The position numbers were made by a program, and so were the translations under genes. From a virus, in IMG/VR virus record IMGVR_UViG_3300044729_003567, positions 1 through 48,014 of that record: a stretch of DNA of 48,014 nucleotides. One strand, written 5' to 3'. Below are positions 1 to 48,014 of this stretch, in pieces. Within the stretch, counting starts at the first letter, position 1. The number at the start of each line of letters is the position of its first letter. Below the pieces are notes generated by a model that was given only the letters and a program-made list of their open reading frames with translations, was not told the origin of the DNA and searched no databases.

Positions 1-156
1 ATCGACCAGTTCTTCCACTTCTACGAGCTGCTCAAAAGCAAGGGCTACTCAGAGGAGGCCGCCCAGCACCTGGCGGTCGAAATGATGGAGGGCCGGGAGC
101 CTGAAAGCAAGGCCGGCATGCGCTTTGCGCGGGTGTATGGCGACTCTTCGTGCTGA
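1..156 (+). CDS. C-terminal end of an unidentified protein (5' cut by window)
   Basis: Frame 1 is open from the first base to a TGA at 154-156, giving 51 residues that begin IDQFFHFYELLKSKGY and end RVYGDSSC. The segment is charged and helical-looking and I recognise no family. The start lies left of the window. It overlaps the endolysin start by 20 bp, as expected for two genes of one operon. Late virion genes missing here, such as terminase and portal, may lie upstream. Confidence 0.6.
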   Translation: MDQFFHFYELLKSKGYSEEAAQHLAVEMMEGREPESKAGMRFARVYGDSSC

Positions 157-1405
157 ACCTGTGACCATTATTCCCAACGAGAACTACGTCGCCTTCTACA
201 ACCCCAGGGAGCGGCACCACAGGGACTGGCTGCTGGCGGTGCTGGACCACCTGACGACTGTTGACCCCAAGGCGCTGAGCGAGGGCCCGCTGCGGGACCT
301 GTGGACCCAGGGCGGTGTGACCGCTGAGGTGAGCGCCGAGGACGTGGCCCTGGCCCTGCCCCTGATCCGCGAGTTTGAAGGCCTCCACCTAGAGGCCTAC
401 CCGGATCCCAAGACCGGCGGCAAGCCCTGGACGATCGGCTGGGGCTCCACGCGTCTGGCCGACGGCCGGGAGGTGCGGCCGGGCGACAAGATCACCCAGC
501 GAGAAGCTGACACCCTGCTGCAGATGCGGGTGAATGCCGACCGCGAAGTGATGGCCGGCCGCATCCCCACCTGGGGGCAGATGAGCGCGCCGCAGCGGGC
601 AGCGCTGCTCTCGTTCGCCTACAACCTCGGATCTCACTGGTACGACGGCAAGGGCTTCGCCACACTCACCAAGGCGGTGCGGGAGGCCAACTGGGGCGCC
701 GTGCCTGCGACTCTGGATCTCTACCGCAACCCCGGCAGCAATGTGGAGGCCGGGCTGCTGCGCCGCCGGCGGGCCGAGGGCCGGATGTTCGCCAGCGGCA
801 CGACCGCGGCGGCCCCGGCCCCCGCTACTCCAGTGGCGGTGTACCCCAACCCGCTGCAGGTCTACCCGTACCGGCAGCTGGATTCGGAGACCGACCAGGC
901 GCGGCGGATGTGCTTCTCCTCCTCGAACGCCATGTTGGTCGAGCATCTCAAGCCGGGCACGCTCAAGGGCCCCAACGGCGACGATCAGTATCTGCGCACG
1001 GTCAAGCGCTTTGGGGACACGACCAGCATCCAGGCCCAGATGCGGGCCCTGGCGTCCTATGGCATCAAGGCGCGGTTCATCGAGAATGCCAAGCCTGAAA
1101 CCCTGGAGCAGCAGATCAGCCGGGGGATCCCGGTGCCCTGCGGCTACATCCACCGCGGACCGGTGGATCGACCGACTGGCGCCGGCCACTGGCTGACCGC
1201 GATCGGCTTCACGGGAACGGAGCTGATTGTGCACGACCCCTTGGGCCGGCCAGACCTGCAGAACGGCACCACGCTGAACACCAATGGGATCGGCATCCGG
1301 CTGCCGCGGCAGCTGTTCTTCCGACGCTGGGAGGTGGAGCCGATCGGTGGTGGCGCGTTCCGCTACGCCCCGGGCCGCGGCTGGGCGATCATCGCCGAGC
1401 GCTGA
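137..1405 (+). CDS. Bimodular endolysin: GH24 lysozyme plus C39-type cysteine peptidase
   Basis: A 422-residue predicted peptidoglycan hydrolase. Residues 70-220 look like a phage-type (GH24) lysozyme: FEG with catalytic Glu81, then AYPD, then TIGWGST at 99-105. An Ala/Pro linker at about 222-240 leads to a C39_2-like papain-fold peptidase with Cys259 (RRMCFSSSNAM), His351 (GHWLTAIGF) and Asp367 (VHDPLG). The two halves would cut the glycan chain and a peptide bond in the host wall. I chose the ATG at 137 rather than the upstream TTG at 125; it overlaps the preceding gene by 20 bp. No signal peptide is visible. A virion-associated lysin is an alternative role. It converges on the minus-strand fibre operon. 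Confidence 0.8.
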   Translation: MATLRAEPVTIIPNENYVAFYNPRERHHRDWLLAVLDHLTTVDPKALSEGPLRDLWTQGGVTAEVSAEDVALALPLIREFEGLHLEAYPDPKTGGKPWTIGWGSTRLADGREVRPGDKITQREADTLLQMRVNADREVMAGRIPTWGQMSAPQRAALLSFAYNLGSHWYDGKGFATLTKAVREANWGAVPATLDLYRNPGSNVEAGLLRRRRAEGRMFASGTTAAAPAPATPVAVYPNPLQVYPYRQLDSETDQARRMCFSSSNAMLVEHLKPGTLKGPNGDDQYLRTVKRFGDTTSIQAQMRALASYGIKARFIENAKPETLEQQISRGIPVPCGYIHRGPVDRPTGAGHWLTAIGFTGTELIVHDPLGRPDLQNGTTLNTNGIGIRLPRQLFFRRWEVEPIGGGAFRYAPGRGWAIIAER

Positions 1406-1418
1406 GGCCCTGGCCTCA
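1403..1418. repeat. Inverted repeat holding both convergent stop codons
   Basis: TGAGGCC and GGCCTCA are separated by 2 nt. The plus-strand TGA (1403-1405) and the minus-strand TGA (1416-1418) are the outer ends of the arms. It could fold in either transcript and limit read-through, but there is no T-run on either side, so it is not a classical intrinsic terminator. Confidence 0.5.
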
Positions 1419-1835
1419 AGAGAGGCGGATGACCAGCTGGCCGACCGGGAAGCGGACGATGTCGCCGGCCAGGAAGTTGGTCGGTGGGTTCACAAGGCCG
1501 TAGGTGAGGAAGTTGCCACCGCTCGCCGCGTTCCAGAAGCCGACGTAGGTCACGGCCGCCGCCGCTGCTGCTGATTCGGTGATCGAGATCGCGCTGATGT
1601 TGCTGCACTCTCGAGCGACGCCGCCAGGCACTGTGATTGGTGCACTGAAGCCGGTGACGGGGACCGCAATCCGCCCGGCGGGGACCAGCGTCACGGTGAC
1701 GTCCGCCTGATCGCCGTCAATGCCCGGATCAGCGCTGTGCAGGCTGATGAACAGGTTGGTGAGCGGAGCCGCCGGGAAGCTGCTGCCGCGCAGCCAGTTG
1801 AGGTTGGCGTCAGCCAGGTAGCGAGAGGCCGGCAT
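1416..1835 (-). CDS. Small phage structural (tail-fibre-associated) protein
   Basis: 139 residues. The N-terminal part, with LTNLFISLHSADPGIDG followed by beta-rich sequence, is a pattern common in small tail or fibre-associated phage proteins. The last gene of the minus-strand fibre operon. CAGAAT at 1863-1858 could be a weak -10 28 nt before the start, but the gene is probably mainly read from upstream. The exact virion role cannot be told. Confidence 0.6.
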   Translation of the reverse strand: MPASRYLADANLNWLRGSSFPAAPLTNLFISLHSADPGIDGDQADVTVTLVPAGRIAVPVTGFSAPITVPGGVARECSNISAISITESAAAAAAVTYVGFWNAASGGNFLTYGLVNPPTNFLAGDIVRFPVGQLVIRLS

Positions 1836-1903
1836 AGCGGTTCAGGTACTGCTGCTTATTCTGGCAGCCAAAACGCAAGGCACCTCTGGCAGGCGGCAGC
1901 TGA

Positions 1904-2665
1904 TCAGGAGATCCGCCGGATGCCGCCCACCAGGTCCACGGAGAAGCCCGCGCTGCCGGCAAGGGCCACAGCTCGCCCGACCCGGCCCTCCAGCTCGAGG
2001 GAGGCCGCCAGCAGCGCCGAGAGAGGCGTTAATCCGGTGCGGGCGGTCACTCCGAACCGGAGGCCCACCTCAGCGCTCAGCTCCACAGAGTTGACAGCGG
2101 CCAGCTCCAGGCGGAAGGGCAGCTGCGGCCACTGGGAGCTGCTGATCAGCAGCGTGTAGACCCCGGGGCCGACCGGTTCGCCGCCACCTCCGGTTCCAGC
2201 GGGCTGCCCTTGATCGGAGTCCTGCTGAACAGGCAGGGGCCGGGTGGCGGGCTCGATTTCGACCCTGGTGTACTCGTCATCCCAGTAGCCGGGATCAACG
2301 TAGAACGTGATCACCGGGATCGAAGCTGGGATCAACCGATCGGCAACAGGAAGCGGCAGGACGTCACCACTGGGCCCGCGAATGCTGAAGCTGATGTACT
2401 GCCTGGTGTACTGGTTGGTGCTGCTCAGCGCCAGGAGCAGCTGCGTCTGTTCCTCAAGCCGGAACGTGAAGAACAAGGTCTGCGTGCCGCTTTCGGCGCC
2501 GACCAGCCCTTCAATGACCAATCGATCCCCGGTCAGGACCCCCAGGTCACGGGGGTCGTACACCGAGGCGTGGCGAACGTAGCGCGAGCGATTGAAATTC
2601 GGCTGCGTGTTGTCGCTGCAGCCGTAGGTGTTCGTGATCGCCTGGATCGCCTTGGACTGGTCCAT
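1904..2665 (-). CDS. Putative virion protein with beta-sandwich character
   Basis: 253 residues, family not recognised. The middle (TLFFTFRLEE, then GVYTLLISSS about 90 residues later) has the strand pattern of jelly-roll carbohydrate- or cell-surface-binding domains, broken by a Gly-rich linker (GTGGGG). The C-terminus is hydrophobic and Ala/Gly-rich. It lies between fibre genes in one minus-strand operon and starts 6 bp after the preceding gene, so a tail or fibre accessory role is inferred from position. Confidence 0.55.
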   Translation of the reverse strand: MDQSKAIQAITNTYGCSDNTQPNFNRSRYVRHASVYDPRDLGVLTGDRLVIEGLVGAESGTQTLFFTFRLEEQTQLLLALSSTNQYTRQYISFSIRGPSGDVLPLPVADRLIPASIPVITFYVDPGYWDDEYTRVEIEPATRPLPVQQDSDQGQPAGTGGGGEPVGPGVYTLLISSSQWPQLPFRLELAAVNSVELSAEVGLRFGVTARTGLTPLSALLAASLELEGRVGRAVALAGSAGFSVDLVGGIRRIS

Positions 2666-2671
2666 CTGGAA

Positions 2672-3028
2672 TCAAGCCTCCCAGGGCGGCGCCATCGGCA
2701 CCACCGCTGGCGTGCGCTTGGCGGCGAGCATCCCGGCCAGGTCGGTGCGCATCTGGGCCACGGTGGGCTCCTCCTCCCCGGCACGGGCGTCGATGGCTGC
2801 TTCGAGCCAGGTGATCACCGTGGCTTCTGTGAGGTTCTCGAACAGGGTGAAGTCCTCGGGGTCGGCACCACCTAGGGGTGCGTCGCCGTAGAGGTCGAGG
2901 GTGTTGGTGCCGTCGGCTCCGAACAGGCGCCAGTGGATCTTGCGGACGACGTTGGTGAGGGCGCCTTCGGCGGGTGCGGCATCGAGGCGCTCGATGCGCC
3001 AGGTGTAGGTGACGGTGGGTTCAGTCAT
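2672..3028 (-). CDS. Conserved-looking phage protein, TYTWRIERLDA type
   Basis: 118 residues from the internal ATG at 3028 (MTEPTVTYTWRIERL). The frame is open further upstream, but that part is antisense-like Ser/Pro-rich sequence covering another gene. The pattern TYTWRIERLDA, VVRKIHWRLFG and ENLTEATVITWLEAAI resembles small cyanophage proteins next to tail genes (DUF7936-like; from memory). The C-terminus is an amphipathic helix. It overlaps the upstream small gene by 8 bp, indicating coupled translation. Confidence 0.65.
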   Translation of the reverse strand: MTEPTVTYTWRIERLDAAPAEGALTNVVRKIHWRLFGADGTNTLDLYGDAPLGGADPEDFTLFENLTEATVITWLEAAIDARAGEEEPTVAQMRTDLAGMLAAKRTPAVVPMAPPWEA

Positions 3029-3194
3029 TGGCGGGGTTCTCCTCGGGGGTGGGGTCGGCGTCGCCCTTGGGGACGATCTCGACAGCGTCCAGGAAGGCGC
3101 CGAGTTGCTGAGCGGCGAACTGCTGCAGCACGGTGTCACCGCTGGCCCGTGCTGCGGCGTAGGAGTTCACGATGGTGATCAGCTGGTCTTTCAT
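3021..3194 (-). CDS. Small protein (57 aa) in the fibre operon
   Basis: The ATG at 3194 opens a frame MKDQLITIVNSYAAARASGD, ending PTPEENPAND at a TGA at 3023-3021. It is helical with an acidic, Pro-rich tail. Its start is 14 bp after the fibre gene and its end overlaps the next gene by 8 bp, filling what would otherwise be a gap in the operon. Function unknown; a small chaperone or connector for the fibre is one guess from position. Confidence 0.6.
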   Translation of the reverse strand: MKDQLITIVNSYAAARASGDTVLQQFAAQQLGAFLDAVEIVPKGDADPTPEENPAND

Positions 3195-3208
3195 GGCGAG
3201 TGGTGGTG

Positions 3209-4060
3209 TCAGGCCCCGACGAGGCCGTGGGCGGTGAGGTCGTCGATGAGCGCCTTGACGCGCTCGGCGAGCTGGGCAACGGTGACGGTGGAGGTGGCGA
3301 ACGCGGTGCGGGTTGCGGTGCCGGTGGGTGCGGCCCAGCCGGTCTTGCGGGAGCCGACGACGTTGTTGGTGCCGACCCTGTAACTGTCGGCGGTGTTGGT
3401 GAGTTGGATGTTGCCGGTGACGGAGAGCCGCTCAGTGCCGCTGGTGTTGTTGATCAGGACGTTGCCGCTGGATGTAATCCGCAGCCTGGTTATGAGACTG
3501 CTGCCGCCTTCTGGACGAGTCCTCAGGTTTAGCAACATTGGCATATTACCTACTGAGGGTGTTCCGTCAACCCTAGAATCTATAGCTGCCCCGGTTATTA
3601 TATTGATACCATCACCACCCATGAAAAGTAAGATCCCAGCGTTGTCGTCGTTTTGCAAGACGCCGGTTCCTCCACGACTCCTGCCAAGGATGTAGCGAGG
3701 AACCGTGCCAGCGCTGGGCGTAGCAGAGCTATCGATTACAGAAAAAGAAGGGCTAGTCTGCCCCGTTCCTTCAAGCTGTACTGCTGGAACAAAGAACATC
3801 CCACCTGATATAGCATCAACAATTATGTTTTGTCGCAGGCTATTTATGTCGCCTAGTATTAGCTCACCAGTTTCCAGGGATCGCGGGCTGCGGTTCCATT
3901 CATAGACTCCGCCGATCTTGATGCTGGCGTAAATCTGCCCATCCGTCCCCAATACCGACGCTCCCGGCATGGCCGCCGCGTCATAGGGCACTGGCAGCGC
4001 GGTCTCGGTGAGCGCTTCAGTGCGCAGTTGTTTGCCAGAGCCGGTCTTCAGTTTGTCCAT
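3209..4060 (-). CDS. Tail fibre protein
   Basis: 283 residues. LGRSRGGTG and TRLRITSSGNVLI are typical of phage fibre shafts and tips, and the C-terminal block (RKTGWAAPTGTATRTAF, then AQLAERVKALIDDL) is a recurrent phage fibre tail piece, probably for trimerisation. I prefer the ATG at 4060 because GGAGG at 4072-4068 is 7 nt upstream; the ATG at 4066 is only 1 nt away. Bases 3490-3900 are clearly more AT-rich than their neighbours, suggesting an exchanged receptor-binding segment. Role: host recognition. Confidence 0.75.
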   Translation of the reverse strand: MDKLKTGSGKQLRTEALTETALPVPYDAAAMPGASVLGTDGQIYASIKIGGVYEWNRSPRSLETGELILGDINSLRQNIIVDAISGGMFFVPAVQLEGTGQTSPSFSVIDSSATPSAGTVPRYILGRSRGGTGVLQNDDNAGILLFMGGDGINIITGAAIDSRVDGTPSVGNMPMLLNLRTRPEGGSSLITRLRITSSGNVLINNTSGTERLSVTGNIQLTNTADSYRVGTNNVVGSRKTGWAAPTGTATRTAFATSTVTVAQLAERVKALIDDLTAHGLVGA

Positions 4061-4062
4061 CG

Positions 4063-4590
4063 TCATGCCTCCGTATCAGGTGCGTGGTTTGCCAGCTCCA
4101 GCTCGACGGCACTGCCCCAGAACTTGAGAGAGGCATCTGCTTCCGCCCTGCCCTGCAGCCTGTCGCCGCGGGTTGAGGTGAAGCTTGTCTTGAACAGGCG
4201 GAACCCTTGGATCGGGAAAAACAAGGCCTCCTTGGGCGGGACCGAGATCCTCTGGGCGATCAGGATTTCCTGCAGTCCAGGGGTTTCATTGCCTCCCTGC
4301 TGAATCAGCCGAAGCTCAAACCAGCGAGGGACATCGACATAGTTCACGACTGCCAGAGGTGTCTCGAAAAAAACTTCCCCTGGCCGCAACTCCCTGTCGT
4401 TGTTGTCGGGATCCGGCGTGACGCCATCGCCGCCAGTGTCGGGGAGCGAAAAGTCCTTCGCTTCAGCGATGTCCGACCAGCCGGTTGTCAGGAAGCCGTT
4501 GTTGAGCCCCGGCGGCCTGACGAGCTGGATCGGTTTGCCGCTTGAGGGCTGGTCGGTGTAGATGCGCCAGGCGCGAGTAACTCTGGACAT
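4063..4590 (-). CDS. Putative tail/baseplate-associated protein
   Basis: 175 residues, no family recognised. Mostly beta-like with acidic loops (TGGDGVTPDPDNNDREL). Its stop overlaps the possible first ATG of the fibre gene, and its own start is 3 bp after the large fibre gene, so it belongs to the same fibre operon. A baseplate or fibre-adaptor role is inference from position only. Confidence 0.6.
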   Translation of the reverse strand: MSRVTRAWRIYTDQPSSGKPIQLVRPPGLNNGFLTTGWSDIAEAKDFSLPDTGGDGVTPDPDNNDRELRPGEVFFETPLAVVNYVDVPRWFELRLIQQGGNETPGLQEILIAQRISVPPKEALFFPIQGFRLFKTSFTSTRGDRLQGRAEADASLKFWGSAVELELANHAPDTEA

Positions 4591-4593
4591 GGA

Positions 4594-6330
4594 TCAGTAG
4601 CTCCTGGAAATGACAGAACGGGTCACTCGCCCGCGGATGGCGGTGTCGAAGGGCGGCCCGCCGAGCTGGCCGCTGCGGGCGTCGATGCCCAGGCCACCGA
4701 CAAACACCGCATTGCCGGCGTCGTCCTGGCCGCTAAACCTCACCCGCCCGCCGTTGCGTTGCACGATGCTGCGCTGGATGCGGCGGGCGACCCGGGCTGG
4801 TGGCACCCGGTAGAACTCCACCCCCGCCAGTGGAGCGGTCCACTGGTGGTTGATGGCCGTGATCAGCGAGCGCAGCCGGCGCTGCACGGGCTCCACCGGG
4901 CTCGGAGCAGGACCCTGGCCCACCTCGAACCAGTAGTTGTCGAGGGTCGCCTTGAGTCGTGCCACCAGGGCCAGCACCATCGCCTCGGCGCCGGATGTGA
5001 GCTGGCCGCCGGCGACCAACTGTGATGCCAGCCGGTCCCAGCTGGCCTTGAACGCAGCGTGGAAGTCGTAGGTGTAGACGCACACCCCGTCAAAGCGGAA
5101 CATGCCCTCGGCGAAATTCAGCATCGGCCGCTCGAAGCCGTGCACCAGGGATGCGGCGATCGCATCGAGGAACAGGCCAGAGTCCTTGCGGGTCAGGGCC
5201 TCAAAGCCGGCCGGCCAGGAGGCGGCGTTGTAGTTGGCTACCAGGAAGCCCCAGACGTCATCGATCAGGGAGACGCGTGCGGCATTGATGATCCCCGCCG
5301 CCCCGGACTGGCTGACCAGCAGCGAGGGGTCGATCGTCAGCGGCCTGATCTGCTGGGTGCTGCCTTCGCTCCAGAAGGAGTAGTCGCCGAACTGGGAGCT
5401 GGAGCCCGACACCACCATCTGGCCGCCATCGAGGCAGACGAAATGCCGGTGTGCGCCCACGCCGATGGCGTTCACCGGGTTGATGAAACCACGGTTCCTG
5501 GACACGTAGCCCATGCCGTTGGCGCTGCTGGGCGTGAAGCCCCAGGTCATGATGTTCGGGTAGACCGAGTAGGGCGACAGCACCGAAGCATCCGCCAGCA
5601 CGCAGCCGCCGCCCTTGGGGTGGGCGGGGTTGCCGGCAGCGGCATCCATCGGCAGCGGTGTCGGCACCTCGGTGAAGGCGCTGCTCACGACGCAGTTTTG
5701 GCCGTAGGGCACACCACCGGGGAGGATCGTGGCGCCAGGGCGGAACACCATCGCAAACCCCTTGGTGGGGTTGTCGAAGTCGTCGATTTCCCAGCCAGTG
5801 AATTTCAGGTTGACCAGGTGGGAGCCATTGCCGCAGCGGAACACGTTGCGCTGCTCGTTGCCGGCCGTGGGGCGAATGATCGTGCGCCGCTGGAAGTTGG
5901 CACCCCAGATCGTGCAGAAATCAGGCACGTCCAACTCACCGGGCGTGCTCAAGCCATCGAGCAGCACAATCGACCAGGGCGTCACCTGGGAGAAGGAGCG
6001 CACCTGGTCCAGGGCGTACTCGATGTCGCGAAAGGCGTTCCAGGTGCTGCGGCCGTTGCGCTGGTTGGTGCCGTCGCTGCGCACGAAGAACGTATTCGGC
6101 GTGCGGAATTGATCAGTCGACAGCATCGACTCGGTGACGCCGCCATTGGCGATCCCGAGCGTGCGATTGGCCGCCAAGGTGCCACCGCCCCCTAGGCCTG
6201 CTCCAGCGTTGATGCGGGTGCTCTTGAGGGCCCGGGTCTGAATATCCTCGTTGAGCGCAACGAGGTTGCCGTCGGCTTCCGCAAACGTCAGTGGCTGCCC
6301 CTTGTTCAGGCGCAGTGTCAGGATTGCCAT
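4594..6330 (-). CDS. Large tail fibre / tailspike protein
   Basis: 578 residues. The N-terminus TLRLNKGQPLTFAEADGNL is a hallmark of cyanophage fibre proteins (virion anchor). It is followed by repeated turns such as AGAGLGGGGTLAANRTLGIANGG and a long Gly/Asn-rich beta region (FVRSDGTNQRNGRSTWNAF) resembling the start of pectate-lyase-type beta-helix spikes. The ATG at 6330 is chosen over 6351 because the -10 hexamer TAGACT (6360-6355) then sits 30 nt upstream, the spacing seen across this genome. First gene of the fibre operon. No hydrolytic residues identified. Confidence 0.8.
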   Translation of the reverse strand: MAILTLRLNKGQPLTFAEADGNLVALNEDIQTRALKSTRINAGAGLGGGGTLAANRTLGIANGGVTESMLSTDQFRTPNTFFVRSDGTNQRNGRSTWNAFRDIEYALDQVRSFSQVTPWSIVLLDGLSTPGELDVPDFCTIWGANFQRRTIIRPTAGNEQRNVFRCGNGSHLVNLKFTGWEIDDFDNPTKGFAMVFRPGATILPGGVPYGQNCVVSSAFTEVPTPLPMDAAAGNPAHPKGGGCVLADASVLSPYSVYPNIMTWGFTPSSANGMGYVSRNRGFINPVNAIGVGAHRHFVCLDGGQMVVSGSSSQFGDYSFWSEGSTQQIRPLTIDPSLLVSQSGAAGIINAARVSLIDDVWGFLVANYNAASWPAGFEALTRKDSGLFLDAIAASLVHGFERPMLNFAEGMFRFDGVCVYTYDFHAAFKASWDRLASQLVAGGQLTSGAEAMVLALVARLKATLDNYWFEVGQGPAPSPVEPVQRRLRSLITAINHQWTAPLAGVEFYRVPPARVARRIQRSIVQRNGGRVRFSGQDDAGNAVFVGGLGIDARSGQLGGPPFDTAIRGRVTRSVISRSY

Positions 6331-6354
6331 GCCTTGCAGTCCGCCCGCCATGGC

Positions 6355-6360
6355 AGTCTA
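6355..6360 (-). promoter_or_regulatory. -10 element of the fibre operon
   Basis: TAGACT on the minus strand, first T 30 nt before the ATG at 6330. No convincing -35 element. Confidence 0.55.
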
Positions 6361-6432
6361 GGGCTGCATGCCAGGTGCCTCCGCCCAGGAGCGACCTGCA
6401 CGGAGGTTCAGTTGCCGCGCCGGGGAAACGGC

Positions 6433-6451
6433 AAAAACCCAGGCGCCCTGG
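6433..6451 (-). terminator. Intrinsic terminator after the LAGLIDADG-type pair
   Basis: On the minus strand CCAGG and CCTGG flank a 3-nt loop and are followed by G and five T (6437-6433). It lies about 55 nt after the stop at 6507 and before the fibre promoter. The remaining gap, 6331-6506, shows no convincing gene. Confidence 0.6.
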
Positions 6452-6506
6452 CGGTGCCGGCTCACCGGCTGCCCCTGCCGCCGTTCTTCTTCGGGGCGGG
6501 TCGAGT

Positions 6507-7124
6507 CTAGGCAAGCTGGCGCCGGGGCTCATCCAGTAGCTGCTTGCCGAAGCAAGCGCCGGGATGCAGCGCATGCCGCATCGAGCGGTGCACCTGGGGG
6601 CGCAGCAGGGCGGCCAGGTCCTGCATCGGCCGCGGCGCCAGCATCAGGGCCGGGCCGGGTCGCTCACTGATGACGGCCCTGATGTTGTGGTGACTGAGCA
6701 GGTACTCCAGCAGGACAAGGGCGTCCTCCAGGGAGGAGACCGGCAGCAGGCCACTGCCGAGCTGCCAGCGGCCCACGTCCAGCCACAGGCTGGCGATGCC
6801 GCGCACGCCGGCCACCCGCAGGGCTTCAAGGCTGTAGCGCTGGCCATCGTCCACCTGCAGTAGCTCCATGGTCCGCTCCAGCAGAGGGCTGTGCAGCCGG
6901 GCGCGGCGCAGGTCGTAGTACCCCTGGCCGGGCAGCATGTCGACATCCACTCGGACGCTGCCGCTGCCGCTGCGCTGCAGCAGTCGCACCTGGTGCAGCA
7001 GGTAGGTGGACTCGGTTTCCAGTCGCCGCAGCTCCAGCCAGGGGCGCTGTCTGGCCCCCTTGCGTCGCAGCTGCCCGCCGCCCAGGGCGTAGCCGACCGC
7101 CAGGCTGACGAACTGGGCGTTCAC
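6507..7124 (-). CDS. LAGLIDADG-fold protein with degenerate first motif
   Basis: 205 residues with the layout of a two-motif LAGLIDADG homing-endonuclease domain. Motif 1 is LAVGYALGGGQL (residues 8-19), in which the usual acidic residue is Gly16. Motif 2 is VRGIASLWLDVGRW (107-120) and keeps Asp116. The end (PRPMQDLAALLRPQVHRSM) follows the family's usual C-terminal pattern. With one acidic residue missing, DNA cleavage is doubtful alone. It overlaps the preceding related gene by 4 bp. A DNA-binding or heterodimer role is inference. Confidence 0.6.
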   Translation of the reverse strand: MNAQFVSLAVGYALGGGQLRRKGARQRPWLELRRLETESTYLLHQVRLLQRSGSGSVRVDVDMLPGQGYYDLRRARLHSPLLERTMELLQVDDGQRYSLEALRVAGVRGIASLWLDVGRWQLGSGLLPVSSLEDALVLLEYLLSHHNIRAVISERPGPALMLAPRPMQDLAALLRPQVHRSMRHALHPGACFGKQLLDEPRRQLA

Positions 7125-7744
7125 TGACCACCTCCCGGCAGGAACAGCGATCGCCGGCTGACGGGCGCATAGGGCAGCAGCGCCGTCTGCAGGTGAGCCG
7201 CCTGCTGCTGGTTGAACAGCAGGCGTGGCTTCTGGCGCAGGCGCTGCTGCGGATCCTGGTCCCAGATCTCACCCTGGGCGCCGGTGAGCATGCGCAGCCA
7301 GCCGGCCACCAGCAGGGCTTCATCCTCCTGGCTGCCGACGCGCTTGAGCAGGAAGCTGCCGCTGCTCAGGGGCCTGGCGTTCTCGGCCCAGAGCCAGGCC
7401 GCGGCCCGGCCGCCCAGCAGCTCGAGCGCCGGCTGGGTGACCTGGCGGCGGCGGCGGGGGTAGAGCAGGTTGTAGATCGGCTGAAGCGCATCGCTGGTGA
7501 CCCGCAGCCGGCAGACGGTGGTGCGATTGCCGCTCTCGCGGGTGCTGGTCTGGTAGCGCCGCAGGGTAGCGGTGGTGGGGATATAGCGGCGCAGCTCGGC
7601 GGCCTTCTCATCGAGGAAATCAATTTCGCCCTCGCTACCCTCAATCACAGCTCGTATTCGGTAGCGGGTTGGCGTGCGGATGCGGTGCAAGTGCCCGTCT
7701 GCCAGGAATAGCCCGAGCAGGCCACGCGTGGCATCAGTGTCCAA
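7121..7744 (-). CDS. LAGLIDADG-fold protein, paralogue of the next gene
   Basis: 207 residues from a TTG at 7744, chosen because AGGGGG is 7 nt upstream and the -10 TACAGT (7774-7769) is 30 nt upstream. Motif 1 is GLLGLFLADGHL (8-19) with Asp16. LRVTSDALQPIYNLLYP and the following VTQPALELL match the mid-region of homing endonucleases. Motif 2 is GGRAAAWLWAENAR (111-124) with Glu121 where Asp is usual. It is adjacent to, not inside, the capsid gene, and nothing suggests an intron or intein. It may pair with the 6507-7124 product. Confidence 0.65.
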   Translation of the reverse strand: MDTDATRGLLGLFLADGHLHRIRTPTRYRIRAVIEGSEGEIDFLDEKAAELRRYIPTTATLRRYQTSTRESGNRTTVCRLRVTSDALQPIYNLLYPRRRRQVTQPALELLGGRAAAWLWAENARPLSSGSFLLKRVGSQEDEALLVAGWLRMLTGAQGEIWDQDPQQRLRQKPRLLFNQQQAAHLQTALLPYAPVSRRSLFLPGGGQ

Positions 7745-7767
7745 AATTTCGCCCCCTGAAATGCAGT

Positions 7768-7773
7768 TACTGT
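7768..7773 (+). promoter_or_regulatory. -10 element of the capsid operon
   Basis: TACTGT on the plus strand, 62 nt before the capsid ATG, overlapping the minus-strand -10 by 5 bp. This predicts a transcript start near 7780 and a leader of about 50 nt, longer than elsewhere in the window. Confidence 0.5.
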
Positions 7774-7774
7774 A
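7769..7774 (-). promoter_or_regulatory. -10 element of the LAGLIDADG-type pair
   Basis: TACAGT on the minus strand, 30 nt before the TTG start. It is one half of the palindrome TTACTGTAA (7767-7775), whose other half reads as the capsid -10. Confidence 0.55.
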
Positions 7775-7778
7775 AGAC

Positions 7779-7801
7779 CTGGCAAGCGTCCCGCCTGCCA
7801 G
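7779..7801 (+). promoter_or_regulatory. Stem-loop at the 5' end of the capsid mRNA
   Basis: CTGGCAAGCG and CGCCTGCCAG form a 10-bp stem with one A-C mismatch around a 3-nt loop (TCC). It begins where the transcript is predicted to start. The ribosome binding site (GGAG, 7816-7819) is outside it, so stabilising the mRNA is a likelier job than blocking translation. Confidence 0.5.
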
Positions 7802-7829
7802 AACCCTCACTATCGGAGCGTTTCATCCC

Positions 7830-8978
7830 ATGTGGATCGAAAATGACTTTCCGAAGGTTCTGGGCGCCGAGCTGTATCGGCCCCACCCTGCCTACGTGGT
7901 TGAGATGGCCGTGGACCCCGTCGTGGTTCACGATTTCGCCGCTCAACCCGGGCAAACGGTGGCGCTGGATCGGTATCGCTACTGGGGTAATCCTGGCACT
8001 AAGGATTCCCGAGAGCGGACTGCTGATCAAACAATCGGCACCAGTTCTTCTCGGAACATTGTCAAGGACAAGGTTCATGTGACCTTGAAGGAATATACCG
8101 GACCCGCAGACCCTCTCAACGCGTCTGCGCCCAGTACGTTCAAAGTTGCGCGCGAGACGCTGGTCACCGCGCAGAGGCTTTTGCTCGATACTGGTTCACT
8201 TCCGGTGTTCCATCAGAGCATCGGCTCTATGACCCTGCTTGACGATTACCGCCGCTGGCGTGATCGTGTTTTCGCCGACGAGCTGTTCAAAGCCGAGGCG
8301 AATGGCAAGGCTGACTCAACCCAGGGCGGATATTACTTCCCCAAGGGCAAAGCCAAAACCAACGCAACCACGGTCGCAGCCTATGCTGCGGGCCAATCGG
8401 CCAAGTTCGGCGTCAAGGATGACCTCCTCGAGGTTGTCACCCAGATGCGCGAGCGGAACATCCCCACGTTCGCCGATGGCTACTACCGCTGCGTCGCCAG
8501 CCCTGCTGCGATGAAGCACCTGCGCCAGGACAACGACTTCCGCGAAGTGGCTCGCTACGCGGGTCAGGGGATCGTTGACCCGATGCAACCTCACCTGGCA
8601 CCTAACGCAACCTTCTACCTCGGTAACGGTCCTGCGTACGGTCAAGCCGGCTTCGTCGCTGGTCAGCCGACGATGCCAACGGGCTTCCTTTTCGAGGGAG
8701 TTCGCTGGTTCGAGTCGACCAATCTTCCCGAGAAGAGCTTCACTGCTGACATCAACAGCAATGTTGGCGGCAGTGGCAGTGCGACTTATCAAGCGGCCCC
8801 CATGCTGTTCTTCGGCATGCAGTCGGTCGGTATCGGCACTGGCGGTGAGAACGCCCAGATCTTGCTGAACAACAACGACGACTTCAGTCGGTTTATCATC
8901 ATGATCTGGTCCCTGCTGGCTGGCTTCGAGATCCTCAACAAGGATTTCGTGACGGTTGCCTACTCGTTCGTGTACTGA
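7830..8978 (+). CDS. Major capsid protein
   Basis: 382 residues. Length, lack of low-complexity sequence and the pattern of an N-terminal arm, a long middle with RERNIPTFADGYYRCVASPAA and a C-terminal block FLFEGVRWFESTNLPEKS match HK97-fold major capsid proteins of the N4-gp56-like type. It should form the icosahedral shell. GGAG lies 10 nt before the ATG. Codon use and lower GC than neighbours suggest strong expression. It shares a divergent promoter region with the LAGLIDADG-type genes and is followed at 15 bp by 8994-9635. Confidence 0.8.
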   Translation: MWIENDFPKVLGAELYRPHPAYVVEMAVDPVVVHDFAAQPGQTVALDRYRYWGNPGTKDSRERTADQTIGTSSSRNIVKDKVHVTLKEYTGPADPLNASAPSTFKVARETLVTAQRLLLDTGSLPVFHQSIGSMTLLDDYRRWRDRVFADELFKAEANGKADSTQGGYYFPKGKAKTNATTVAAYAAGQSAKFGVKDDLLEVVTQMRERNIPTFADGYYRCVASPAAMKHLRQDNDFREVARYAGQGIVDPMQPHLAPNATFYLGNGPAYGQAGFVAGQPTMPTGFLFEGVRWFESTNLPEKSFTADINSNVGGSGSATYQAAPMLFFGMQSVGIGTGGENAQILLNNNDDFSRFIIMIWSLLAGFEILNKDFVTVAYSFVY

Positions 8979-8993
8979 TCGGAGGTAACCACC

Positions 8994-9635
8994 ATGACCA
9001 AGAAGATCTTTCCCGGCAACTTCGTCAATCACCTCAGCAGCTACCAGGGTGAGGCCATTGTGGCCATCCCCGGCCTGCGCTACCACCACCTGATCGGCTA
9101 CGCCAAGATCGGCGCCTCCAGCGCCACCGAGTTCGACGTGATCATCCCGTCGCCTGACAAGCGACCCGATGACAAGCCTCGGCCCGACATCGTTGGCATG
9201 AAAGTGCCAACCGGCGTCTGGCTGTACAAGGTGGGTCTGCGGGTGCTCGACTCCCGCAAGGACCAGGCCAAGGGCACGGCCCGCTCCGGCATCGTCGGCA
9301 CCAACAGCGACCGCCTGAAGCTGGCCTCGGCCGTCAGCGTCACCGACGCCCTGACCGCCACTACGGCAGCTACCACGGCCCTGACCGTGGCGAGCACCAC
9401 CATCGCCCCCGGCGCAGCCGCCAAGGCCCTGCTGCTGGCCGCCCCGATCCTGACCACCTCGGAGATCACCCTCAAGGTGTTCAATGACAACGGGACCACC
9501 GGCGCCGGCTCCGGTGTCACCTCCAACGTGTCTGGCGGCAGCTTCCTGGTTGCCGAGGCCTGCTGGTTCACCCTCGATGACGTGCCTGATGCCTCCGACT
9601 TCGGCGGGCTGCCGGCCATCGTCGAAACCCTCTGA
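8994..9635 (+). CDS. Capsid-associated structural protein (possible decoration protein)
   Basis: 213 residues. The Ala/Thr-rich middle (VTDALTATTAATTALTVAS) and Gly-rich C-terminus (FNDNGTTGAGSGVTSNVSGG) look like a secreted-style beta protein of a virion surface. GGAGG lies 8 nt before the ATG. Second gene of the capsid operon and the last before a strong terminator, which suggests high equimolar production with the capsid protein. A head decoration or cement role is inferred from this. Confidence 0.6.
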   Translation: MTKKIFPGNFVNHLSSYQGEAIVAIPGLRYHHLIGYAKIGASSATEFDVIIPSPDKRPDDKPRPDIVGMKVPTGVWLYKVGLRVLDSRKDQAKGTARSGIVGTNSDRLKLASAVSVTDALTATTAATTALTVASTTIAPGAAAKALLLAAPILTTSEITLKVFNDNGTTGAGSGVTSNVSGGSFLVAEACWFTLDDVPDASDFGGLPAIVETL

Positions 9636-9662
9636 GCGCTCTCTGCAGTGCTTGGTGTCATC

Positions 9663-9688
9663 GCCCGGGCCCAGTGCCCGGGCTTTTT
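9663..9688 (+). terminator. Intrinsic terminator of the capsid operon
   Basis: GCCCGGGC, loop CCAGT, GCCCGGGC, then five T. 27 bp after the stop at 9635. Confidence 0.85.
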
Positions 9689-9720
9689 CATGCGCGGCGC
9701 TTGCCGGTACGGTTTCGCCC

Positions 9721-9726
9721 TAGGAT
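9721..9726 (+). promoter_or_regulatory. -10 element before the helix-hairpin-helix gene
   Basis: TAGGAT, first T 42 nt before the ATG at 9763, just downstream of the capsid terminator. Confidence 0.5.
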
Positions 9727-9762
9727 CACCGAAAGACAGATCTGCCGCTTGAGCATCAGCGC

Positions 9763-10194
9763 ATGAGTCTCTACCTGAACGAGAAGAACGGCCAGATCGT
9801 GGAGCTGATCAGCTTCCACGACAAGGACAGCGCGATGATCCGCAACCAGGCCGGCACGATTTCCTACATCGCCCTTGCCGACCTGGTGGAGTACCAGCCT
9901 GGCAAGGGGCGCACTGGCATCAAGCCGGATGCTCCGCGCAGCAAGGAGAGCATCGACGAGGATGTGATCCCGACCCAGGTAATCCCGCCGGACACCCGGC
10001 TGAACCTGAACATGGCGACTGCCGAGATGATCGCTCAGCGGATCAAGGGTGTGGGCTACTCGACCGCCAAGAAGATCATCGAGATGCGCATGAGTCTGCC
10101 GGGTGAGCGGTTCGCCACCCTGGATCAGGTACGCAGTGTCGGCCGGGTGGACTGGGATCAGGTGATCCAGGACGACCTGGTTTTCGTTGGTTGA
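9763..10194 (+). CDS. Helix-hairpin-helix (ComEA-like) protein
   Basis: 143 residues. The N-terminal 50 residues look like a small beta barrel (GQIVELISFHDKDSAMIRNQ). Residues 75-143 form a ComEA-type helix-hairpin-helix: LNLNMATAEMIAQRIKGVG, then STAKKIIEMRM and FATLDQVRSVG. Such motifs bind DNA non-specifically or mediate protein contacts. Its own promoter and its place among head genes suggest a DNA-end or head-completion role, but this is inference. Confidence 0.65.
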   Translation: MSLYLNEKNGQIVELISFHDKDSAMIRNQAGTISYIALADLVEYQPGKGRTGIKPDAPRSKESIDEDVIPTQVIPPDTRLNLNMATAEMIAQRIKGVGYSTAKKIIEMRMSLPGERFATLDQVRSVGRVDWDQVIQDDLVFVG

Positions 10195-10201
10195 ACCGCC
10201 C

Positions 10202-10207
10202 TAGAAT
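10202..10207 (+). promoter_or_regulatory. -10 element before gene 10235
   Basis: TAGAAT, 33 nt before the TTG start. Confidence 0.6.
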
Positions 10208-10234
10208 CAACCCGAGCCGGCACCTGGGCGACGG

Positions 10235-10720
10235 TTGGAGCTTTCCCCTTACGACAAGTCGCGCACCCGGTTTCACCTGGGCTTCAATAACGGCTCGATG
10301 ATCCCTGCTGGGGATCTGGCGCGCCTGGAGGAAGCCATGGCTCGCATCCCCGACAGCTATTTCTACGGCCAGGTGCTGTACCAGCTGGATCGCTGCGACC
10401 GCACCTGGCGGCTGTCGGAGATCTTCCGGGACGAGACCCAGCCGATGCCCAGCCGCATCGAGCGGATCACCGGTGACACGGACCGGGCCATCTTCCAGTC
10501 CGACCCCCTGCGGGCCGATCGCGACTACCGCGAGATCTACCTGCGGGAAGTCGATAGGCTGGCAGAGACCCTTTACGTTCCCAACTACCGGCGGGAAGAG
10601 GTGCGGCGCTACGCCTTCGAGCGCAGTGGCTCCGAATTCATCATGGCAATCCCAGGCCCGGCAGATACAGCTGTCGGCACCCGGGTCGCCACCCTGACTG
10701 GTTCCATCAACTGGAGATAG
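10235..10720 (+). CDS. Putative structural protein, family unknown
   Basis: 161 residues from a TTG supported by the -10 spacing. Charged and Tyr-rich (DSYFYGQVLYQLDRCDRTWRL), mixed helix and strand, no membrane segment, no recognised motif. It starts an operon with two Pro/Met/Gly-rich proteins and lies between capsid and tail-type genes, so a head-tail connector or internal role is possible. Confidence 0.6.
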   Translation: MELSPYDKSRTRFHLGFNNGSMIPAGDLARLEEAMARIPDSYFYGQVLYQLDRCDRTWRLSEIFRDETQPMPSRIERITGDTDRAIFQSDPLRADRDYREIYLREVDRLAETLYVPNYRREEVRRYAFERSGSEFIMAIPGPADTAVGTRVATLTGSINWR

Positions 10721-10723
10721 ATC

Positions 10724-12100
10724 ATGCCCGCCCCGATCCGAGCAGCTACCCCTGGGTCGATCGTGCCCTACAGGCCAAGCGGCGCCCTGGCGCGCGGGGC
10801 CAATCCGGGCGCGATTGTTCGTGGCGCCGGCGGAGTGGTCACCCCTTGGGTGCAGCGAATCACAACTGGCGCCGCCGCTGCCGCTGCTGGAATCCCAGCT
10901 GCCGCAGCGGCTCTACCCGCCGCTGTCGGAGCGGCGACCCTGCCGTGGGTGGTAAGAAACTGGCGAGGCGGCCCCGGGGCCGAGAGTATGGCCGAACGCC
11001 GCGGTCTCAGCACCCCCACCCGGAGGCCAATCGGAGGCCTGCCGGCCAGCGCCCGGGTGCCATCCCAATACCCGGCGGGGGTGCCGACTGGTGTTGGTGG
11101 CGGCAACGCAGGAGCCAGCCGAGTGCCAGCCGCTGCATCTGGGTCATCGGCGCCTCGGTCCGCACCGGCACCCCAGCCCCGGTCGGATGGCTGGGCGCCT
11201 GCAGCTCAGCAGAACCCCCGCCTGCCGGCTGGTCGCAATGTGGCCATCGTGAATCCCCGCAGCCAGGCCCAGAACCGGGCCCTGGATCAAGCCGCCCAGA
11301 ATGCAGGGCTGCCGGCCTGGAACTGGAAGGCCACCGAGAACGAAGCCGTCTTCAGGGCCGCTCAGTCGGCTGGAGAGGCTGCAGAGGCTGCCCGGCGAGC
11401 CCAGGGCGGCCGTGGCTACCTGAGCGCTGCGCCTGCCCTGGGCATGGGCATGGAGGCGGGTTCGCGCGGTGACTACGAAACCCCTGACCCCTCGCTGTCA
11501 TTCAGCACGGACGGCGCCGGCGGCGTGACACCGCTGCAGGTTCAATCGACATCGCCCGGTGGGCTCCCTGCCGTTCTGGATCAGAGCAAGGCGGAGTATT
11601 GGCAGAGAGCCGATATGCAGACCTGGGCGAACGCGAGCGAGGGCAACAGAAAGCTCGCCGAGCGCGCCATGGCCCGGGCCGGCTACAAGCCTCAGGCCGG
11701 GGCCCCGTCTGGGGAGGCTGGGGGTATTGGCCCGGTCGCCGATGGCCAAGCCTATGGACGGCAGCTGCAGGACCTTCAGGGGACTCGGGGGATTGGCCCC
11801 GTAGCCAATGGCGACACCTACGCGCAGATGCTGAACATGCCTCAACAGCAAGCACCGATCACTCCCACTCAAGGCATCGGTCCCATCGCTGACGGAGACG
11901 CCTATGGAGCCCAGCTGGAGGCCATGCAGGGCACAACCGGAATGGGACCTCTTGCTGATCCGCAGACCTATGGAGCGATGCTGACCGGTGCCGACGAGCA
12001 GCGCCGGCGTGCTGCGGCCCTGTCGAACAGCTACGTCCGGGCGATCCAGTCGAGGGGCTATCAAGAAGCGATCCAGCAGCACGGCATGGGGCTGGGCTGA
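10724..12100 (+). CDS. Putative internal virion protein with GIGP repeats
   Basis: 458 residues. An Ala-rich hydrophobic stretch at about 48-75 could cross a membrane. A long Ala/Pro/Gly-rich disordered region follows. Near the C-terminus (about 335-430) a unit of roughly 20-30 residues recurs four times: GIGPVADGQAYG, GIGPVANGDTYA, GIGPIADGDAYG and GMGPLADPQTYG. GGAG is just upstream of the ATG. Composition and position among head genes fit an ejected or internal core protein. Function not shown. Confidence 0.6.
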   Translation: MPAPIRAATPGSIVPYRPSGALARGANPGAIVRGAGGVVTPWVQRITTGAAAAAAGIPAAAAALPAAVGAATLPWVVRNWRGGPGAESMAERRGLSTPTRRPIGGLPASARVPSQYPAGVPTGVGGGNAGASRVPAAASGSSAPRSAPAPQPRSDGWAPAAQQNPRLPAGRNVAIVNPRSQAQNRALDQAAQNAGLPAWNWKATENEAVFRAAQSAGEAAEAARRAQGGRGYLSAAPALGMGMEAGSRGDYETPDPSLSFSTDGAGGVTPLQVQSTSPGGLPAVLDQSKAEYWQRADMQTWANASEGNRKLAERAMARAGYKPQAGAPSGEAGGIGPVADGQAYGRQLQDLQGTRGIGPVANGDTYAQMLNMPQQQAPITPTQGIGPIADGDAYGAQLEAMQGTTGMGPLADPQTYGAMLTGADEQRRRAAALSNSYVRAIQSRGYQEAIQQHGMGLG

Positions 12101-12594
12101 TGAAGATGCCGCCCCGGAGTGGAACCGGATCCTCCTCGATCGCGAAGCTCTTTGGGCACCACTTGGGCACCAGGGAGACGCCTGATGGCCAGCGAAACAA
12201 CCCGCAGAACGCCATGGGCATGGAGCAGCAGCAGCTGCTCTCCAGCAATCCCTACGGCGACGGTCGGATCGCCAGGCCGGTCACCGGACTGCAGATCACC
12301 CCGGCGGCCCAGCAGCAGATCGTGATGCGCCCTTCTGGCAGCCTGCCCGGTGGCGACAACCCGGTGATCCCGGGTCACCCGCAACAGATCGCCCCGACCA
12401 AGGTCCTGCAGAAGCTGGACAACCCCCTGCTGACCACCACGGCACCCATGGGCGAGTCGATGCGGCGGCCGATGGGCGATCCCGAGGTGGCGATCAAGCG
12501 CGGCATCCCCGGGCAACTGGCCATGGGGCCAATGCCCAGGCAGTCGGGCTTCGACACGCGCAGGCCGGGGGCCATGCGACCGATCGGCGGCTGA
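12100..12594 (+). CDS. Met/Pro/Gln-rich putative virion protein
   Basis: 164 residues, overlapping the previous stop by 1 bp (TGATG), so probably translationally coupled. Low complexity, with many Met, Pro, Gln and Gly (AMGMEQQQLL, GQLAMGPMPRQSG), largely disordered. Its composition resembles the 10724-12100 and 40806-41372 products. No domain recognised. Confidence 0.55.
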   Translation: MKMPPRSGTGSSSIAKLFGHHLGTRETPDGQRNNPQNAMGMEQQQLLSSNPYGDGRIARPVTGLQITPAAQQQIVMRPSGSLPGGDNPVIPGHPQQIAPTKVLQKLDNPLLTTTAPMGESMRRPMGDPEVAIKRGIPGQLAMGPMPRQSGFDTRRPGAMRPIGG

Positions 12595-12605
12595 GTCAGT
12601 CTCCG

Positions 12606-12611
12606 TAGAAT
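12606..12611 (+). promoter_or_regulatory. -10 element before gene 12639
   Basis: TAGAAT, 33 nt before the ATG. Confidence 0.6.
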
Positions 12612-12638
12612 GGCTCTCAGGCCGATTGCCACAGCAAC

Positions 12639-13160
12639 ATGAGCAGCAGCAGCACCAACAAGCAGCCACTGCTGGTCGATCGGCCGCTGCACACCTTCGC
12701 CATCCTGGGCGCTTCGCCCTGTCTCACGGATCCGGCGAACTTCTCCAGCCTGGTGGCCGGCGGTCTGTCGCCACTGGTCGACTGCTCGGGCAATGACGGG
12801 GGTGTCGTCGACAGCTTGTCGATCATCGCCAACCAGGCGGGCACCACGGCCGTGTCGGTGCTGTTCTACGTGAGCAGCTCGCCGACAGTGTTCGGCATCA
12901 CCGAGGCCAATGCCGCCCTGGTCGCCAGTGCTGTGGTGGGGTCGACTGCCGCCGGCGAGCGCACCAACGTGCCCCTGCCGCCCCTGTCGATTCCGGTGCC
13001 CAACCTGGGCGGCCAGAGCAGTGTCACCGAGGTGAGCAAGAAGAACACCGGCCTCTACGTGCCGGCCGGCGTCGTGCTCTACGTGGGCATCAGTGCCGCC
13101 GTCCTGGCGCCGACACCGCTGACCAAGATCAACGTCTTCGCGCAGGGCGGCTTGTTCTGA
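12639..13160 (+). CDS. Putative tail structural protein, beta-rich
   Basis: 173 residues of regular small-residue beta sequence (NQAGTTAVSVLFYVSSSPTV, VPAGVVLYVGISAAV), as in phage tail-tube or head-surface proteins. No signal peptide. It overlaps the next gene by 1 bp. No precise family recognised. Confidence 0.6.
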   Translation: MSSSSTNKQPLLVDRPLHTFAILGASPCLTDPANFSSLVAGGLSPLVDCSGNDGGVVDSLSIIANQAGTTAVSVLFYVSSSPTVFGITEANAALVASAVVGSTAAGERTNVPLPPLSIPVPNLGGQSSVTEVSKKNTGLYVPAGVVLYVGISAAVLAPTPLTKINVFAQGGLF

Positions 13161-14842
13161 TGGCCGGGCGAGTCGGGTCTCGGCTGGACCGGGGCCTGGG
13201 TCTCGCCTCGGTTGAACGCCCCCTGAAGACCGGCAAGGCAGGCCTGTATGGCGGCCGCGGCGGACGTGGCGCCAGCACCGGCGGCGCCAACTACCCCTCG
13301 GTGCTCGAGGCCTACAACCGCGACAGCGACTACAAGCGCTGGCTGGCCGGCAAGCGCCTGTTCCAGGGCAGCGGCAGCAGCTGGAGTGATGTGGAGCTGT
13401 CGTACCTGGTGTACACGTTCCGGGACTTCGGCAACCAGGCCAACGGTCAGCGCAACGTCTTCACGCTGTTCCCCAGTCAGAGATCACCGGAGGGCTCCTG
13501 GACGGTGGTGAACCGGCACAGGGGAGCGGTGATCCTGCCCAGGGCGATCGAGCCCCAGCAGGTGACCCTCGATCAGACCCTGAGCCCGGATCGCCACCGG
13601 CTGATCCTGGATGTTTCCTCGCGGCTGAGTGCTTCCCAGCTGGCCGAATGGGAGGCCCTGATCGGCGACCAGTTTGAAGACTCGGCGATCGAGACAGCCA
13701 ACGGCGTGCGGTTGCTGGACAGCGCGGACGGGGTGGTGGCGTTGACGCTGGTCGGGGTCGACCTGCAGGGCATGAAGCTGGTCTTTGACCTGAGCCGGCC
13801 GTTCATGCGGGTGCGGGTCAACCCGTACTACGACTACGGCTACTGGAAGCCGGTGCGCTACAACCCGGGTGCACCGGTGCGTTGGCGCGCCGATGGCAGC
13901 CGGCTGCTGTGCAGCTCTCATCGGCTGTACTGCAGCTGCCCGGACTTCTCTGGGACTAGGACTGCGAACATCCTGGGCGGGGCCAGCGGCAGCCAGGAGT
14001 TGTTCCCCAGGCCGGGTGCGGGGCGCACGACGAGCGGCCGGGGCGAGGAATCCCTGCTGGGTTACCGGGCGCGGTGGCGGGACCTGCCCCAGCGGGCGGA
14101 CCAGCGGCGGGAGTGCAAGCACATCCACGCGGTGCGCTGGAGTCTGGGCTACCCGTTCTTTGAGCCCAGCGACTACCCGGTGGGTGATGAACAGCGGCAG
14201 TTCTTCGGGGATGCGAGTCCAACGCTTGGAGAAGAGGCGCTGTTCCGCTACCAGGCCCGCCGGCAGATCCAGCTGGACCAGACGGTGATCCCCCTGGCTG
14301 ACTCCAACGGGCTGGTGGTCGACACGCGCAACATCATTCCGGCGGATGAAGCGGTCCCGCCGCGGCCGGACCGGCAATCGATCCTGTGGACCAGTCTGCG
14401 GGAGCCGCCGGCAGGGCGAGCCCGGATCGATGACTGGTGGTACAAGCGCGGCACCAACGAACTGCTGGTGTTCGACCCATCGGTGCAGCGCTTCGTGGAT
14501 GCCAGCCGCCGGACGCAGGAGCGGCCGCCGGTGGTAGAGCTTTGGCCGGACGGCAAGCCGGCGCCCTCGAAGGCCCTGGTGTTTGCCACTGCCGTCACCG
14601 TGCAGGCCTCCGCCCCGGCGGCCCGGGCAGCAGTCGGTGCTGCGGCGCTCGCCAGCCCTGCGCTGGTCACTGCTACGGCGCCAGCACCAGCGGTTGCAAC
14701 CGGAGCGGCGGTGATCGCCGTGCCCCCGGCTGTCACCGCCAGCGTGCCAGCACCAGGAGTTGCGACTGGCGGAGTCGCTCAGCCCCCCGCGGTAGCGGCC
14801 AGCGCCAGTGCACCGGCACCGGACGTGACGGAGACTGCCTGA
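13160..14842 (+). CDS. Virion-type protein with an internal SWIM zinc finger
   Basis: 560 residues. An N-terminal Arg/Gly-rich region is followed by a folded body containing a SWIM-type zinc-finger pattern: Cys258-x-Cys260 (YCSCPDF) and Cys319-x-His321 (RRECKHIH), with a long insertion between the pairs. The last 80 residues repeat Ala/Pro/Val blocks (TATAPAPAVATGAAV, TASVPAPGVATGGVA), as in fibre stalks. SWIM fingers bind DNA or proteins. The gene follows a tail-type gene with a 1-bp overlap, so the protein is probably in the particle. Confidence 0.6.
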   Translation: MAGRVGSRLDRGLGLASVERPLKTGKAGLYGGRGGRGASTGGANYPSVLEAYNRDSDYKRWLAGKRLFQGSGSSWSDVELSYLVYTFRDFGNQANGQRNVFTLFPSQRSPEGSWTVVNRHRGAVILPRAIEPQQVTLDQTLSPDRHRLILDVSSRLSASQLAEWEALIGDQFEDSAIETANGVRLLDSADGVVALTLVGVDLQGMKLVFDLSRPFMRVRVNPYYDYGYWKPVRYNPGAPVRWRADGSRLLCSSHRLYCSCPDFSGTRTANILGGASGSQELFPRPGAGRTTSGRGEESLLGYRARWRDLPQRADQRRECKHIHAVRWSLGYPFFEPSDYPVGDEQRQFFGDASPTLGEEALFRYQARRQIQLDQTVIPLADSNGLVVDTRNIIPADEAVPPRPDRQSILWTSLREPPAGRARIDDWWYKRGTNELLVFDPSVQRFVDASRRTQERPPVVELWPDGKPAPSKALVFATAVTVQASAPAARAAVGAAALASPALVTATAPAPAVATGAAVIAVPPAVTASVPAPGVATGGVAQPPAVAASASAPAPDVTETA

Positions 14843-14855
14843 TCTGGCAGGTGCC

Positions 14856-14861
14856 TAGAGT
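14856..14861 (+). promoter_or_regulatory. -10 element before gene 14886
   Basis: TAGAGT, 30 nt before the ATG, inside the near-dyad CTGGCA...TGCCAG (14844-14866). Confidence 0.55.
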
Positions 14862-14885
14862 GCCAGGGCATTCAGTGCTGGCGCG

Positions 14886-15344
14886 ATGACGGGCACCCCG
14901 GTCTCCTATCCGTACAACAACACGATCGGGGATTTCCTGAAAGGGTTGAACACGGAGGCCAACACTTACATCGTCAATCTGTATGCAGGTGCGGCATTTG
15001 TCTTCAGTGGGGCGCATGCCACCAAAGCGGCCGTTGACGCGGCAAACACGCAGCTGGCCACCGGTAATGGCTACACGCAGAACACCAAGGCACTGACCAG
15101 TGTCTCGGTCGTGGTCTCCGGCAATGACGCGGCTTTCACGGCGGACAACCCGGAATGGGAAGCCAGTGGCGGCGCCATCGGTCCGGCGCGCGGGGCCGTC
15201 GTCTTCAATACCAGCCGCTCGGGCAGCCCGCCGGTGGTGGCCGTCGACTTCGACGGACAGAAGACCGCCGACGATGGCGCCCCGTTGCGGATCATCTGGG
15301 CCGCCGGGAAGATCATCGACGTGCAGGTCGCCGATCCGGCCTGA
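14886..15344 (+). CDS. Putative tail/fibre structural protein
   Basis: 152 residues, beta-rich with a DFDGQKTADDGAPLRIIW segment near the C-terminus. Its N-terminus (PYNNTIGDFLKGLNTEANTY) and overall style resemble the small fibre-associated gene at 1416-1835, though I cannot show common ancestry. A single-gene transcript; its stop is followed directly by the stop of the convergent zinc-ribbon gene. Confidence 0.6.
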   Translation: MTGTPVSYPYNNTIGDFLKGLNTEANTYIVNLYAGAAFVFSGAHATKAAVDAANTQLATGNGYTQNTKALTSVSVVVSGNDAAFTADNPEWEASGGAIGPARGAVVFNTSRSGSPPVVAVDFDGQKTADDGAPLRIIWAAGKIIDVQVADPA

Positions 15345-15545
15345 TCATCGGCGAGTCCTGGAGCGCTCCACCAGGTTCGCCGGCGGGGCCGCCTTGCAGA
15401 GGCTGCCCAGGACGACCTCTTCGGTGGTGGTCCAGCGCAATGCGCAGGCCAGGCAGACATGACGCCGGCGAACACTGCCATCGACGCGATGGCGGGTGCA
15501 GGTGACGGCGGCGTTGTCGCCGAGGTGGCACTTGGGGCAGCGCAT
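15345..15545 (-). CDS. NrdR-like zinc-ribbon protein
   Basis: 66 residues from the ATG at 15545. MRCPKC (Cys3, Cys6) with RRRHVCLACALRWTTTEE (Cys31, Cys34) closely follows the zinc ribbon of NrdR, the ribonucleotide-reductase repressor, including the Arg triplet before the second pair. The ATP-cone domain of NrdR is absent, so this is a stand-alone ribbon, probably a small DNA- or RNA-polymerase-binding regulator. The frame extends to 15605 with another CHIC pair, so a longer protein is possible. CAGAAT at 15578-15573 may be its -10. Confidence 0.6.
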   Translation of the reverse strand: MRCPKCHLGDNAAVTCTRHRVDGSVRRRHVCLACALRWTTTEEVVLGSLCKAAPPANLVERSRTRR

Positions 15546-15591
15546 CGATTGCCAGTGGCAGATGTGGCACTCATTCTGCCAGCCGTGGCTG

Positions 15592-15597
15592 TAGCCT
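15592..15597 (+). promoter_or_regulatory. -10 element before gene 15623
   Basis: TAGCCT, 31 nt before the ATG. Confidence 0.55.
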
Positions 15598-15622
15598 GAG
15601 CCCACTGCCGCTGCCGCCCTGC

Positions 15623-15934
15623 ATGGACGTCGTTCAACTGGAGCTGGACCTGGGTCTCGACGAGCCCATTGGCGTGCCCGCCGCCCCGGAGATTCCGCAC
15701 CCTTGCACGCCCGAGGGAATCGACGCGGACCGCAACCGGGTCGCCCTGCTGGACGCCCTCTATGCGGAGGACGGCCGGGGCTCGGCCGACCATCCGCTGC
15801 ACGGCACCTACACCGGCCTGTACGAGACCTTCTGCACCAAGGTCGGCCGGATCATCGTCGATCTGATCGTCGTCGACCCCGAGATCGAGATCGGCGTGAG
15901 TGGCGGTGACCTGTTCCCCTCGCTACAGCCGTGA
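15623..15934 (+). CDS. Hypothetical protein (103 aa)
   Basis: Acidic, with helical parts (NRVALLDALYAEDGR, KVGRIIVDLIVVD) and no recognised motif. It overlaps the next gene by 4 bp and the pair lies just before attP. Genes next to attP are often lysogenic-conversion or regulatory genes, but nothing in the sequence proves this. Confidence 0.5.
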   Translation: MDVVQLELDLGLDEPIGVPAAPEIPHPCTPEGIDADRNRVALLDALYAEDGRGSADHPLHGTYTGLYETFCTKVGRIIVDLIVVDPEIEIGVSGGDLFPSLQP

Positions 15935-16155
15935 GCGAGCCGCTGCGCTACCAGGAAGCGGCTGCTATGGCCCAGGCCCGGGCCCTGCTGGTGCGACTGA
16001 GCGACTTCCGCCAGACGGCGCGCATTCCGGGTCCTATCCGCGCCGAGGCCCAGGCCCTGCTGCGCTGGATGCCGACGGCTGAGCGGCTGCGGAGTGTAAC
16101 GCCATCACCCCTGGAGCGCCAGAACCGCGAAGAATCGCAACCTCAGCAAGGGTAA
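15931..16155 (+). CDS. Small BPSL0761-like protein
   Basis: 74 residues. ARALLVRLSDFRQTARIPGP followed by IRAEAQALLRWMPTAERL resembles a family of short proteins common in phages and bacterial genomes (BPSL0761 type), whose function is unknown. The match is from memory. It ends inside the first GGGTAA repeat of the attachment region. Confidence 0.5.
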   Translation: MSEPLRYQEAAAMAQARALLVRLSDFRQTARIPGPIRAEAQALLRWMPTAERLRSVTPSPLERQNREESQPQQG

Positions 16156-16168
16156 GAGAAAGGGTAAG
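16148..16168 (+). repeat. Tandem AAGGGTAAG repeats, possible left integrase arm sites
   Basis: AAGGGTAAG at 16148-16156 and again at 16160-16168, 12 bp apart, about 60-75 bp left of the attP core. GGGTAA recurs on the other side of the core. Paired direct repeats at this distance are typical arm-type binding sites of tyrosine integrases. Confidence 0.5.
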
Positions 16169-16225
16169 CCCCAGAATCAGCCCGAAAAACCCAAGCCACA
16201 GCAAGGGTTTTGGCGATTGAAAAGG

Positions 16226-16270
16226 CCCTTGGTAAGGGAGAGGTCACGAGTTCAAGTCTCGTCAAGGGCT
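16226..16270 (+). other. attP core: 3' half of a tRNA-Thr(GGU) gene
   Basis: The sequence reads as the 3' part of a tRNA-Thr: CCC of the anticodon stem (16226-16228), loop TTGGTAA with anticodon GGT (16231-16233), stem GGGAG, variable region AGGTC, T-arm ACGAG-TTCAAGT-CTCGT (16246-16262), acceptor strand CAAGGGC and discriminator T (16270). The 5' half is absent: upstream of the CCC the anticodon stem no longer pairs. A tRNA 3' end beside an integrase is the usual attachment site, letting the host tRNA be restored after insertion. Phage genes lie on both sides, so this is attP rather than attL or attR. Confidence 0.85.
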
Positions 16271-16292
16271 TCCTCAAAATCCAGCCAGGGAC

Positions 16293-16298
16293 TACCTT
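16293..16298 (+). promoter_or_regulatory. -10 element of the integrase gene
   Basis: TACCTT, 30 nt before the ATG at 16323 and 22 bp from the attP core, so recombination separates the gene from anything left of the core but keeps this promoter. Confidence 0.55.
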
Positions 16299-16322
16299 TT
16301 GCCTCCGGTCACCTGGAGGCAG

Positions 16323-17510
16323 ATGGAGGCATCTCGCGGCATTAGGGGTCAAAAAAGGGTAAATTTACCCTTGGCGGAGGGCCAGGAGGTCATCGATCTG
16401 ACCGTCGGAGCCCTGGCCGCCCGCTGCTCGGGAACCTTCGGGCGGGGGTTCCGGCTGCGGTCGGTGGGCCGGCGGCTGTACGTCCAGCTCAGCGGCCGCC
16501 GCGTGCCGCTGTACCTGGATTTCGACGCCGGTCCGGTGGACGTCCAGGAGCGGGCGCTGGCGCTGCTGCGCTTCCGCCACGACCACAAGGACCGGTTCGA
16601 CTCGGACGCCTGGCACGAGGCCTGTTTCGGGGAGGGGGTAAGAACGGGTAAAAGGTCGGGCCGCAAGGGCAAGAGCGAAAAGCACCGGCTGAACGTGAAT
16701 GAGGTGGCGGCGATCTGGCAACGGTTCAAGCGGGCCCAGGGAGTGTCGGACGCCACGATCGAGCGGCACTACTTCAGCCACCTGCGCCGACTGGACCCGG
16801 AGCAGCCGCTGAGCGACAGCTCACTGCTGCAGGCCATCGAGCAGACGAGTCCCAGGAGTCCCAGCAGAAGACGCGCTGTGGCTTTTCTGCGGCAGCTGTG
16901 TGAGCTGTGCGGACAACCCTGGAACAGCGCCCTGCTGGATCCCCTGCAGAACGCCGGCATGGCGGTGGAGCACAGGCCCCAGGCGTTCTTCTCGGACGAT
17001 GAGATCAAGAAGATCACCAGCGGCGGCCTGAGTGCCCCCTGGCAGCGGATCGTGGTGCTGCTGGCGGTCTATGGCCTGCGACCCTGGGAGGCCTGGGTGG
17101 CTGAGCCCTCAAAGGATCGCCCGGACTGCATTTGGATTCCGGCCGGGAAGACCAACCGCCATGGCACCACGCCGCCGCGTCAGGTGCCGCCGTTTCACCC
17201 GGAATGGGTGGAGGAGTTCCGGCTGCCCCAGCTCTGGGCCAAGCCGCTGCCATCCCTGAGCAGCAAGTCCCAGGCCGGCGCCCGGGTGAACCAGCACCTG
17301 CGCCGCCATGGCCTGATCGGCGGGGAGGGGCAGACGTCCTACGGGTTCCGGCATGCCTACGCCCGGCGACTGCATTCGCCCCGCTACCGGGTGACCGATG
17401 CCCACGCCTCACTGTTCATGGGACACACCGTGGCGGCCCACCACAAGGCTTACCGCAGTTGGCTGGGAGGAGAGGATCCTATTGGGATCTACCTCGGCAG
17501 CCCTGGCTAA
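16323..17510 (+). CDS. int: Tyrosine-recombinase integrase
   Basis: 395 residues; catalyses site-specific recombination between attP and the host tRNA-Thr attachment site. The N-terminal 100 residues should bind arm sites, 120-205 the core (SAM-like domain). The catalytic domain has Arg253 (YGLRPWEAW), Arg343 (SYGFRHAYARRL), His368 (FMGHT) and Tyr377 (HHKAYRSW). The His usual three residues before the second Arg is Tyr340, a tolerated-looking change. I chose the ATG at 16323 because GGAGG is just upstream and the -10 is at the standard distance; the frame also allows a TTG at 16299. Confidence 0.9.
   Translation: MEASRGIRGQKRVNLPLAEGQEVIDLTVGALAARCSGTFGRGFRLRSVGRRLYVQLSGRRVPLYLDFDAGPVDVQERALALLRFRHDHKDRFDSDAWHEACFGEGVRTGKRSGRKGKSEKHRLNVNEVAAIWQRFKRAQGVSDATIERHYFSHLRRLDPEQPLSDSSLLQAIEQTSPRSPSRRRAVAFLRQLCELCGQPWNSALLDPLQNAGMAVEHRPQAFFSDDEIKKITSGGLSAPWQRIVVLLAVYGLRPWEAWVAEPSKDRPDCIWIPAGKTNRHGTTPPRQVPPFHPEWVEEFRLPQLWAKPLPSLSSKSQAGARVNQHLRRHGLIGGEGQTSYGFRHAYARRLHSPRYRVTDAHASLFMGHTVAAHHKAYRSWLGGEDPIGIYLGSPG
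16355..16372. repeat. Perfect 18-bp palindrome AAGGGTAAATTTACCCTT
   Basis: Two head-to-head copies of the GGGTAA motif found left of the core, lying within codons 11-17 of the integrase gene, about 85 bp right of the attP core. Further GGGTAA copies are at 16636 and 16646. Candidate right-arm integrase sites or an autoregulatory operator. Confidence 0.5.
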
Positions 17511-17548
17511 CATGGCAGCTGACAGCTCTGTCACGGAGAGGCCGTCGG

Positions 17549-17824
17549 ATGGCGACCAGGAAAATCAACGGGAACACCTACTCGGAGTTCGCGGTCGTTG
17601 CCGGTGAGCCGCTGCCCGTGCGCACCCAGGGCGACCCGGACAATCCGGTTCCGACAATCGAGGGTCTCTCGATCCCTGAGCATGACTACATCAGTCTGAG
17701 CTACACCGGCGAAAATCTGACCGGTGTGGTTTACAAGTCCGGCGGCAGCAGTGGCGAGACGGTGGCCACACTGACGTTGACCTACGACGGCAACAGCAAC
17801 CTGACTTCCGTCACCAAGAGCTGA
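17549..17824 (+). CDS. Small tail-fibre-associated protein
   Basis: 91 residues from the ATG at 17549. The pattern HDYISLSYTGENLTGVVYKSG followed by VATLTLTYDGNSNLTSVTKS is a beta-hairpin repeat often encoded just before phage fibre genes. The frame is open upstream, but that part is antisense-like integrase shadow. First gene of the second fibre operon; TAACAT at 17508-17513 is a possible, more distant -10. Confidence 0.7.
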   Translation: MATRKINGNTYSEFAVVAGEPLPVRTQGDPDNPVPTIEGLSIPEHDYISLSYTGENLTGVVYKSGGSSGETVATLTLTYDGNSNLTSVTKS

Positions 17825-17827
17825 GCC

Positions 17828-18607
17828 ATGCAATTCAAGTTCAACCCCTTCACCGGGACTTTGGATGCAGCTGGCGGCGATGCAACCACTTCGCTGTTGA
17901 ACCTGCTGGGGACAGTTGCCAATCAGGCGGCGCTGCCGAGCAGCGGCAACACCATCGGCGACGTTTGGCAGGCGGAGGATACCGGCGAGTTCTTCGTCTG
18001 GGACGGGACCGAGTGGGATGGGCTTGGAGATCTTGCTGGCCCTCAAGGCCCCCAGGGCCCTGCTGGGCCCCAGGGGCCGCAAGGGCCTGCAGGCCCAGCC
18101 GGGACGACTGGGGCGACCGGGCCGGCTGGCCCTCAAGGACCCCAGGGCCCTGCTGGCGCCGACGCCACCTACAGCGACACAGCTCCCCAACCACTGGCCC
18201 AAGCGGCGAGCGCTGGAACTGACAACGCTGCTGCCCGCGCCAACCACCGCCATCAACGCGACACGGATCTGCTGGTGGTCAACCTGAGCGGCAGCCAGAG
18301 CGATCCGACTGCAGCGAACGGGATTGAAACTTTCACGTTCCAGTGGCCTGCGCAGATCCTGGCGTCGGCGCTCAGTGCGGAGACTGCAGCATCAGGATCG
18401 GCGTTTCAGGTCAACGCCCGACTGAACGCCAGCTCGATCTACAGCGTCCGCCCACAGATTGCGGTGGGGAGCACTACGGGCAGCAGCGGCACGCTGGCGA
18501 TCACGACAGCAGCAGCTGGCGACGTTCTGCGATTCGACATCTCGCAGGCCGGGGGCGGGTGCCGACTGGCCAAGCTGTACCTCACCGTGCGGAGGAACGA
18601 CGCATGA
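17828..18607 (+). CDS. Collagen-like tail fibre protein
   Basis: 259 residues. After an N-terminal domain (TIGDVWQAEDTGEFFVWDG, a known fibre motif), residues about 69-114 are Gly-X-Y repeats rich in Pro and Gln (GPQGPAGPQGPQ), which form a collagen-type triple-helical stalk. The C-terminal 120 residues look like a beta-rich trimeric tip. Overlaps the next gene by 4 bp. Role: stalked host-receptor binding or adhesion. Confidence 0.85.
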   Translation: MQFKFNPFTGTLDAAGGDATTSLLNLLGTVANQAALPSSGNTIGDVWQAEDTGEFFVWDGTEWDGLGDLAGPQGPQGPAGPQGPQGPAGPAGTTGATGPAGPQGPQGPAGADATYSDTAPQPLAQAASAGTDNAAARANHRHQRDTDLLVVNLSGSQSDPTAANGIETFTFQWPAQILASALSAETAASGSAFQVNARLNASSIYSVRPQIAVGSTTGSSGTLAITTAAAGDVLRFDISQAGGGCRLAKLYLTVRRNDA

Positions 18608-19272
18608 CGGCTCGGAGCTTCGTGCTGTTCGACCAACAGACCGGGGCGGTCCGGGATTACCCGAGGGTGGACGACGACCCAGTGCAGGGCCTCGACCCGC
18701 GCTACGCAGTTCTCCGGGTGGTGCGCGAGCCCGCCCCCGAAATTCTCCCCGGCCAGCAGGCCAGCCAGACCCGCACGGTGGACCTGGAGGCCGGCGAATG
18801 GCGCTGGGGCTGGAGCGTTGTGGATCTGCCGGAGCCCGCGCCGCCTGCCGACTGGCGCACGTTTAAGCGGACGCTGTTGAGCCACCCCGCGATCAATGCC
18901 CTGCTGGGCGGCGGGGTGAGCACAGCCCCGGCTGCAGCGCTCAGCCTGCCTGCCACCCTGCTGGCTGCTGCTGGCGGCGGTGATGTGGACGATTTTCGGG
19001 CGGCCTGGCTTGGCCTCCGCCGGCTGGGGCTGGTGTCTGCCGAGCTGCTGCAGGAGGTTCGCGGGCTGGCGATTGCCCTCCACCTGCCCGATGGATTCGT
19101 GGCGGCACTGGGCGGCTCCCTGCGGCCTGCTGCCGCGAGCGTGGGTCAGGAGTGGGTGGACGCTGCCGGGGATCTTTGGGTGGTGGTTCAAGCTCGCGGC
19201 GAGGATGGCCAGTTCGCCTCCGATGACCCGGCGACCCCTAGCCAGGAATCGCTGATCTGGGAGAGGGTCTGA
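18604..19272 (+). CDS. Putative fibre-associated protein
   Basis: 222 residues from the ATG at 18604. The N-terminus (SFVLFDQQTGAVRDYPRVDD) and a Trp-rich middle (EWRWGWSVVDLPEPAPP) are followed by a helical domain (WRTFKRTLLSHPAINALL, then FRAAWLGLRRLGLV). Helical proteins encoded between fibre genes often act as fibre-assembly chaperones; that is inference. It overlaps its neighbours on both sides by 1-4 bp. Confidence 0.6.
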   Translation: MTARSFVLFDQQTGAVRDYPRVDDDPVQGLDPRYAVLRVVREPAPEILPGQQASQTRTVDLEAGEWRWGWSVVDLPEPAPPADWRTFKRTLLSHPAINALLGGGVSTAPAAALSLPATLLAAAGGGDVDDFRAAWLGLRRLGLVSAELLQEVRGLAIALHLPDGFVAALGGSLRPAAASVGQEWVDAAGDLWVVVQARGEDGQFASDDPATPSQESLIWERV

Positions 19273-20090
19273 TGGCAATCATCTGGGTTGGGACGGGGAG
19301 GTTCAACGCCTACATCGGCCCTGTTCAGGATTACATCGACCGGGTGGTGGCTGCTGATGTAGCAGCGGGCAACACGCTGGGCCTAGAGGTTGGCGTGCGT
19401 GACGCCTACGACGTGTTCATCCGCGACTCAATCAACGTCGGCGACCTGGGCACCAGCGGCGGCGTGCTGAGCCAAGCCAACAGCATCATCAAGGCCGCGC
19501 CGATCATGGCCGGAGCCTGCACACTGGCCGGTGCGCTGGTGCCGTTGGTGGGGGCGGCGCCGACTCGGTTCGGCACTGAAGGCGGGTGGAATTACAACCG
19601 CAAGACGGGGCTGCAGGGGAATGGGACAAATAACTACATCAATAGTGGGCGCAATAACTATGCTGATCCACAAAACAGCAAACACGTTGCCGTGCGTGTC
19701 AGCACGATTGGCGCCGGCAGTATTTTTAACTCTGGTCCAGGCGGCACTGCTGGAAGAGCAGGTTTGACGGCTGATGGCTTTGCCAGTTGCAATAACGATG
19801 TGGGAACTTTTAATTCAGTACCCTTACCTGTTGTTGGCCTTATAGGGGTTTCTAGATCCAGTTCGATTAACTACACTTACAGAGCAAACTTGTCTAATAC
19901 TACGGTATTAGCTAATTCCGGCGCTCCTAATAACAGCAACATTCTATTTTATGCTCGACCAGGGACACCACCCGATTCTTACGCCACATCACGCCTAGCC
20001 TTCTACTCCATCGGCGAATTCCTAAACCTCGCCCTGCTCGACGCCCGCGTGACCGCTCTGATCAACGCCATCGCGGCTGCTATACCGTAA
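19272..20090 (+). CDS. Receptor-binding tail protein with LamG-like domain
   Basis: 272 residues. The N-terminus (FNAYIGPVQDYIDRVVAAD) is helical. The middle, TGLQGNGTNNYINSGRNNY followed by NSKHVAVRVST, resembles concanavalin/LamG-like sheets of cyanophage tail proteins, and LAFYSIGEFLNLALLDARV is the usual C-terminus of that type. Bases 19600-19990 are much more AT-rich than flanks, suggesting a recently exchanged binding domain. Role: host-surface recognition. Confidence 0.7.
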   Translation: MAIIWVGTGRFNAYIGPVQDYIDRVVAADVAAGNTLGLEVGVRDAYDVFIRDSINVGDLGTSGGVLSQANSIIKAAPIMAGACTLAGALVPLVGAAPTRFGTEGGWNYNRKTGLQGNGTNNYINSGRNNYADPQNSKHVAVRVSTIGAGSIFNSGPGGTAGRAGLTADGFASCNNDVGTFNSVPLPVVGLIGVSRSSSINYTYRANLSNTTVLANSGAPNNSNILFYARPGTPPDSYATSRLAFYSIGEFLNLALLDARVTALINAIAAAIP

Positions 20091-20094
20091 AGCA

Positions 20095-20268
20095 ATGAAC
20101 ACACTTACCACCACTCAGAACACTCTGGCCCATCGTCCGCCCGAAACGCTGCTTTCGTTCAGCATCGGCCCAGCCTGCGACCTTGCAGAACTGGGCCGAG
20201 AGTTCAAGGCATGGCTCAGAACGCCAATCAAGCCTGAAGAAATCGAGAGGCCAAACCGCACCTCGTAG
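20095..20268 (+). CDS. Small hypothetical protein (57 aa)
   Basis: ATG at 20095, 4 bp after the fibre stop, reading MNTLTTTQNTLAHRPPETLL and ending EEIERPNRTS at a TAG at 20266-20268. Polar N-terminus, then a short amphipathic helix (LAELGREFKAWL). It is the last reading frame before the operon terminator. No family recognised. Confidence 0.45.
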   Translation: MNTLTTTQNTLAHRPPETLLSFSIGPACDLAELGREFKAWLRTPIKPEEIERPNRTS

Positions 20269-20318
20269 TGTCCCCGTCTACGGGCTGCCCTGCAATCCCA
20301 CCACCCATCCACCACCCC

Positions 20319-20350
20319 ACCGGGCACCGCGCCAACGGGCCCGGTTTTTT
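20319..20350 (+). terminator. Intrinsic terminator of the fibre operon
   Basis: ACCGGGC and GCCCGGT around a 13-nt loop, followed by a run of six T (20345-20350). Confidence 0.75.
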
Positions 20351-20383
20351 CGTGCCATGTCCACCAGAGCGCAAGATGTGGCT

Positions 20384-20389
20384 TACGCT
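20384..20389 (+). promoter_or_regulatory. -10 element of dcd
   Basis: TACGCT, 32 nt before the ATG at 20416. Confidence 0.5.
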
Positions 20390-20415
20390 TGCTTGCAAGC
20401 GATTCGTAGCGGTTC

Positions 20416-21045
20416 ATGCTCCTGAACGATGTCGAGATCACCCGGCTGGCAGAAGCCGGGATGATCACCCCGTTCACCCCGGACCTGGTGCGCCAGGTGG
20501 AGGAGACCAGAAGCTGGGAGCAGGGCACAGCGGCGATCAGCAGGTCGGGGAAGCGGCAGGTGATCAGCTTTGGCGCCAGCAGCTACGGCTACGACCTGCG
20601 GCTGTCACCCAAGGAGTTCCTGGTGTTCCGGCATGTACCCGGCACGGTGGTCAACCCCAAGCGGTTCAACACCGAGAACCTCGAGCCGGTGAAGCTGCAT
20701 AGCGACGAAGACGGCGACTTCTTCGTGCTGCCGGCGCACTCCTACGGACTGGGAGTGGCGATGGAGCACCTGGACCTGCCGGTTGACATCACGGCCCTGT
20801 TCATCGGCAAGAGCACATACGCCCGCTGCGGCGTGATCGCCAATCTCACGCCCGGGGAGGCTGGCTGGCGGGGGCATCTGACCCTGGAGTTCAGCAACAG
20901 CAGTGGCGCAGACGTGCGCATCTACGCCGGTGAAGGCGTCGTGCAGGCCCTGTTCTTCCGCGGCAACCCCTGCCGCGTGAGCTACGAAAGTCGGGCCGGC
21001 AAGTACCAGGGCCAGCCGGAGCGGGTGGTGACCGCGGTGGCCTAG
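20416..21045 (+). CDS. dcd: dCTP deaminase
   Basis: 209 residues. Deaminates dCTP to dUTP, supplying dUMP for thymidylate synthesis by the ThyX encoded at 27092-27805. Family signatures: SSYGYDLRL (55-62), IGKSTYARCGVIANLTPGEAG (130-150), WRGHLTLEFSN (151-161) with the catalytic-region Glu158, and YAGEGVVQALFF (170-181). Length is normal for the trimeric family. A single-gene unit whose stop overlaps the convergent excisionase-like gene by 4 bp. Confidence 0.92.
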   Translation: MLLNDVEITRLAEAGMITPFTPDLVRQVEETRSWEQGTAAISRSGKRQVISFGASSYGYDLRLSPKEFLVFRHVPGTVVNPKRFNTENLEPVKLHSDEDGDFFVLPAHSYGLGVAMEHLDLPVDITALFIGKSTYARCGVIANLTPGEAGWRGHLTLEFSNSSGADVRIYAGEGVVQALFFRGNPCRVSYESRAGKYQGQPERVVTAVA

Positions 21046-21302
21046 CCCCAGCCGCGGGCGTCCATCAGCTTGATCACGTTGGAGACGTTGATCTCCAGAG
21101 TGCGGCGGGACTGGCGGGTGATCCAGCGGTAGTGCTTGCCTTCCACCCAGCCCGGACGGGTGATCCGCCGCCGCAGGGTGCGCTCGGAGAGGCCCAGCAT
21201 GGCAGCGGCTGTCGCCGTGGTGAACCAGGTCCGCGGTATCGGGGTGCGCCGGACAGGGGGCGCCTGGGCCGCCAGGCCGCGGCCAGCTCTGAGGACTTCC
21301 AT
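21042..21302 (-). CDS. Excisionase-like HTH protein
   Basis: 86 residues from the ATG at 21302, supported by the -10 TACACT 29 nt upstream. TWFTTATAAAMLGLSERTLRR (25-45) is a MerR/AlpA-type helix-turn-helix, followed by a wing (GKHYRWITRQSRRTLEINV). Short basic proteins of this form act as recombination directionality factors in integrating phages. It is 3.5 kb from the integrase, so excision control is a hypothesis; a plain transcription regulator is the alternative. Confidence 0.6.
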   Translation of the reverse strand: MEVLRAGRGLAAQAPPVRRTPIPRTWFTTATAAAMLGLSERTLRRRITRPGWVEGKHYRWITRQSRRTLEINVSNVIKLMDARGWG

Positions 21303-21325
21303 CAAGGAGAGGACGGGAGGGCCGC

Positions 21326-21331
21326 AGTGTA
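21326..21331 (-). promoter_or_regulatory. -10 element of the excisionase-like gene
   Basis: TACACT on the minus strand, 29 nt before the ATG at 21302. With the plus-strand -10 at 21404 it makes a divergent promoter pair. Confidence 0.55.
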
Positions 21332-21403
21332 AGCCCTGGCTGCCTGCTTGTGAGCCCACGGGGCGCTCGCAACAGCGGCAACCAGACGCCCGCTCAAACT
21401 GCG

Positions 21404-21409
21404 TAGCGT
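21404..21409 (+). promoter_or_regulatory. -10 element of the HNH / NblA-like / lysin operon
   Basis: TAGCGT, 29 nt before the GTG at 21433. Confidence 0.55.
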
Positions 21410-21432
21410 GGCGTGAGCTGAGGCTGGCGCCT

Positions 21433-22002
21433 GTGGCGGAACGATGGGAAGAGCTTGTCTTTTACCTGGTCGATCTCTCTCCGGCAGATGCCAGGCGGCG
21501 GTTCCGCCAAGGCATCAAGCAGGCCTGGGCTGGCTGCTGCGCCTACTGCGGCGAGGCGCCCCCGGCGGCCTCTCTGACCCTGGATCACGTCAAGCCCAGG
21601 GCCAAGGGCGGCAGCACGCTGCGCTCCAACCTGGTGCCCGCCTGCCGGCGCTGCAATACCGACAAGGGCAGCACGGCTTGCTGGCGCAGCTGGTACCGCG
21701 GCACACCATGGTTCTGCTCGCACCGCGAGGCGAGAATAGAGGCCTGGCTGCAACCGGCGGCCATCCCCCTGCAGCTGGTCACCACGGAGGTCTGTGATGA
21801 TGCTCGATCTCAGCCTGGAGCAGCAGTTCCAGTTGCGGCAGTTGAGGGGAGAGATCGAGGATCTGAGCCGGGCCGAGCTGATTGCTCTGGTGATCGACGA
21901 GCGCAGGGACTACCTGCTGCAGGGCAACTACCTGCGATCGGTGATGGTGGAAGCGGGGATGGAGGTGGAGGAGCCGATGGACATCTACCTTGCGCTGCCT
22001 GA
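21433..22002 (+). CDS. HNH endonuclease
   Basis: 189 residues from a GTG at 21433, chosen by the -10 spacing; further upstream the frame is antisense to the excisionase-like gene. The HNH/RRXRR-type core is Cys36-x2-Cys39 (CCAYCGE), Asp51-His52 (LDHVKPRAKGG), Asn66 (SNLVPACRRC) and Cys71-x2-Cys74. It nicks or cuts DNA and may be a free-standing homing or packaging-linked nuclease. Family members usually end near RIEAWL; here the frame runs on about 70 more residues, 206 bp into the next gene, with shadow-like composition. A frameshift or lost stop is likely. Confidence 0.75.
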   Translation: MAERWEELVFYLVDLSPADARRRFRQGIKQAWAGCCAYCGEAPPAASLTLDHVKPRAKGGSTLRSNLVPACRRCNTDKGSTACWRSWYRGTPWFCSHREARIEAWLQPAAIPLQLVTTEVCDDARSQPGAAVPVAAVEGRDRGSEPGRADCSGDRRAQGLPAAGQLPAIGDGGSGDGGGGADGHLPCAA

Positions 22003-22153
22003 GACCGACGAAGAGATGATCGCGACATTCGGGCACATGCCCAGCAACGAGGAGCTGGCGGCCTACGTCGGCGAACGTGCTGAGGCCTGCCAGGAAGCCG
22101 CCAGAATGGATGTCGACATCGAAGCCATTGCGCTCGGGATGGAGGAATCGTGA
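21797..22153 (+). CDS. NblA-like phycobilisome-degradation protein with C-terminal extension
   Basis: 118 residues from the ATG at 21797 (GGAGG 6 nt upstream). Residues 4-54 (LSLEQQFQLRQLRGEIEDLS, then ELIALVIDERRDYLLQGNYL) follow the NblA/Ycf18 pattern: an N-terminal LxLEQ-F-LR helix, a short break and a second helix ending in N-x-[IL]-R. NblA links phycobilisomes to the Clp protease so that antenna pigments are degraded; some freshwater cyanophages carry it. Here an acidic extension (55-118) doubles the usual 55-65 residues. Recognition is from pattern only. Overlaps the HNH frame and, by 4 bp, the lysin. Confidence 0.5.
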   Translation: MMLDLSLEQQFQLRQLRGEIEDLSRAELIALVIDERRDYLLQGNYLRSVMVEAGMEVEEPMDIYLALPETDEEMIATFGHMPSNEELAAYVGERAEACQEAARMDVDIEAIALGMEES

Positions 22154-23457
22154 TCAGCCCGAACGCCAGAGCCCTGCTGGACACGATCAGGCTTGCAGAG
22201 GGCACAAGCGGACCCCAGGGCTACAACACGATGTTCACGGGCAAGACGTTCAGCGATCTGTCCAGGCATCCAAACCAGGTCAACCGAGGGGGCGGCTACG
22301 CTTCGGCGGCGGCAGGTGCATACCAGTTTCTCCCGGCTACCTGGGAAGGGGCCGCCAAGGAGTTAGGGCTCAAGGATTTCTCGCCCGCCAATCAGGACTT
22401 AGCTGCCCTGCAGCTGATTCGCCGTCGCGGGGTTGACCCTGACAAGCCCTTGACTCGCGAGACCCTGGCCAAGCTGGCGCCGGAATGGGCCTCTTTGCCG
22501 ACGATGCAGGGAGCGAGCTACTACGGTCAGCCGGTCAAGGCAGCAGACAAGCTGCTGTCTCATTACCAGAGCCGCCTGGGAGGGAACGGCGCACCGATGG
22601 CGCCTTTTGCGCCTTCGGCAACAGCAGCTTCAAGCCCTGCGCCAACCCGGGCTGGCTCGCCTCTGGAGGCCGTGGCTGCTGGGATCCTCGGCGGCGCGAG
22701 CGGGACGGGAGGCTTTCGCATGGCCGCCCCATTCGCCATGGCCCCCAAGATCACCCCCGCGGGAGCCAGCGGTCCCGCAGGGGTGGCGGGGGCGATCCTG
22801 GACAACAGCTTCGCTGGGGCGGTGGGCAAGCAGCGCATGGCTGCCAGCAGCGCCCTGCTGCCCGGCCTGTTCAAGGCCGCTACCGGTGTATCGATTGAGG
22901 ACCTTGGACCCCTGGTGGCCGCTAGAGGCCAATTGCCTGGCTCTCAGGCGATCCCTGATTTCGATGTGCCTGTGCCGCAGTTCAATGCGCCACAGGCGGG
23001 CATGCCAGCAGACGCGTCGAGCGGACTGCGAATGGGGCGCCTCGGTGGTGCAACGACCAATCGCACCAGGGATCCCGATGCTGAGCAGAGCGGCTACGAC
23101 CTCGTCAAGCCGGGCGGAGTGGGAGCGCCGATCGTGGCGCCAGTGGACCTGGAGATCACCGGCAAGGGATTCCAGGGGCAGGGCAGCGGGGAGTCGGGGC
23201 GCGGCTACGGCAACTGGCTGAGCGGCAAGTTCACAGGGGCAGACGGCAAGCCCTACGAGCTCCTTCTTGGGCATCTCAATGACTACAGCGTCAAGCCAGG
23301 CATGAAGGTCCCCCGCGGCACCGTTCTCGGTAGCCAGGGTGTAACCGGACGGGCGTTTGGTGCGCACGTCACGACTCACGTCAATGCTCTGTCAGGTGGT
23401 AATCCCTGGCAGGAGCTGGATCGCCTCACGAATATGTGGACGGCACCAGCTGGCTAG
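22150..23457 (+). CDS. GH104 lysozyme fused to an M23-like peptidase domain
   Basis: 435 residues from a GTG coupled to the previous stop. Residues 5-95 match phage lysozymes of the lambda R / GH104 type: LAEGTS with Glu17, the GYNTMFTG segment and the ASAAAGAYQFLPATW block. A long Ala/Pro/Gly linker follows. Residues about 315-430 resemble a LytM/M23 domain (PIVAPVDLEITGKG, LLGHLNDYSVKPG, GAHVTTHVN), whose metal ligands look altered. It could be the main late lysin or a particle-borne wall-opening enzyme. Confidence 0.7.
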   Translation: MISPNARALLDTIRLAEGTSGPQGYNTMFTGKTFSDLSRHPNQVNRGGGYASAAAGAYQFLPATWEGAAKELGLKDFSPANQDLAALQLIRRRGVDPDKPLTRETLAKLAPEWASLPTMQGASYYGQPVKAADKLLSHYQSRLGGNGAPMAPFAPSATAASSPAPTRAGSPLEAVAAGILGGASGTGGFRMAAPFAMAPKITPAGASGPAGVAGAILDNSFAGAVGKQRMAASSALLPGLFKAATGVSIEDLGPLVAARGQLPGSQAIPDFDVPVPQFNAPQAGMPADASSGLRMGRLGGATTNRTRDPDAEQSGYDLVKPGGVGAPIVAPVDLEITGKGFQGQGSGESGRGYGNWLSGKFTGADGKPYELLLGHLNDYSVKPGMKVPRGTVLGSQGVTGRAFGAHVTTHVNALSGGNPWQELDRLTNMWTAPAG

Positions 23458-23460
23458 CCT
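23455..23460 (+). promoter_or_regulatory. -10 element of the holin-like pair
   Basis: TAGCCT, 34 nt before the ATG at 23489. Its first three bases are the stop codon of the lysin gene. Confidence 0.5.
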
Positions 23461-23488
23461 GGGCTGGTTGTTGACCTGAGGCAGGTCG

Positions 23489-23821
23489 ATGCCATTGCAT
23501 CCCGATCTGGCCAAAGCCTCCGCGATCCTGGGCATGGTCGGCGCCGCCCTGGTACTTGGGCTCAATGTGGCTGTGGGAGCGCTCTATATCCGCGACTGCA
23601 GGGTGAGCGGCGGCACCTTCAATGAGTGCTGGGACCGGGGCTTGTCGATCTCCGGCCTGGGCTCCGGCGGCCCGCTGGCGGCCGCGCTGGGCATCGGCGG
23701 CTATGTGATCGGCGCCAGCAAGGGGCGCAAGGAGGGTATTGAGGAGGGCATTAAGGAGGGCTACCAGCAGGGGTACTGGACCCTGAACCCCGATCTGCAC
23801 TCTGACAATCCCGAGCCTTGA
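23489..23821 (+). CDS. Holin-like membrane protein
   Basis: 110 residues with two predicted membrane helices (SAILGMVGAALVLGLNVAVG at about 11-30 and LAAALGIGGYVIG at about 63-75), a short loop with two Cys, and a charged tail with KEGI repeats (RKEGIEEGIKEGYQQGY). This topology and its place directly after the lysin suggest a holin that times endolysin access to the wall. Holins share little sequence, so the call rests on topology and context. Confidence 0.55.
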   Translation: MPLHPDLAKASAILGMVGAALVLGLNVAVGALYIRDCRVSGGTFNECWDRGLSISGLGSGGPLAAALGIGGYVIGASKGRKEGIEEGIKEGYQQGYWTLNPDLHSDNPEP

Positions 23822-24000
23822 GCGACCTCCACGTGATGGGCGATGTGCTGGTCGCCTCGCTGCTGGCGCCGGTTGTGAGACTGATCGCCCAGAAGGCGTT
23901 CCTGGAGCCCGCGGCGGCCTGGGCCGGGCAGGCGGGACTCAAGAAAGCGATCGAGGGCATCCAGCAGCTTTGGACGCGAAAGCCTGAACAATCGCGCTGA
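23818..24000 (+). CDS. Small lysis-cassette protein (60 aa)
   Basis: 60 residues from a TTG overlapping the holin-like stop by 4 bp. A hydrophobic N-terminal helix (VLVASLLAPVVRLIA) and a basic tail. It could be a holin partner, antiholin or membrane peptide. No family recognised. Confidence 0.5.
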   Translation: MSDLHVMGDVLVASLLAPVVRLIAQKAFLEPAAAWAGQAGLKKAIEGIQQLWTRKPEQSR

Positions 24001-24017
24001 AAGGCGCTTCTATTGGG

Positions 24018-24023
24018 TAGATT
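24018..24023 (+). promoter_or_regulatory. -10 element before gene 24062
   Basis: TAGATT, 44 nt before the ATG, at the long end of the spacing range. Confidence 0.4.
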
Positions 24024-24061
24024 TGTCACACGCACCTTGGATCGGTGCTCACAGATTTCCC

Positions 24062-24469
24062 ATGATCACCACCATTGCGATCGCGGCTGCCACGGGGTTC
24101 GCCGGATTGGCCATCGGCACCAGTGCGGCCGGCTTCGGGTTGCGCCGCCGACTGGACGGCTTGGAGGACTGGGCCGTGGAGGAGCTGGTTACCAAGAAAG
24201 AGATCAGCGAAGCTTTCCAGCAGGTCTCGATGATCGAAGCACAGCGAGAAGCGGTGCTTGCCCAGCAGTTAAGCCAGATGCGCGCTCAGATCGCCCAAGT
24301 GCAACCCGTCTTCCGTCAGGGGGTCCAGAGCGGAGCATTCCAGCAGGAGGTGCCAGGGCGGGCCCAGGCAGGCCCTACCCCGGCTGAGGTGAACGCCCTG
24401 TTGACCCAGCAGCTCAGTGGCATCAACGAGCGGCTGCAGCAAGTGATGTCTCAGCAGATGCCCGGCTGA
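24062..24469 (+). CDS. Membrane-anchored coiled-coil protein, possible spanin
   Basis: 135 residues from the ATG at 24062. One N-terminal membrane helix (TTIAIAAATGFAGLAIGT), then a charged coiled coil (about 30-85, with LEDWAVEELVTKKEISEAF) and a Gln-rich tail. This is the layout of an inner-membrane spanin, which joins the membranes at the end of lysis, and it follows the lysin and holin genes. No lipobox-bearing outer partner is visible, so the role is tentative. Confidence 0.5.
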   Translation: MITTIAIAAATGFAGLAIGTSAAGFGLRRRLDGLEDWAVEELVTKKEISEAFQQVSMIEAQREAVLAQQLSQMRAQIAQVQPVFRQGVQSGAFQQEVPGRAQAGPTPAEVNALLTQQLSGINERLQQVMSQQMPG

Positions 24470-24971
24470 TCTCCTTGCCGCGAGGCGAGAAGGTCACGCA
24501 CTCATTGGCGAAGGCGGTGCCCTCGAGCAGTGGGTCAGGGAAGCCCATGGTGCAGTAGCCGAGCCACTGGTTGCACTGCTCGCAGCGATGCCCCTTGTCG
24601 GGTACAAGGGCCTCTGCTGCGCGGATGATCTGTGGCAGTCGGTCGCGGTAGGCCAGGCCGGCGCGCACCTGGCGGATCAGTTCACGGCTGCGGTTCAAGA
24701 TGCGGGCCAGCTGGCAGTTGTTGAGGTCGACCCGCTGGAAGATCATCAGCAGCTGCTCATCGGTGAGGTCGGGCTCACCTGGGGCTTTGCGTCGCCTGGG
24801 CTTGGCCTTGACCACCGGCTGGGGCACTGGGTCGTTGGAGCGCTCGTGCGCGGTCCAGCGATGGCCGCAGAACGTGTTCTGGCAGGCCAGGCGGCGGCGC
24901 TTGTCGCCGTTGGCGAGCTTGCGGATTTCGATGACGCGAGCTTTGGTCTCGCAGCGAGGACAGTGGTGCAT
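24423..24971 (-). CDS. Zinc-ribbon and HTH regulator
   Basis: 182 residues. The N-terminus has an NrdR-like ribbon (HHCPRC, Cys4/Cys7; then DKRRRLACQNTFCGHRW, Cys30/Cys35). Residues about 70-105 form a helix-turn-helix (LTDEQLLMIFQRVDLNNCQL, RILNRSRELIRQV), and a second Cys pair follows (HRCEQCNQ). Likely a DNA-binding regulator. It overlaps the convergent spanin-like gene by 47 bp and shows no TANNNT at the usual place. A second ribbon protein is at 15345-15545. Confidence 0.6.
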   Translation of the reverse strand: MHHCPRCETKARVIEIRKLANGDKRRRLACQNTFCGHRWTAHERSNDPVPQPVVKAKPRRRKAPGEPDLTDEQLLMIFQRVDLNNCQLARILNRSRELIRQVRAGLAYRDRLPQIIRAAEALVPDKGHRCEQCNQWLGYCTMGFPDPLLEGTAFANECVTFSPRGKEISRASAETSLAAAAR

Positions 24972-25020
24972 GCGTTCAGCGGTTGCCTTGGCTTGCTGAG
25001 TGGTGGAATTGGATTGCGCC

Positions 25021-25026
25021 TAGCCT
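25021..25026 (+). promoter_or_regulatory. -10 element before gene 25048
   Basis: TAGCCT, 27 nt before the GTG at 25048; it argues against the in-frame GTG at 25027. Confidence 0.5.
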
Positions 25027-25047
25027 GTGAGCTGCATCAAGCAGGAC

Positions 25048-25374
25048 GTGGATCGACGCTACAGCCAGGCGAGAGGTGCCGGGGGCGTCCGGGCCAGTGA
25101 TTCGGGGACCAGGCGGCGCGAGGCCTATGCCCGGGCCCAGATCGCCAGGGGGCGGGTCAATGCCCGGGCAGCGCGCACCGGCGGCAACGAACGGGGCCCC
25201 AAGAGCATCGACCCCTACGCGGCCGTGGACATCCTCAGGGGACGGGCTGCTCTGCGGGCAGAGCGTGATCAGGTGTTCCAGGAGGAGGGCTCGGGCGCTT
25301 ATGGCTCCGGCCCCGCCCTCGCTGCCGCCCGCCGACAGGACGAGGAGCAGCAGGATCTCCTGCCGGGATTGTGA
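25048..25374 (+). CDS. Small basic hypothetical protein
   Basis: 108 residues, Arg/Ala/Gly-rich N-terminus (RRREAYARAQIARGRVNARA) and an acidic C-terminus. Probably nucleic-acid binding by charge, family unknown. Its last 140 bp are antisense to the end of the 25235-25813 gene, so one of the two ends may be wrong. Confidence 0.5.
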   Translation: MDRRYSQARGAGGVRASDSGTRRREAYARAQIARGRVNARAARTGGNERGPKSIDPYAAVDILRGRAALRAERDQVFQEEGSGAYGSGPALAAARRQDEEQQDLLPGL

Positions 25375-25813
25375 GCAGCCGGGCCCGGACGCAGGTGTCG
25401 TTGAAGGGTTGCTTGATCGGCTCCAGGAGCAGGTTGGATCCCTCCGGTGACCAAAGGTCCGCGAAGTCGCTGCTGCTGCAATCGGCGAGCGAGAAGATGC
25501 ACAGCCCCCCGCTGCGCCAGGCGGAGTGTTCATCACGGGGGTCCCACCAGCGGGTAACCCGGAAGGGGCTTTCACCCAGGTCGCGGTAGCCGGGGACGAG
25601 CTGGTGGATGGCATGCAGCTCGGCGGCCAGGGCCAGGATGGCGTTGTTGGTGCCCTCATCCAGTGCCCTGCAGTCCCGGCTGCCCCTGGGCAGGACATGA
25701 CGCCAGGAGATCCAGCTGTCGTAGACGACGGCGCGATCCAGCAGCAGCCAGCCATCGATCGGGTGGAGGAACTCATCCTCGTCGCTGTAGGCGTAGGGCA
25801 GGTGCGGGCTCAC
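25235..25813 (-). CDS. Hypothetical protein, LPYAYSDEDEFLHP type
   Basis: 192 residues from a GTG overlapping the previous stop (GTGA). The N-terminal 145 residues are rich in Trp, Asp and His (WLLLDRAVVYDSWISWRHVL, FRVTRWWDPRDEHSAW) and look like a compact enzyme-like domain I cannot name. The last 45 residues are Arg/Pro-rich and overlap an opposite-strand gene. Last gene of the thyX operon. Confidence 0.55.
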   Translation of the reverse strand: MSPHLPYAYSDEDEFLHPIDGWLLLDRAVVYDSWISWRHVLPRGSRDCRALDEGTNNAILALAAELHAIHQLVPGYRDLGESPFRVTRWWDPRDEHSAWRSGGLCIFSLADCSSSDFADLWSPEGSNLLLEPIKQPFNDTCVRARLLTIPAGDPAAPRPVGGRQRGRGRSHKRPSPPPGTPDHALPAEQPVP

Positions 25814-26445
25814 GACTCTTTTGTGGAGGCGGTTCCGCCGAAGGCGTAGGGCTTGCCCACGGACACCTGGTAGGACTCCTGCCAGCGGCTCTCGCCGCTC
25901 CATTCGTCCAGGACAACCCGGCCGTACGGGGAGGCCGCAGCATGGAAGCGGGCCAGGCCCTCACGGAAGGCGCCCGATGGGGACGGGGGTGGCAGGTAGA
26001 CGATGGCAGACCAGTCTGCCGGCAGCACCCGGGCGGTCTGCTCCAGTTCGTCGTCCCAGAAGCGCGGCGCCAGGCGGCGGAATGGCAGGCAGATCGGAAA
26101 GTCCCACAGCCACGGGCAGGAGGCCAGGATCTCGTTGCTGCCGCTCCAGAAGATGGCCTCGTTGATGCTGCCGGCGCGGTACTCGCACAGCAGCTTGTTG
26201 GCCAGGGCGCGGCCGCGGCGCAAGCCGTTGGGCACGGCCAGGAGCGCGCGCTTGCTGCCGCCGGGGGACCAGTGGCGGCCGGTGGCGATCGCCATGTCCT
26301 CGTCTCGCTCCAGGTAGCGGGAGGCCTGAACGACGTGGTTGATCTCGGCGTTGCTGTAGGGGTCCAGATCAATGGCCCCCATGGTGCAGCGGGCCACCTC
26401 GACGACATGAGCCGGAGGCAGCAGGGTGGGCAGGGTCTTGGCCAT
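25810..26445 (-). CDS. Dam-like DNA N6-adenine methyltransferase homologue, active site degenerate
   Basis: 211 residues. TLLPPAHVVEVARCTMGAID followed by LDPYSNAEINHVVQASRYL and NKLLCEYRAGSINEAIFW match phage Dam-family methyltransferases, which bind SAM and methylate adenine. The catalytic (D/N)PPY motif, expected after the DLDP block, reads VPNG here, and the following NN-T motif is SGSN. It probably cannot methylate, but may still bind DNA. It overlaps the next gene by 4 bp. Confidence 0.6.
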   Translation of the reverse strand: MAKTLPTLLPPAHVVEVARCTMGAIDLDPYSNAEINHVVQASRYLERDEDMAIATGRHWSPGGSKRALLAVPNGLRRGRALANKLLCEYRAGSINEAIFWSGSNEILASCPWLWDFPICLPFRRLAPRFWDDELEQTARVLPADWSAIVYLPPPSPSGAFREGLARFHAAASPYGRVVLDEWSGESRWQESYQVSVGKPYAFGGTASTKES

Positions 26446-26448
26446 GGC

Positions 26449-26892
26449 TCAGAGGGTGTGGGACTCCTGCAGCTCCTGGATGGCTCGGGCGGGGTACTCG
26501 CGGGGCACGACCAGCAGGCTGGCCTGGCTCTTGTCGATGAGCAGGAACAGGGCGTTGTGCTCGGTGTCGGTGACCCGGATGCGGCTGATCACATCCCGCA
26601 GAAAGCGGGAGTTGTGGATGTCGCCGGCCGCCTCTGCTGCCAGCAGGTCTTCGCAGAAGGACTCGAGGGGGGTGTAGTAGGCATCGCGGCCGCTGCCGGC
26701 CAGCTTGAGCACCAGGGCGCCGGGGCCGTGGCGCTCCAGGAAGGAGTCGAACAGCTGGATCTGGTCGGCCAGGATGGCCTCACAGGCGCGGGTGTTGATG
26801 GCGATGGCGGCCTCGGTTTCGCCGCCGGTGCCGGTGCTGCCCAGCTCAGGGAACAGCCGGCGCATGAGATCGACGCGGGAGGGACGGGCCAT
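26449..26892 (-). CDS. Hypothetical protein (147 aa)
   Basis: Acidic, helical, with the central segment IQLFDSFLERHGPGALVLKL and a C-terminal strand (LFLLIDKSQASLLVVPREYP). No recognised domain. It starts 3 bp after a small Cys-rich gene and is followed 3 bp later by the Dam-like gene, so it is co-transcribed with thyX. Confidence 0.55.
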   Translation of the reverse strand: MARPSRVDLMRRLFPELGSTGTGGETEAAIAINTRACEAILADQIQLFDSFLERHGPGALVLKLAGSGRDAYYTPLESFCEDLLAAEAAGDIHNSRFLRDVISRIRVTDTEHNALFLLIDKSQASLLVVPREYPARAIQELQESHTL

Positions 26893-26895
26893 GGT

Positions 26896-27087
26896 TCAGG
26901 TCTCCTCTCGGGGGGCCCACTCGCCGCACCAGTCGGTGTCCCGCACGCGTGGCCACGACCACAGACTTTCGATCTCAGGGGTCGGCGGCATGCGGCGGCA
27001 GACCTGGCCACCTGGCGGCCAACGGCGGGAGTAGTAGCAGTTCAAGCAGGCCTGCTCGCTGCTGGGCGGATGGTTGAGTTTGCTCAC
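26896..27087 (-). CDS. Small Cys-rich, zinc-binding-type protein
   Basis: 63 residues from a GTG at 27087. CLNCYYSRRW, then GQVCRRMPPTP and DTDWCGEW place four Cys in the order C-x2-C ... C ... C, a pattern of small phage and bacterial metal-binding proteins of unknown function. Four bp separate it from thyX. Confidence 0.6.
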   Translation of the reverse strand: MSKLNHPPSSEQACLNCYYSRRWPPGGQVCRRMPPTPEIESLWSWPRVRDTDWCGEWAPREET

Positions 27088-27091
27088 GGCG

Positions 27092-27805
27092 TCAGGGGGC
27101 GAGGATGGCTTTGCTGCGGCGCTCGGAGGCCCAGGCGGCGTGGATCTCGGGCACCCAGTCCCGGTAGCAGACCTCGGCGAGCTCCATCGCCCAGCGGATC
27201 TCGTCCTGGGCGTCGGCCTTGAGGCGGACGTCGAGCAGGTGCAGCCAGGAACGGGCGTTGCCGGTGAGCAGCACGTTCTGGAAGTAGGAGGTGGGCAGCA
27301 CGTAACGGGCGTGCTCCTCGGAGACGCCCTCGGCGCGCAGGTCGGCGTAGTCCTGGGCGGCATTGAGGCAGAGCTGGCGCATGCGCGCAATGTGATTCGT
27401 GCTCCACTCGTAGCTGTCGCCCTGGCGGTCGCGGTAGACGCCAGACGGGCGGATGTAGAAGACCTCTTCCACGGGGATCTCGCCGCGGGCAACGCGCTCG
27501 ATCCTGGTCCCCGAGTAGCGCTGGGACTGGACATCGAATGTCACGCCGACCCGATGCGTGCGCAGCTGCACCATCGTGTTGTGATCGACCTGCAGCAACA
27601 GCGACAGGGTGGGGTGCTCCAGGGGGCCCCAGTGCCCCCGCTTGCCATCGAGGAGACGCTTGACGGCGATCTGGCCGCAGCGGTCCTCCGGCAGGGTGGT
27701 GTCGGGGTGGAAGTCTTCTGAGTAGTCGTTGTGGAGAGCGAGATAGATCAGCCGCTGCGGCATTTCAGTCGCAGCGACCACTTCGCAGCGGAAGGGGTTC
27801 CTCAC
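27092..27805 (-). CDS. thyX: Flavin-dependent thymidylate synthase
   Basis: 237 residues. Makes dTMP from dUMP with methylene-tetrahydrofolate, FAD and NADPH. The ThyX motif is RTHRVGVTFDVQSQRYSG (82-99), fitting RHRxxSxNExSxRY in the looser form with Thr inserted and F-D-V-Q-S. LEHPTLSLLLQVDHNTMVQL precedes it, and the C-terminus has the NARSWLHLLDVRL helix. GTG start, with the -10 TAGGGT 30 nt upstream. It heads an operon running down to 25235. Confidence 0.92.
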   Translation of the reverse strand: MRNPFRCEVVAATEMPQRLIYLALHNDYSEDFHPDTTLPEDRCGQIAVKRLLDGKRGHWGPLEHPTLSLLLQVDHNTMVQLRTHRVGVTFDVQSQRYSGTRIERVARGEIPVEEVFYIRPSGVYRDRQGDSYEWSTNHIARMRQLCLNAAQDYADLRAEGVSEEHARYVLPTSYFQNVLLTGNARSWLHLLDVRLKADAQDEIRWAMELAEVCYRDWVPEIHAAWASERRSKAILAP

Positions 27806-27829
27806 GTAGGGATGAGCCGTTCAGGGCGC

Positions 27830-27835
27830 ACCCTA
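27830..27835 (-). promoter_or_regulatory. -10 element of the thyX operon
   Basis: TAGGGT on the minus strand, 30 nt before the GTG at 27805. Confidence 0.55.
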
Positions 27836-27854
27836 CAGCCTGAGTTTGATCAAT

Positions 27855-27891
27855 GCAAGCTGTGGCAGGCGGGGGCGCAGACAGAGCTTGC
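27855..27891 (-). terminator. Possible terminator stem after gene 27895-28845
   Basis: GCAAGCT and AGCTTGC 23 nt apart, between the stop at 27895 and the thyX promoter. No T-run, so the assignment is weak. Confidence 0.25.
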
Positions 27892-27894
27892 GAC

Positions 27895-28845
27895 TTAGCT
27901 GATCTGGATCCGCCTGTTCATCCGGTTGGCCATGTCGATCATGTCCTTGGCGCTGAGCACGTCAGGGGCTTTGGGCAGGACGCTGGCAAACTGCTGCAGC
28001 ATGGTGCCGGACTGGTAGCGATCGGCCTCGGCGCGGTCCTGCATCCAGCCGGAGTAGTTGGCGTTGTTGACCCCGAGGCGGTCGGCGTAGTTGGCAACGC
28101 CCTCGACCGCCTGGCCGGGCGTGATGCCGTTGGGGAACATCTCGGGCGGCCGGCCCTCGGGGGTGCGGCCGGAGAGGTGGTCCCGGGCACGCTGGTAAGC
28201 GGTGGCCGCGGCGCTGCCTGCGGTGGAGCCGGTCGAGCCACCGGTGCCGCCAGGGGTGGGCCTGGCCTTGCCGGCGGACTTGCTCTTGCCGTCCTTGCCG
28301 GCGGACCGAGCGGCAGAGGTGTAGATCGGCAACTGGTACTTGCCGCCACCGGTGCGAATGGGGCCGCCCCCCTTGACATTTCCTTGGAGGTAAATGCCGG
28401 GATCGGTGAAATTGACAAAGCGGCTGACAACCATCCCCTTGCCGGGGGTCAAGGAGCCACCGGCCTTGTCGACCTTCCTGTTGATCTTGTCCGCCTGCTT
28501 CTGACTCAGGGGCACGACCGGGTTGGAACCCGGAACGCCGTAGGCGAAACGATCGATGGGTGCACCACCAGGAACGACGGCCTGCCCCTTGCTGTTGACC
28601 TTGACCGTGGCACCACCACCGACGACCTGGACCTTGCTGCTGCCGCCGGAACCGCCGCTGCTGCCTCGATCGATGTAGGTCTGAGCCTTGTCGCCGGTCT
28701 TCATGGAGCCGGCCACCGCCTGGATCTGCTTCTGCGAGAGGCCCTTGTCTTCGAGCTTCTTGACCTCGGACTTGTTGAGCTTGTCGCCGGAGACGTACTT
28801 CTGGGCCCTCTCCAGCGCCTCCTGCTTGCTGTTCTTTTTGGACAC
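27895..28845 (-). CDS. Lys/Gly-rich putative virion protein
   Basis: 316 residues. Basic helical N-terminus (SKKNSKQEALERAQKYVSGD, then KKLEDKGLSQKQIQAVAGS), Gly/Ser-rich linkers, and a helical C-terminus with PEMFPNGITPGQAVEGVANY. Proteins with this make-up occur among cyanophage structural genes, but I cannot assign a family. A single-gene unit with its own promoter between nucleotide-metabolism operons, like a moron. Confidence 0.55.
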   Translation of the reverse strand: MSKKNSKQEALERAQKYVSGDKLNKSEVKKLEDKGLSQKQIQAVAGSMKTGDKAQTYIDRGSSGGSGGSSKVQVVGGGATVKVNSKGQAVVPGGAPIDRFAYGVPGSNPVVPLSQKQADKINRKVDKAGGSLTPGKGMVVSRFVNFTDPGIYLQGNVKGGGPIRTGGGKYQLPIYTSAARSAGKDGKSKSAGKARPTPGGTGGSTGSTAGSAAATAYQRARDHLSGRTPEGRPPEMFPNGITPGQAVEGVANYADRLGVNNANYSGWMQDRAEADRYQSGTMLQQFASVLPKAPDVLSAKDMIDMANRMNRRIQIS

Positions 28846-28871
28846 CGGGGGAGAGCCTGGACTGCGGCTTG

Positions 28872-28877
28872 ATTCTA
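28872..28877 (-). promoter_or_regulatory. -10 element before gene 28845
   Basis: TAGAAT on the minus strand, 32 nt before the ATG; its TAG is the stop codon of the HNH gene. Confidence 0.55.
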
Positions 28878-29528
28878 GGAGTGGCTGCCGAGTGGCCCAT
28901 CAGAGCCGGCGCGCCGGCTGATCCAGTCGATGTTCATGCGCTCGATCTTCTCGTAGCTCTTGGGGTTGTGCTCACGGGTGAGCTGCAGGAACTCATCGGT
29001 GTCGCTGCGCAGGCGAGTCAGGGCACCGACCAGGTCGATCGAACTCAGCCGGCGGTTGTGGTGGAAGTGGGGGACGCCTTTGACCCTGTGGTGCAGAGGG
29101 TTGCAGCAGAACTTGTCGCCACAGATGTGATCGATCGGCAGGCGGCCGATGTCGCCCCAGGTGAACCAGGTGGCGACCCGCGGGGCGGAGTACTGGCGGC
29201 TGCTGCCCCAGTGGCGCGGGAAGCGGAAGTAGCTGGTGGAGCCGTCGGCGTAGATCGGCCCCTGCCAGGGCCAGCACTCGGAGGGGTCCTTGATGTGAAC
29301 GAAGGACCAGAACTCCAGAAAGCGGCGCCGGTACCGGGGGTGAATCTGGCGGATGTCCAGGGACAGGCGCCCCTCCGTCAGGGCTGCGATGCAGCGCACG
29401 CAGGCATGGCTGTCGTCGTAGCGGGGGATGTTGCCATCCAGGCTGCCGCGGGAGTGATCCAGGATCGGGCAGATCGGACCACTGGTGATGCGGCTGTGCA
29501 GGTCTTCAGGGATCGCCCAGCGTGCCAT
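28875..29528 (-). CDS. HNH endonuclease
   Basis: 217 residues. The HNH_3-type core: SECWPWQGP (84-91), APRVATWFTWG (116-125), Asp133-His134 (LPIDHICGD) and CNPLHHR (142-148) with Asn143 and His146. This family cuts DNA near its own gene in many phages. An upstream Cys/His cluster (DDSHACVRC) may bind a second zinc. It is the last gene of the dNMP kinase operon, inserted after 29532-29852. Confidence 0.75.
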   Translation of the reverse strand: MARWAIPEDLHSRITSGPICPILDHSRGSLDGNIPRYDDSHACVRCIAALTEGRLSLDIRQIHPRYRRRFLEFWSFVHIKDPSECWPWQGPIYADGSTSYFRFPRHWGSSRQYSAPRVATWFTWGDIGRLPIDHICGDKFCCNPLHHRVKGVPHFHHNRRLSSIDLVGALTRLRSDTDEFLQLTREHNPKSYEKIERMNIDWISRRAGSDGPLGSHS

Positions 29529-29531
29529 AAA

Positions 29532-29852
29532 TCAACTCCGGTTGATGTGACCTGATTCCTTGTTGACCAGGGGGTAGCCCTTGGGGCACCTCCAGCCGCC
29601 GCCCATGCCAACCAGCTGGCGGCGCTTGGGCAGCAGGACGAGATCGTCCATCGCCCAGAGCTCCAGGCGACTCAGGGCCAGCCCCTCGGGAATGACCTCG
29701 ACTCGGGGGCGGGGGTAGGTGCGATCGATCAGGCCGGTCATCAGGCCCAGGCGCGGCTGCTTGCCCCGGGCGCAGAGCTCCACCCGCAGGCCGCGTTGCA
29801 CCTGCTCGGCCTTCAGGGGTGAGGGTTTGGGCAGCAGCTTGATGTCAGCCAT
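29532..29852 (-). CDS. Hypothetical protein (106 aa)
   Basis: N-terminus LLPKPSPLKAEQVQRGLRVE, then basic strands (RPRVEVIPEGLALSRLEL) and a C-terminal Trp/Gly patch. Possibly a small RNA- or DNA-binding barrel; not recognised. It overlaps the deaminase-like gene by 8 bp. Confidence 0.55.
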   Translation of the reverse strand: MADIKLLPKPSPLKAEQVQRGLRVELCARGKQPRLGLMTGLIDRTYPRPRVEVIPEGLALSRLELWAMDDLVLLPKRRQLVGMGGGWRCPKGYPLVNKESGHINRS

Positions 29853-30390
29853 GGGGTCCCTCGCTCAGCGGGGTGACGTCCACCACGCGGAACAGGACAC
29901 CGGTTTCGGCGGCCAACTCGCGGATCAGCTGCATGTCGAACTGCAGCCGTTCAGGGATCTGGAAGCCAGGGGTGGTGATCACGGCGCAACCGGACTCGAC
30001 CAGGAGCGCCGCGGAGCGGGCGTCGGTGGGCGCCGGCCAGATGTAGGCGGAGCTGTTGCGCAGGGATGCCCCGCTTGCTGCAGCAATCGCTACAGCAGCC
30101 TGCTCGGCGCTGAGCAACAGGCCTGAGCGGACAGCCCGATCCCGCCGGCGGGCCATGGTGGAGCGCATCGAGCCAGGGAAGGTGTCACAGGCCGCGGCCA
30201 GCAGGCGGCCGGCGGAAGCGATCACGCAGCCCGAGCGGTTCAAAGGGTCGACCGACTGAGCGGCGTAGTGGCGGGCGATGGCCAGCATGCGCAGGTCTTC
30301 TGTACCCAGGGGCGCCGGCAAGGGCGGAGCTGCCGGATGGAGGATGTCGATCAGCAGGTTGCTGCTGCCCTTGGAAGAGGGATCTGCCAT
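29845..30390 (-). CDS. dCMP deaminase-like protein lacking zinc ligands
   Basis: 181 residues. The fold pattern of cytidine/dCMP deaminases is visible: LRMLAIARHYAAQSVDPLNR, GCVIASAGRLLAAACDTFPG, then SAEQAAVAIAAASGASLRNS and ALLVESGCAVITTPG. In active enzymes HAE and PCxxC bind zinc; here the first is SAE and the second region reads PAPTDARSA with no Cys. It is probably a pseudoenzyme that binds a nucleotide or partner. It overlaps the dNMP kinase gene by 1 bp. Confidence 0.55.
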   Translation of the reverse strand: MADPSSKGSSNLLIDILHPAAPPLPAPLGTEDLRMLAIARHYAAQSVDPLNRSGCVIASAGRLLAAACDTFPGSMRSTMARRRDRAVRSGLLLSAEQAAVAIAAASGASLRNSSAYIWPAPTDARSAALLVESGCAVITTPGFQIPERLQFDMQLIRELAAETGVLFRVVDVTPLSEGPHG

Positions 30391-30986
30391 CAGATCTTCT
30401 CCATGGACAGAAGGGAATCGACCGTCCAGAAAAGGTCGCTGAGGCTGGTGCCGTTGTTGAGGACCACGGCGGTGATCCCGGGGCAGCCCTTGAGGCCCCC
30501 CTCAGAGGCGTGAGCCAGGGAGTCCTGGGCGGCTTCTTCGGCGCCGGGGCGATCCACCAGCCAGACGCGGCCGCCGATCGAGGTGACCAGGTCGACCTCA
30601 TTGGGGAAGCGGACGTCGTCAACAACGACCGGGGTGCCCTGGCGCAGCAGCGAACGGGCGGTGTTGACCCAACACTGCAGCCAGACATCGGCGCAGATCT
30701 GCTCGCGCCCCCATTCAGTGCCCAGGGTCTGCAGCAGGTGGCGGCCGGTGACGCCGATGCCTGGGATGACCTCGTTGCGGTCCCGGTAGACGACCCGCTT
30801 GATGTCTTCCGGTGAGAGGGTGCCGAGGTGGGTCAGGAAAACCTCGGCCATCTCCTTGAGGGGCCGGGCAAAGGGGACCAGGGCAAACCCCTTGCCGGCC
30901 AGGTGGCCGGCGATGGTGCTCTTGCCGCTGCCAGGAGCGTGGGAGGTCAGGCCAATCAGCAGGGGTTCGGAGGCGGAAGGTTCCAT
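30390..30986 (-). CDS. Deoxynucleoside monophosphate kinase
   Basis: 198 residues; phosphorylates dNMPs with ATP for phage DNA synthesis. The Walker A loop is HAPGSGKST (16-24); HLLQTLGTEWGREQICADVW and VVDDVRFPNEVDLV match phage dNMP kinases (T4 gp1-like / DUF-type). Length is typical. It belongs to the operon starting at 31328 and lies next to the deaminase-like gene. Confidence 0.8.
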   Translation of the reverse strand: MEPSASEPLLIGLTSHAPGSGKSTIAGHLAGKGFALVPFARPLKEMAEVFLTHLGTLSPEDIKRVVYRDRNEVIPGIGVTGRHLLQTLGTEWGREQICADVWLQCWVNTARSLLRQGTPVVVDDVRFPNEVDLVTSIGGRVWLVDRPGAEEAAQDSLAHASEGGLKGCPGITAVVLNNGTSLSDLFWTVDSLLSMEKI

Positions 30987-30989
30987 GGC

Positions 30990-31328
30990 TCAGCCCTCCA
31001 CGTCGGCACCGGAGCCCACGGGCTGTTCCTCGGCGTCGGGGACTGACGGACGCCAGCCGGATTGCCAGATCGCCCGGGCCCGCTCCTGCAGCTCTTCGAC
31101 GGAGAGGTTCCAGGCCTTGAGGGCCTGGAGGATCGTCTCGGCAAGATCGGGCGAGAGGCGGGAATCGCGGTAGCGGATGTACAGACGGGAGGCGTTGACG
31201 ATGTCCGACTCCGAGGGAGCGGAGACGCCCGCCAGGGCTTCAATGACCGGCCGGTCCAGCAGGTCGAGCGGGTGGGGGTGCTCGATGGAGGCGACCGGCG
31301 TGGGCCTCCAGGGAAGAGGGACCGGCAT
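30990..31328 (-). CDS. Hypothetical protein, first gene of the dNMP kinase operon
   Basis: 112 residues from the ATG at 31328, chosen because the -10 TACGAT is 30 nt upstream; the open frame runs back to 31496 over noncoding sequence. Helical middle (SDIVNASRLYIRYRDSRLSP, then DLAETILQALKAWN) and an acidic tail. No family recognised. Confidence 0.6.
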   Translation of the reverse strand: MPVPLPWRPTPVASIEHPHPLDLLDRPVIEALAGVSAPSESDIVNASRLYIRYRDSRLSPDLAETILQALKAWNLSVEELQERARAIWQSGWRPSVPDAEEQPVGSGADVEG

Positions 31329-31352
31329 GGAAATGCAGGACGGAACGGGCGG

Positions 31353-31358
31353 ATCGTA
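31353..31358 (-). promoter_or_regulatory. -10 element of the dNMP kinase operon
   Basis: TACGAT on the minus strand, 30 nt before the ATG at 31328. Confidence 0.55.
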
Positions 31359-31416
31359 CTGCCAGGCGGTTGCCCTGGCTAGTGGGCTGAGAGATGGATC
31401 TGGCAGGTGCCGGGCT

Positions 31417-31429
31417 GTCTCAATGAGAC
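31417..31429. promoter_or_regulatory. Operator-like palindrome GTCTCA-A-TGAGAC
   Basis: 6-bp arms around one base, about 60 bp upstream of the -10 of the dNMP kinase operon. The arms are identical to those at 42179-42193. Confidence 0.5.
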
Positions 31430-31563
31430 GGGGAGGGGCGGCAGGGGGTGTAACGGCGCCTTCTGTAACGCCACGAAAACGAAGACGATTTGGCAAAACC
31501 CTTGTGGCAGAGCGGGTTTTGAAACTCGGAAAACTTGTGTAGCGTCACGTCACGCCATTCGCC

Positions 31564-31569
31564 TAGACT
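31564..31569 (+). promoter_or_regulatory. Orphan -10 element in the noncoding region
   Basis: TAGACT on the plus strand with no protein frame at the usual distance (only 7- and 14-codon frames follow). It may drive a small RNA covering the hairpin at 31624-31649 (GCCCGGA, 12-nt purine loop, TCCGGGC) or an origin transcript. Confidence 0.35.
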
Positions 31570-31665
31570 TTTCTTGAAGGAAGTTTCCCTCTGGTGGGTT
31601 GTTCAGAACCCGCATGAATACTAGCCCGGAGGAAAAGAGGAGTCCGGGCAGACGATGACCAAACG

Positions 31666-31692
31666 GTGAGATTAGTGAGACGGAAGTGAGAC
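31666..31692 (+). repeat. Three phased GTGAGA half-sites
   Basis: GTGAGA at 31666, GTGAGAC at 31675 and GTGAGAC at 31686, 9 and 11 bp apart, close to one helical turn. They match one arm of the GTCTCA/TGAGAC palindromes nearby. Confidence 0.4.
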
Positions 31693-31924
31693 GAGGAGGT
31701 CGGCGAGGGAGGGAGGGCGTAGCCCCCGGAAACAGCTTCCCTCAATAAAGGTCTAGACCAATGGCGTTACGGTGTTACGCCGTGACGGTTCTCAGCAGAA
31801 CGAGTCGTGCCAACGGGTCTCGAGGAAATGATGGCGTTACGCTCGCACCCGAAAGTCGAAGCATTCCCGGCCATCTCATTCTGGACCCAGGTGTCAGGCC
31901 TGAAAACAGCAGGGTTCACGACTG

Positions 31925-31984
31925 GTCTCAGGAGACTCACCCTTCTGCTGGCCTGTCTCAGTGTCGTGGCAAGTCTCTTGAGAC
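31925..31984. promoter_or_regulatory. Two further GTCTC/GAGAC palindromes within a direct repeat
   Basis: GTCTC-AG-GAGAC at 31925-31936 and GTCTC-TT-GAGAC at 31973-31984. Each continues into GAGACTCAC(C/G)CTTCT, a 15-bp direct repeat with one mismatch 48 bp apart. A half-site, CTGTCTCAG, lies between them at 31953. Confidence 0.45.
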
Positions 31985-31997
31985 TCACGCTTCTCCA

Positions 31998-32025
31998 AAG
32001 AAAAACCCCGGCGACCAAACCGGGG
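31998..32025 (-). terminator. Intrinsic terminator of the primase-helicase gene
   Basis: On the minus strand CCCCGG, 8-nt loop, CCGGGG, then five T, C and more T. It is 48 bp after the stop at 32073. Confidence 0.75.
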
Positions 32026-32072
32026 CTCCTGTTCTCATTGACCGCCTCAGCAGTCAGTCCGCAAGATACGCG

Positions 32073-34604
32073 CTATTGGTACTTCCGCCAAAAGCGTGTG
32101 GGGGTTCCCTGAATTCGGGCCAGGGTGTTCTCGTAGCCCATGCGCCGCAGTTCATCAGAGATCTGGCGGGTCATGGCAGTACTGCGATCGACGCCCAGGC
32201 CCAGCCACTCAAAGACGTCGGCCATGGTGTAGGCCGGCTGCCCCTTGTGGACGAAGCTGCACTGCCTGGCTAGGGCGGTGCGCAGTGAACCCTCCAGCGG
32301 GCTGTCGAGGCTGTGGACCCCGTGGACCGGTTCCACTCGGGTGAGTTCGTAGGAGCTGAACTCGTGGACCGGGCTGTCCAGGTAGGCCTGGTAGGCGGCT
32401 GCCCAGATCCGGTCCCGGTCGAGCTTGAGTCGGTCGAGGTCGATGATCTTGATGTTGGGGTCCTCTGGAGCAGGGACCTTGCCAGGCACCCGGATCGGCA
32501 TGAAGCGGCGGTTGCCGGTGGGGTCGACCATGAAGTTCATGGAGTTGGTCGCCCCGCAGAGCACGAAGGATCTCGGGAAGGAGCGCTCGTTCTCGTATTT
32601 GCGGGCTGAGCGGTCGTTGGCCACGCTGATTAGGTTCTTGAGTTCCTCGGTGTACTGCCGCTTGAAGTAGCGCTCAACCTCATCGAGTAGAACCAGCCAG
32701 CCGGCATGGAGGGCGTGGGGCTTCTCCTTGAGGTAGGCGATCCCCTGCTGGATGGTTGTCACCCAGGGGTAGTCGTTGTTCAGGGGACTGGGCGGGGTGA
32801 GGTACTGAAAGAAGTTGGACTTGCCCAAGTTCTGGGGGCCGACCAGGATCAGCATCCAGCTGTGTGGGCAGCCAGGGTTGATGGTTCGGGCGACGGCACC
32901 CACCAGGAAACGGCGCAGCACCTCGTCGGCGTAGAGCCGGCCGCAGGGCAGCCGAGGGTTATCGGTCGACTCCTCGCTCACCCCCAGCAGCACCTGGGCC
33001 AGCTCATCGAAGTAGCTGATTGGATCAGCGTTCTTGCGGCAATGCTCCAGGTAGGTCTTGACCGGGTTGTAGGCGTTCTCCTCACCCAGGATCCGGGTGA
33101 CGTCGGTGACCAGCGTTTTGGGCATGTTGCGCCCAGCGAGCTCCGAGACCGGCACATAAGCCATGGTCGGATCGCCGATCACCCGGGGCTTGTGCATGGG
33201 CCCGTACTCCAGGTTGTAGGTGAGGGTGTTGAGCCGCAGGGACGGATAGCGCTTGCGCACGGCGTCCTTGATGACCGGGATCGTGAGGTCGTCGCCGCCC
33301 GTGGATTTCTTGCTGCGGCCCTTTTTGCCGCCCCTCAGGAGCGGGTCGCCGCTGAGATCTGGCTGCTCACCAGGTGGCGGATCGGCCTCGTGGGCGTGGA
33401 TCAGATCGAGGCCGAGATCCTCAAAGGGATCGTCGGGGTCGTCCAGCTCGGACGGCAGGGGCGGCGGCTCCGGGGTGGAAAAGTAGGGGGCCGGCGCTTC
33501 CGGCGCTGGCTGCTCTGGAGCGGGCGGCTTTTGCGTTGCCGAGGTGGGGATTACTGGTTTGTTCAGCTCCCGCCAGCCCTGCAGCGTGGCCTCGGTGATC
33601 TCGAAGATCGAGGGGGTCGGCGCCGAAGCGGCTGGCCGCTGCTCGGGATCGAGATCCAGGAAGTCGTCTTCACAGCCCATGAAGTCGGCCATGGCGTAGC
33701 CGGCCGCGGCTACCTGAAAGCCGCCGCCGCTTTTGCGCAGGTGCTCAGGCATGGAGCGGCGCCAGTTGGGATCCTGCTCGCCGGCCAGGAAGAACAGCGT
33801 GGCCAGTGAGGAGCGGCCTGAGAATCCCCGGAAGAAGCGCTCGTTGGCCTGGCGGGCGTTCTTGCCTTTGCCGTGGTGGCCGCGGGAGGCCCAGTCCGAC
33901 CAGGCGGGGTAGAGATCGGCGCCAGCCGAGGCAGCTGCAGCGGTGATGCGGATGAAGCGATCGCGCTCACCATCGGCGGTGGGCTCGAGCACCTCCTCGA
34001 GGACGTGGATCGCCTGGCCGATGTCGATGTCGTCGTAGTCGCCGGTGGCTTCCAGGCGCTGCTTCTGCTGGCGGACCAGCTCACGGGCCCGCTGCAGGAG
34101 CTCATCTGGCAGGGCCTGGTCAGGGTGGAGCCACTGCTGCTCACCGGTGCTGCAGCCATAGAAGAGGCGGCAGGGGTCGCTGCAGCTCTTGTCGCCGCCG
34201 AACTCGCGGATCAGCAGGGTGACCAGGGCCTTGTAGAGCTCCGGGTCACTGATGCGCTCCTGCAGCTGGAAGATGACACGGAAGCGGTGCTGGCCGGGCT
34301 CGGGCCGGTGGCTGGAGGTGGTGTACAGCAGGGCGGCGTGGGCCGCCATCGGGTGCTGGCGAAACCCATCGAGGTCAAGGCCTTCGTCGATGTCGATCAC
34401 CACCAGGTCGGCGTGCAGGAACACCTCCGAGCTGCGGTGCTGGGATCGCATCGCCGCCGGGATGAAGGCGCGGCCAGCGGCGATTAGTTCGGCGAGGCCT
34501 TCGAGGGTGGTCTCGCAGCGTTGCCAGTTGTCGGCGTACTCAGACAGCCAGGCGGGCGGCTTGTTGCGGATCGCCGGGTGGACGGAGAGGACGAGATCAC
34601 CCAT
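32073..34604 (-). CDS. Primase-helicase (AEP-like primase plus VirE-type ATPase)
   Basis: 843 residues from the ATG at 34604, which overlaps the preceding stop (TGATG). The N-terminal 180 residues resemble archaeo-eukaryotic-type primases: VVIDIDEG (Asp71, Asp73), YTTSSHRPEPGQHRFRVIF (94-112) and KSCSDPCRLFYG. A Pro/Glu-rich linker (about 325-440) leads to a VirE/SF3-like helicase with Walker A GPQNLGKSNFF (589-599), Walker B WLVLLDEVE (636-644) and a sensor-like CGATNS block. It should prime and unwind DNA at the origin. Followed by a terminator. Confidence 0.85.
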   Translation of the reverse strand: MGDLVLSVHPAIRNKPPAWLSEYADNWQRCETTLEGLAELIAAGRAFIPAAMRSQHRSSEVFLHADLVVIDIDEGLDLDGFRQHPMAAHAALLYTTSSHRPEPGQHRFRVIFQLQERISDPELYKALVTLLIREFGGDKSCSDPCRLFYGCSTGEQQWLHPDQALPDELLQRARELVRQQKQRLEATGDYDDIDIGQAIHVLEEVLEPTADGERDRFIRITAAAASAGADLYPAWSDWASRGHHGKGKNARQANERFFRGFSGRSSLATLFFLAGEQDPNWRRSMPEHLRKSGGGFQVAAAGYAMADFMGCEDDFLDLDPEQRPAASAPTPSIFEITEATLQGWRELNKPVIPTSATQKPPAPEQPAPEAPAPYFSTPEPPPLPSELDDPDDPFEDLGLDLIHAHEADPPPGEQPDLSGDPLLRGGKKGRSKKSTGGDDLTIPVIKDAVRKRYPSLRLNTLTYNLEYGPMHKPRVIGDPTMAYVPVSELAGRNMPKTLVTDVTRILGEENAYNPVKTYLEHCRKNADPISYFDELAQVLLGVSEESTDNPRLPCGRLYADEVLRRFLVGAVARTINPGCPHSWMLILVGPQNLGKSNFFQYLTPPSPLNNDYPWVTTIQQGIAYLKEKPHALHAGWLVLLDEVERYFKRQYTEELKNLISVANDRSARKYENERSFPRSFVLCGATNSMNFMVDPTGNRRFMPIRVPGKVPAPEDPNIKIIDLDRLKLDRDRIWAAAYQAYLDSPVHEFSSYELTRVEPVHGVHSLDSPLEGSLRTALARQCSFVHKGQPAYTMADVFEWLGLGVDRSTAMTRQISDELRRMGYENTLARIQGTPTRFWRKYQ

Positions 34605-35071
34605 CAGGCGCACTCCTGGGCCAGACCCAGTGCGGCCTCAGGCGACAGGCCGCGGTGAATGCGGCTGTAGACGGTGTCGCGGGAGAGGCCGAGCCGCTGG
34701 CACCAGTCGCGGATCGGGAGTGTTTCACCCTGGTGGCTGATGAGCAGCCGTGGTGTTCGCCCGGGGCGGGTGCAGGCCCCCCAGGTGCAGTTGCTCGGGC
34801 GGTAGGGGAGGGATGGATCGGGGCGTACCAGGCCCAACTCCCGGGACGGGCAGAGTCCCATGTCCTTGACGAACAAGTCGAAGGACTGAACCCAGGGCAT
34901 GTAGACGGGGCAGCGCGGGCGGTCTTCCGCCGGTTGGGACTCCCATTGCCGGTAGACGCGCATGAGTTGGCTCCAGCGGCGGTGGGTGACCTGGAGACCC
35001 TCTGACGCCTGGGCACCCCGCGGCTGCAGGGTGGAGCGAAGGCGCAGGCGCCTGATCGAGCGACTGGTCAT
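34604..35071 (-). CDS. DNA-binding regulator (HNH-derived layout with C-terminal HTH)
   Basis: 155 residues from the ATG at 35071, 34 nt after CAGACT (35105-35100), a -10 variant with C for T. The order W..SFDLFVKDMG, then PSLPYRPSNCTWG, then a C-terminal ETLPIRDWCQRLGLSRDTVY helix-turn-helix with RIHRGLSPEAAL is that of phage proteins derived from HNH/AP2-like homing enzymes; the nuclease residues are not obvious. A regulatory or replication-licensing role is inferred. Divergent from the repressor and co-transcribed with the primase-helicase. Confidence 0.6.
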   Translation of the reverse strand: MTSRSIRRLRLRSTLQPRGAQASEGLQVTHRRWSQLMRVYRQWESQPAEDRPRCPVYMPWVQSFDLFVKDMGLCPSRELGLVRPDPSLPYRPSNCTWGACTRPGRTPRLLISHQGETLPIRDWCQRLGLSRDTVYSRIHRGLSPEAALGLAQECA

Positions 35072-35268
35072 GCAGAGGTGCTTGCTGTGGCAGGCGGCCA
35101 GTCTGCCGCGAGTTGCAGCAGATTGCCAGCTATTAAGTCGCATGAAGGGGGAAAGTGTTTATCAGGGCTGGCAACTAGGTTTAGGTTCCGGTCGTCAGTT
35201 ACCAGGGCTGGCAGCGGCGGTCGGCCGTGGCCGTTGCATTTAACCCAATTGTTTGGCAGCATGAGCCC
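35072..35268. promoter_or_regulatory. Divergent control region between regulator and repressor
   Basis: CAGGGCTGGCA occurs at 35163-35173 and 35203-35213, exactly 40 bp apart, and TTGCCAGC at 35123-35130 is the inverse of GCTGGCAA at 35168. The two genes facing away from it both encode HTH proteins, the arrangement of a lysogeny switch. Weak -10 candidates are CAGACT for the left gene and TAACCC (35241) for the right one. Confidence 0.5.
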
Positions 35269-35928
35269 ATGTCCCCACTCACAAAAACGAAAGCCAAGGT
35301 GTCCGCCTCAGAGGCGGATTCCGAGCGGCTGGTGCGCTTCGCCAAGGCGTTGCGCCAGGCGATGATCGTCAATGAGATCAGCGAGCGCCGCATGGCAGCC
35401 ATGCTAGGCATCACCAGCGGCACCACGCAGAAGTACTTCCGCGGCGAGGTCGACCCCCTGAAGGTGGGCACGGGCGTGAACCGCGGGCTGGCCCGGCTGC
35501 TGGGTGTGAGCCTGGATCAGCTGGTGGATTACTACGAGACGGGCAGCTACGCCAAGGAGATGGACGCGGGGCTCAGCTTTGAGAAGGTGGCCAGCTGGAT
35601 GCAGTCCAGCGATGGCATTGAGCACATCGGCAGCATCCTGCAGGCCGCGGCCAAGGTGTGTCAGCGGGGTGCCGTGGCAGACCTATCGGCCGCTGCCCCT
35701 GCTGCTCCACTGAAGCCGTTCACCTGGCCGCTTGAGGAACTCAAGAGCGCCGGGGTGTCGGAGGCCCTGCAGGAGCGCATGGGCCTGACAGTAGAGGCAT
35801 TGCGGGCCCTGGTCGAAGACGGGCAGTTCGACGAGGAGCTGGTGGAGGCGTTCAGCGTGGCCACCAACCTGGACCCGAAGGAGGTGCACAAGGCCTTCAA
35901 GGGGCGGAAAGCCATACCGCAGGAGTGA
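35269..35928 (+). CDS. Cro/CI-type repressor candidate
   Basis: 219 residues from the ATG at 35269. After a short basic arm, residues 19-85 form an XRE-like HTH domain: ISERRMAAMLGITSGTTQKY (37-56) with a following TGVNRGLARLLGVSLDQL helix. The C-terminal 120 residues are helical with no LexA-type Ser/Lys protease motif, so induction would not be by RecA self-cleavage of the classic kind. As the only XRE-type protein here it is the best lysogeny repressor candidate. Its weak promoter fits tight control. Confidence 0.65.
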   Translation: MSPLTKTKAKVSASEADSERLVRFAKALRQAMIVNEISERRMAAMLGITSGTTQKYFRGEVDPLKVGTGVNRGLARLLGVSLDQLVDYYETGSYAKEMDAGLSFEKVASWMQSSDGIEHIGSILQAAAKVCQRGAVADLSAAAPAAPLKPFTWPLEELKSAGVSEALQERMGLTVEALRALVEDGQFDEELVEAFSVATNLDPKEVHKAFKGRKAIPQE

Positions 35929-35963
35929 GCAAAGCTGGCACCAGCAGAGGTAAGCTGACCCAG

Positions 35964-36032
35964 GTCGCCTTGAGAAAGCGACGCTTCGCCGAGAGGCGGA
36001 GAGGACGGGCGGGACCCTGAGAAAGTCCCGCC
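35964..36032 (+). other. Three stem-loops after the repressor gene, two with the same loop
   Basis: GTCGC-CTTGAGAAA-GCGAC (35964-35982), TTCGCC-GAGA-GGCGGA (35985-36000, a GNRA-type tetraloop) and GGCGGGAC-CCTGAGAAA-GTCCCGCC (36008-36032). The first and third share an almost identical 9-nt loop. No T-run follows. They lie in the repressor 3' untranslated region, upstream of the next -10. Confidence 0.5.
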
Positions 36033-36063
36033 ACCACCCCCGAGACCAGGATTGAGTCGCAGC

Positions 36064-36069
36064 TAGACT
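36064..36069 (+). promoter_or_regulatory. -10 element before gene 36091
   Basis: TAGACT, 27 nt before the GTG start. Confidence 0.55.
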
Positions 36070-36090
36070 CAGTCCTGGCATTGGGAAACC

Positions 36091-36681
36091 GTGGACTTCC
36101 AGCAGCCTCAGGAAGTGTTTTCCCGGATCTACGGGCCACTGTTTGGCAGTGCAGGCTTCCCGGGGCGAGCTACCGAGTCAGCAGAGGCCAGGGCTTTTGA
36201 GCAGGCGGGATTGAATTACGCCGCCGTCCAGGAAGCCCGCCGCCGGGAGGCGAGCAGATCCTTGCTGCAGGCGGCTGCCAGGCGCGGTGAGTCGTATCAG
36301 CTGAGCCTGCCGGGGATGAATCCCATGCTGATGGCGCTGAGGTCGCCGCTGGGGCTGAGCCCGCAGGAGATGGCCGCGGCCGGGGTTGTCGGCTACGGCT
36401 GGCAGCGGAGCCCTGAAGCTGTTGGCCAGCAGATGGAGCTGAGCCTGGGTGACCTGGCGGTAGCGGCGAACGCAAGGGTTCCGCTACGGAGGCCCAGTCC
36501 GACTACTGGCGGCGGTGGCCGCCCACCTGGAGCACCGCCGATCAGTCCGATCAACCTGCCGCCCGGCCCGGCTGCCGCAGGAGCGATGCGCCTGGCCGGC
36601 GCCCGGCTGCCGCAGCTGCTGGCGTATGCCCTGGCTGGCGCGGGAGGGGCCGCTGGGTCCTGGTTATCGTGGGGTGACTGA
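36091..36681 (+). CDS. Putative internal virion protein
   Basis: 196 residues from a GTG. Helical, Ala/Arg-rich N-terminal half (AQ/AR-rich, REASRSLLQAAARRGESYQL), a Gly/Pro-rich linker (PTTGGGGRPPGAPPISPINL) and a hydrophobic C-terminal helix (LPQLLAYALAGAGGAAGSW). First of eight closely packed genes resembling head-core or ejection-protein clusters. No family recognised. Confidence 0.55.
   Translation: MDFQQPQEVFSRIYGPLFGSAGFPGRATESAEARAFEQAGLNYAAVQEARRREASRSLLQAAARRGESYQLSLPGMNPMLMALRSPLGLSPQEMAAAGVVGYGWQRSPEAVGQQMELSLGDLAVAANARVPLRRPSPTTGGGGRPPGAPPISPINLPPGPAAAGAMRLAGARLPQLLAYALAGAGGAAGSWLSWGD
36665..36670 (+). promoter_or_regulatory. -10 element before gene 36693
   Basis: TATCGT, 28 nt before the ATG, inside the end of the previous gene. 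Confidence 0.4.
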
Positions 36682-36692
36682 GGGGCTCAACT

Positions 36693-37250
36693 ATGACCCG
36701 GATGGCAGCACTCGGCCAGTGGCTGATGCGCGAGCCCATGGCAGCAGGCATGGGCCAGGGTGTCCTGTCTGCCGGGTTGTCGGCCTACGGGAATCTGGCC
36801 GAGGAGAACGATCGCAGCAAGGGCGATCAGCGAATGATTCTGGAGTCGCTCTTAGCTGGCGCCGGTGGCGGCCTGGCGGCGGCTAAGGCGCGGCAGTTCA
36901 TGAACAGGAAGTCGGTCGCCATGACGGGACAGGCGCTGGAGGCGCTCAGGGTCCGGCATCCGCAGGTCCATGGACGCCTGCAGCAGGCATATCGCAGTTC
37001 GCCGTTGGCCGGCCGGGTGCCGCCGTCCACATTGATGAACCTGGGCGTGACCTCCCTGGCCGCTGGTGTTGGCGCCGGGATCGGGGGCGGCAACCTGGCG
37101 CCATTCCTGGCGGACCAGGCGGGGCTGCTTCAGGTGCCGGGTTCCTGGACCCAGCGCGCTGATGACTGGAACTGGGATCGCCAGATCCCTGCGGAAGAAG
37201 CCATCGCCCAGGCCGTGGCCCAGCGGCTGGCCGAGATGGGGGTCTCATGA
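36693..37250 (+). CDS. Putative internal virion protein
   Basis: 185 residues, with two Gly/Ala-rich hydrophobic stretches (LLAGAGGGLAAAKA and TSLAAGVGAGIGGGNLAPFL) that could insert in membrane, as expected for proteins ejected with phage DNA. A helical C-terminus (AEEAIAQAVAQRLAEMG) overlaps the next gene by 4 bp. No recognised family. Confidence 0.55.
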   Translation: MTRMAALGQWLMREPMAAGMGQGVLSAGLSAYGNLAEENDRSKGDQRMILESLLAGAGGGLAAAKARQFMNRKSVAMTGQALEALRVRHPQVHGRLQQAYRSSPLAGRVPPSTLMNLGVTSLAAGVGAGIGGGNLAPFLADQAGLLQVPGSWTQRADDWNWDRQIPAEEAIAQAVAQRLAEMGVS

Positions 37251-37813
37251 GATTCGCAGGAGAACTGGCCCTGATCGGAGCGGCTGGCAGCGGGGCAGCC
37301 CTGGCTGCTGATCAGTTGGCCCATGACGAAATGGATCGCCTGGCCCAGGGCAGCAAGGACTTCAGGGCCGCGGTTGCGGCCCAGCCTGAGGAGCTGGTGA
37401 TGGCCTATGAGCAGGTGTTCTCCCAGGGGGAGATGAGCATGATGGACCGGGTTGTCGCTGCCGGGATCCTGGATGGTCAAATGCTCCCAGCTGATGGCGA
37501 AGTCCAGGCCGATTCACCGGCGGGCAAGAAGGGGATCGAGCTTGCCATGCAGATCCGCCAGGCCAGACCCGATCTGGCTGCATCACTGGCGACCTTGGCG
37601 GCCAAGGACATCGACTTGATGGCCAGGCAGTCAGAGAAGGGAGTGACCACGATGGACGTGATCTCCGCCGGCGAGATGGGCTCTGGCGTCTCTCCGATCC
37701 CGGCAGTCCTGGCCGGCGCTGGTGTCGGCGGCGGCACTGCTGCCCTGGCGGCCCTCATGCGCAAGCGTGGCGGCGGCGGTGATCCGTTCCAGGTGCGGAG
37801 GGCTGGCTCGTGA
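37247..37813 (+). CDS. Putative internal virion protein
   Basis: 188 residues. Hydrophobic N-terminus (ELALIGAAGSGAALAADQLA) that may be a membrane segment, acidic helical middle, and a C-terminal Gly/Ala helix with basic end (VLAGAGVGGGTAALAALMRK). Its make-up parallels the preceding gene. It overlaps both neighbours by 4 bp. Confidence 0.55.
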   Translation: MRFAGELALIGAAGSGAALAADQLAHDEMDRLAQGSKDFRAAVAAQPEELVMAYEQVFSQGEMSMMDRVVAAGILDGQMLPADGEVQADSPAGKKGIELAMQIRQARPDLAASLATLAAKDIDLMARQSEKGVTTMDVISAGEMGSGVSPIPAVLAGAGVGGGTAALAALMRKRGGGGDPFQVRRAGS

Positions 37814-39483
37814 CCGAGAGAGAGCAGGCGCTTGAGAGGGCCCGGCAGGCGCAGCAGGAGTTGCTGAAAAGAAATCAGGGGCTTCAGGGGTTTCAGCCTG
37901 GCGCCCAGGGACTCGGGAGATTGATTGGTCAGTCGCCAGCCAGCCAGCTCGGGCAAGGGGTCATACAAGGCTCGCGGGAGCAGGTAGACACGGCTGCTTA
38001 CCCAGGAAGCGGAAACAGGGCATCGCTCAAGTCGGTGGCAAGAGAGTTTACTGATTTGTATGGCCTGGAACTACAGCCACAGCTGGAAGGGTCTCCATTC
38101 GCGTTTCACGATGGCGCGCACAAGGTGGTTAACGCTCCGGCAACCATCTATGGAGAGCTTCTCCAGAACGCTGCTGACAAAGCGGCGTTCGGAGAGCTTT
38201 ACAACTCTGGAACAATTCAAGGCAATCCAGCAAGTTACTTGCCGGAAGAGCTCTTGGAACTGAGAAAAAGAGACGGAGAAAGACTAAAGTCTTCGTTTGT
38301 CAACTATGGCTTTATGCCGGAAAGGCAGGACTACGAGTCTTACAAAAAACGCTCAATAGAACAGGGAGCCGACCCACAAGCGTTCGAGAGGGGCTCCGGC
38401 ACATGGCAACAGCAGGTGCTTTACAGGGCGAATGAGCAAGAGGGGGATTTGAACTCTGTAATTAAAGTTGCAAATGAAAGATTCAGAAAGGGTGATCAAA
38501 CCTTTTTCCAGGGCTCGGGAGACTGGAATCCAGAAGAAGGCTTCATGCCTTCGCCAGACTTAAGAAATCCTCAAAGGGTTGATCCAGATGATATGAATAT
38601 CGCTAAGTCGAGAGGCAAGGCATTTGCTCAGGACCTGGTTCGCGGGTATCAGGAAGCGGTCAAGTCGGGCGAGTACAAACCGACAAGGCCCGTACTGGGT
38701 GGCGCAATTCATGCGGCTGATCTTTCAGATGCTGCCATGAGCGGCTCCTTGCAGGTGGGAAGAGGATGGCAGGACGAAGGGATCTTTCCCTACGTAGACA
38801 GGATCAATCAATTATCGAATCCTCCCGCCAGGATCAATGCAGCGCCAGACGATCTTGAATGGGGCCTGGAACTTGCCAGCAAGGCCCGCAGAGGAAGAGC
38901 GGTTGACCGGGTCAGCGGCGCCATCCGCACCGGAGCCAATGTCACCACCGACATCGCCGGCTCGGTGCCGTTGTTCGACCCCGAGTTTCGCCAGGCGGTG
39001 GAGCAAGGCCGACCCAGCGCTGCTGCGGGCATCGTGGCCAGGGACTACGCCATCGGCACCGCTGCCGCTCCAGTCGTAGGAGCGGGGGCAGGTGTTCTGC
39101 AGCGAGTGGCACCTAAGGCCGCGGCCCGGGTCCTACCGGCAGTCGCGGGCGCCACTCGGATTGGCAATCCGGTCGCCGTGGTGTCCCAGCTTGGGGGTGA
39201 CAGCCGCCAAAGCCAGGCCCAGGCCGTGGCCGCCCGCCAGAGGGCCGAAGAGCAGCTGAACCGTGCACGCCAGGCCAGGCAGAGAGGCGGACGCTGGGGC
39301 ATCGGCTCCCTGCGGCTGCCTGAATTGGGAATCAGCGAGGCGGGCGGGCTGCTGTTCGGTGGCAACAGGAGCGGTCGTCAGATCGGCACTAGGGCGGTAC
39401 TGGGCGGAAAGCCGGTCGTCTGGACCGGTGACAGCTACGGCTGGCAATCAGCGGCCTCTGCTGCCAAGGTCGGAGTAAGGTGA
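37810..39483 (+). CDS. Large putative internal virion protein with AT-rich middle
   Basis: 557 residues. Coiled-coil N-terminus (REQALERARQAQQELLKRNQ), a globular middle (about 75-340), a membrane-like Ala/Gly region (DYAIGTAAAPVVGAGAGVLQ) and an Arg-rich helical stretch (AAARQRAEEQLNRARQ-like). Bases 38030-38760, coding for the globular part, are AT-richer than flanks and use A-ending codons, a sign of exchange. The domain itself is not recognised. Confidence 0.6.
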   Translation: MTEREQALERARQAQQELLKRNQGLQGFQPGAQGLGRLIGQSPASQLGQGVIQGSREQVDTAAYPGSGNRASLKSVAREFTDLYGLELQPQLEGSPFAFHDGAHKVVNAPATIYGELLQNAADKAAFGELYNSGTIQGNPASYLPEELLELRKRDGERLKSSFVNYGFMPERQDYESYKKRSIEQGADPQAFERGSGTWQQQVLYRANEQEGDLNSVIKVANERFRKGDQTFFQGSGDWNPEEGFMPSPDLRNPQRVDPDDMNIAKSRGKAFAQDLVRGYQEAVKSGEYKPTRPVLGGAIHAADLSDAAMSGSLQVGRGWQDEGIFPYVDRINQLSNPPARINAAPDDLEWGLELASKARRGRAVDRVSGAIRTGANVTTDIAGSVPLFDPEFRQAVEQGRPSAAAGIVARDYAIGTAAAPVVGAGAGVLQRVAPKAAARVLPAVAGATRIGNPVAVVSQLGGDSRQSQAQAVAARQRAEEQLNRARQARQRGGRWGIGSLRLPELGISEAGGLLFGGNRSGRQIGTRAVLGGKPVVWTGDSYGWQSAASAAKVGVR

Positions 39484-39487
39484 CCCC

Positions 39488-39613
39488 ATGAGGATGGCCG
39501 GAGACAAACTCGCTGCTGCCTGCTGGAAGGGCTACGAAGCAATCGGCACAAAGACCAAGGGCGGCCGTAAGGTGCCCAACTGCGTGCCGGTGAAAGGGGG
39601 CAGCGGACAATGA
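39488..39613 (+). CDS. Small VPNCVP-motif protein (41 aa)
   Basis: ATG at 39488, 4 bp after the previous stop. It reads MRMAGDKLAAACWKGYEAIG then TKTKGGRKVPNCVPVKGG. The GRKVPNCVP ending with an upstream WxGYE motif recurs in small cyanophage and other phage structural proteins. The stop overlaps the next ATG by 4 bp, so the reading frame is well supported despite its size. Confidence 0.65.
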   Translation: MRMAGDKLAAACWKGYEAIGTKTKGGRKVPNCVPVKGGSGQ

Positions 39614-39918
39614 CCCGCATGGCCGGCGCCGCTCTCAGCGAGCAAGCTGCGCCGTTCATGGCGGTGCTGGCCGATCCCCGCGCGTCGCAGGATGAGCAGG
39701 CACTGGCGGCGATCCAGCTGTCGGAACTGATGAACCTGGCCAAGACAATGCCTCCCGAGCCGCCCATGGAGAGAGCGCTCCGCATGAGGGAGCTGCTGCT
39801 GCACCCCCTCCCTGGTAGTGACCCCAGGGACTACCAGGCGGAGCCGGGGCTCTGGAGAAGCGAGCTGCTGCCTCTGCGTGTCAGTATTGATCAAGCGATC
39901 AGGGATGGAGTCTGGTGA
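39610..39918 (+). CDS. Hypothetical protein (102 aa)
   Basis: Helical, Met/Leu/Glu-rich (SEQAAPFMAVLADPRASQDE, AIQLSELMNLAKTMPPE). Overlaps both neighbours by 4 bp. No family recognised; its tight packing in the cluster suggests a virion or assembly role. Confidence 0.55.
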   Translation: MTRMAGAALSEQAAPFMAVLADPRASQDEQALAAIQLSELMNLAKTMPPEPPMERALRMRELLLHPLPGSDPRDYQAEPGLWRSELLPLRVSIDQAIRDGVW

Positions 39919-40184
39919 TGACGGGGCGCGAGTTTCTGGAAGCTGAGGCCAAGCGGTTCCACGCACTTGACGTTGCTGAACAGGAGGAGGCAATAAAGGA
40001 ACAGCAAGAGAGGTTATGGTTAATTGGAGAAAGAGATAGAGCCATGGCCTTACCGGCTCCTCCCTCCGCGCCCTCCTTGCCGCTTGCCGCCAAGGAAACC
40101 ACAAGCAAAGCAGAAGTCAAAAACGGTAGCCAAACAATGGAGTATGGCCCGTTGTTTGCTCCAGGGTGCTACTGTTGCTTCTGA
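39915..40184 (+). CDS. Hypothetical coiled-coil protein (89 aa)
   Basis: The first 45 residues are a charged helix (FLEAEAKRFHALDVAEQEEA, IKEQQERLWLIGERD), followed by a Pro/Ala/Lys linker and a Cys-rich end (GCYCCF). The stop overlaps the next ATG by 1 bp. Function unknown. Confidence 0.55.
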   Translation: MMTGREFLEAEAKRFHALDVAEQEEAIKEQQERLWLIGERDRAMALPAPPSAPSLPLAAKETTSKAEVKNGSQTMEYGPLFAPGCYCCF

Positions 40185-40465
40185 TGGCTATCATTCGCTA
40201 CGCCGGCGAGGTCTTCCAGGGTTACAACAAGCCCAAGAGAACGCCTGGCGACAGCAAGGAGTTTGCCGTGCTGGTCAAGGACGACGGAAAAGACCGGATC
40301 GTGCGCTTTGGGGATCCATCGATGGAGAACTATCGCAACGGCCCTGGTGGACGCGGCGGCCACGGCGACGAACAGCGCAGGGCGGGCTTCAAGAGCCGCC
40401 ACAACTGCGAGGAGAAGAACGACAAGACCACGCCGGGCTACTGGAGCTGCAACTGGAGCTGGTGA
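40184..40465 (+). CDS. DUF5754-like phage protein
   Basis: 93 residues from the ATG at 40184. RIVRFGDPSMENYRN, RRAGFKSRHNCEEKNDKTTP and GYWSCNWSW are the consecutive motifs of a small phage protein family (DUF5754 from memory) often encoded next to a VPNCVP protein, as here. The Cys, His and Trp spacing suggests a metal-stabilised fold. Last clear gene of the cluster. Confidence 0.7.
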   Translation: MAIIRYAGEVFQGYNKPKRTPGDSKEFAVLVKDDGKDRIVRFGDPSMENYRNGPGGRGGHGDEQRRAGFKSRHNCEEKNDKTTPGYWSCNWSW

Positions 40466-40485
40466 ACCTCGCGCGAACGACGACC

Positions 40486-40491
40486 TAGACT
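40486..40491 (+). promoter_or_regulatory. -10 element in the 40466-40805 gap
   Basis: TAGACT, 36 nt before a TTG at 40522. Confidence 0.4.
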
Positions 40492-40521
40492 GGGCCCAGG
40501 TCCAGCCCCGGCAGCGGCTGC

Positions 40522-40719
40522 TTGCTTCCGGGCGGCAGTCGCCGGCAAGGAAAACTCCGGCAGCACTTGTCAGCAGGCAGTCCTGGGATGGGGCAGACGA
40601 CAGCAGCCCGCAGGCCGGGGTCCCGCTCGGGCCTGGGCTTCGGGCTCTCGGAAGCCTCCGCCGGTGGATCAACCACCTGGGCGGGCTCGACCCCTAGCCC
40701 CTCGCCTGCCATGCGGTAG
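40522..40719 (+). CDS. Possible small Gly/Ser/Arg-rich protein
   Basis: 65 codons from a TTG, supported only by the upstream -10. Low-complexity sequence (SGLGFGLSEASAGGSTTWAG). On the opposite strand 40485-40733 is also open. The rest of the 340-bp gap holds a 6-bp-stem hairpin (GCAGGC / GCCTGC, 40757-40775) and nothing else I can identify. Confidence 0.3.
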   Translation: MLPGGSRRQGKLRQHLSAGSPGMGQTTAARRPGSRSGLGFGLSEASAGGSTTWAGSTPSPSPAMR

Positions 40720-40805
40720 CGCTGTTTTTCCAAGGCTCAGATGTTGCGTGACTTAGGCAGGCGCGAGAAGCCTGCGCTCCATGGTAGGTAGGGCGATCGC
40801 GCTGG

Positions 40806-41372
40806 TTACCGGCCAATCATCTGGTAGGGCTGCATTTGCAGGCCACCAGGCGGCATTCCCATGGACGGCATTCCCATGAAGGGCATTCCCATGGAGGGAG
40901 ATTGGGGCTTGTTCAGGTGGATGCCGTAGGAGTAGGCATCTCGATTGGGATCAGTAAGACCCATTTGCTGCTCAGCGATCCCTTTGTCCTTGGACAGGTT
41001 GCGCTTTCGCACGCCGATGAAGCCCTCAGGCTGCCTGGTGCCTGTGTTGTAGCCGCCGGAAGCCTCGAAATAGAAGCCATTCCTGGCGTCTCCGACCGGG
41101 ATCGTGGCAGAGCCGCGGACTGTGCCGTAAACCGGATCGAAGCTCGCGTTGATGTCAGTGCCGTAGATGTTCCTGTAACCGGCTCCGATGTTCATCGGAG
41201 GCAGGGGCTCACTCGCTTGGACAGAGCCCAGGGACATTCCGCCTCCCAGGGCTTGGGCGCCGGTGGGCAGCGCTGGCGGAAAAGGCACTGGTCCCTGCTC
41301 CTGCGGTGCGAGGTCTCGAGCGCGATCCAGGTGTTTCTTGAGGAGCTGGTCAGAGGGAAGCTGGACAGGCAC
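40806..41372 (-). CDS. Putative structural protein with MGMP repeats
   Basis: 188 residues from a GTG with the -10 TAGGCT 29 nt upstream. The middle is Gly/Tyr/Asn-rich strands (NIGAGYRNIYGTDINASFDP, GFYFEASGGYNTGTRQPEGF) like beta-barrel or amyloid-like proteins. The end repeats MGMPFMGMPSMGMP, encoded by 15-bp DNA repeats. Met/Pro-rich composition recalls the 12100-12594 product. A virion role is a guess. Confidence 0.5.
   Translation of the reverse strand: MPVQLPSDQLLKKHLDRARDLAPQEQGPVPFPPALPTGAQALGGGMSLGSVQASEPLPPMNIGAGYRNIYGTDINASFDPVYGTVRGSATIPVGDARNGFYFEASGGYNTGTRQPEGFIGVRKRNLSKDKGIAEQQMGLTDPNRDAYSYGIHLNKPQSPSMGMPFMGMPSMGMPPGGLQMQPYQMIGR
40852..40897 (-). repeat. Three tandem 15-bp repeats coding GMP-type units
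   Basis: GGCATTCCCATG recurs at 15-bp steps (plus-strand reading), encoding the MGMP units at the end of gene 40806-41372. Such repeats can expand or contract. Confidence 0.6.
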
Positions 41373-41395
41373 TGGCGGTAGCAGGAACTGCTGAA

Positions 41396-41401
41396 AGCCT
41401 A
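41396..41401 (-). promoter_or_regulatory. -10 element before gene 41372
   Basis: TAGGCT on the minus strand, 29 nt before the GTG; its TAG is the stop codon of the exonuclease gene. Confidence 0.5.
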
Positions 41402-42172
41402 GGCAGCCACTAAGACCCGTTCCTGGTCTACTGCCTCAGCGAGCTCTTGCTCCTGCGCGATCAGGCGGTAGTAGTCGCCGACCCGCTGCAGCCACTTGTA
41501 ACGGAAGCGCTCCATCTCGTCGCCGCGCAGCACGAAGCTCTGGGTGATCTCCGGGGTGGTGACCATGATCTGGCCGACATCGACGGAGATGCCGAGGGTT
41601 TCCTCGAGGGCAATGGCGTAGGCGCCCAGCTGGATGCCGCACTTCTGAAACTTGCTCCAGCCGCCGAATTGGGCGCGGTTGTCCTCCCTGGGGTAGTAGC
41701 GGCTGTAGGGCCCGACCGAGGACTTGAAGTCCGCCAGCCAGATAGCACCTTTGCGCAGGCCCACCAGGTCAGGGCAGCCGCAGTAGCGGTGCTGGTGAGA
41801 CCAGACCCGGGAGATACCCTCCTCGCCGATACAGAAGGACCACTCAGGCCGCAGGGGTTTCTCTGACCAGATGAAGGAGTCGTAGCGATCGAGGTGCTTG
41901 GAGAGCCCGTCCCAGTACGGGAGGAGCTCTTCAGGGACGTCGATGGAGCGGCCGCGAATGTAGGCCTCGCAGGCAGCGTGGATGATGGAGCCCCGCTTGG
42001 CTGCCGCTTCACGGGCGCCAGGGTTGCGCAGATTCCACTGAGCGAGGGTCTGCTGAGCCTTGGCACCGGCGGTCTTGCCGAGGATGGCTGTCACCGACGG
42101 GTAGGCCTTGGTGGCGTCGTCGCCGGTGCGGTAGTAGCGGACCCCGTTGACTTCGAACCGCGTCGGCAGCAT
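41399..42172 (-). CDS. PD-(D/E)XK exonuclease
   Basis: 257 residues. A RecB/Cas4-family nuclease: RGSIIHAACEAYI with His65, GCPDLVGLRKGAIWLADFKSS (132-152) with Asp135, Asp148 and Lys150, and QLGAYAIALEE with Gln181 and Tyr185. Such enzymes resect DNA for phage recombination or process replication ends; T7 gp6-like and MGME1-like nucleases have this layout. The presence of SSB nearby fits a recombination module. Its promoter carries an operator over the start site. Confidence 0.8.
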   Translation of the reverse strand: MLPTRFEVNGVRYYRTGDDATKAYPSVTAILGKTAGAKAQQTLAQWNLRNPGAREAAAKRGSIIHAACEAYIRGRSIDVPEELLPYWDGLSKHLDRYDSFIWSEKPLRPEWSFCIGEEGISRVWSHQHRYCGCPDLVGLRKGAIWLADFKSSVGPYSRYYPREDNRAQFGGWSKFQKCGIQLGAYAIALEETLGISVDVGQIMVTTPEITQSFVLRGDEMERFRYKWLQRVGDYYRLIAQEQELAEAVDQERVLVAA

Positions 42173-42178
42173 CCACCC

Positions 42179-42193
42179 GTCTCATACTGAGAC
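42179..42193. promoter_or_regulatory. Operator-like palindrome GTCTCA-TAC-TGAGAC at the exonuclease start
   Basis: 6-bp perfect arms around 3 bp, lying between the -10 (42200-42195) and the ATG (42172), so it covers the predicted transcription start. Same arms as the palindrome at 31417. Confidence 0.65.
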
Positions 42194-42194
42194 A

Positions 42195-42200
42195 AGGTTA
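42195..42200 (-). promoter_or_regulatory. -10 element of the exonuclease gene
   Basis: TAACCT on the minus strand, 28 nt before the ATG at 42172. Confidence 0.55.
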
Positions 42201-42220
42201 GCGGGGCGAAACGTGAATCT

Positions 42221-42475
42221 TTAGGCGCGAATGCAGTCCTCCCACTGCACAGCGCCGGAGATTTCTTCGCAGCCGACGATGGCGCAGTTGTCGGTGAGCC
42301 AGTCCTCGCAGAGCAAGGAGAGCAGCCGCTGGCGATTGGTCGGTTCGGCCCAGTGATCCGGGTCAAAGCCCTTCATGCGGCTGTCATCGAGGGAGACGCC
42401 GAGGCAGTAGCGGTTGATCGACATCTCACAGGTCGGATGGACTACGGAGACGAGCAGGTGGATGTAGCGCTTCAT
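42221..42475 (-). CDS. Hypothetical protein (84 aa)
   Basis: Six Cys or more (PTCEMSINRYC, LCEDWLTDNCAIVGCEE) and a SVVHPTCEM N-terminus; possibly metal binding, no family recognised. The last gene of the early minus-strand operon before the exonuclease promoter. Confidence 0.5.
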   Translation of the reverse strand: MKRYIHLLVSVVHPTCEMSINRYCLGVSLDDSRMKGFDPDHWAEPTNRQRLLSLLCEDWLTDNCAIVGCEEISGAVQWEDCIRA

Positions 42476-42486
42476 GGGGGCGGGTG

Positions 42487-42807
42487 TCAGTCTTGCAGGT
42501 CTTCTGGGCGGTACGGCGGCAGCAGTTGGCCGTCGGCATCGATCATTCCGAGCCCCTGTAGAAACTCCCTGGCTGCTGCACGATCGCCGGCCAGGGCCCG
42601 GTCGAGCAGGGTGGGTGCAGTGAGCTCTTCGGCGAAGTCTTCCAGGACAGAAGCGCGAACACCGTGGAGAGTGGTGTCGTCGCTGTAGCTGTCCCAGGCG
42701 GCAGCCAGGTGCAGGAGCACGTTGGCGATGCCTTCGCGGACGGAACCGCCCTCCTCGAATGATTCGATCAGTCGTTGGGCGCGACTGGTGAGATGGCTTG
42801 TGGTCAT
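42487..42807 (-). CDS. Hypothetical protein (106 aa)
   Basis: Acidic and helical (AQRLIESFEEGGSVREGIAN, VLLHLAAAWDSY). Possibly ankyrin-like spacing at GDRAAAREFLQGLGMIDADG (one degenerate repeat). Overlaps the next upstream gene by 4 bp. Unknown function. Confidence 0.5.
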   Translation of the reverse strand: MTTSHLTSRAQRLIESFEEGGSVREGIANVLLHLAAAWDSYSDDTTLHGVRASVLEDFAEELTAPTLLDRALAGDRAAAREFLQGLGMIDADGQLLPPYRPEDLQD

Positions 42808-43031
42808 TGAGCCTCCAGTTCGGTGGCGATGGCAGCGAGTTGGCGGCGATCGTGTGTCAGATGATGCGCAGCGGTATAGAGGGCGGCGGCGGCGATGGGA
42901 GCAATAACCCTGGAGAACTGCTCTCGACTTGTGCCCATGCCAGCAAGGCGGTGGTGCGCAATTCCGATGGCTTCGTCCAGCACCGCCTGAGCGACTGGGG
43001 AGAGGGGGCGGGGCAGTTGAGATTGACTCAT
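42804..43031 (-). CDS. Small LSPxAQA-family protein
   Basis: 75 residues. Begins LPRPLSPVAQAVLDEAIGIA and ends RRQLAAIATELEAQ. The start and end motifs recur in 43050-43484 and 43759-44013, so these are tandem paralogues of a small helical family seen in picocyanobacteria and their phages. Function unknown. Confidence 0.6.
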   Translation of the reverse strand: MSQSQLPRPLSPVAQAVLDEAIGIAHHRLAGMGTSREQFSRVIAPIAAAALYTAAHHLTHDRRQLAAIATELEAQ

Positions 43032-43049
43032 TGGCAGTAGTGCGAATGT

Positions 43050-43484
43050 CTAGTGGGTGGTGGGTTGGGTGTTGGCCAGCTCTGTCAGGTCTTCTCTGGT
43101 GAAGTAGCCGTCAAGTTGAATCTCCTTGCCGTCTCGACTTTCGCAGATATAGTTTTCACCGTGCTTGCGCATGTCGTTGCATTCTTGAACTGTCAATCGC
43201 TGCGGCTCGGGCTGGGCTAGAGTGCCTTTAAGCTCAGCGGCGATGGCGAGGAGTTGACGGCGGACATGCAGCCGTTGATCCTGTATCCATTCGGTCGGCG
43301 TAGTGGAGCCAATGCCGCCAGGCCGCATTCCTTTGCGCACACGCACTTCCTCTGGCACCACCTGATCAGCCAGCGCCTTGATGGCGACAGCGAGAGCCGG
43401 GAGATCCGCAGGGGTTTCATCGATCTCTGAATGGTTGAGATATGCAGCCCAAACGGCTTGAGCGGCGGGTGATAGGTCAGTCAT
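43050..43484 (-). CDS. LSPxAQA-family protein with C-terminal extension
   Basis: 144 residues from the ATG at 43484. MTDLSPAAQAVWAAYLNH, then VRRQLLAIAAELKGTL match the paralogues. Unlike them it continues for about 55 residues (LTVQECNDMRKHGENYICES, then QLDGYFTREDLTELA), a small beta-like module, making it a fusion. The frame extends upstream to 43637 with no coding signs. Confidence 0.55.
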   Translation of the reverse strand: MTDLSPAAQAVWAAYLNHSEIDETPADLPALAVAIKALADQVVPEEVRVRKGMRPGGIGSTTPTEWIQDQRLHVRRQLLAIAAELKGTLAQPEPQRLTVQECNDMRKHGENYICESRDGKEIQLDGYFTREDLTELANTQPTTH

Positions 43485-43507
43485 AGTGGTTCTCGTAGTG
43501 AAAGTGT

Positions 43508-43762
43508 CTAGGGGGCGAAGGGCTTTTCCGTGCCGTACATGATTCCGGGCTCTGGCCGTCCGATCAGGGTAAAGCCCCAATAGGTAACGAGCCGCATCAT
43601 CCACGGGCTGCGGTGTGGCGCAGGCTTGCTGTTGCACCAGAAAATGTTGCCGATGTGCCCGTAATCGGAAGTAATCTCAACGGGCATTGTCCAAAGGTCC
43701 ATTAGTTGAAATCTCTTGTGGGTGGTGGGATGGGTGGGACGTGGGCGGAATGGGTGGGTCAT
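43508..43762 (-). CDS. Hypothetical protein (84 aa)
   Basis: Starts at the ATG at 43762, which overlaps the previous stop (ATGA), or at 43702 (MDLWTMPVEITSDYGHIGNI) if the His/Pro-rich leader is not translated. Trp/Tyr-rich body (WMMRLVTYWGFTLIG). No family recognised. Confidence 0.5.
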   Translation of the reverse strand: MTHPFRPRPTHPTTHKRFQLMDLWTMPVEITSDYGHIGNIFWCNSKPAPHRSPWMMRLVTYWGFTLIGRPEPGIMYGTEKPFAP

Positions 43763-44013
43763 GCCCGCCCCTCCTGCCGCAGCTCGGCGGCGATGGCGAG
43801 GTTCCGGCCCCGTTCGGCCTCTACACCACGGCGATACATCCAATAATCCTCTCCGCGATACTGAGCAGGAACTTCATACGGTTGATCCGCTGCAGCAATC
43901 AGCGCGGCGGCGGCCAATGGTCGCGCCCTAATGATTTCACCTTGTAGCTGGATGCAATCAGCAAGCGCTCTATCAATCGCCTGCGCGGCGGGGGATAGGG
44001 GTGGGGTGGTCAT
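43759..44013 (-). CDS. Small LSPxAQA-family protein
   Basis: 84 residues: MTTPPLSPAAQAIDRALADC at the start, RGRNLAIAAELRQEG at the end, with a central QYRGEDYWMYRRGVEAER segment. Paralogue of the 42804 and 43050 products. Overlaps the 26-aa membrane gene upstream and 43508-43762 downstream by 4 bp each. Confidence 0.6.
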   Translation of the reverse strand: MTTPPLSPAAQAIDRALADCIQLQGEIIRARPLAAAALIAAADQPYEVPAQYRGEDYWMYRRGVEAERGRNLAIAAELRQEGRA

Positions 44014-44090
44014 TGCGTTAACAATGCGGTGATACTTACAGCTGCAACAGCCAAAATTAAAACGATAAGAACATCAGTGTCGTTAGTCAT
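44010..44090 (-). CDS. 26-residue single-pass membrane microprotein
   Basis: The ATG at 44090 reads MTNDTDVLIVLILAVAAVSI then TALLTQ and a TGA at 44012-44010. GGAGG is 9 nt upstream. It starts inside the previous stop (TGATG) and its own stop overlaps the next ATG (ATGA), so it exactly fills the space between two genes. One hydrophobic helix of about 16 residues. Base use is more AT-rich than its neighbours. Function unknown. Confidence 0.6.
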   Translation of the reverse strand: MTNDTDVLIVLILAVAAVSITALLTQ

Positions 44091-44725
44091 CACCCCACCT
44101 CCGCACCGGGCACCGGCAGGGCGTTGTGGGGGAGCCAGTGGGACGCGCATCGGACGGCGGCCTTGAAAGTTGTCAGCTCCCAAAAGGTTGAATATCCACC
44201 ACGGCCACCATCAGCTACTGCCAGTGTCAGCCACCAACACCTCCCCTCCGCATCGCAATCCTCCGGCCCCGGCAATCGCTCTGCCACGGGCAACGGCTCG
44301 ATGGCGGGGTGGGTGTAGCGGGTGAGAGCGCCTTGGACCATGTTCGCAATTCGGGGGATGCGGTGCGCGTTGTCCCCCCAATGCCCTTGCTGCTCTAACC
44401 ATTGGCAAACATCCCAGTGGCTCGGCCCCGCCGGCTCGGGCTGGGCCCGTGGTGATGACGCACGTTCGATCAATGCTGATCGGTACTGGTCCACTGATTG
44501 GAATAATGCTGCATAGGCATCGTGCCCAAGTAATGCCAACCAGTAAGACTGGTTCATGGGACGGCCATCTGTGATTGGCCCCACCCCCTCCGGCTTGGAC
44601 TGGGCCAGGGCGGCGCGGGCGTTGTCTATTGCCGCCAGGAAATCACCCTCGGCAGCGGCGGCGTCATGGTGAACGGCATCAGATGCGCGAACGAGCTCAG
44701 CACACAACTCTCTCCAGTTAGCCAT
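44090..44725 (-). CDS. DUF551-like phage protein
   Basis: 211 residues. The C-terminal half holds PLPVAERLPGPEDCDAEGRC, WWLTLAV and ASHWLPHNALPVP, a pattern of DUF551-like domains common in phage early regions. The N-terminal half is helical (WRELCAELVRASDAVHHDAA). Function of the family is unknown. It overlaps the preceding gene by 8 bp. Confidence 0.65.
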   Translation of the reverse strand: MANWRELCAELVRASDAVHHDAAAAEGDFLAAIDNARAALAQSKPEGVGPITDGRPMNQSYWLALLGHDAYAALFQSVDQYRSALIERASSPRAQPEPAGPSHWDVCQWLEQQGHWGDNAHRIPRIANMVQGALTRYTHPAIEPLPVAERLPGPEDCDAEGRCWWLTLAVADGGRGGYSTFWELTTFKAAVRCASHWLPHNALPVPGAEVG

Positions 44726-45329
44726 TGGTGGATTCCCCGGAGATGAGGCCTTTGGCGATCAGGACATCGCGAGCCGCGTGACGCAGGTTGCCGTCTGGAT
44801 CAAAGAGGGCATAGGCAACGTCGGCAAACCGCAGCTGCTCGGATGCGGAAAAGCCAGCTTGGTAGGCGCGTGTGGCGATCAAGTCGTAGCGATCTCGGCG
44901 GCCGTAGGGAGGCTCGTCCAGGGTTGAGGCAAAGTTCGATGCTTCTGCCTTCCAGCAGTCAACCTGATGCCTTGTTGGAGCAACAGGTGGGCCGCCCTTG
45001 CCATTTGTGAATACATCTTCATCCAAGTAGAAGACTGGTTCTTGCCAGATACGCTGACGAAAAGAGATGTAGGGTTCGTTGGCCATTGGACTCCTTCTCT
45101 TCAGAGATGACTTGGCCACATTCTGGGCACTGCCAGTAGAGGCTTCTGCTGTCAGCCATAAATCTCCTTCACTTGCGGGGGTAGATGAATTGGGGTTCAC
45201 ACGCACATGCAAGGAACTTGTTTGGCCTCCATGTTGAAAGTTGCTCCACCACTGCCGGAGTGCGTACGCTTCAATAGATGTCTCAGGAATGACATCAAGA
45301 GTTCCGGTTGAATTGATAGTTGCTTTCAT
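44718..45329 (-). CDS. Two-part hypothetical protein with an internal start
   Basis: 203 residues from the ATG at 45329 (1-bp overlap with the previous stop). Residues 1-50 (MKATINSTGTLDVIPETSIE, AYALRQWWSNF) are a recognisable small phage protein normally encoded alone. The frame continues without a stop into MANEPYISFRQRIWQEPVFY at 45086, which has its own AAGGAG 4 nt upstream. So either a natural fusion, two proteins from one frame, or loss of a stop. Functions unknown. Confidence 0.5.
   Translation of the reverse strand: MKATINSTGTLDVIPETSIEAYALRQWWSNFQHGGQTSSLHVRVNPNSSTPASEGDLWLTAEASTGSAQNVAKSSLKRRSPMANEPYISFRQRIWQEPVFYLDEDVFTNGKGGPPVAPTRHQVDCWKAEASNFASTLDEPPYGRRDRYDLIATRAYQAGFSASEQLRFADVAYALFDPDGNLRHAARDVLIAKGLISGESTNG
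45019..45159 (-). CDS. Possible nested zinc-ribbon microprotein (46 aa)
   Basis: The ATG at 45159 has a strong AAGGAG about 5 nt upstream and opens a different frame inside 44718-45329: MADSRSLYWQCPECGQVISE. CPECG is a typical zinc knuckle but the second Cys pair is missing. The last part overlaps the internal MANEPY start and may be out-of-frame read-through. Confidence 0.4.
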   Translation of the reverse strand: MADSRSLYWQCPECGQVISEEKESNGQRTLHLFSSAYLARTSLLLG

Positions 45330-45580
45330 CACTCGTAGTCCTCCTGTTGAGTGGGTTGCGAGCTGACAAGCATGACAGGGGTTTCGACCTGTTCGATGAT
45401 TTTCATGGCCCTGGATACCTCTTCTTGGGAGCGAAGGATCCGACCAACAAGGTCCTCTTTGCTGGCAAGAATGGCGTCAACGGCAGCCACTCTGCGAGCG
45501 AGAGAGGCGTAAGCCAGAGCAAAGTTGGGCGGAATGATCTCAAGAGCCTCGAGGGCAAAGAATTCAGTTGGGTTGGTCAT
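45329..45580 (-). CDS. Hypothetical helical protein (83 aa)
   Basis: From the ATG at 45580: MTNPTEFFALEALEIIPPNF, then a long helix (LARRVAAVDAILASKEDLVG, RILRSQEEVSRAMKIIEQ) likely to be a coiled coil. Overlaps the gene upstream by 17 bp. No family recognised. Confidence 0.5.
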   Translation of the reverse strand: MTNPTEFFALEALEIIPPNFALAYASLARRVAAVDAILASKEDLVGRILRSQEEVSRAMKIIEQVETPVMLVSSQPTQQEDYE

Positions 45581-46037
45581 TTGGAGAACTGGATTGAGGT
45601 GGATTTCCTGGGAACAATGTTGAGCCCTGCATCTCGGACTCGATGTAGTCCAGGCCCTCTCTGCTGCCCCGATACTCATCGAGCGTGCGCAGCAGCTGAC
45701 GGGCCAGGACGGCGGAGCCCTTGGTCATCTCGGCGATATAGTCGCCACCGGCTCCGGCGGTCTGGCCGTCGAGGCGGTCGCTGAGCACGGGGCCCAGGAT
45801 GGCGGCGTACATCAGGACCATGGGGTCGGTCTGGTAGGCGCGGAAGCTGCTGCCTCCGGCCGTGAAGCCGTCGACGATCTTGGTGAGGTCCGCAAGGGCC
45901 TTGTTCAGCTGGCGCAGGAGTTGCTCAGTCTTCTGCTGCTGAGAGGCCAGGGTGTCCAGGGCTTGGCGGATGCCAGTCACCTCGACGACCAGGGCATCAG
46001 AGGTCGGACTGGTCGAATTCGGGGACGATGGTGCCAT
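45564..46037 (-). CDS. Hypothetical coiled-coil protein (157 aa)
   Basis: From the ATG at 46037, or a GTG at 45980. The N-terminal helix (IRQALDTLASQQQKTEQLLR, QLNKALADLTKIVDGF) has heptad spacing and may trimerise. The middle (AYQTDPMVLMYAAILGPVLS) and a tyrosine-rich C-terminal helix follow. Starting at 46037 gives a 41-bp overlap with the upstream gene, which is unusual here. Confidence 0.45.
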   Translation of the reverse strand: MAPSSPNSTSPTSDALVVEVTGIRQALDTLASQQQKTEQLLRQLNKALADLTKIVDGFTAGGSSFRAYQTDPMVLMYAAILGPVLSDRLDGQTAGAGGDYIAEMTKGSAVLARQLLRTLDEYRGSREGLDYIESEMQGSTLFPGNPPQSSSPNDQPN

Positions 46038-46257
46038 CGAAGTTCTTACAGAGGAGCAGTGTCGATCGATCGATCGGGTCGAGGCAGTGCCAGGCCTGGT
46101 TGATCTCGTTTTCATCATGGCGCTGGAAGAGAAGACGCACCTGGCTTTTGTGAGTGGCCTGGCGCAAGGCCTCCAGGATCAGGGGATTGCAGGGCAAGGA
46201 AGGCCGGCTGCTGCTCGATGGTGTCGATGTGGGCATATCGCCCGATGTGTCTTGCAT
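45997..46257 (-). CDS. Hypothetical protein (86 aa), overlapping frame
   Basis: LPCNPLILEALRQATHKSQV and the C-terminal ITVPEFD-like end (LLLCKNFDGTIVPEFDQSDL) look like real coding sequence. The start is unsure (46257 or 46236). Its first 120-140 bp overlap the 46115-46420 gene in another frame, so a frameshift joining the two is possible. Confidence 0.4.
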   Translation of the reverse strand: MQDTSGDMPTSTPSSSSRPSLPCNPLILEALRQATHKSQVRLLFQRHDENEINQAWHCLDPIDRSTLLLCKNFDGTIVPEFDQSDL

Positions 46258-46420
46258 AGATCAAGGAGTCAAGAGCGGAGTGGCAGTCGCAGACGGGGGT
46301 GCCAGGAGGGGCGACCAAAAGGAAGCCGCTGTGGCGGCCGCAGGGGAAGGCGTGGCCAGGGCTGGTGAGCTGATCACGGAAGTCGGAAAGGAGAGAACGA
46401 GCGGCCAGTGAAAGTTGCAT
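46115..46420 (-). CDS. Hypothetical protein (101 aa), first gene of an early operon
   Basis: MQLSLAARSLLSDFRDQLTS, HAFPCGRHSGFLLVAPPGTP and CDCHSALDSLIYARHIGRYA look coded; the last 30 residues (SPDPGGLAPGHSQKPGASSL) look out of frame. The -10 T AGGTT (46455-46450) is 35 nt upstream. It is divergent from 46454-46753. See the overlap with 45997-46257. Confidence 0.45.
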   Translation of the reverse strand: MQLSLAARSLLSDFRDQLTSPGHAFPCGRHSGFLLVAPPGTPVCDCHSALDSLIYARHIGRYAHIDTIEQQPAFLALQSPDPGGLAPGHSQKPGASSLPAP

Positions 46421-46425
46421 ACGTC

Positions 46426-46431
46426 TAAATT
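46426..46431 (+). promoter_or_regulatory. -10 element before gene 46454
   Basis: TAAATT, 28 nt before the ATG. Confidence 0.5.
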
Positions 46432-46449
46432 GAAGGCACGACTGTTAAA

Positions 46450-46455
46450 ACCTAT
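46450..46455 (-). promoter_or_regulatory. -10 element before gene 46420
   Basis: TAGGTT on the minus strand, 35 nt before the ATG, overlapping the start codon of the divergent gene. Confidence 0.4.
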
Positions 46456-46753
46456 GGAACACCCTGAGAGCTGTGGCAGCCAGGCACTTGAGCCATCAGT
46501 GGGAGAACTGTTGCGGTTGAGACAGTTCTTGAGCGGGATCGAGAAGCTGGGAGAAAAAGAACTGAGAGAGCTATGCGGACAGTTGGCGCACCATGTGCTG
46601 GTGCTCCACCCTTCTGTTGTGCGATTCCTGGTGAAGGAGATCGCTGGCGCACCGTTCACTGCCCAGCACCGAGACGAGATCCGTCAGGAGGTGGTGGCAG
46701 CCGTCAGAAAAGGCGCCAGCGGAATCGCTGACGCCGAGACTAAAGACCTCTAG
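46454..46753 (+). CDS. Helical protein with weak NblA-like pattern
   Basis: 99 residues from the ATG at 46454, supported by the -10 spacing. GELLRLRQFLSGIEKLGEKE, then LRELCGQLAHHVLVLHPSVV and RFLVKEI give the same two-helix rhythm (LRQ, IE-L, EL, V-R) as the NblA-like product at 21797, at low identity. It may be a distant relative or just a similar helical hairpin. The only plus-strand gene in an otherwise minus-strand region. Confidence 0.45.
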   Translation: MEHPESCGSQALEPSVGELLRLRQFLSGIEKLGEKELRELCGQLAHHVLVLHPSVVRFLVKEIAGAPFTAQHRDEIRQEVVAAVRKGASGIADAETKDL

Positions 46754-46869
46754 GTTGGCAGCAACCAAAGAACGAGAGCCCTTTGGCAGACCAGGCCCAA
46801 CAGGAGGCCAGGTAGCACCAGCAGGCTGATGATTACTGCGGACCTGATCGAGTTCCTCCAGTAGGCCAT
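46750..46869 (-). CDS. 39-residue membrane microprotein
   Basis: MAYWRNSIRSAVIISLLVLP then GLLLGLVCQRALVLWLLPT, from the ATG at 46869, 4 bp after the stop of the SSB-associated gene. A basic N-terminus and one long hydrophobic helix or hairpin. No clear Shine-Dalgarno. Its end overlaps the convergent gene by 4 bp. Confidence 0.45.
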   Translation of the reverse strand: MAYWRNSIRSAVIISLLVLPGLLLGLVCQRALVLWLLPT

Positions 46870-46873
46870 TGGG

Positions 46874-47560
46874 TCACCAGCCCCCTGCTGCACCAATCTC
46901 GTGGTCGGCGCCCAGGTCGTCGCGGCGGGTGAGCGGCGTCGAGGACTCCGGGGCGGCAGTGGGCTCTGAAGGTTTGCCGCAGAAGGGGTCGCCGCCCTCG
47001 TAAAGAGCGGGCAGCCAGATGCCGTCCCTGGCGTCAAGCCAGCGCTGCTGGTCAGCCTTGGTGGCCACCTTGAGGGTGGGCACGACCGTGTAACTGGTGT
47101 CGGTTTTGAGGCCTTTGCGGCTGATCGTCAGGTAGAAGTTGGCCAGCTCGCCGTTGTTGATCTCGTAGTCCTCCATGTCGAGGACCGCTTCGATCTGCTC
47201 GCGGATCTTGCCTTGGGTGATGTCGAAGATCTGGAACTCATCGGGAGCCTCCTTGCGCAGGCAGCACCAGGAGAGGAAGAAGACCGGCTTGTCCTTCTCG
47301 CCGGTGCCCTGGATCTTGCCCTCGTAGGTCAGACCGACGTCGTCGAGGTAGTTCTTGGGGAACTGGGGGAAGCGCTTGGGGCGGCCCTCCATCGTGAAGT
47401 AGGTGTAGCCGGCGACAGCGTGGCCAGTGTAGGGGGTGCCGCACAGGCGTAGGGTTGTGGACTCGCCGTCCTTGAGCTTCTTGGCGTTGAAGTAGCGGGA
47501 GGAGGAGGAGGAGTCTTCAGGGGTGTAGGAGCCCTTGGGGAAGAGGTCTGCGAGTGGCAT
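46874..47560 (-). CDS. Conserved cyanophage-type protein beside ssb
   Basis: 228 residues. YFNAKKLKDGESTTLRLCGT, AGYTYFTMEGRPKRFPQFP, TGEKDKPVFFLSWCCL and ANFYLTISRKGLKTDTSYTV form a pattern I associate with cyanophage proteins encoded next to single-strand-binding protein. The beta-rich N-terminal half could be an OB-fold. A replication or recombination role is inferred; acidic, disordered C-terminus (about 195-228), as in SSBs. Confidence 0.6.
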   Translation of the reverse strand: MPLADLFPKGSYTPEDSSSSSRYFNAKKLKDGESTTLRLCGTPYTGHAVAGYTYFTMEGRPKRFPQFPKNYLDDVGLTYEGKIQGTGEKDKPVFFLSWCCLRKEAPDEFQIFDITQGKIREQIEAVLDMEDYEINNGELANFYLTISRKGLKTDTSYTVVPTLKVATKADQQRWLDARDGIWLPALYEGGDPFCGKPSEPTAAPESSTPLTRRDDLGADHEIGAAGGW

Positions 47561-47586
47561 GGATGGATGGGATGGGTGGAGAAGAG

Positions 47587-48014
47587 TCAGTTCCAGTCGG
47601 AAGTGGTGCCGATGTCATCCGGTGTGCCCATGTAGGACTCCTGGTCGTAGCCAACGGCTGTGGTGCCAGCGGCTGGGTTGCCGCCGCCGCCTTTGTTGCG
47701 GTGGATGCGAATCGAGCGGGCGCGAACCTCGCAGTAGGGCTCACCTTTGGCCGAGGTCATCTGGCTCAGGGAGCCGGACACCTGGATCAGGGCCCCGGTG
47801 AGGATGCGCTCGAGCTTCTCGAGGTTGTAGCCAAAGCCGCGGATGCGGTACCAGTCGGTGATCTCGACCGGGTCCTCGGTGTCCGGCTGGCGGACGTAGC
47901 GGTTGATCGCGATCGAGCGGCTGGCGCTCTTACCGGATTCAGCCATGCGACATTCGCCGCCGACGTGGCCGACGACGACAACCTCATTGAGGTACTGGTC
48001 AGGGTGGGCATCAC
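47587..48014 (-). CDS. ssb: Single-stranded DNA-binding protein (5' cut by window)
   Basis: The frame is open to the window edge, giving about 141 residues. The part before the internal ATG at 47946, YLNEVVVVGHVGGECRMAES, is the normal first strand of SSB (NxVxLxGxVGxxP), followed by GKSASRSIAINRYVRQ, DWYRIRGFG, LIQVSGSLSQM and GEPYCEVRARSIRIH, the OB-fold strands in order. So the true start is right of the window, not at 47946. The C-terminal tail ends DDIGTTSDWN rather than the usual DDDIPF. Protects single-stranded DNA during replication. Confidence 0.8.
   Translation of the reverse strand, partial: DAHPDQYLNEVVVVGHVGGECRMAESGKSASRSIAINRYVRQPDTEDPVEITDWYRIRGFGYNLEKLERILTGALIQVSGSLSQMTSAKGEPYCEVRARSIRIHRNKGGGGNPAAGTTAVGYDQESYMGTPDDIGTTSDWN

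Follow-up and report, generated by a model that had tools for sequence, protein, structure and literature searches.

A probable attachment site made of the 3′ part of tRNA-Thr(GGU) next to the integrase gene of an S-EIV1-like cyanophage

Intact prophages are, to our knowledge, reported absent from marine picocyanobacterial isolates. Attachment sites derived from tRNA genes are already known, also in cyanophages, namely from tRNA-Leu (PMC8776855) and as proposals in P-SS2 (PMC2784084) and S-LBS1 (PMC6157547). On the free genomes of P-SSP7 and S-TIP37 a tyrosine integrase gene is followed downstream by an attP of ~40 bp, which matches a portion of a host tRNA gene exactly and consists of the first half of tRNA-Leu (PMC8776855). 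Integration of T7-like cyanophages requires both int and attP, yet stable lysogens are not formed (PMC8776855), and the int-bearing T7-like cyanophages tested yielded no lysogens. The cyanosiphoviruses S-LBS1 and P-SS2 likewise possess an integrase together with proposed att sites, which are 14-bp motifs in S-LBS1 (PMC6157547) and a 53-bp non-coding match in P-SS2 (PMC2784084); in their accessible portions these two reports describe no integrated copy with both junctions. In the lambda-type attP with a tRNA 3′ end as target, a core is flanked by P and P′ arms, int adjoins the site and the tRNA is restored.

The locus described here is contained in a linear virus record of 48,014 bases with 64.6% G+C, which will be referred to as the window. 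Like P-SSP7 and S-TIP37 (PMC8776855), it combines on a free phage genome a tyrosine integrase gene with an attP that repeats a portion of a host tRNA gene exactly, but it belongs to another phage lineage, employs the 3′ half of tRNA-Thr and has its attP upstream of int. A further difference is that a host-chromosome insertion by a 94%-identical integrase has been found for the type of the window. The lambda-type arrangement of core, both arms, adjoining integrase gene and restored tRNA is present as well, whereas four of the six putative arm sites are located inside the int coding sequence (Table 1). No tRNA-Thr site described for picocyanobacterial phages was returned by a literature search that covered open sources and few of the subscription journals. 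New here are the tRNA-Thr site, the lineage, the arm architecture and the use of the same module by a defence island.

Table 1. Positions of the attachment site, its putative arm sites and the genes discussed, in window coordinates.
Feature	Position	Strand	Match or remark
Major capsid protein	7830..8978	+	PHROG_1357 major head protein, E=2e-19
Small ORF, 74 aa, BPSL0761-like, directly upstream of attP	15931..16155	+	NCBIfam NF041728, E=5e-6, below cut-off
Putative arm-type site P1, GGGTAA	16150..16155	+	173 bp before int start; base-exact in relatives
Putative arm-type site P2, GGGTAA	16162..16167	+	161 bp before int start; base-exact in relatives
P arm adjoining the core, CAAGGGTTTTGGCGATTGAAAAGG	16202..16225	+	kept beside attR of the G071 element
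Proposed attP core, 3′ part of tRNA-Thr(GGU), from anticodon-stem 5′ strand to acceptor 3′ strand	16226..16270	+	exact match at 88 picocyanobacterial loci
int, divergent tyrosine recombinase, 395 aa	16323..17510	+	PHROG_1 integrase, E=2.2e-12
Putative arm-type site P′1, GGGTAA, inside int	16357..16362	+	
Putative arm-type site P′2, inverted GGGTAA, inside int	16365..16370	-	
Putative arm-type site P′3, inside int, codons for V-R-T-G-K	16636..16641	+	
Putative arm-type site P′4, inside int	16646..16651	+	
Candidate regulator with HTH segments	35227..35928	+	PHROG_2328, E=4.5e-5

The core is the 45-mer CCCTTGGTAAGGGAGAGGTCACGAGTTCAAGTCTCGTCAAGGGCT, which occurs a single time in the window. It comprises the anticodon loop TTGGTAA (anticodon GGU), the variable region, a perfect T-arm (ACGAG-TTCAAGT-CTCGT) and the acceptor 3′ strand, and the 5′ half of the tRNA is missing. 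ARAGORN calls zero tRNAs in the window, the core included, and neither tRNA or tmRNA genes nor Rfam families are found in its 48,014 bases. Among 84,980 genomes scanned, the exact 45-mer is present at 88 loci, all of them picocyanobacterial by record title, and complete tRNA-Thr(GGT) genes account for 87 of the 89 copies at these loci. Since the BLAST E-values are ~1e-17 to 1e-21 for an exact match of 45 bp, this agreement is not due to chance. In some hosts the identity between phage and host extends to up to 54 bp, reaching into TTCCTCAAAA. Being the same as the 3′ end of this host gene, the core would restore the tRNA upon insertion. The initial annotation had read the segment as an attP consisting of the 3′ half of tRNA-Thr(GGU), with the 5′ half missing, and had named this gene as the insertion site; both statements are borne out by the host genomes, in which tRNA-Thr genes sharing the segment do exist.

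In L079 (RGNC01000029.1) the core (7698-7742) follows immediately upon the 3′ end of tRNA-Tyr, as if the 5′ half of the tRNA-Thr had been deleted; this junction may be an assembly error of the MAG. The Synechococcus MAG L017 (CAMCQR010000108.1) contains cores at 2601-2645 and 7296-7340, and a 4.7-kb stretch reaches from the complete tRNA-Thr to the partial core, which has CGGGAACC repeats. Because no integrase was found inside this stretch, it is probably a decayed element. The same tRNA cluster is used by a second phage type with a T7-like RNA polymerase and an unrelated integrase, represented by G404 (L142-L144), G405 (L145-L147) and G406 (L148-L149) as well as by L119, L120, L122, L127 and L130. 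The att of this type consists of the 3′ half of tRNA-Tyr(GTA) and the whole tRNA-Thr(GGT). The ends of G404 overlap by 123 bp, which indicates that it is probably circular, while G405 looks like an integrated copy, since one of its ends has a complete tRNA-Tyr together with host flank and the other a second copy that is only partial.

The integrase gene starts with the ATG at 16323 and thus lies 53 bases downstream of the last core position, the distance already given in the initial annotation. A start codon (ATG or GTG) is found at the same offset from the core in all close relatives examined, and the length of the protein is counted from this conserved start. TTG 16299, which the ORF finder gives as the start, was rejected, as in L129 the first in-frame start after the core is a GTG at offset 52. 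A promoter of its own had also been attributed to int; a sigma-70 scan of 15900-16700 found no promoter consensus, and this part of the description is not upheld. By alignment, residues R253, K276, Y340-x-x-R343, H368 and Y377 are invariant in five aligned members of the family and read as the tyrosine recombinase catalytic set R-K-(H/Y)xxR-(H/W)-Y. Pfam and NCBIfam searches with int give no match, a PDB sequence search with the integrase profile is empty, and tblastn against 50,697 phage records finds no match. The structure model is of low confidence (mean pLDDT 51). What assigns the protein to the integrases, as far as sequence goes, is the PHROG_1 match together with the motif alignment. 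An integrase of 48-51% identity in G312 is likewise positioned behind tRNA-Thr(GGT). Furthermore, a 41% relative, G078:C60 (L106:10917-12227), is located directly behind tRNA-Thr(TGT), which suggests that the int family as a whole targets tRNA-Thr genes.

GGGTAA occurs eleven times in the window, and six of these copies, which lie to the left and right of the core, fall within the 502 bp from 16150 to 16651 (for this stretch, binomial 6e-10). With respect to the int start they are positioned at -173, -161, +34, +42 (inverted), +313 and +323. The resulting spacing of 12/195/8/271/10 is shared to the base by the window, L150, L151, L152 and L154; L153 and L155-L160, with integrase identities down to 55-56%, depart from it only slightly. 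Over all phages with conserved spacing the integrases are only 55-99% identical. The TAA of P1 is at the same time the stop codon of the small upstream ORF, and P′1 and P′2 together make the palindrome GGGTAAATTTACCC. Six integrases agree at the in-gene sites in their use of CAA, AAA and GTA (twice), while just 18 of 132 invariant degenerate residues show one codon throughout. We infer that GGGTAA is the arm-binding sequence of the integrase. Within the P arm, GCGATTGA is kept in L129, G407 and G408.

The repeat of G312 differs from GGGTAA and reads CGGGAACC, as does that of L017, the MAG with the partial core copy; such a difference would be expected if arms and integrase co-evolve. In L155-L158 and L160 (~2890-2925), where integrase identity is 56%, the six arm sites are all retained but the tRNA-Thr core is not. 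Some of these relatives have CCCCCCTGATAGAGGGGG as core, and in others the middle stretch is inverted (TCTATCA), as if the overlap region had flipped. A search for the host site of the L155/L159-type cores gave weak single matches only.

Phage genes are found on both sides of the site, the capsid gene and others to the left, and genes for a tail fibre (17828-18607), a dCTP deaminase, an HNH protein and an endolysin (22150-23457) to the right. Together with the P and P′ arms around one unbroken core, they support the free-phage form that the initial annotation had assumed. The capsid is 64% identical over 100% to that of Synechococcus phage S-EIV1 (KJ410740). The large terminase, present in the relatives G407 and G408 and not in the 48-kb window, is 51% identical to its S-EIV1 counterpart, and the window phage belongs to a lineage around S-EIV1. 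Genome sizes are similar, with 79 kb for S-EIV1 and 84 kb for G407. S-EIV1 differs in that it has no match to the integrase, the repressor candidate or the core of the window.

G407 is a contig of 83,980 bp and, because of its terminal overlap of 123 bp, probably represents a complete circular phage of ~84 kb. It has the same gene content as the window, a capsid of 83-84% identity, an int of 62% identity and the same attP. Judged by this relative, the window is a fragment of roughly 57% of a G407-sized genome. The attP of the window is also present in the phage contigs L090 and L092 from two other metagenomes, and related attPs in L129, G407 and G408 have an exact core of 44-45 bp despite integrases of 62-73% identity. 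A comparison of window positions 1-24000 with GenBank phages gave only a 42-bp DNA match and no integrase match. The BPSL0761-like ORF, of which L125 and L128 contain versions of 55% identity, could be an excision factor.

In G416 and G417 (L171:219-2477, L172), and also in G415 and G419, the capsid gene is split after ~residue 90 by ~1 kb. The insert shows a weak match to a group I intron (RF00028, E 1.5e-4, below the gathering score) and contains a 252-aa ORF resembling a homing endonuclease.

An integrated form is observed in G071, a picocyanobacterial chromosome (3.67-Mb contig), where an intact tRNA-Thr(GGT) is immediately followed by int with 93.6% DNA identity. At a distance of 28,030 bp the core occurs a second time, preceded by the P arm of the window phage, this side matching window positions 16202-16271 at 98.6%. 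The two copies are evidently attL and attR, and the stretch common to them, CCCTTGG...GGGCTT, bounds the exchange to 16226-16271. The host gene behind attR follows tRNA-Thr in 44 other loci at a distance of 0.1-7 kb, in about half of them within 0.5 kb. The type I restriction genes of the element include an hsdM that a transposase interrupts; it also carries genes for a DUF1016 nuclease, DUF4268 and GGDEF/EAL, and what reads as a metal ATPase gene. No recognised phage genes are found in it, and the sequence in common with the window comprises only int, att and a 220-bp stretch. Judged by its genes, it is a restriction/defence cargo island and not a phage. The attL and attR predicted at tRNA-Thr in the initial annotation therefore exist for a 94% integrase, but they enclose a cargo island and not a prophage of the window phage. 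Because almost the same integrase made this chromosomal insertion, G071 shows that the tRNA-Thr docking site works.

The identity of the core with the host tRNA, the conserved arm geometry, the catalytic residues and the attL and attR of G071 make it very probable that 16226-16270 is the attP of a free, integration-competent S-EIV1-like cyanophage. The tyrosine integrase would bind the GGGTAA arm sites to the left and right of the core and bring the core to the host tRNA-Thr(GGU) gene. Strand exchange would take place somewhere in the 45 identical bp, and its most likely position is the anticodon loop TTGGTAA (16229-16235) between CCC and GGG. Upon insertion the tRNA would remain whole, its 5′ half coming from the host and its 3′ half from the phage; int would follow immediately (attL), and a copy of the 3′ half would mark the far end (attR). 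The window phage itself presumably integrates and may persist as a prophage.

Integration capacity and the target tRNA-Thr(GGU) are well supported by these comparisons. The initial annotation had gone further and called the phage temperate, which is too far in view of the T7-like cyanophages that have int and attP and form no stable lysogens (PMC8776855), and in view of what was found for this lineage. The capsid query does recover relatives in phage records, and it detected no virion-bearing prophage of the window lineage in 400 host-family genomes, an incomplete sample. The candidate regulator gives sub-threshold matches to HTH_31, HTH_3 and RstR and has 57-58% identity in G407 and G408; its structure model is uninformative (mean pLDDT 41). 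By this weak resemblance it is a possible lysogeny repressor. Both observations would also suit a transient integration into tRNA-Thr within an essentially lytic cycle, by analogy with the T7-like cyanophages, and roughly one chance in three may be granted to such a life cycle. It is harder to reconcile with an arm-site architecture kept in full over large divergence, with an HTH-type gene conserved in the window phage, G407 and G408 without a match in S-EIV1, and with the persistent insertion that the same integrase left in G071.

The G071 island, which has the module at 94% DNA identity and almost nothing else in common with the phage, could alternatively mean that the int-att module belongs to host islands that move at tRNA-Thr and was acquired by the phage, perhaps recently, without being used. 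This is rather improbable, as neither the location of the module nor the small ORF upstream of it changes among several diverged phage lineages, including the complete 84-kb genome, and such long-term conservation argues for its use in phages. The alternatives that the site is host DNA at the edge of a contig, or one junction (attL or attR) of a prophage in its integrated state, find nothing in their favour beyond the tRNA identity itself and are scarcely credible: both arms flank one core that lacks the tRNA 5′ half, kilobases of phage genes lie to the left and to the right, and the identical arrangement recurs in two other contigs and in the circular G407 with only phage genes around it. Phages carry tRNA pieces for other reasons too, and the fragment might in principle have nothing to do with integration, being a copy that arose by chance or acts as a decoy, such as a regulatory or anti-defence RNA derived from a tRNA. 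Its position between conserved arm sites at a distance of 53 bp from int, and the formation of attL and attR by the same integrase at exactly this sequence in G071, render that explanation negligible.

For this lake cyanophage the chromosomal entry site is now known, and a dormant prophage was not found in the 400 host-family genomes. The attP reading provides the S-EIV1-like lineage with a concrete, PCR-testable docking site in picocyanobacteria, where the literature searched held none for the lineage. Phage and defence island share one integration module. It is conceivable, if somewhat doubtful, that a single int-att module with six-site in-gene arms is common to S-EIV1-like phages and host defence islands, so that the tRNA-Thr(GGU) docking site of freshwater picocyanobacteria would be contested by phage and island, and an island already inserted there would carry anti-phage restriction genes.
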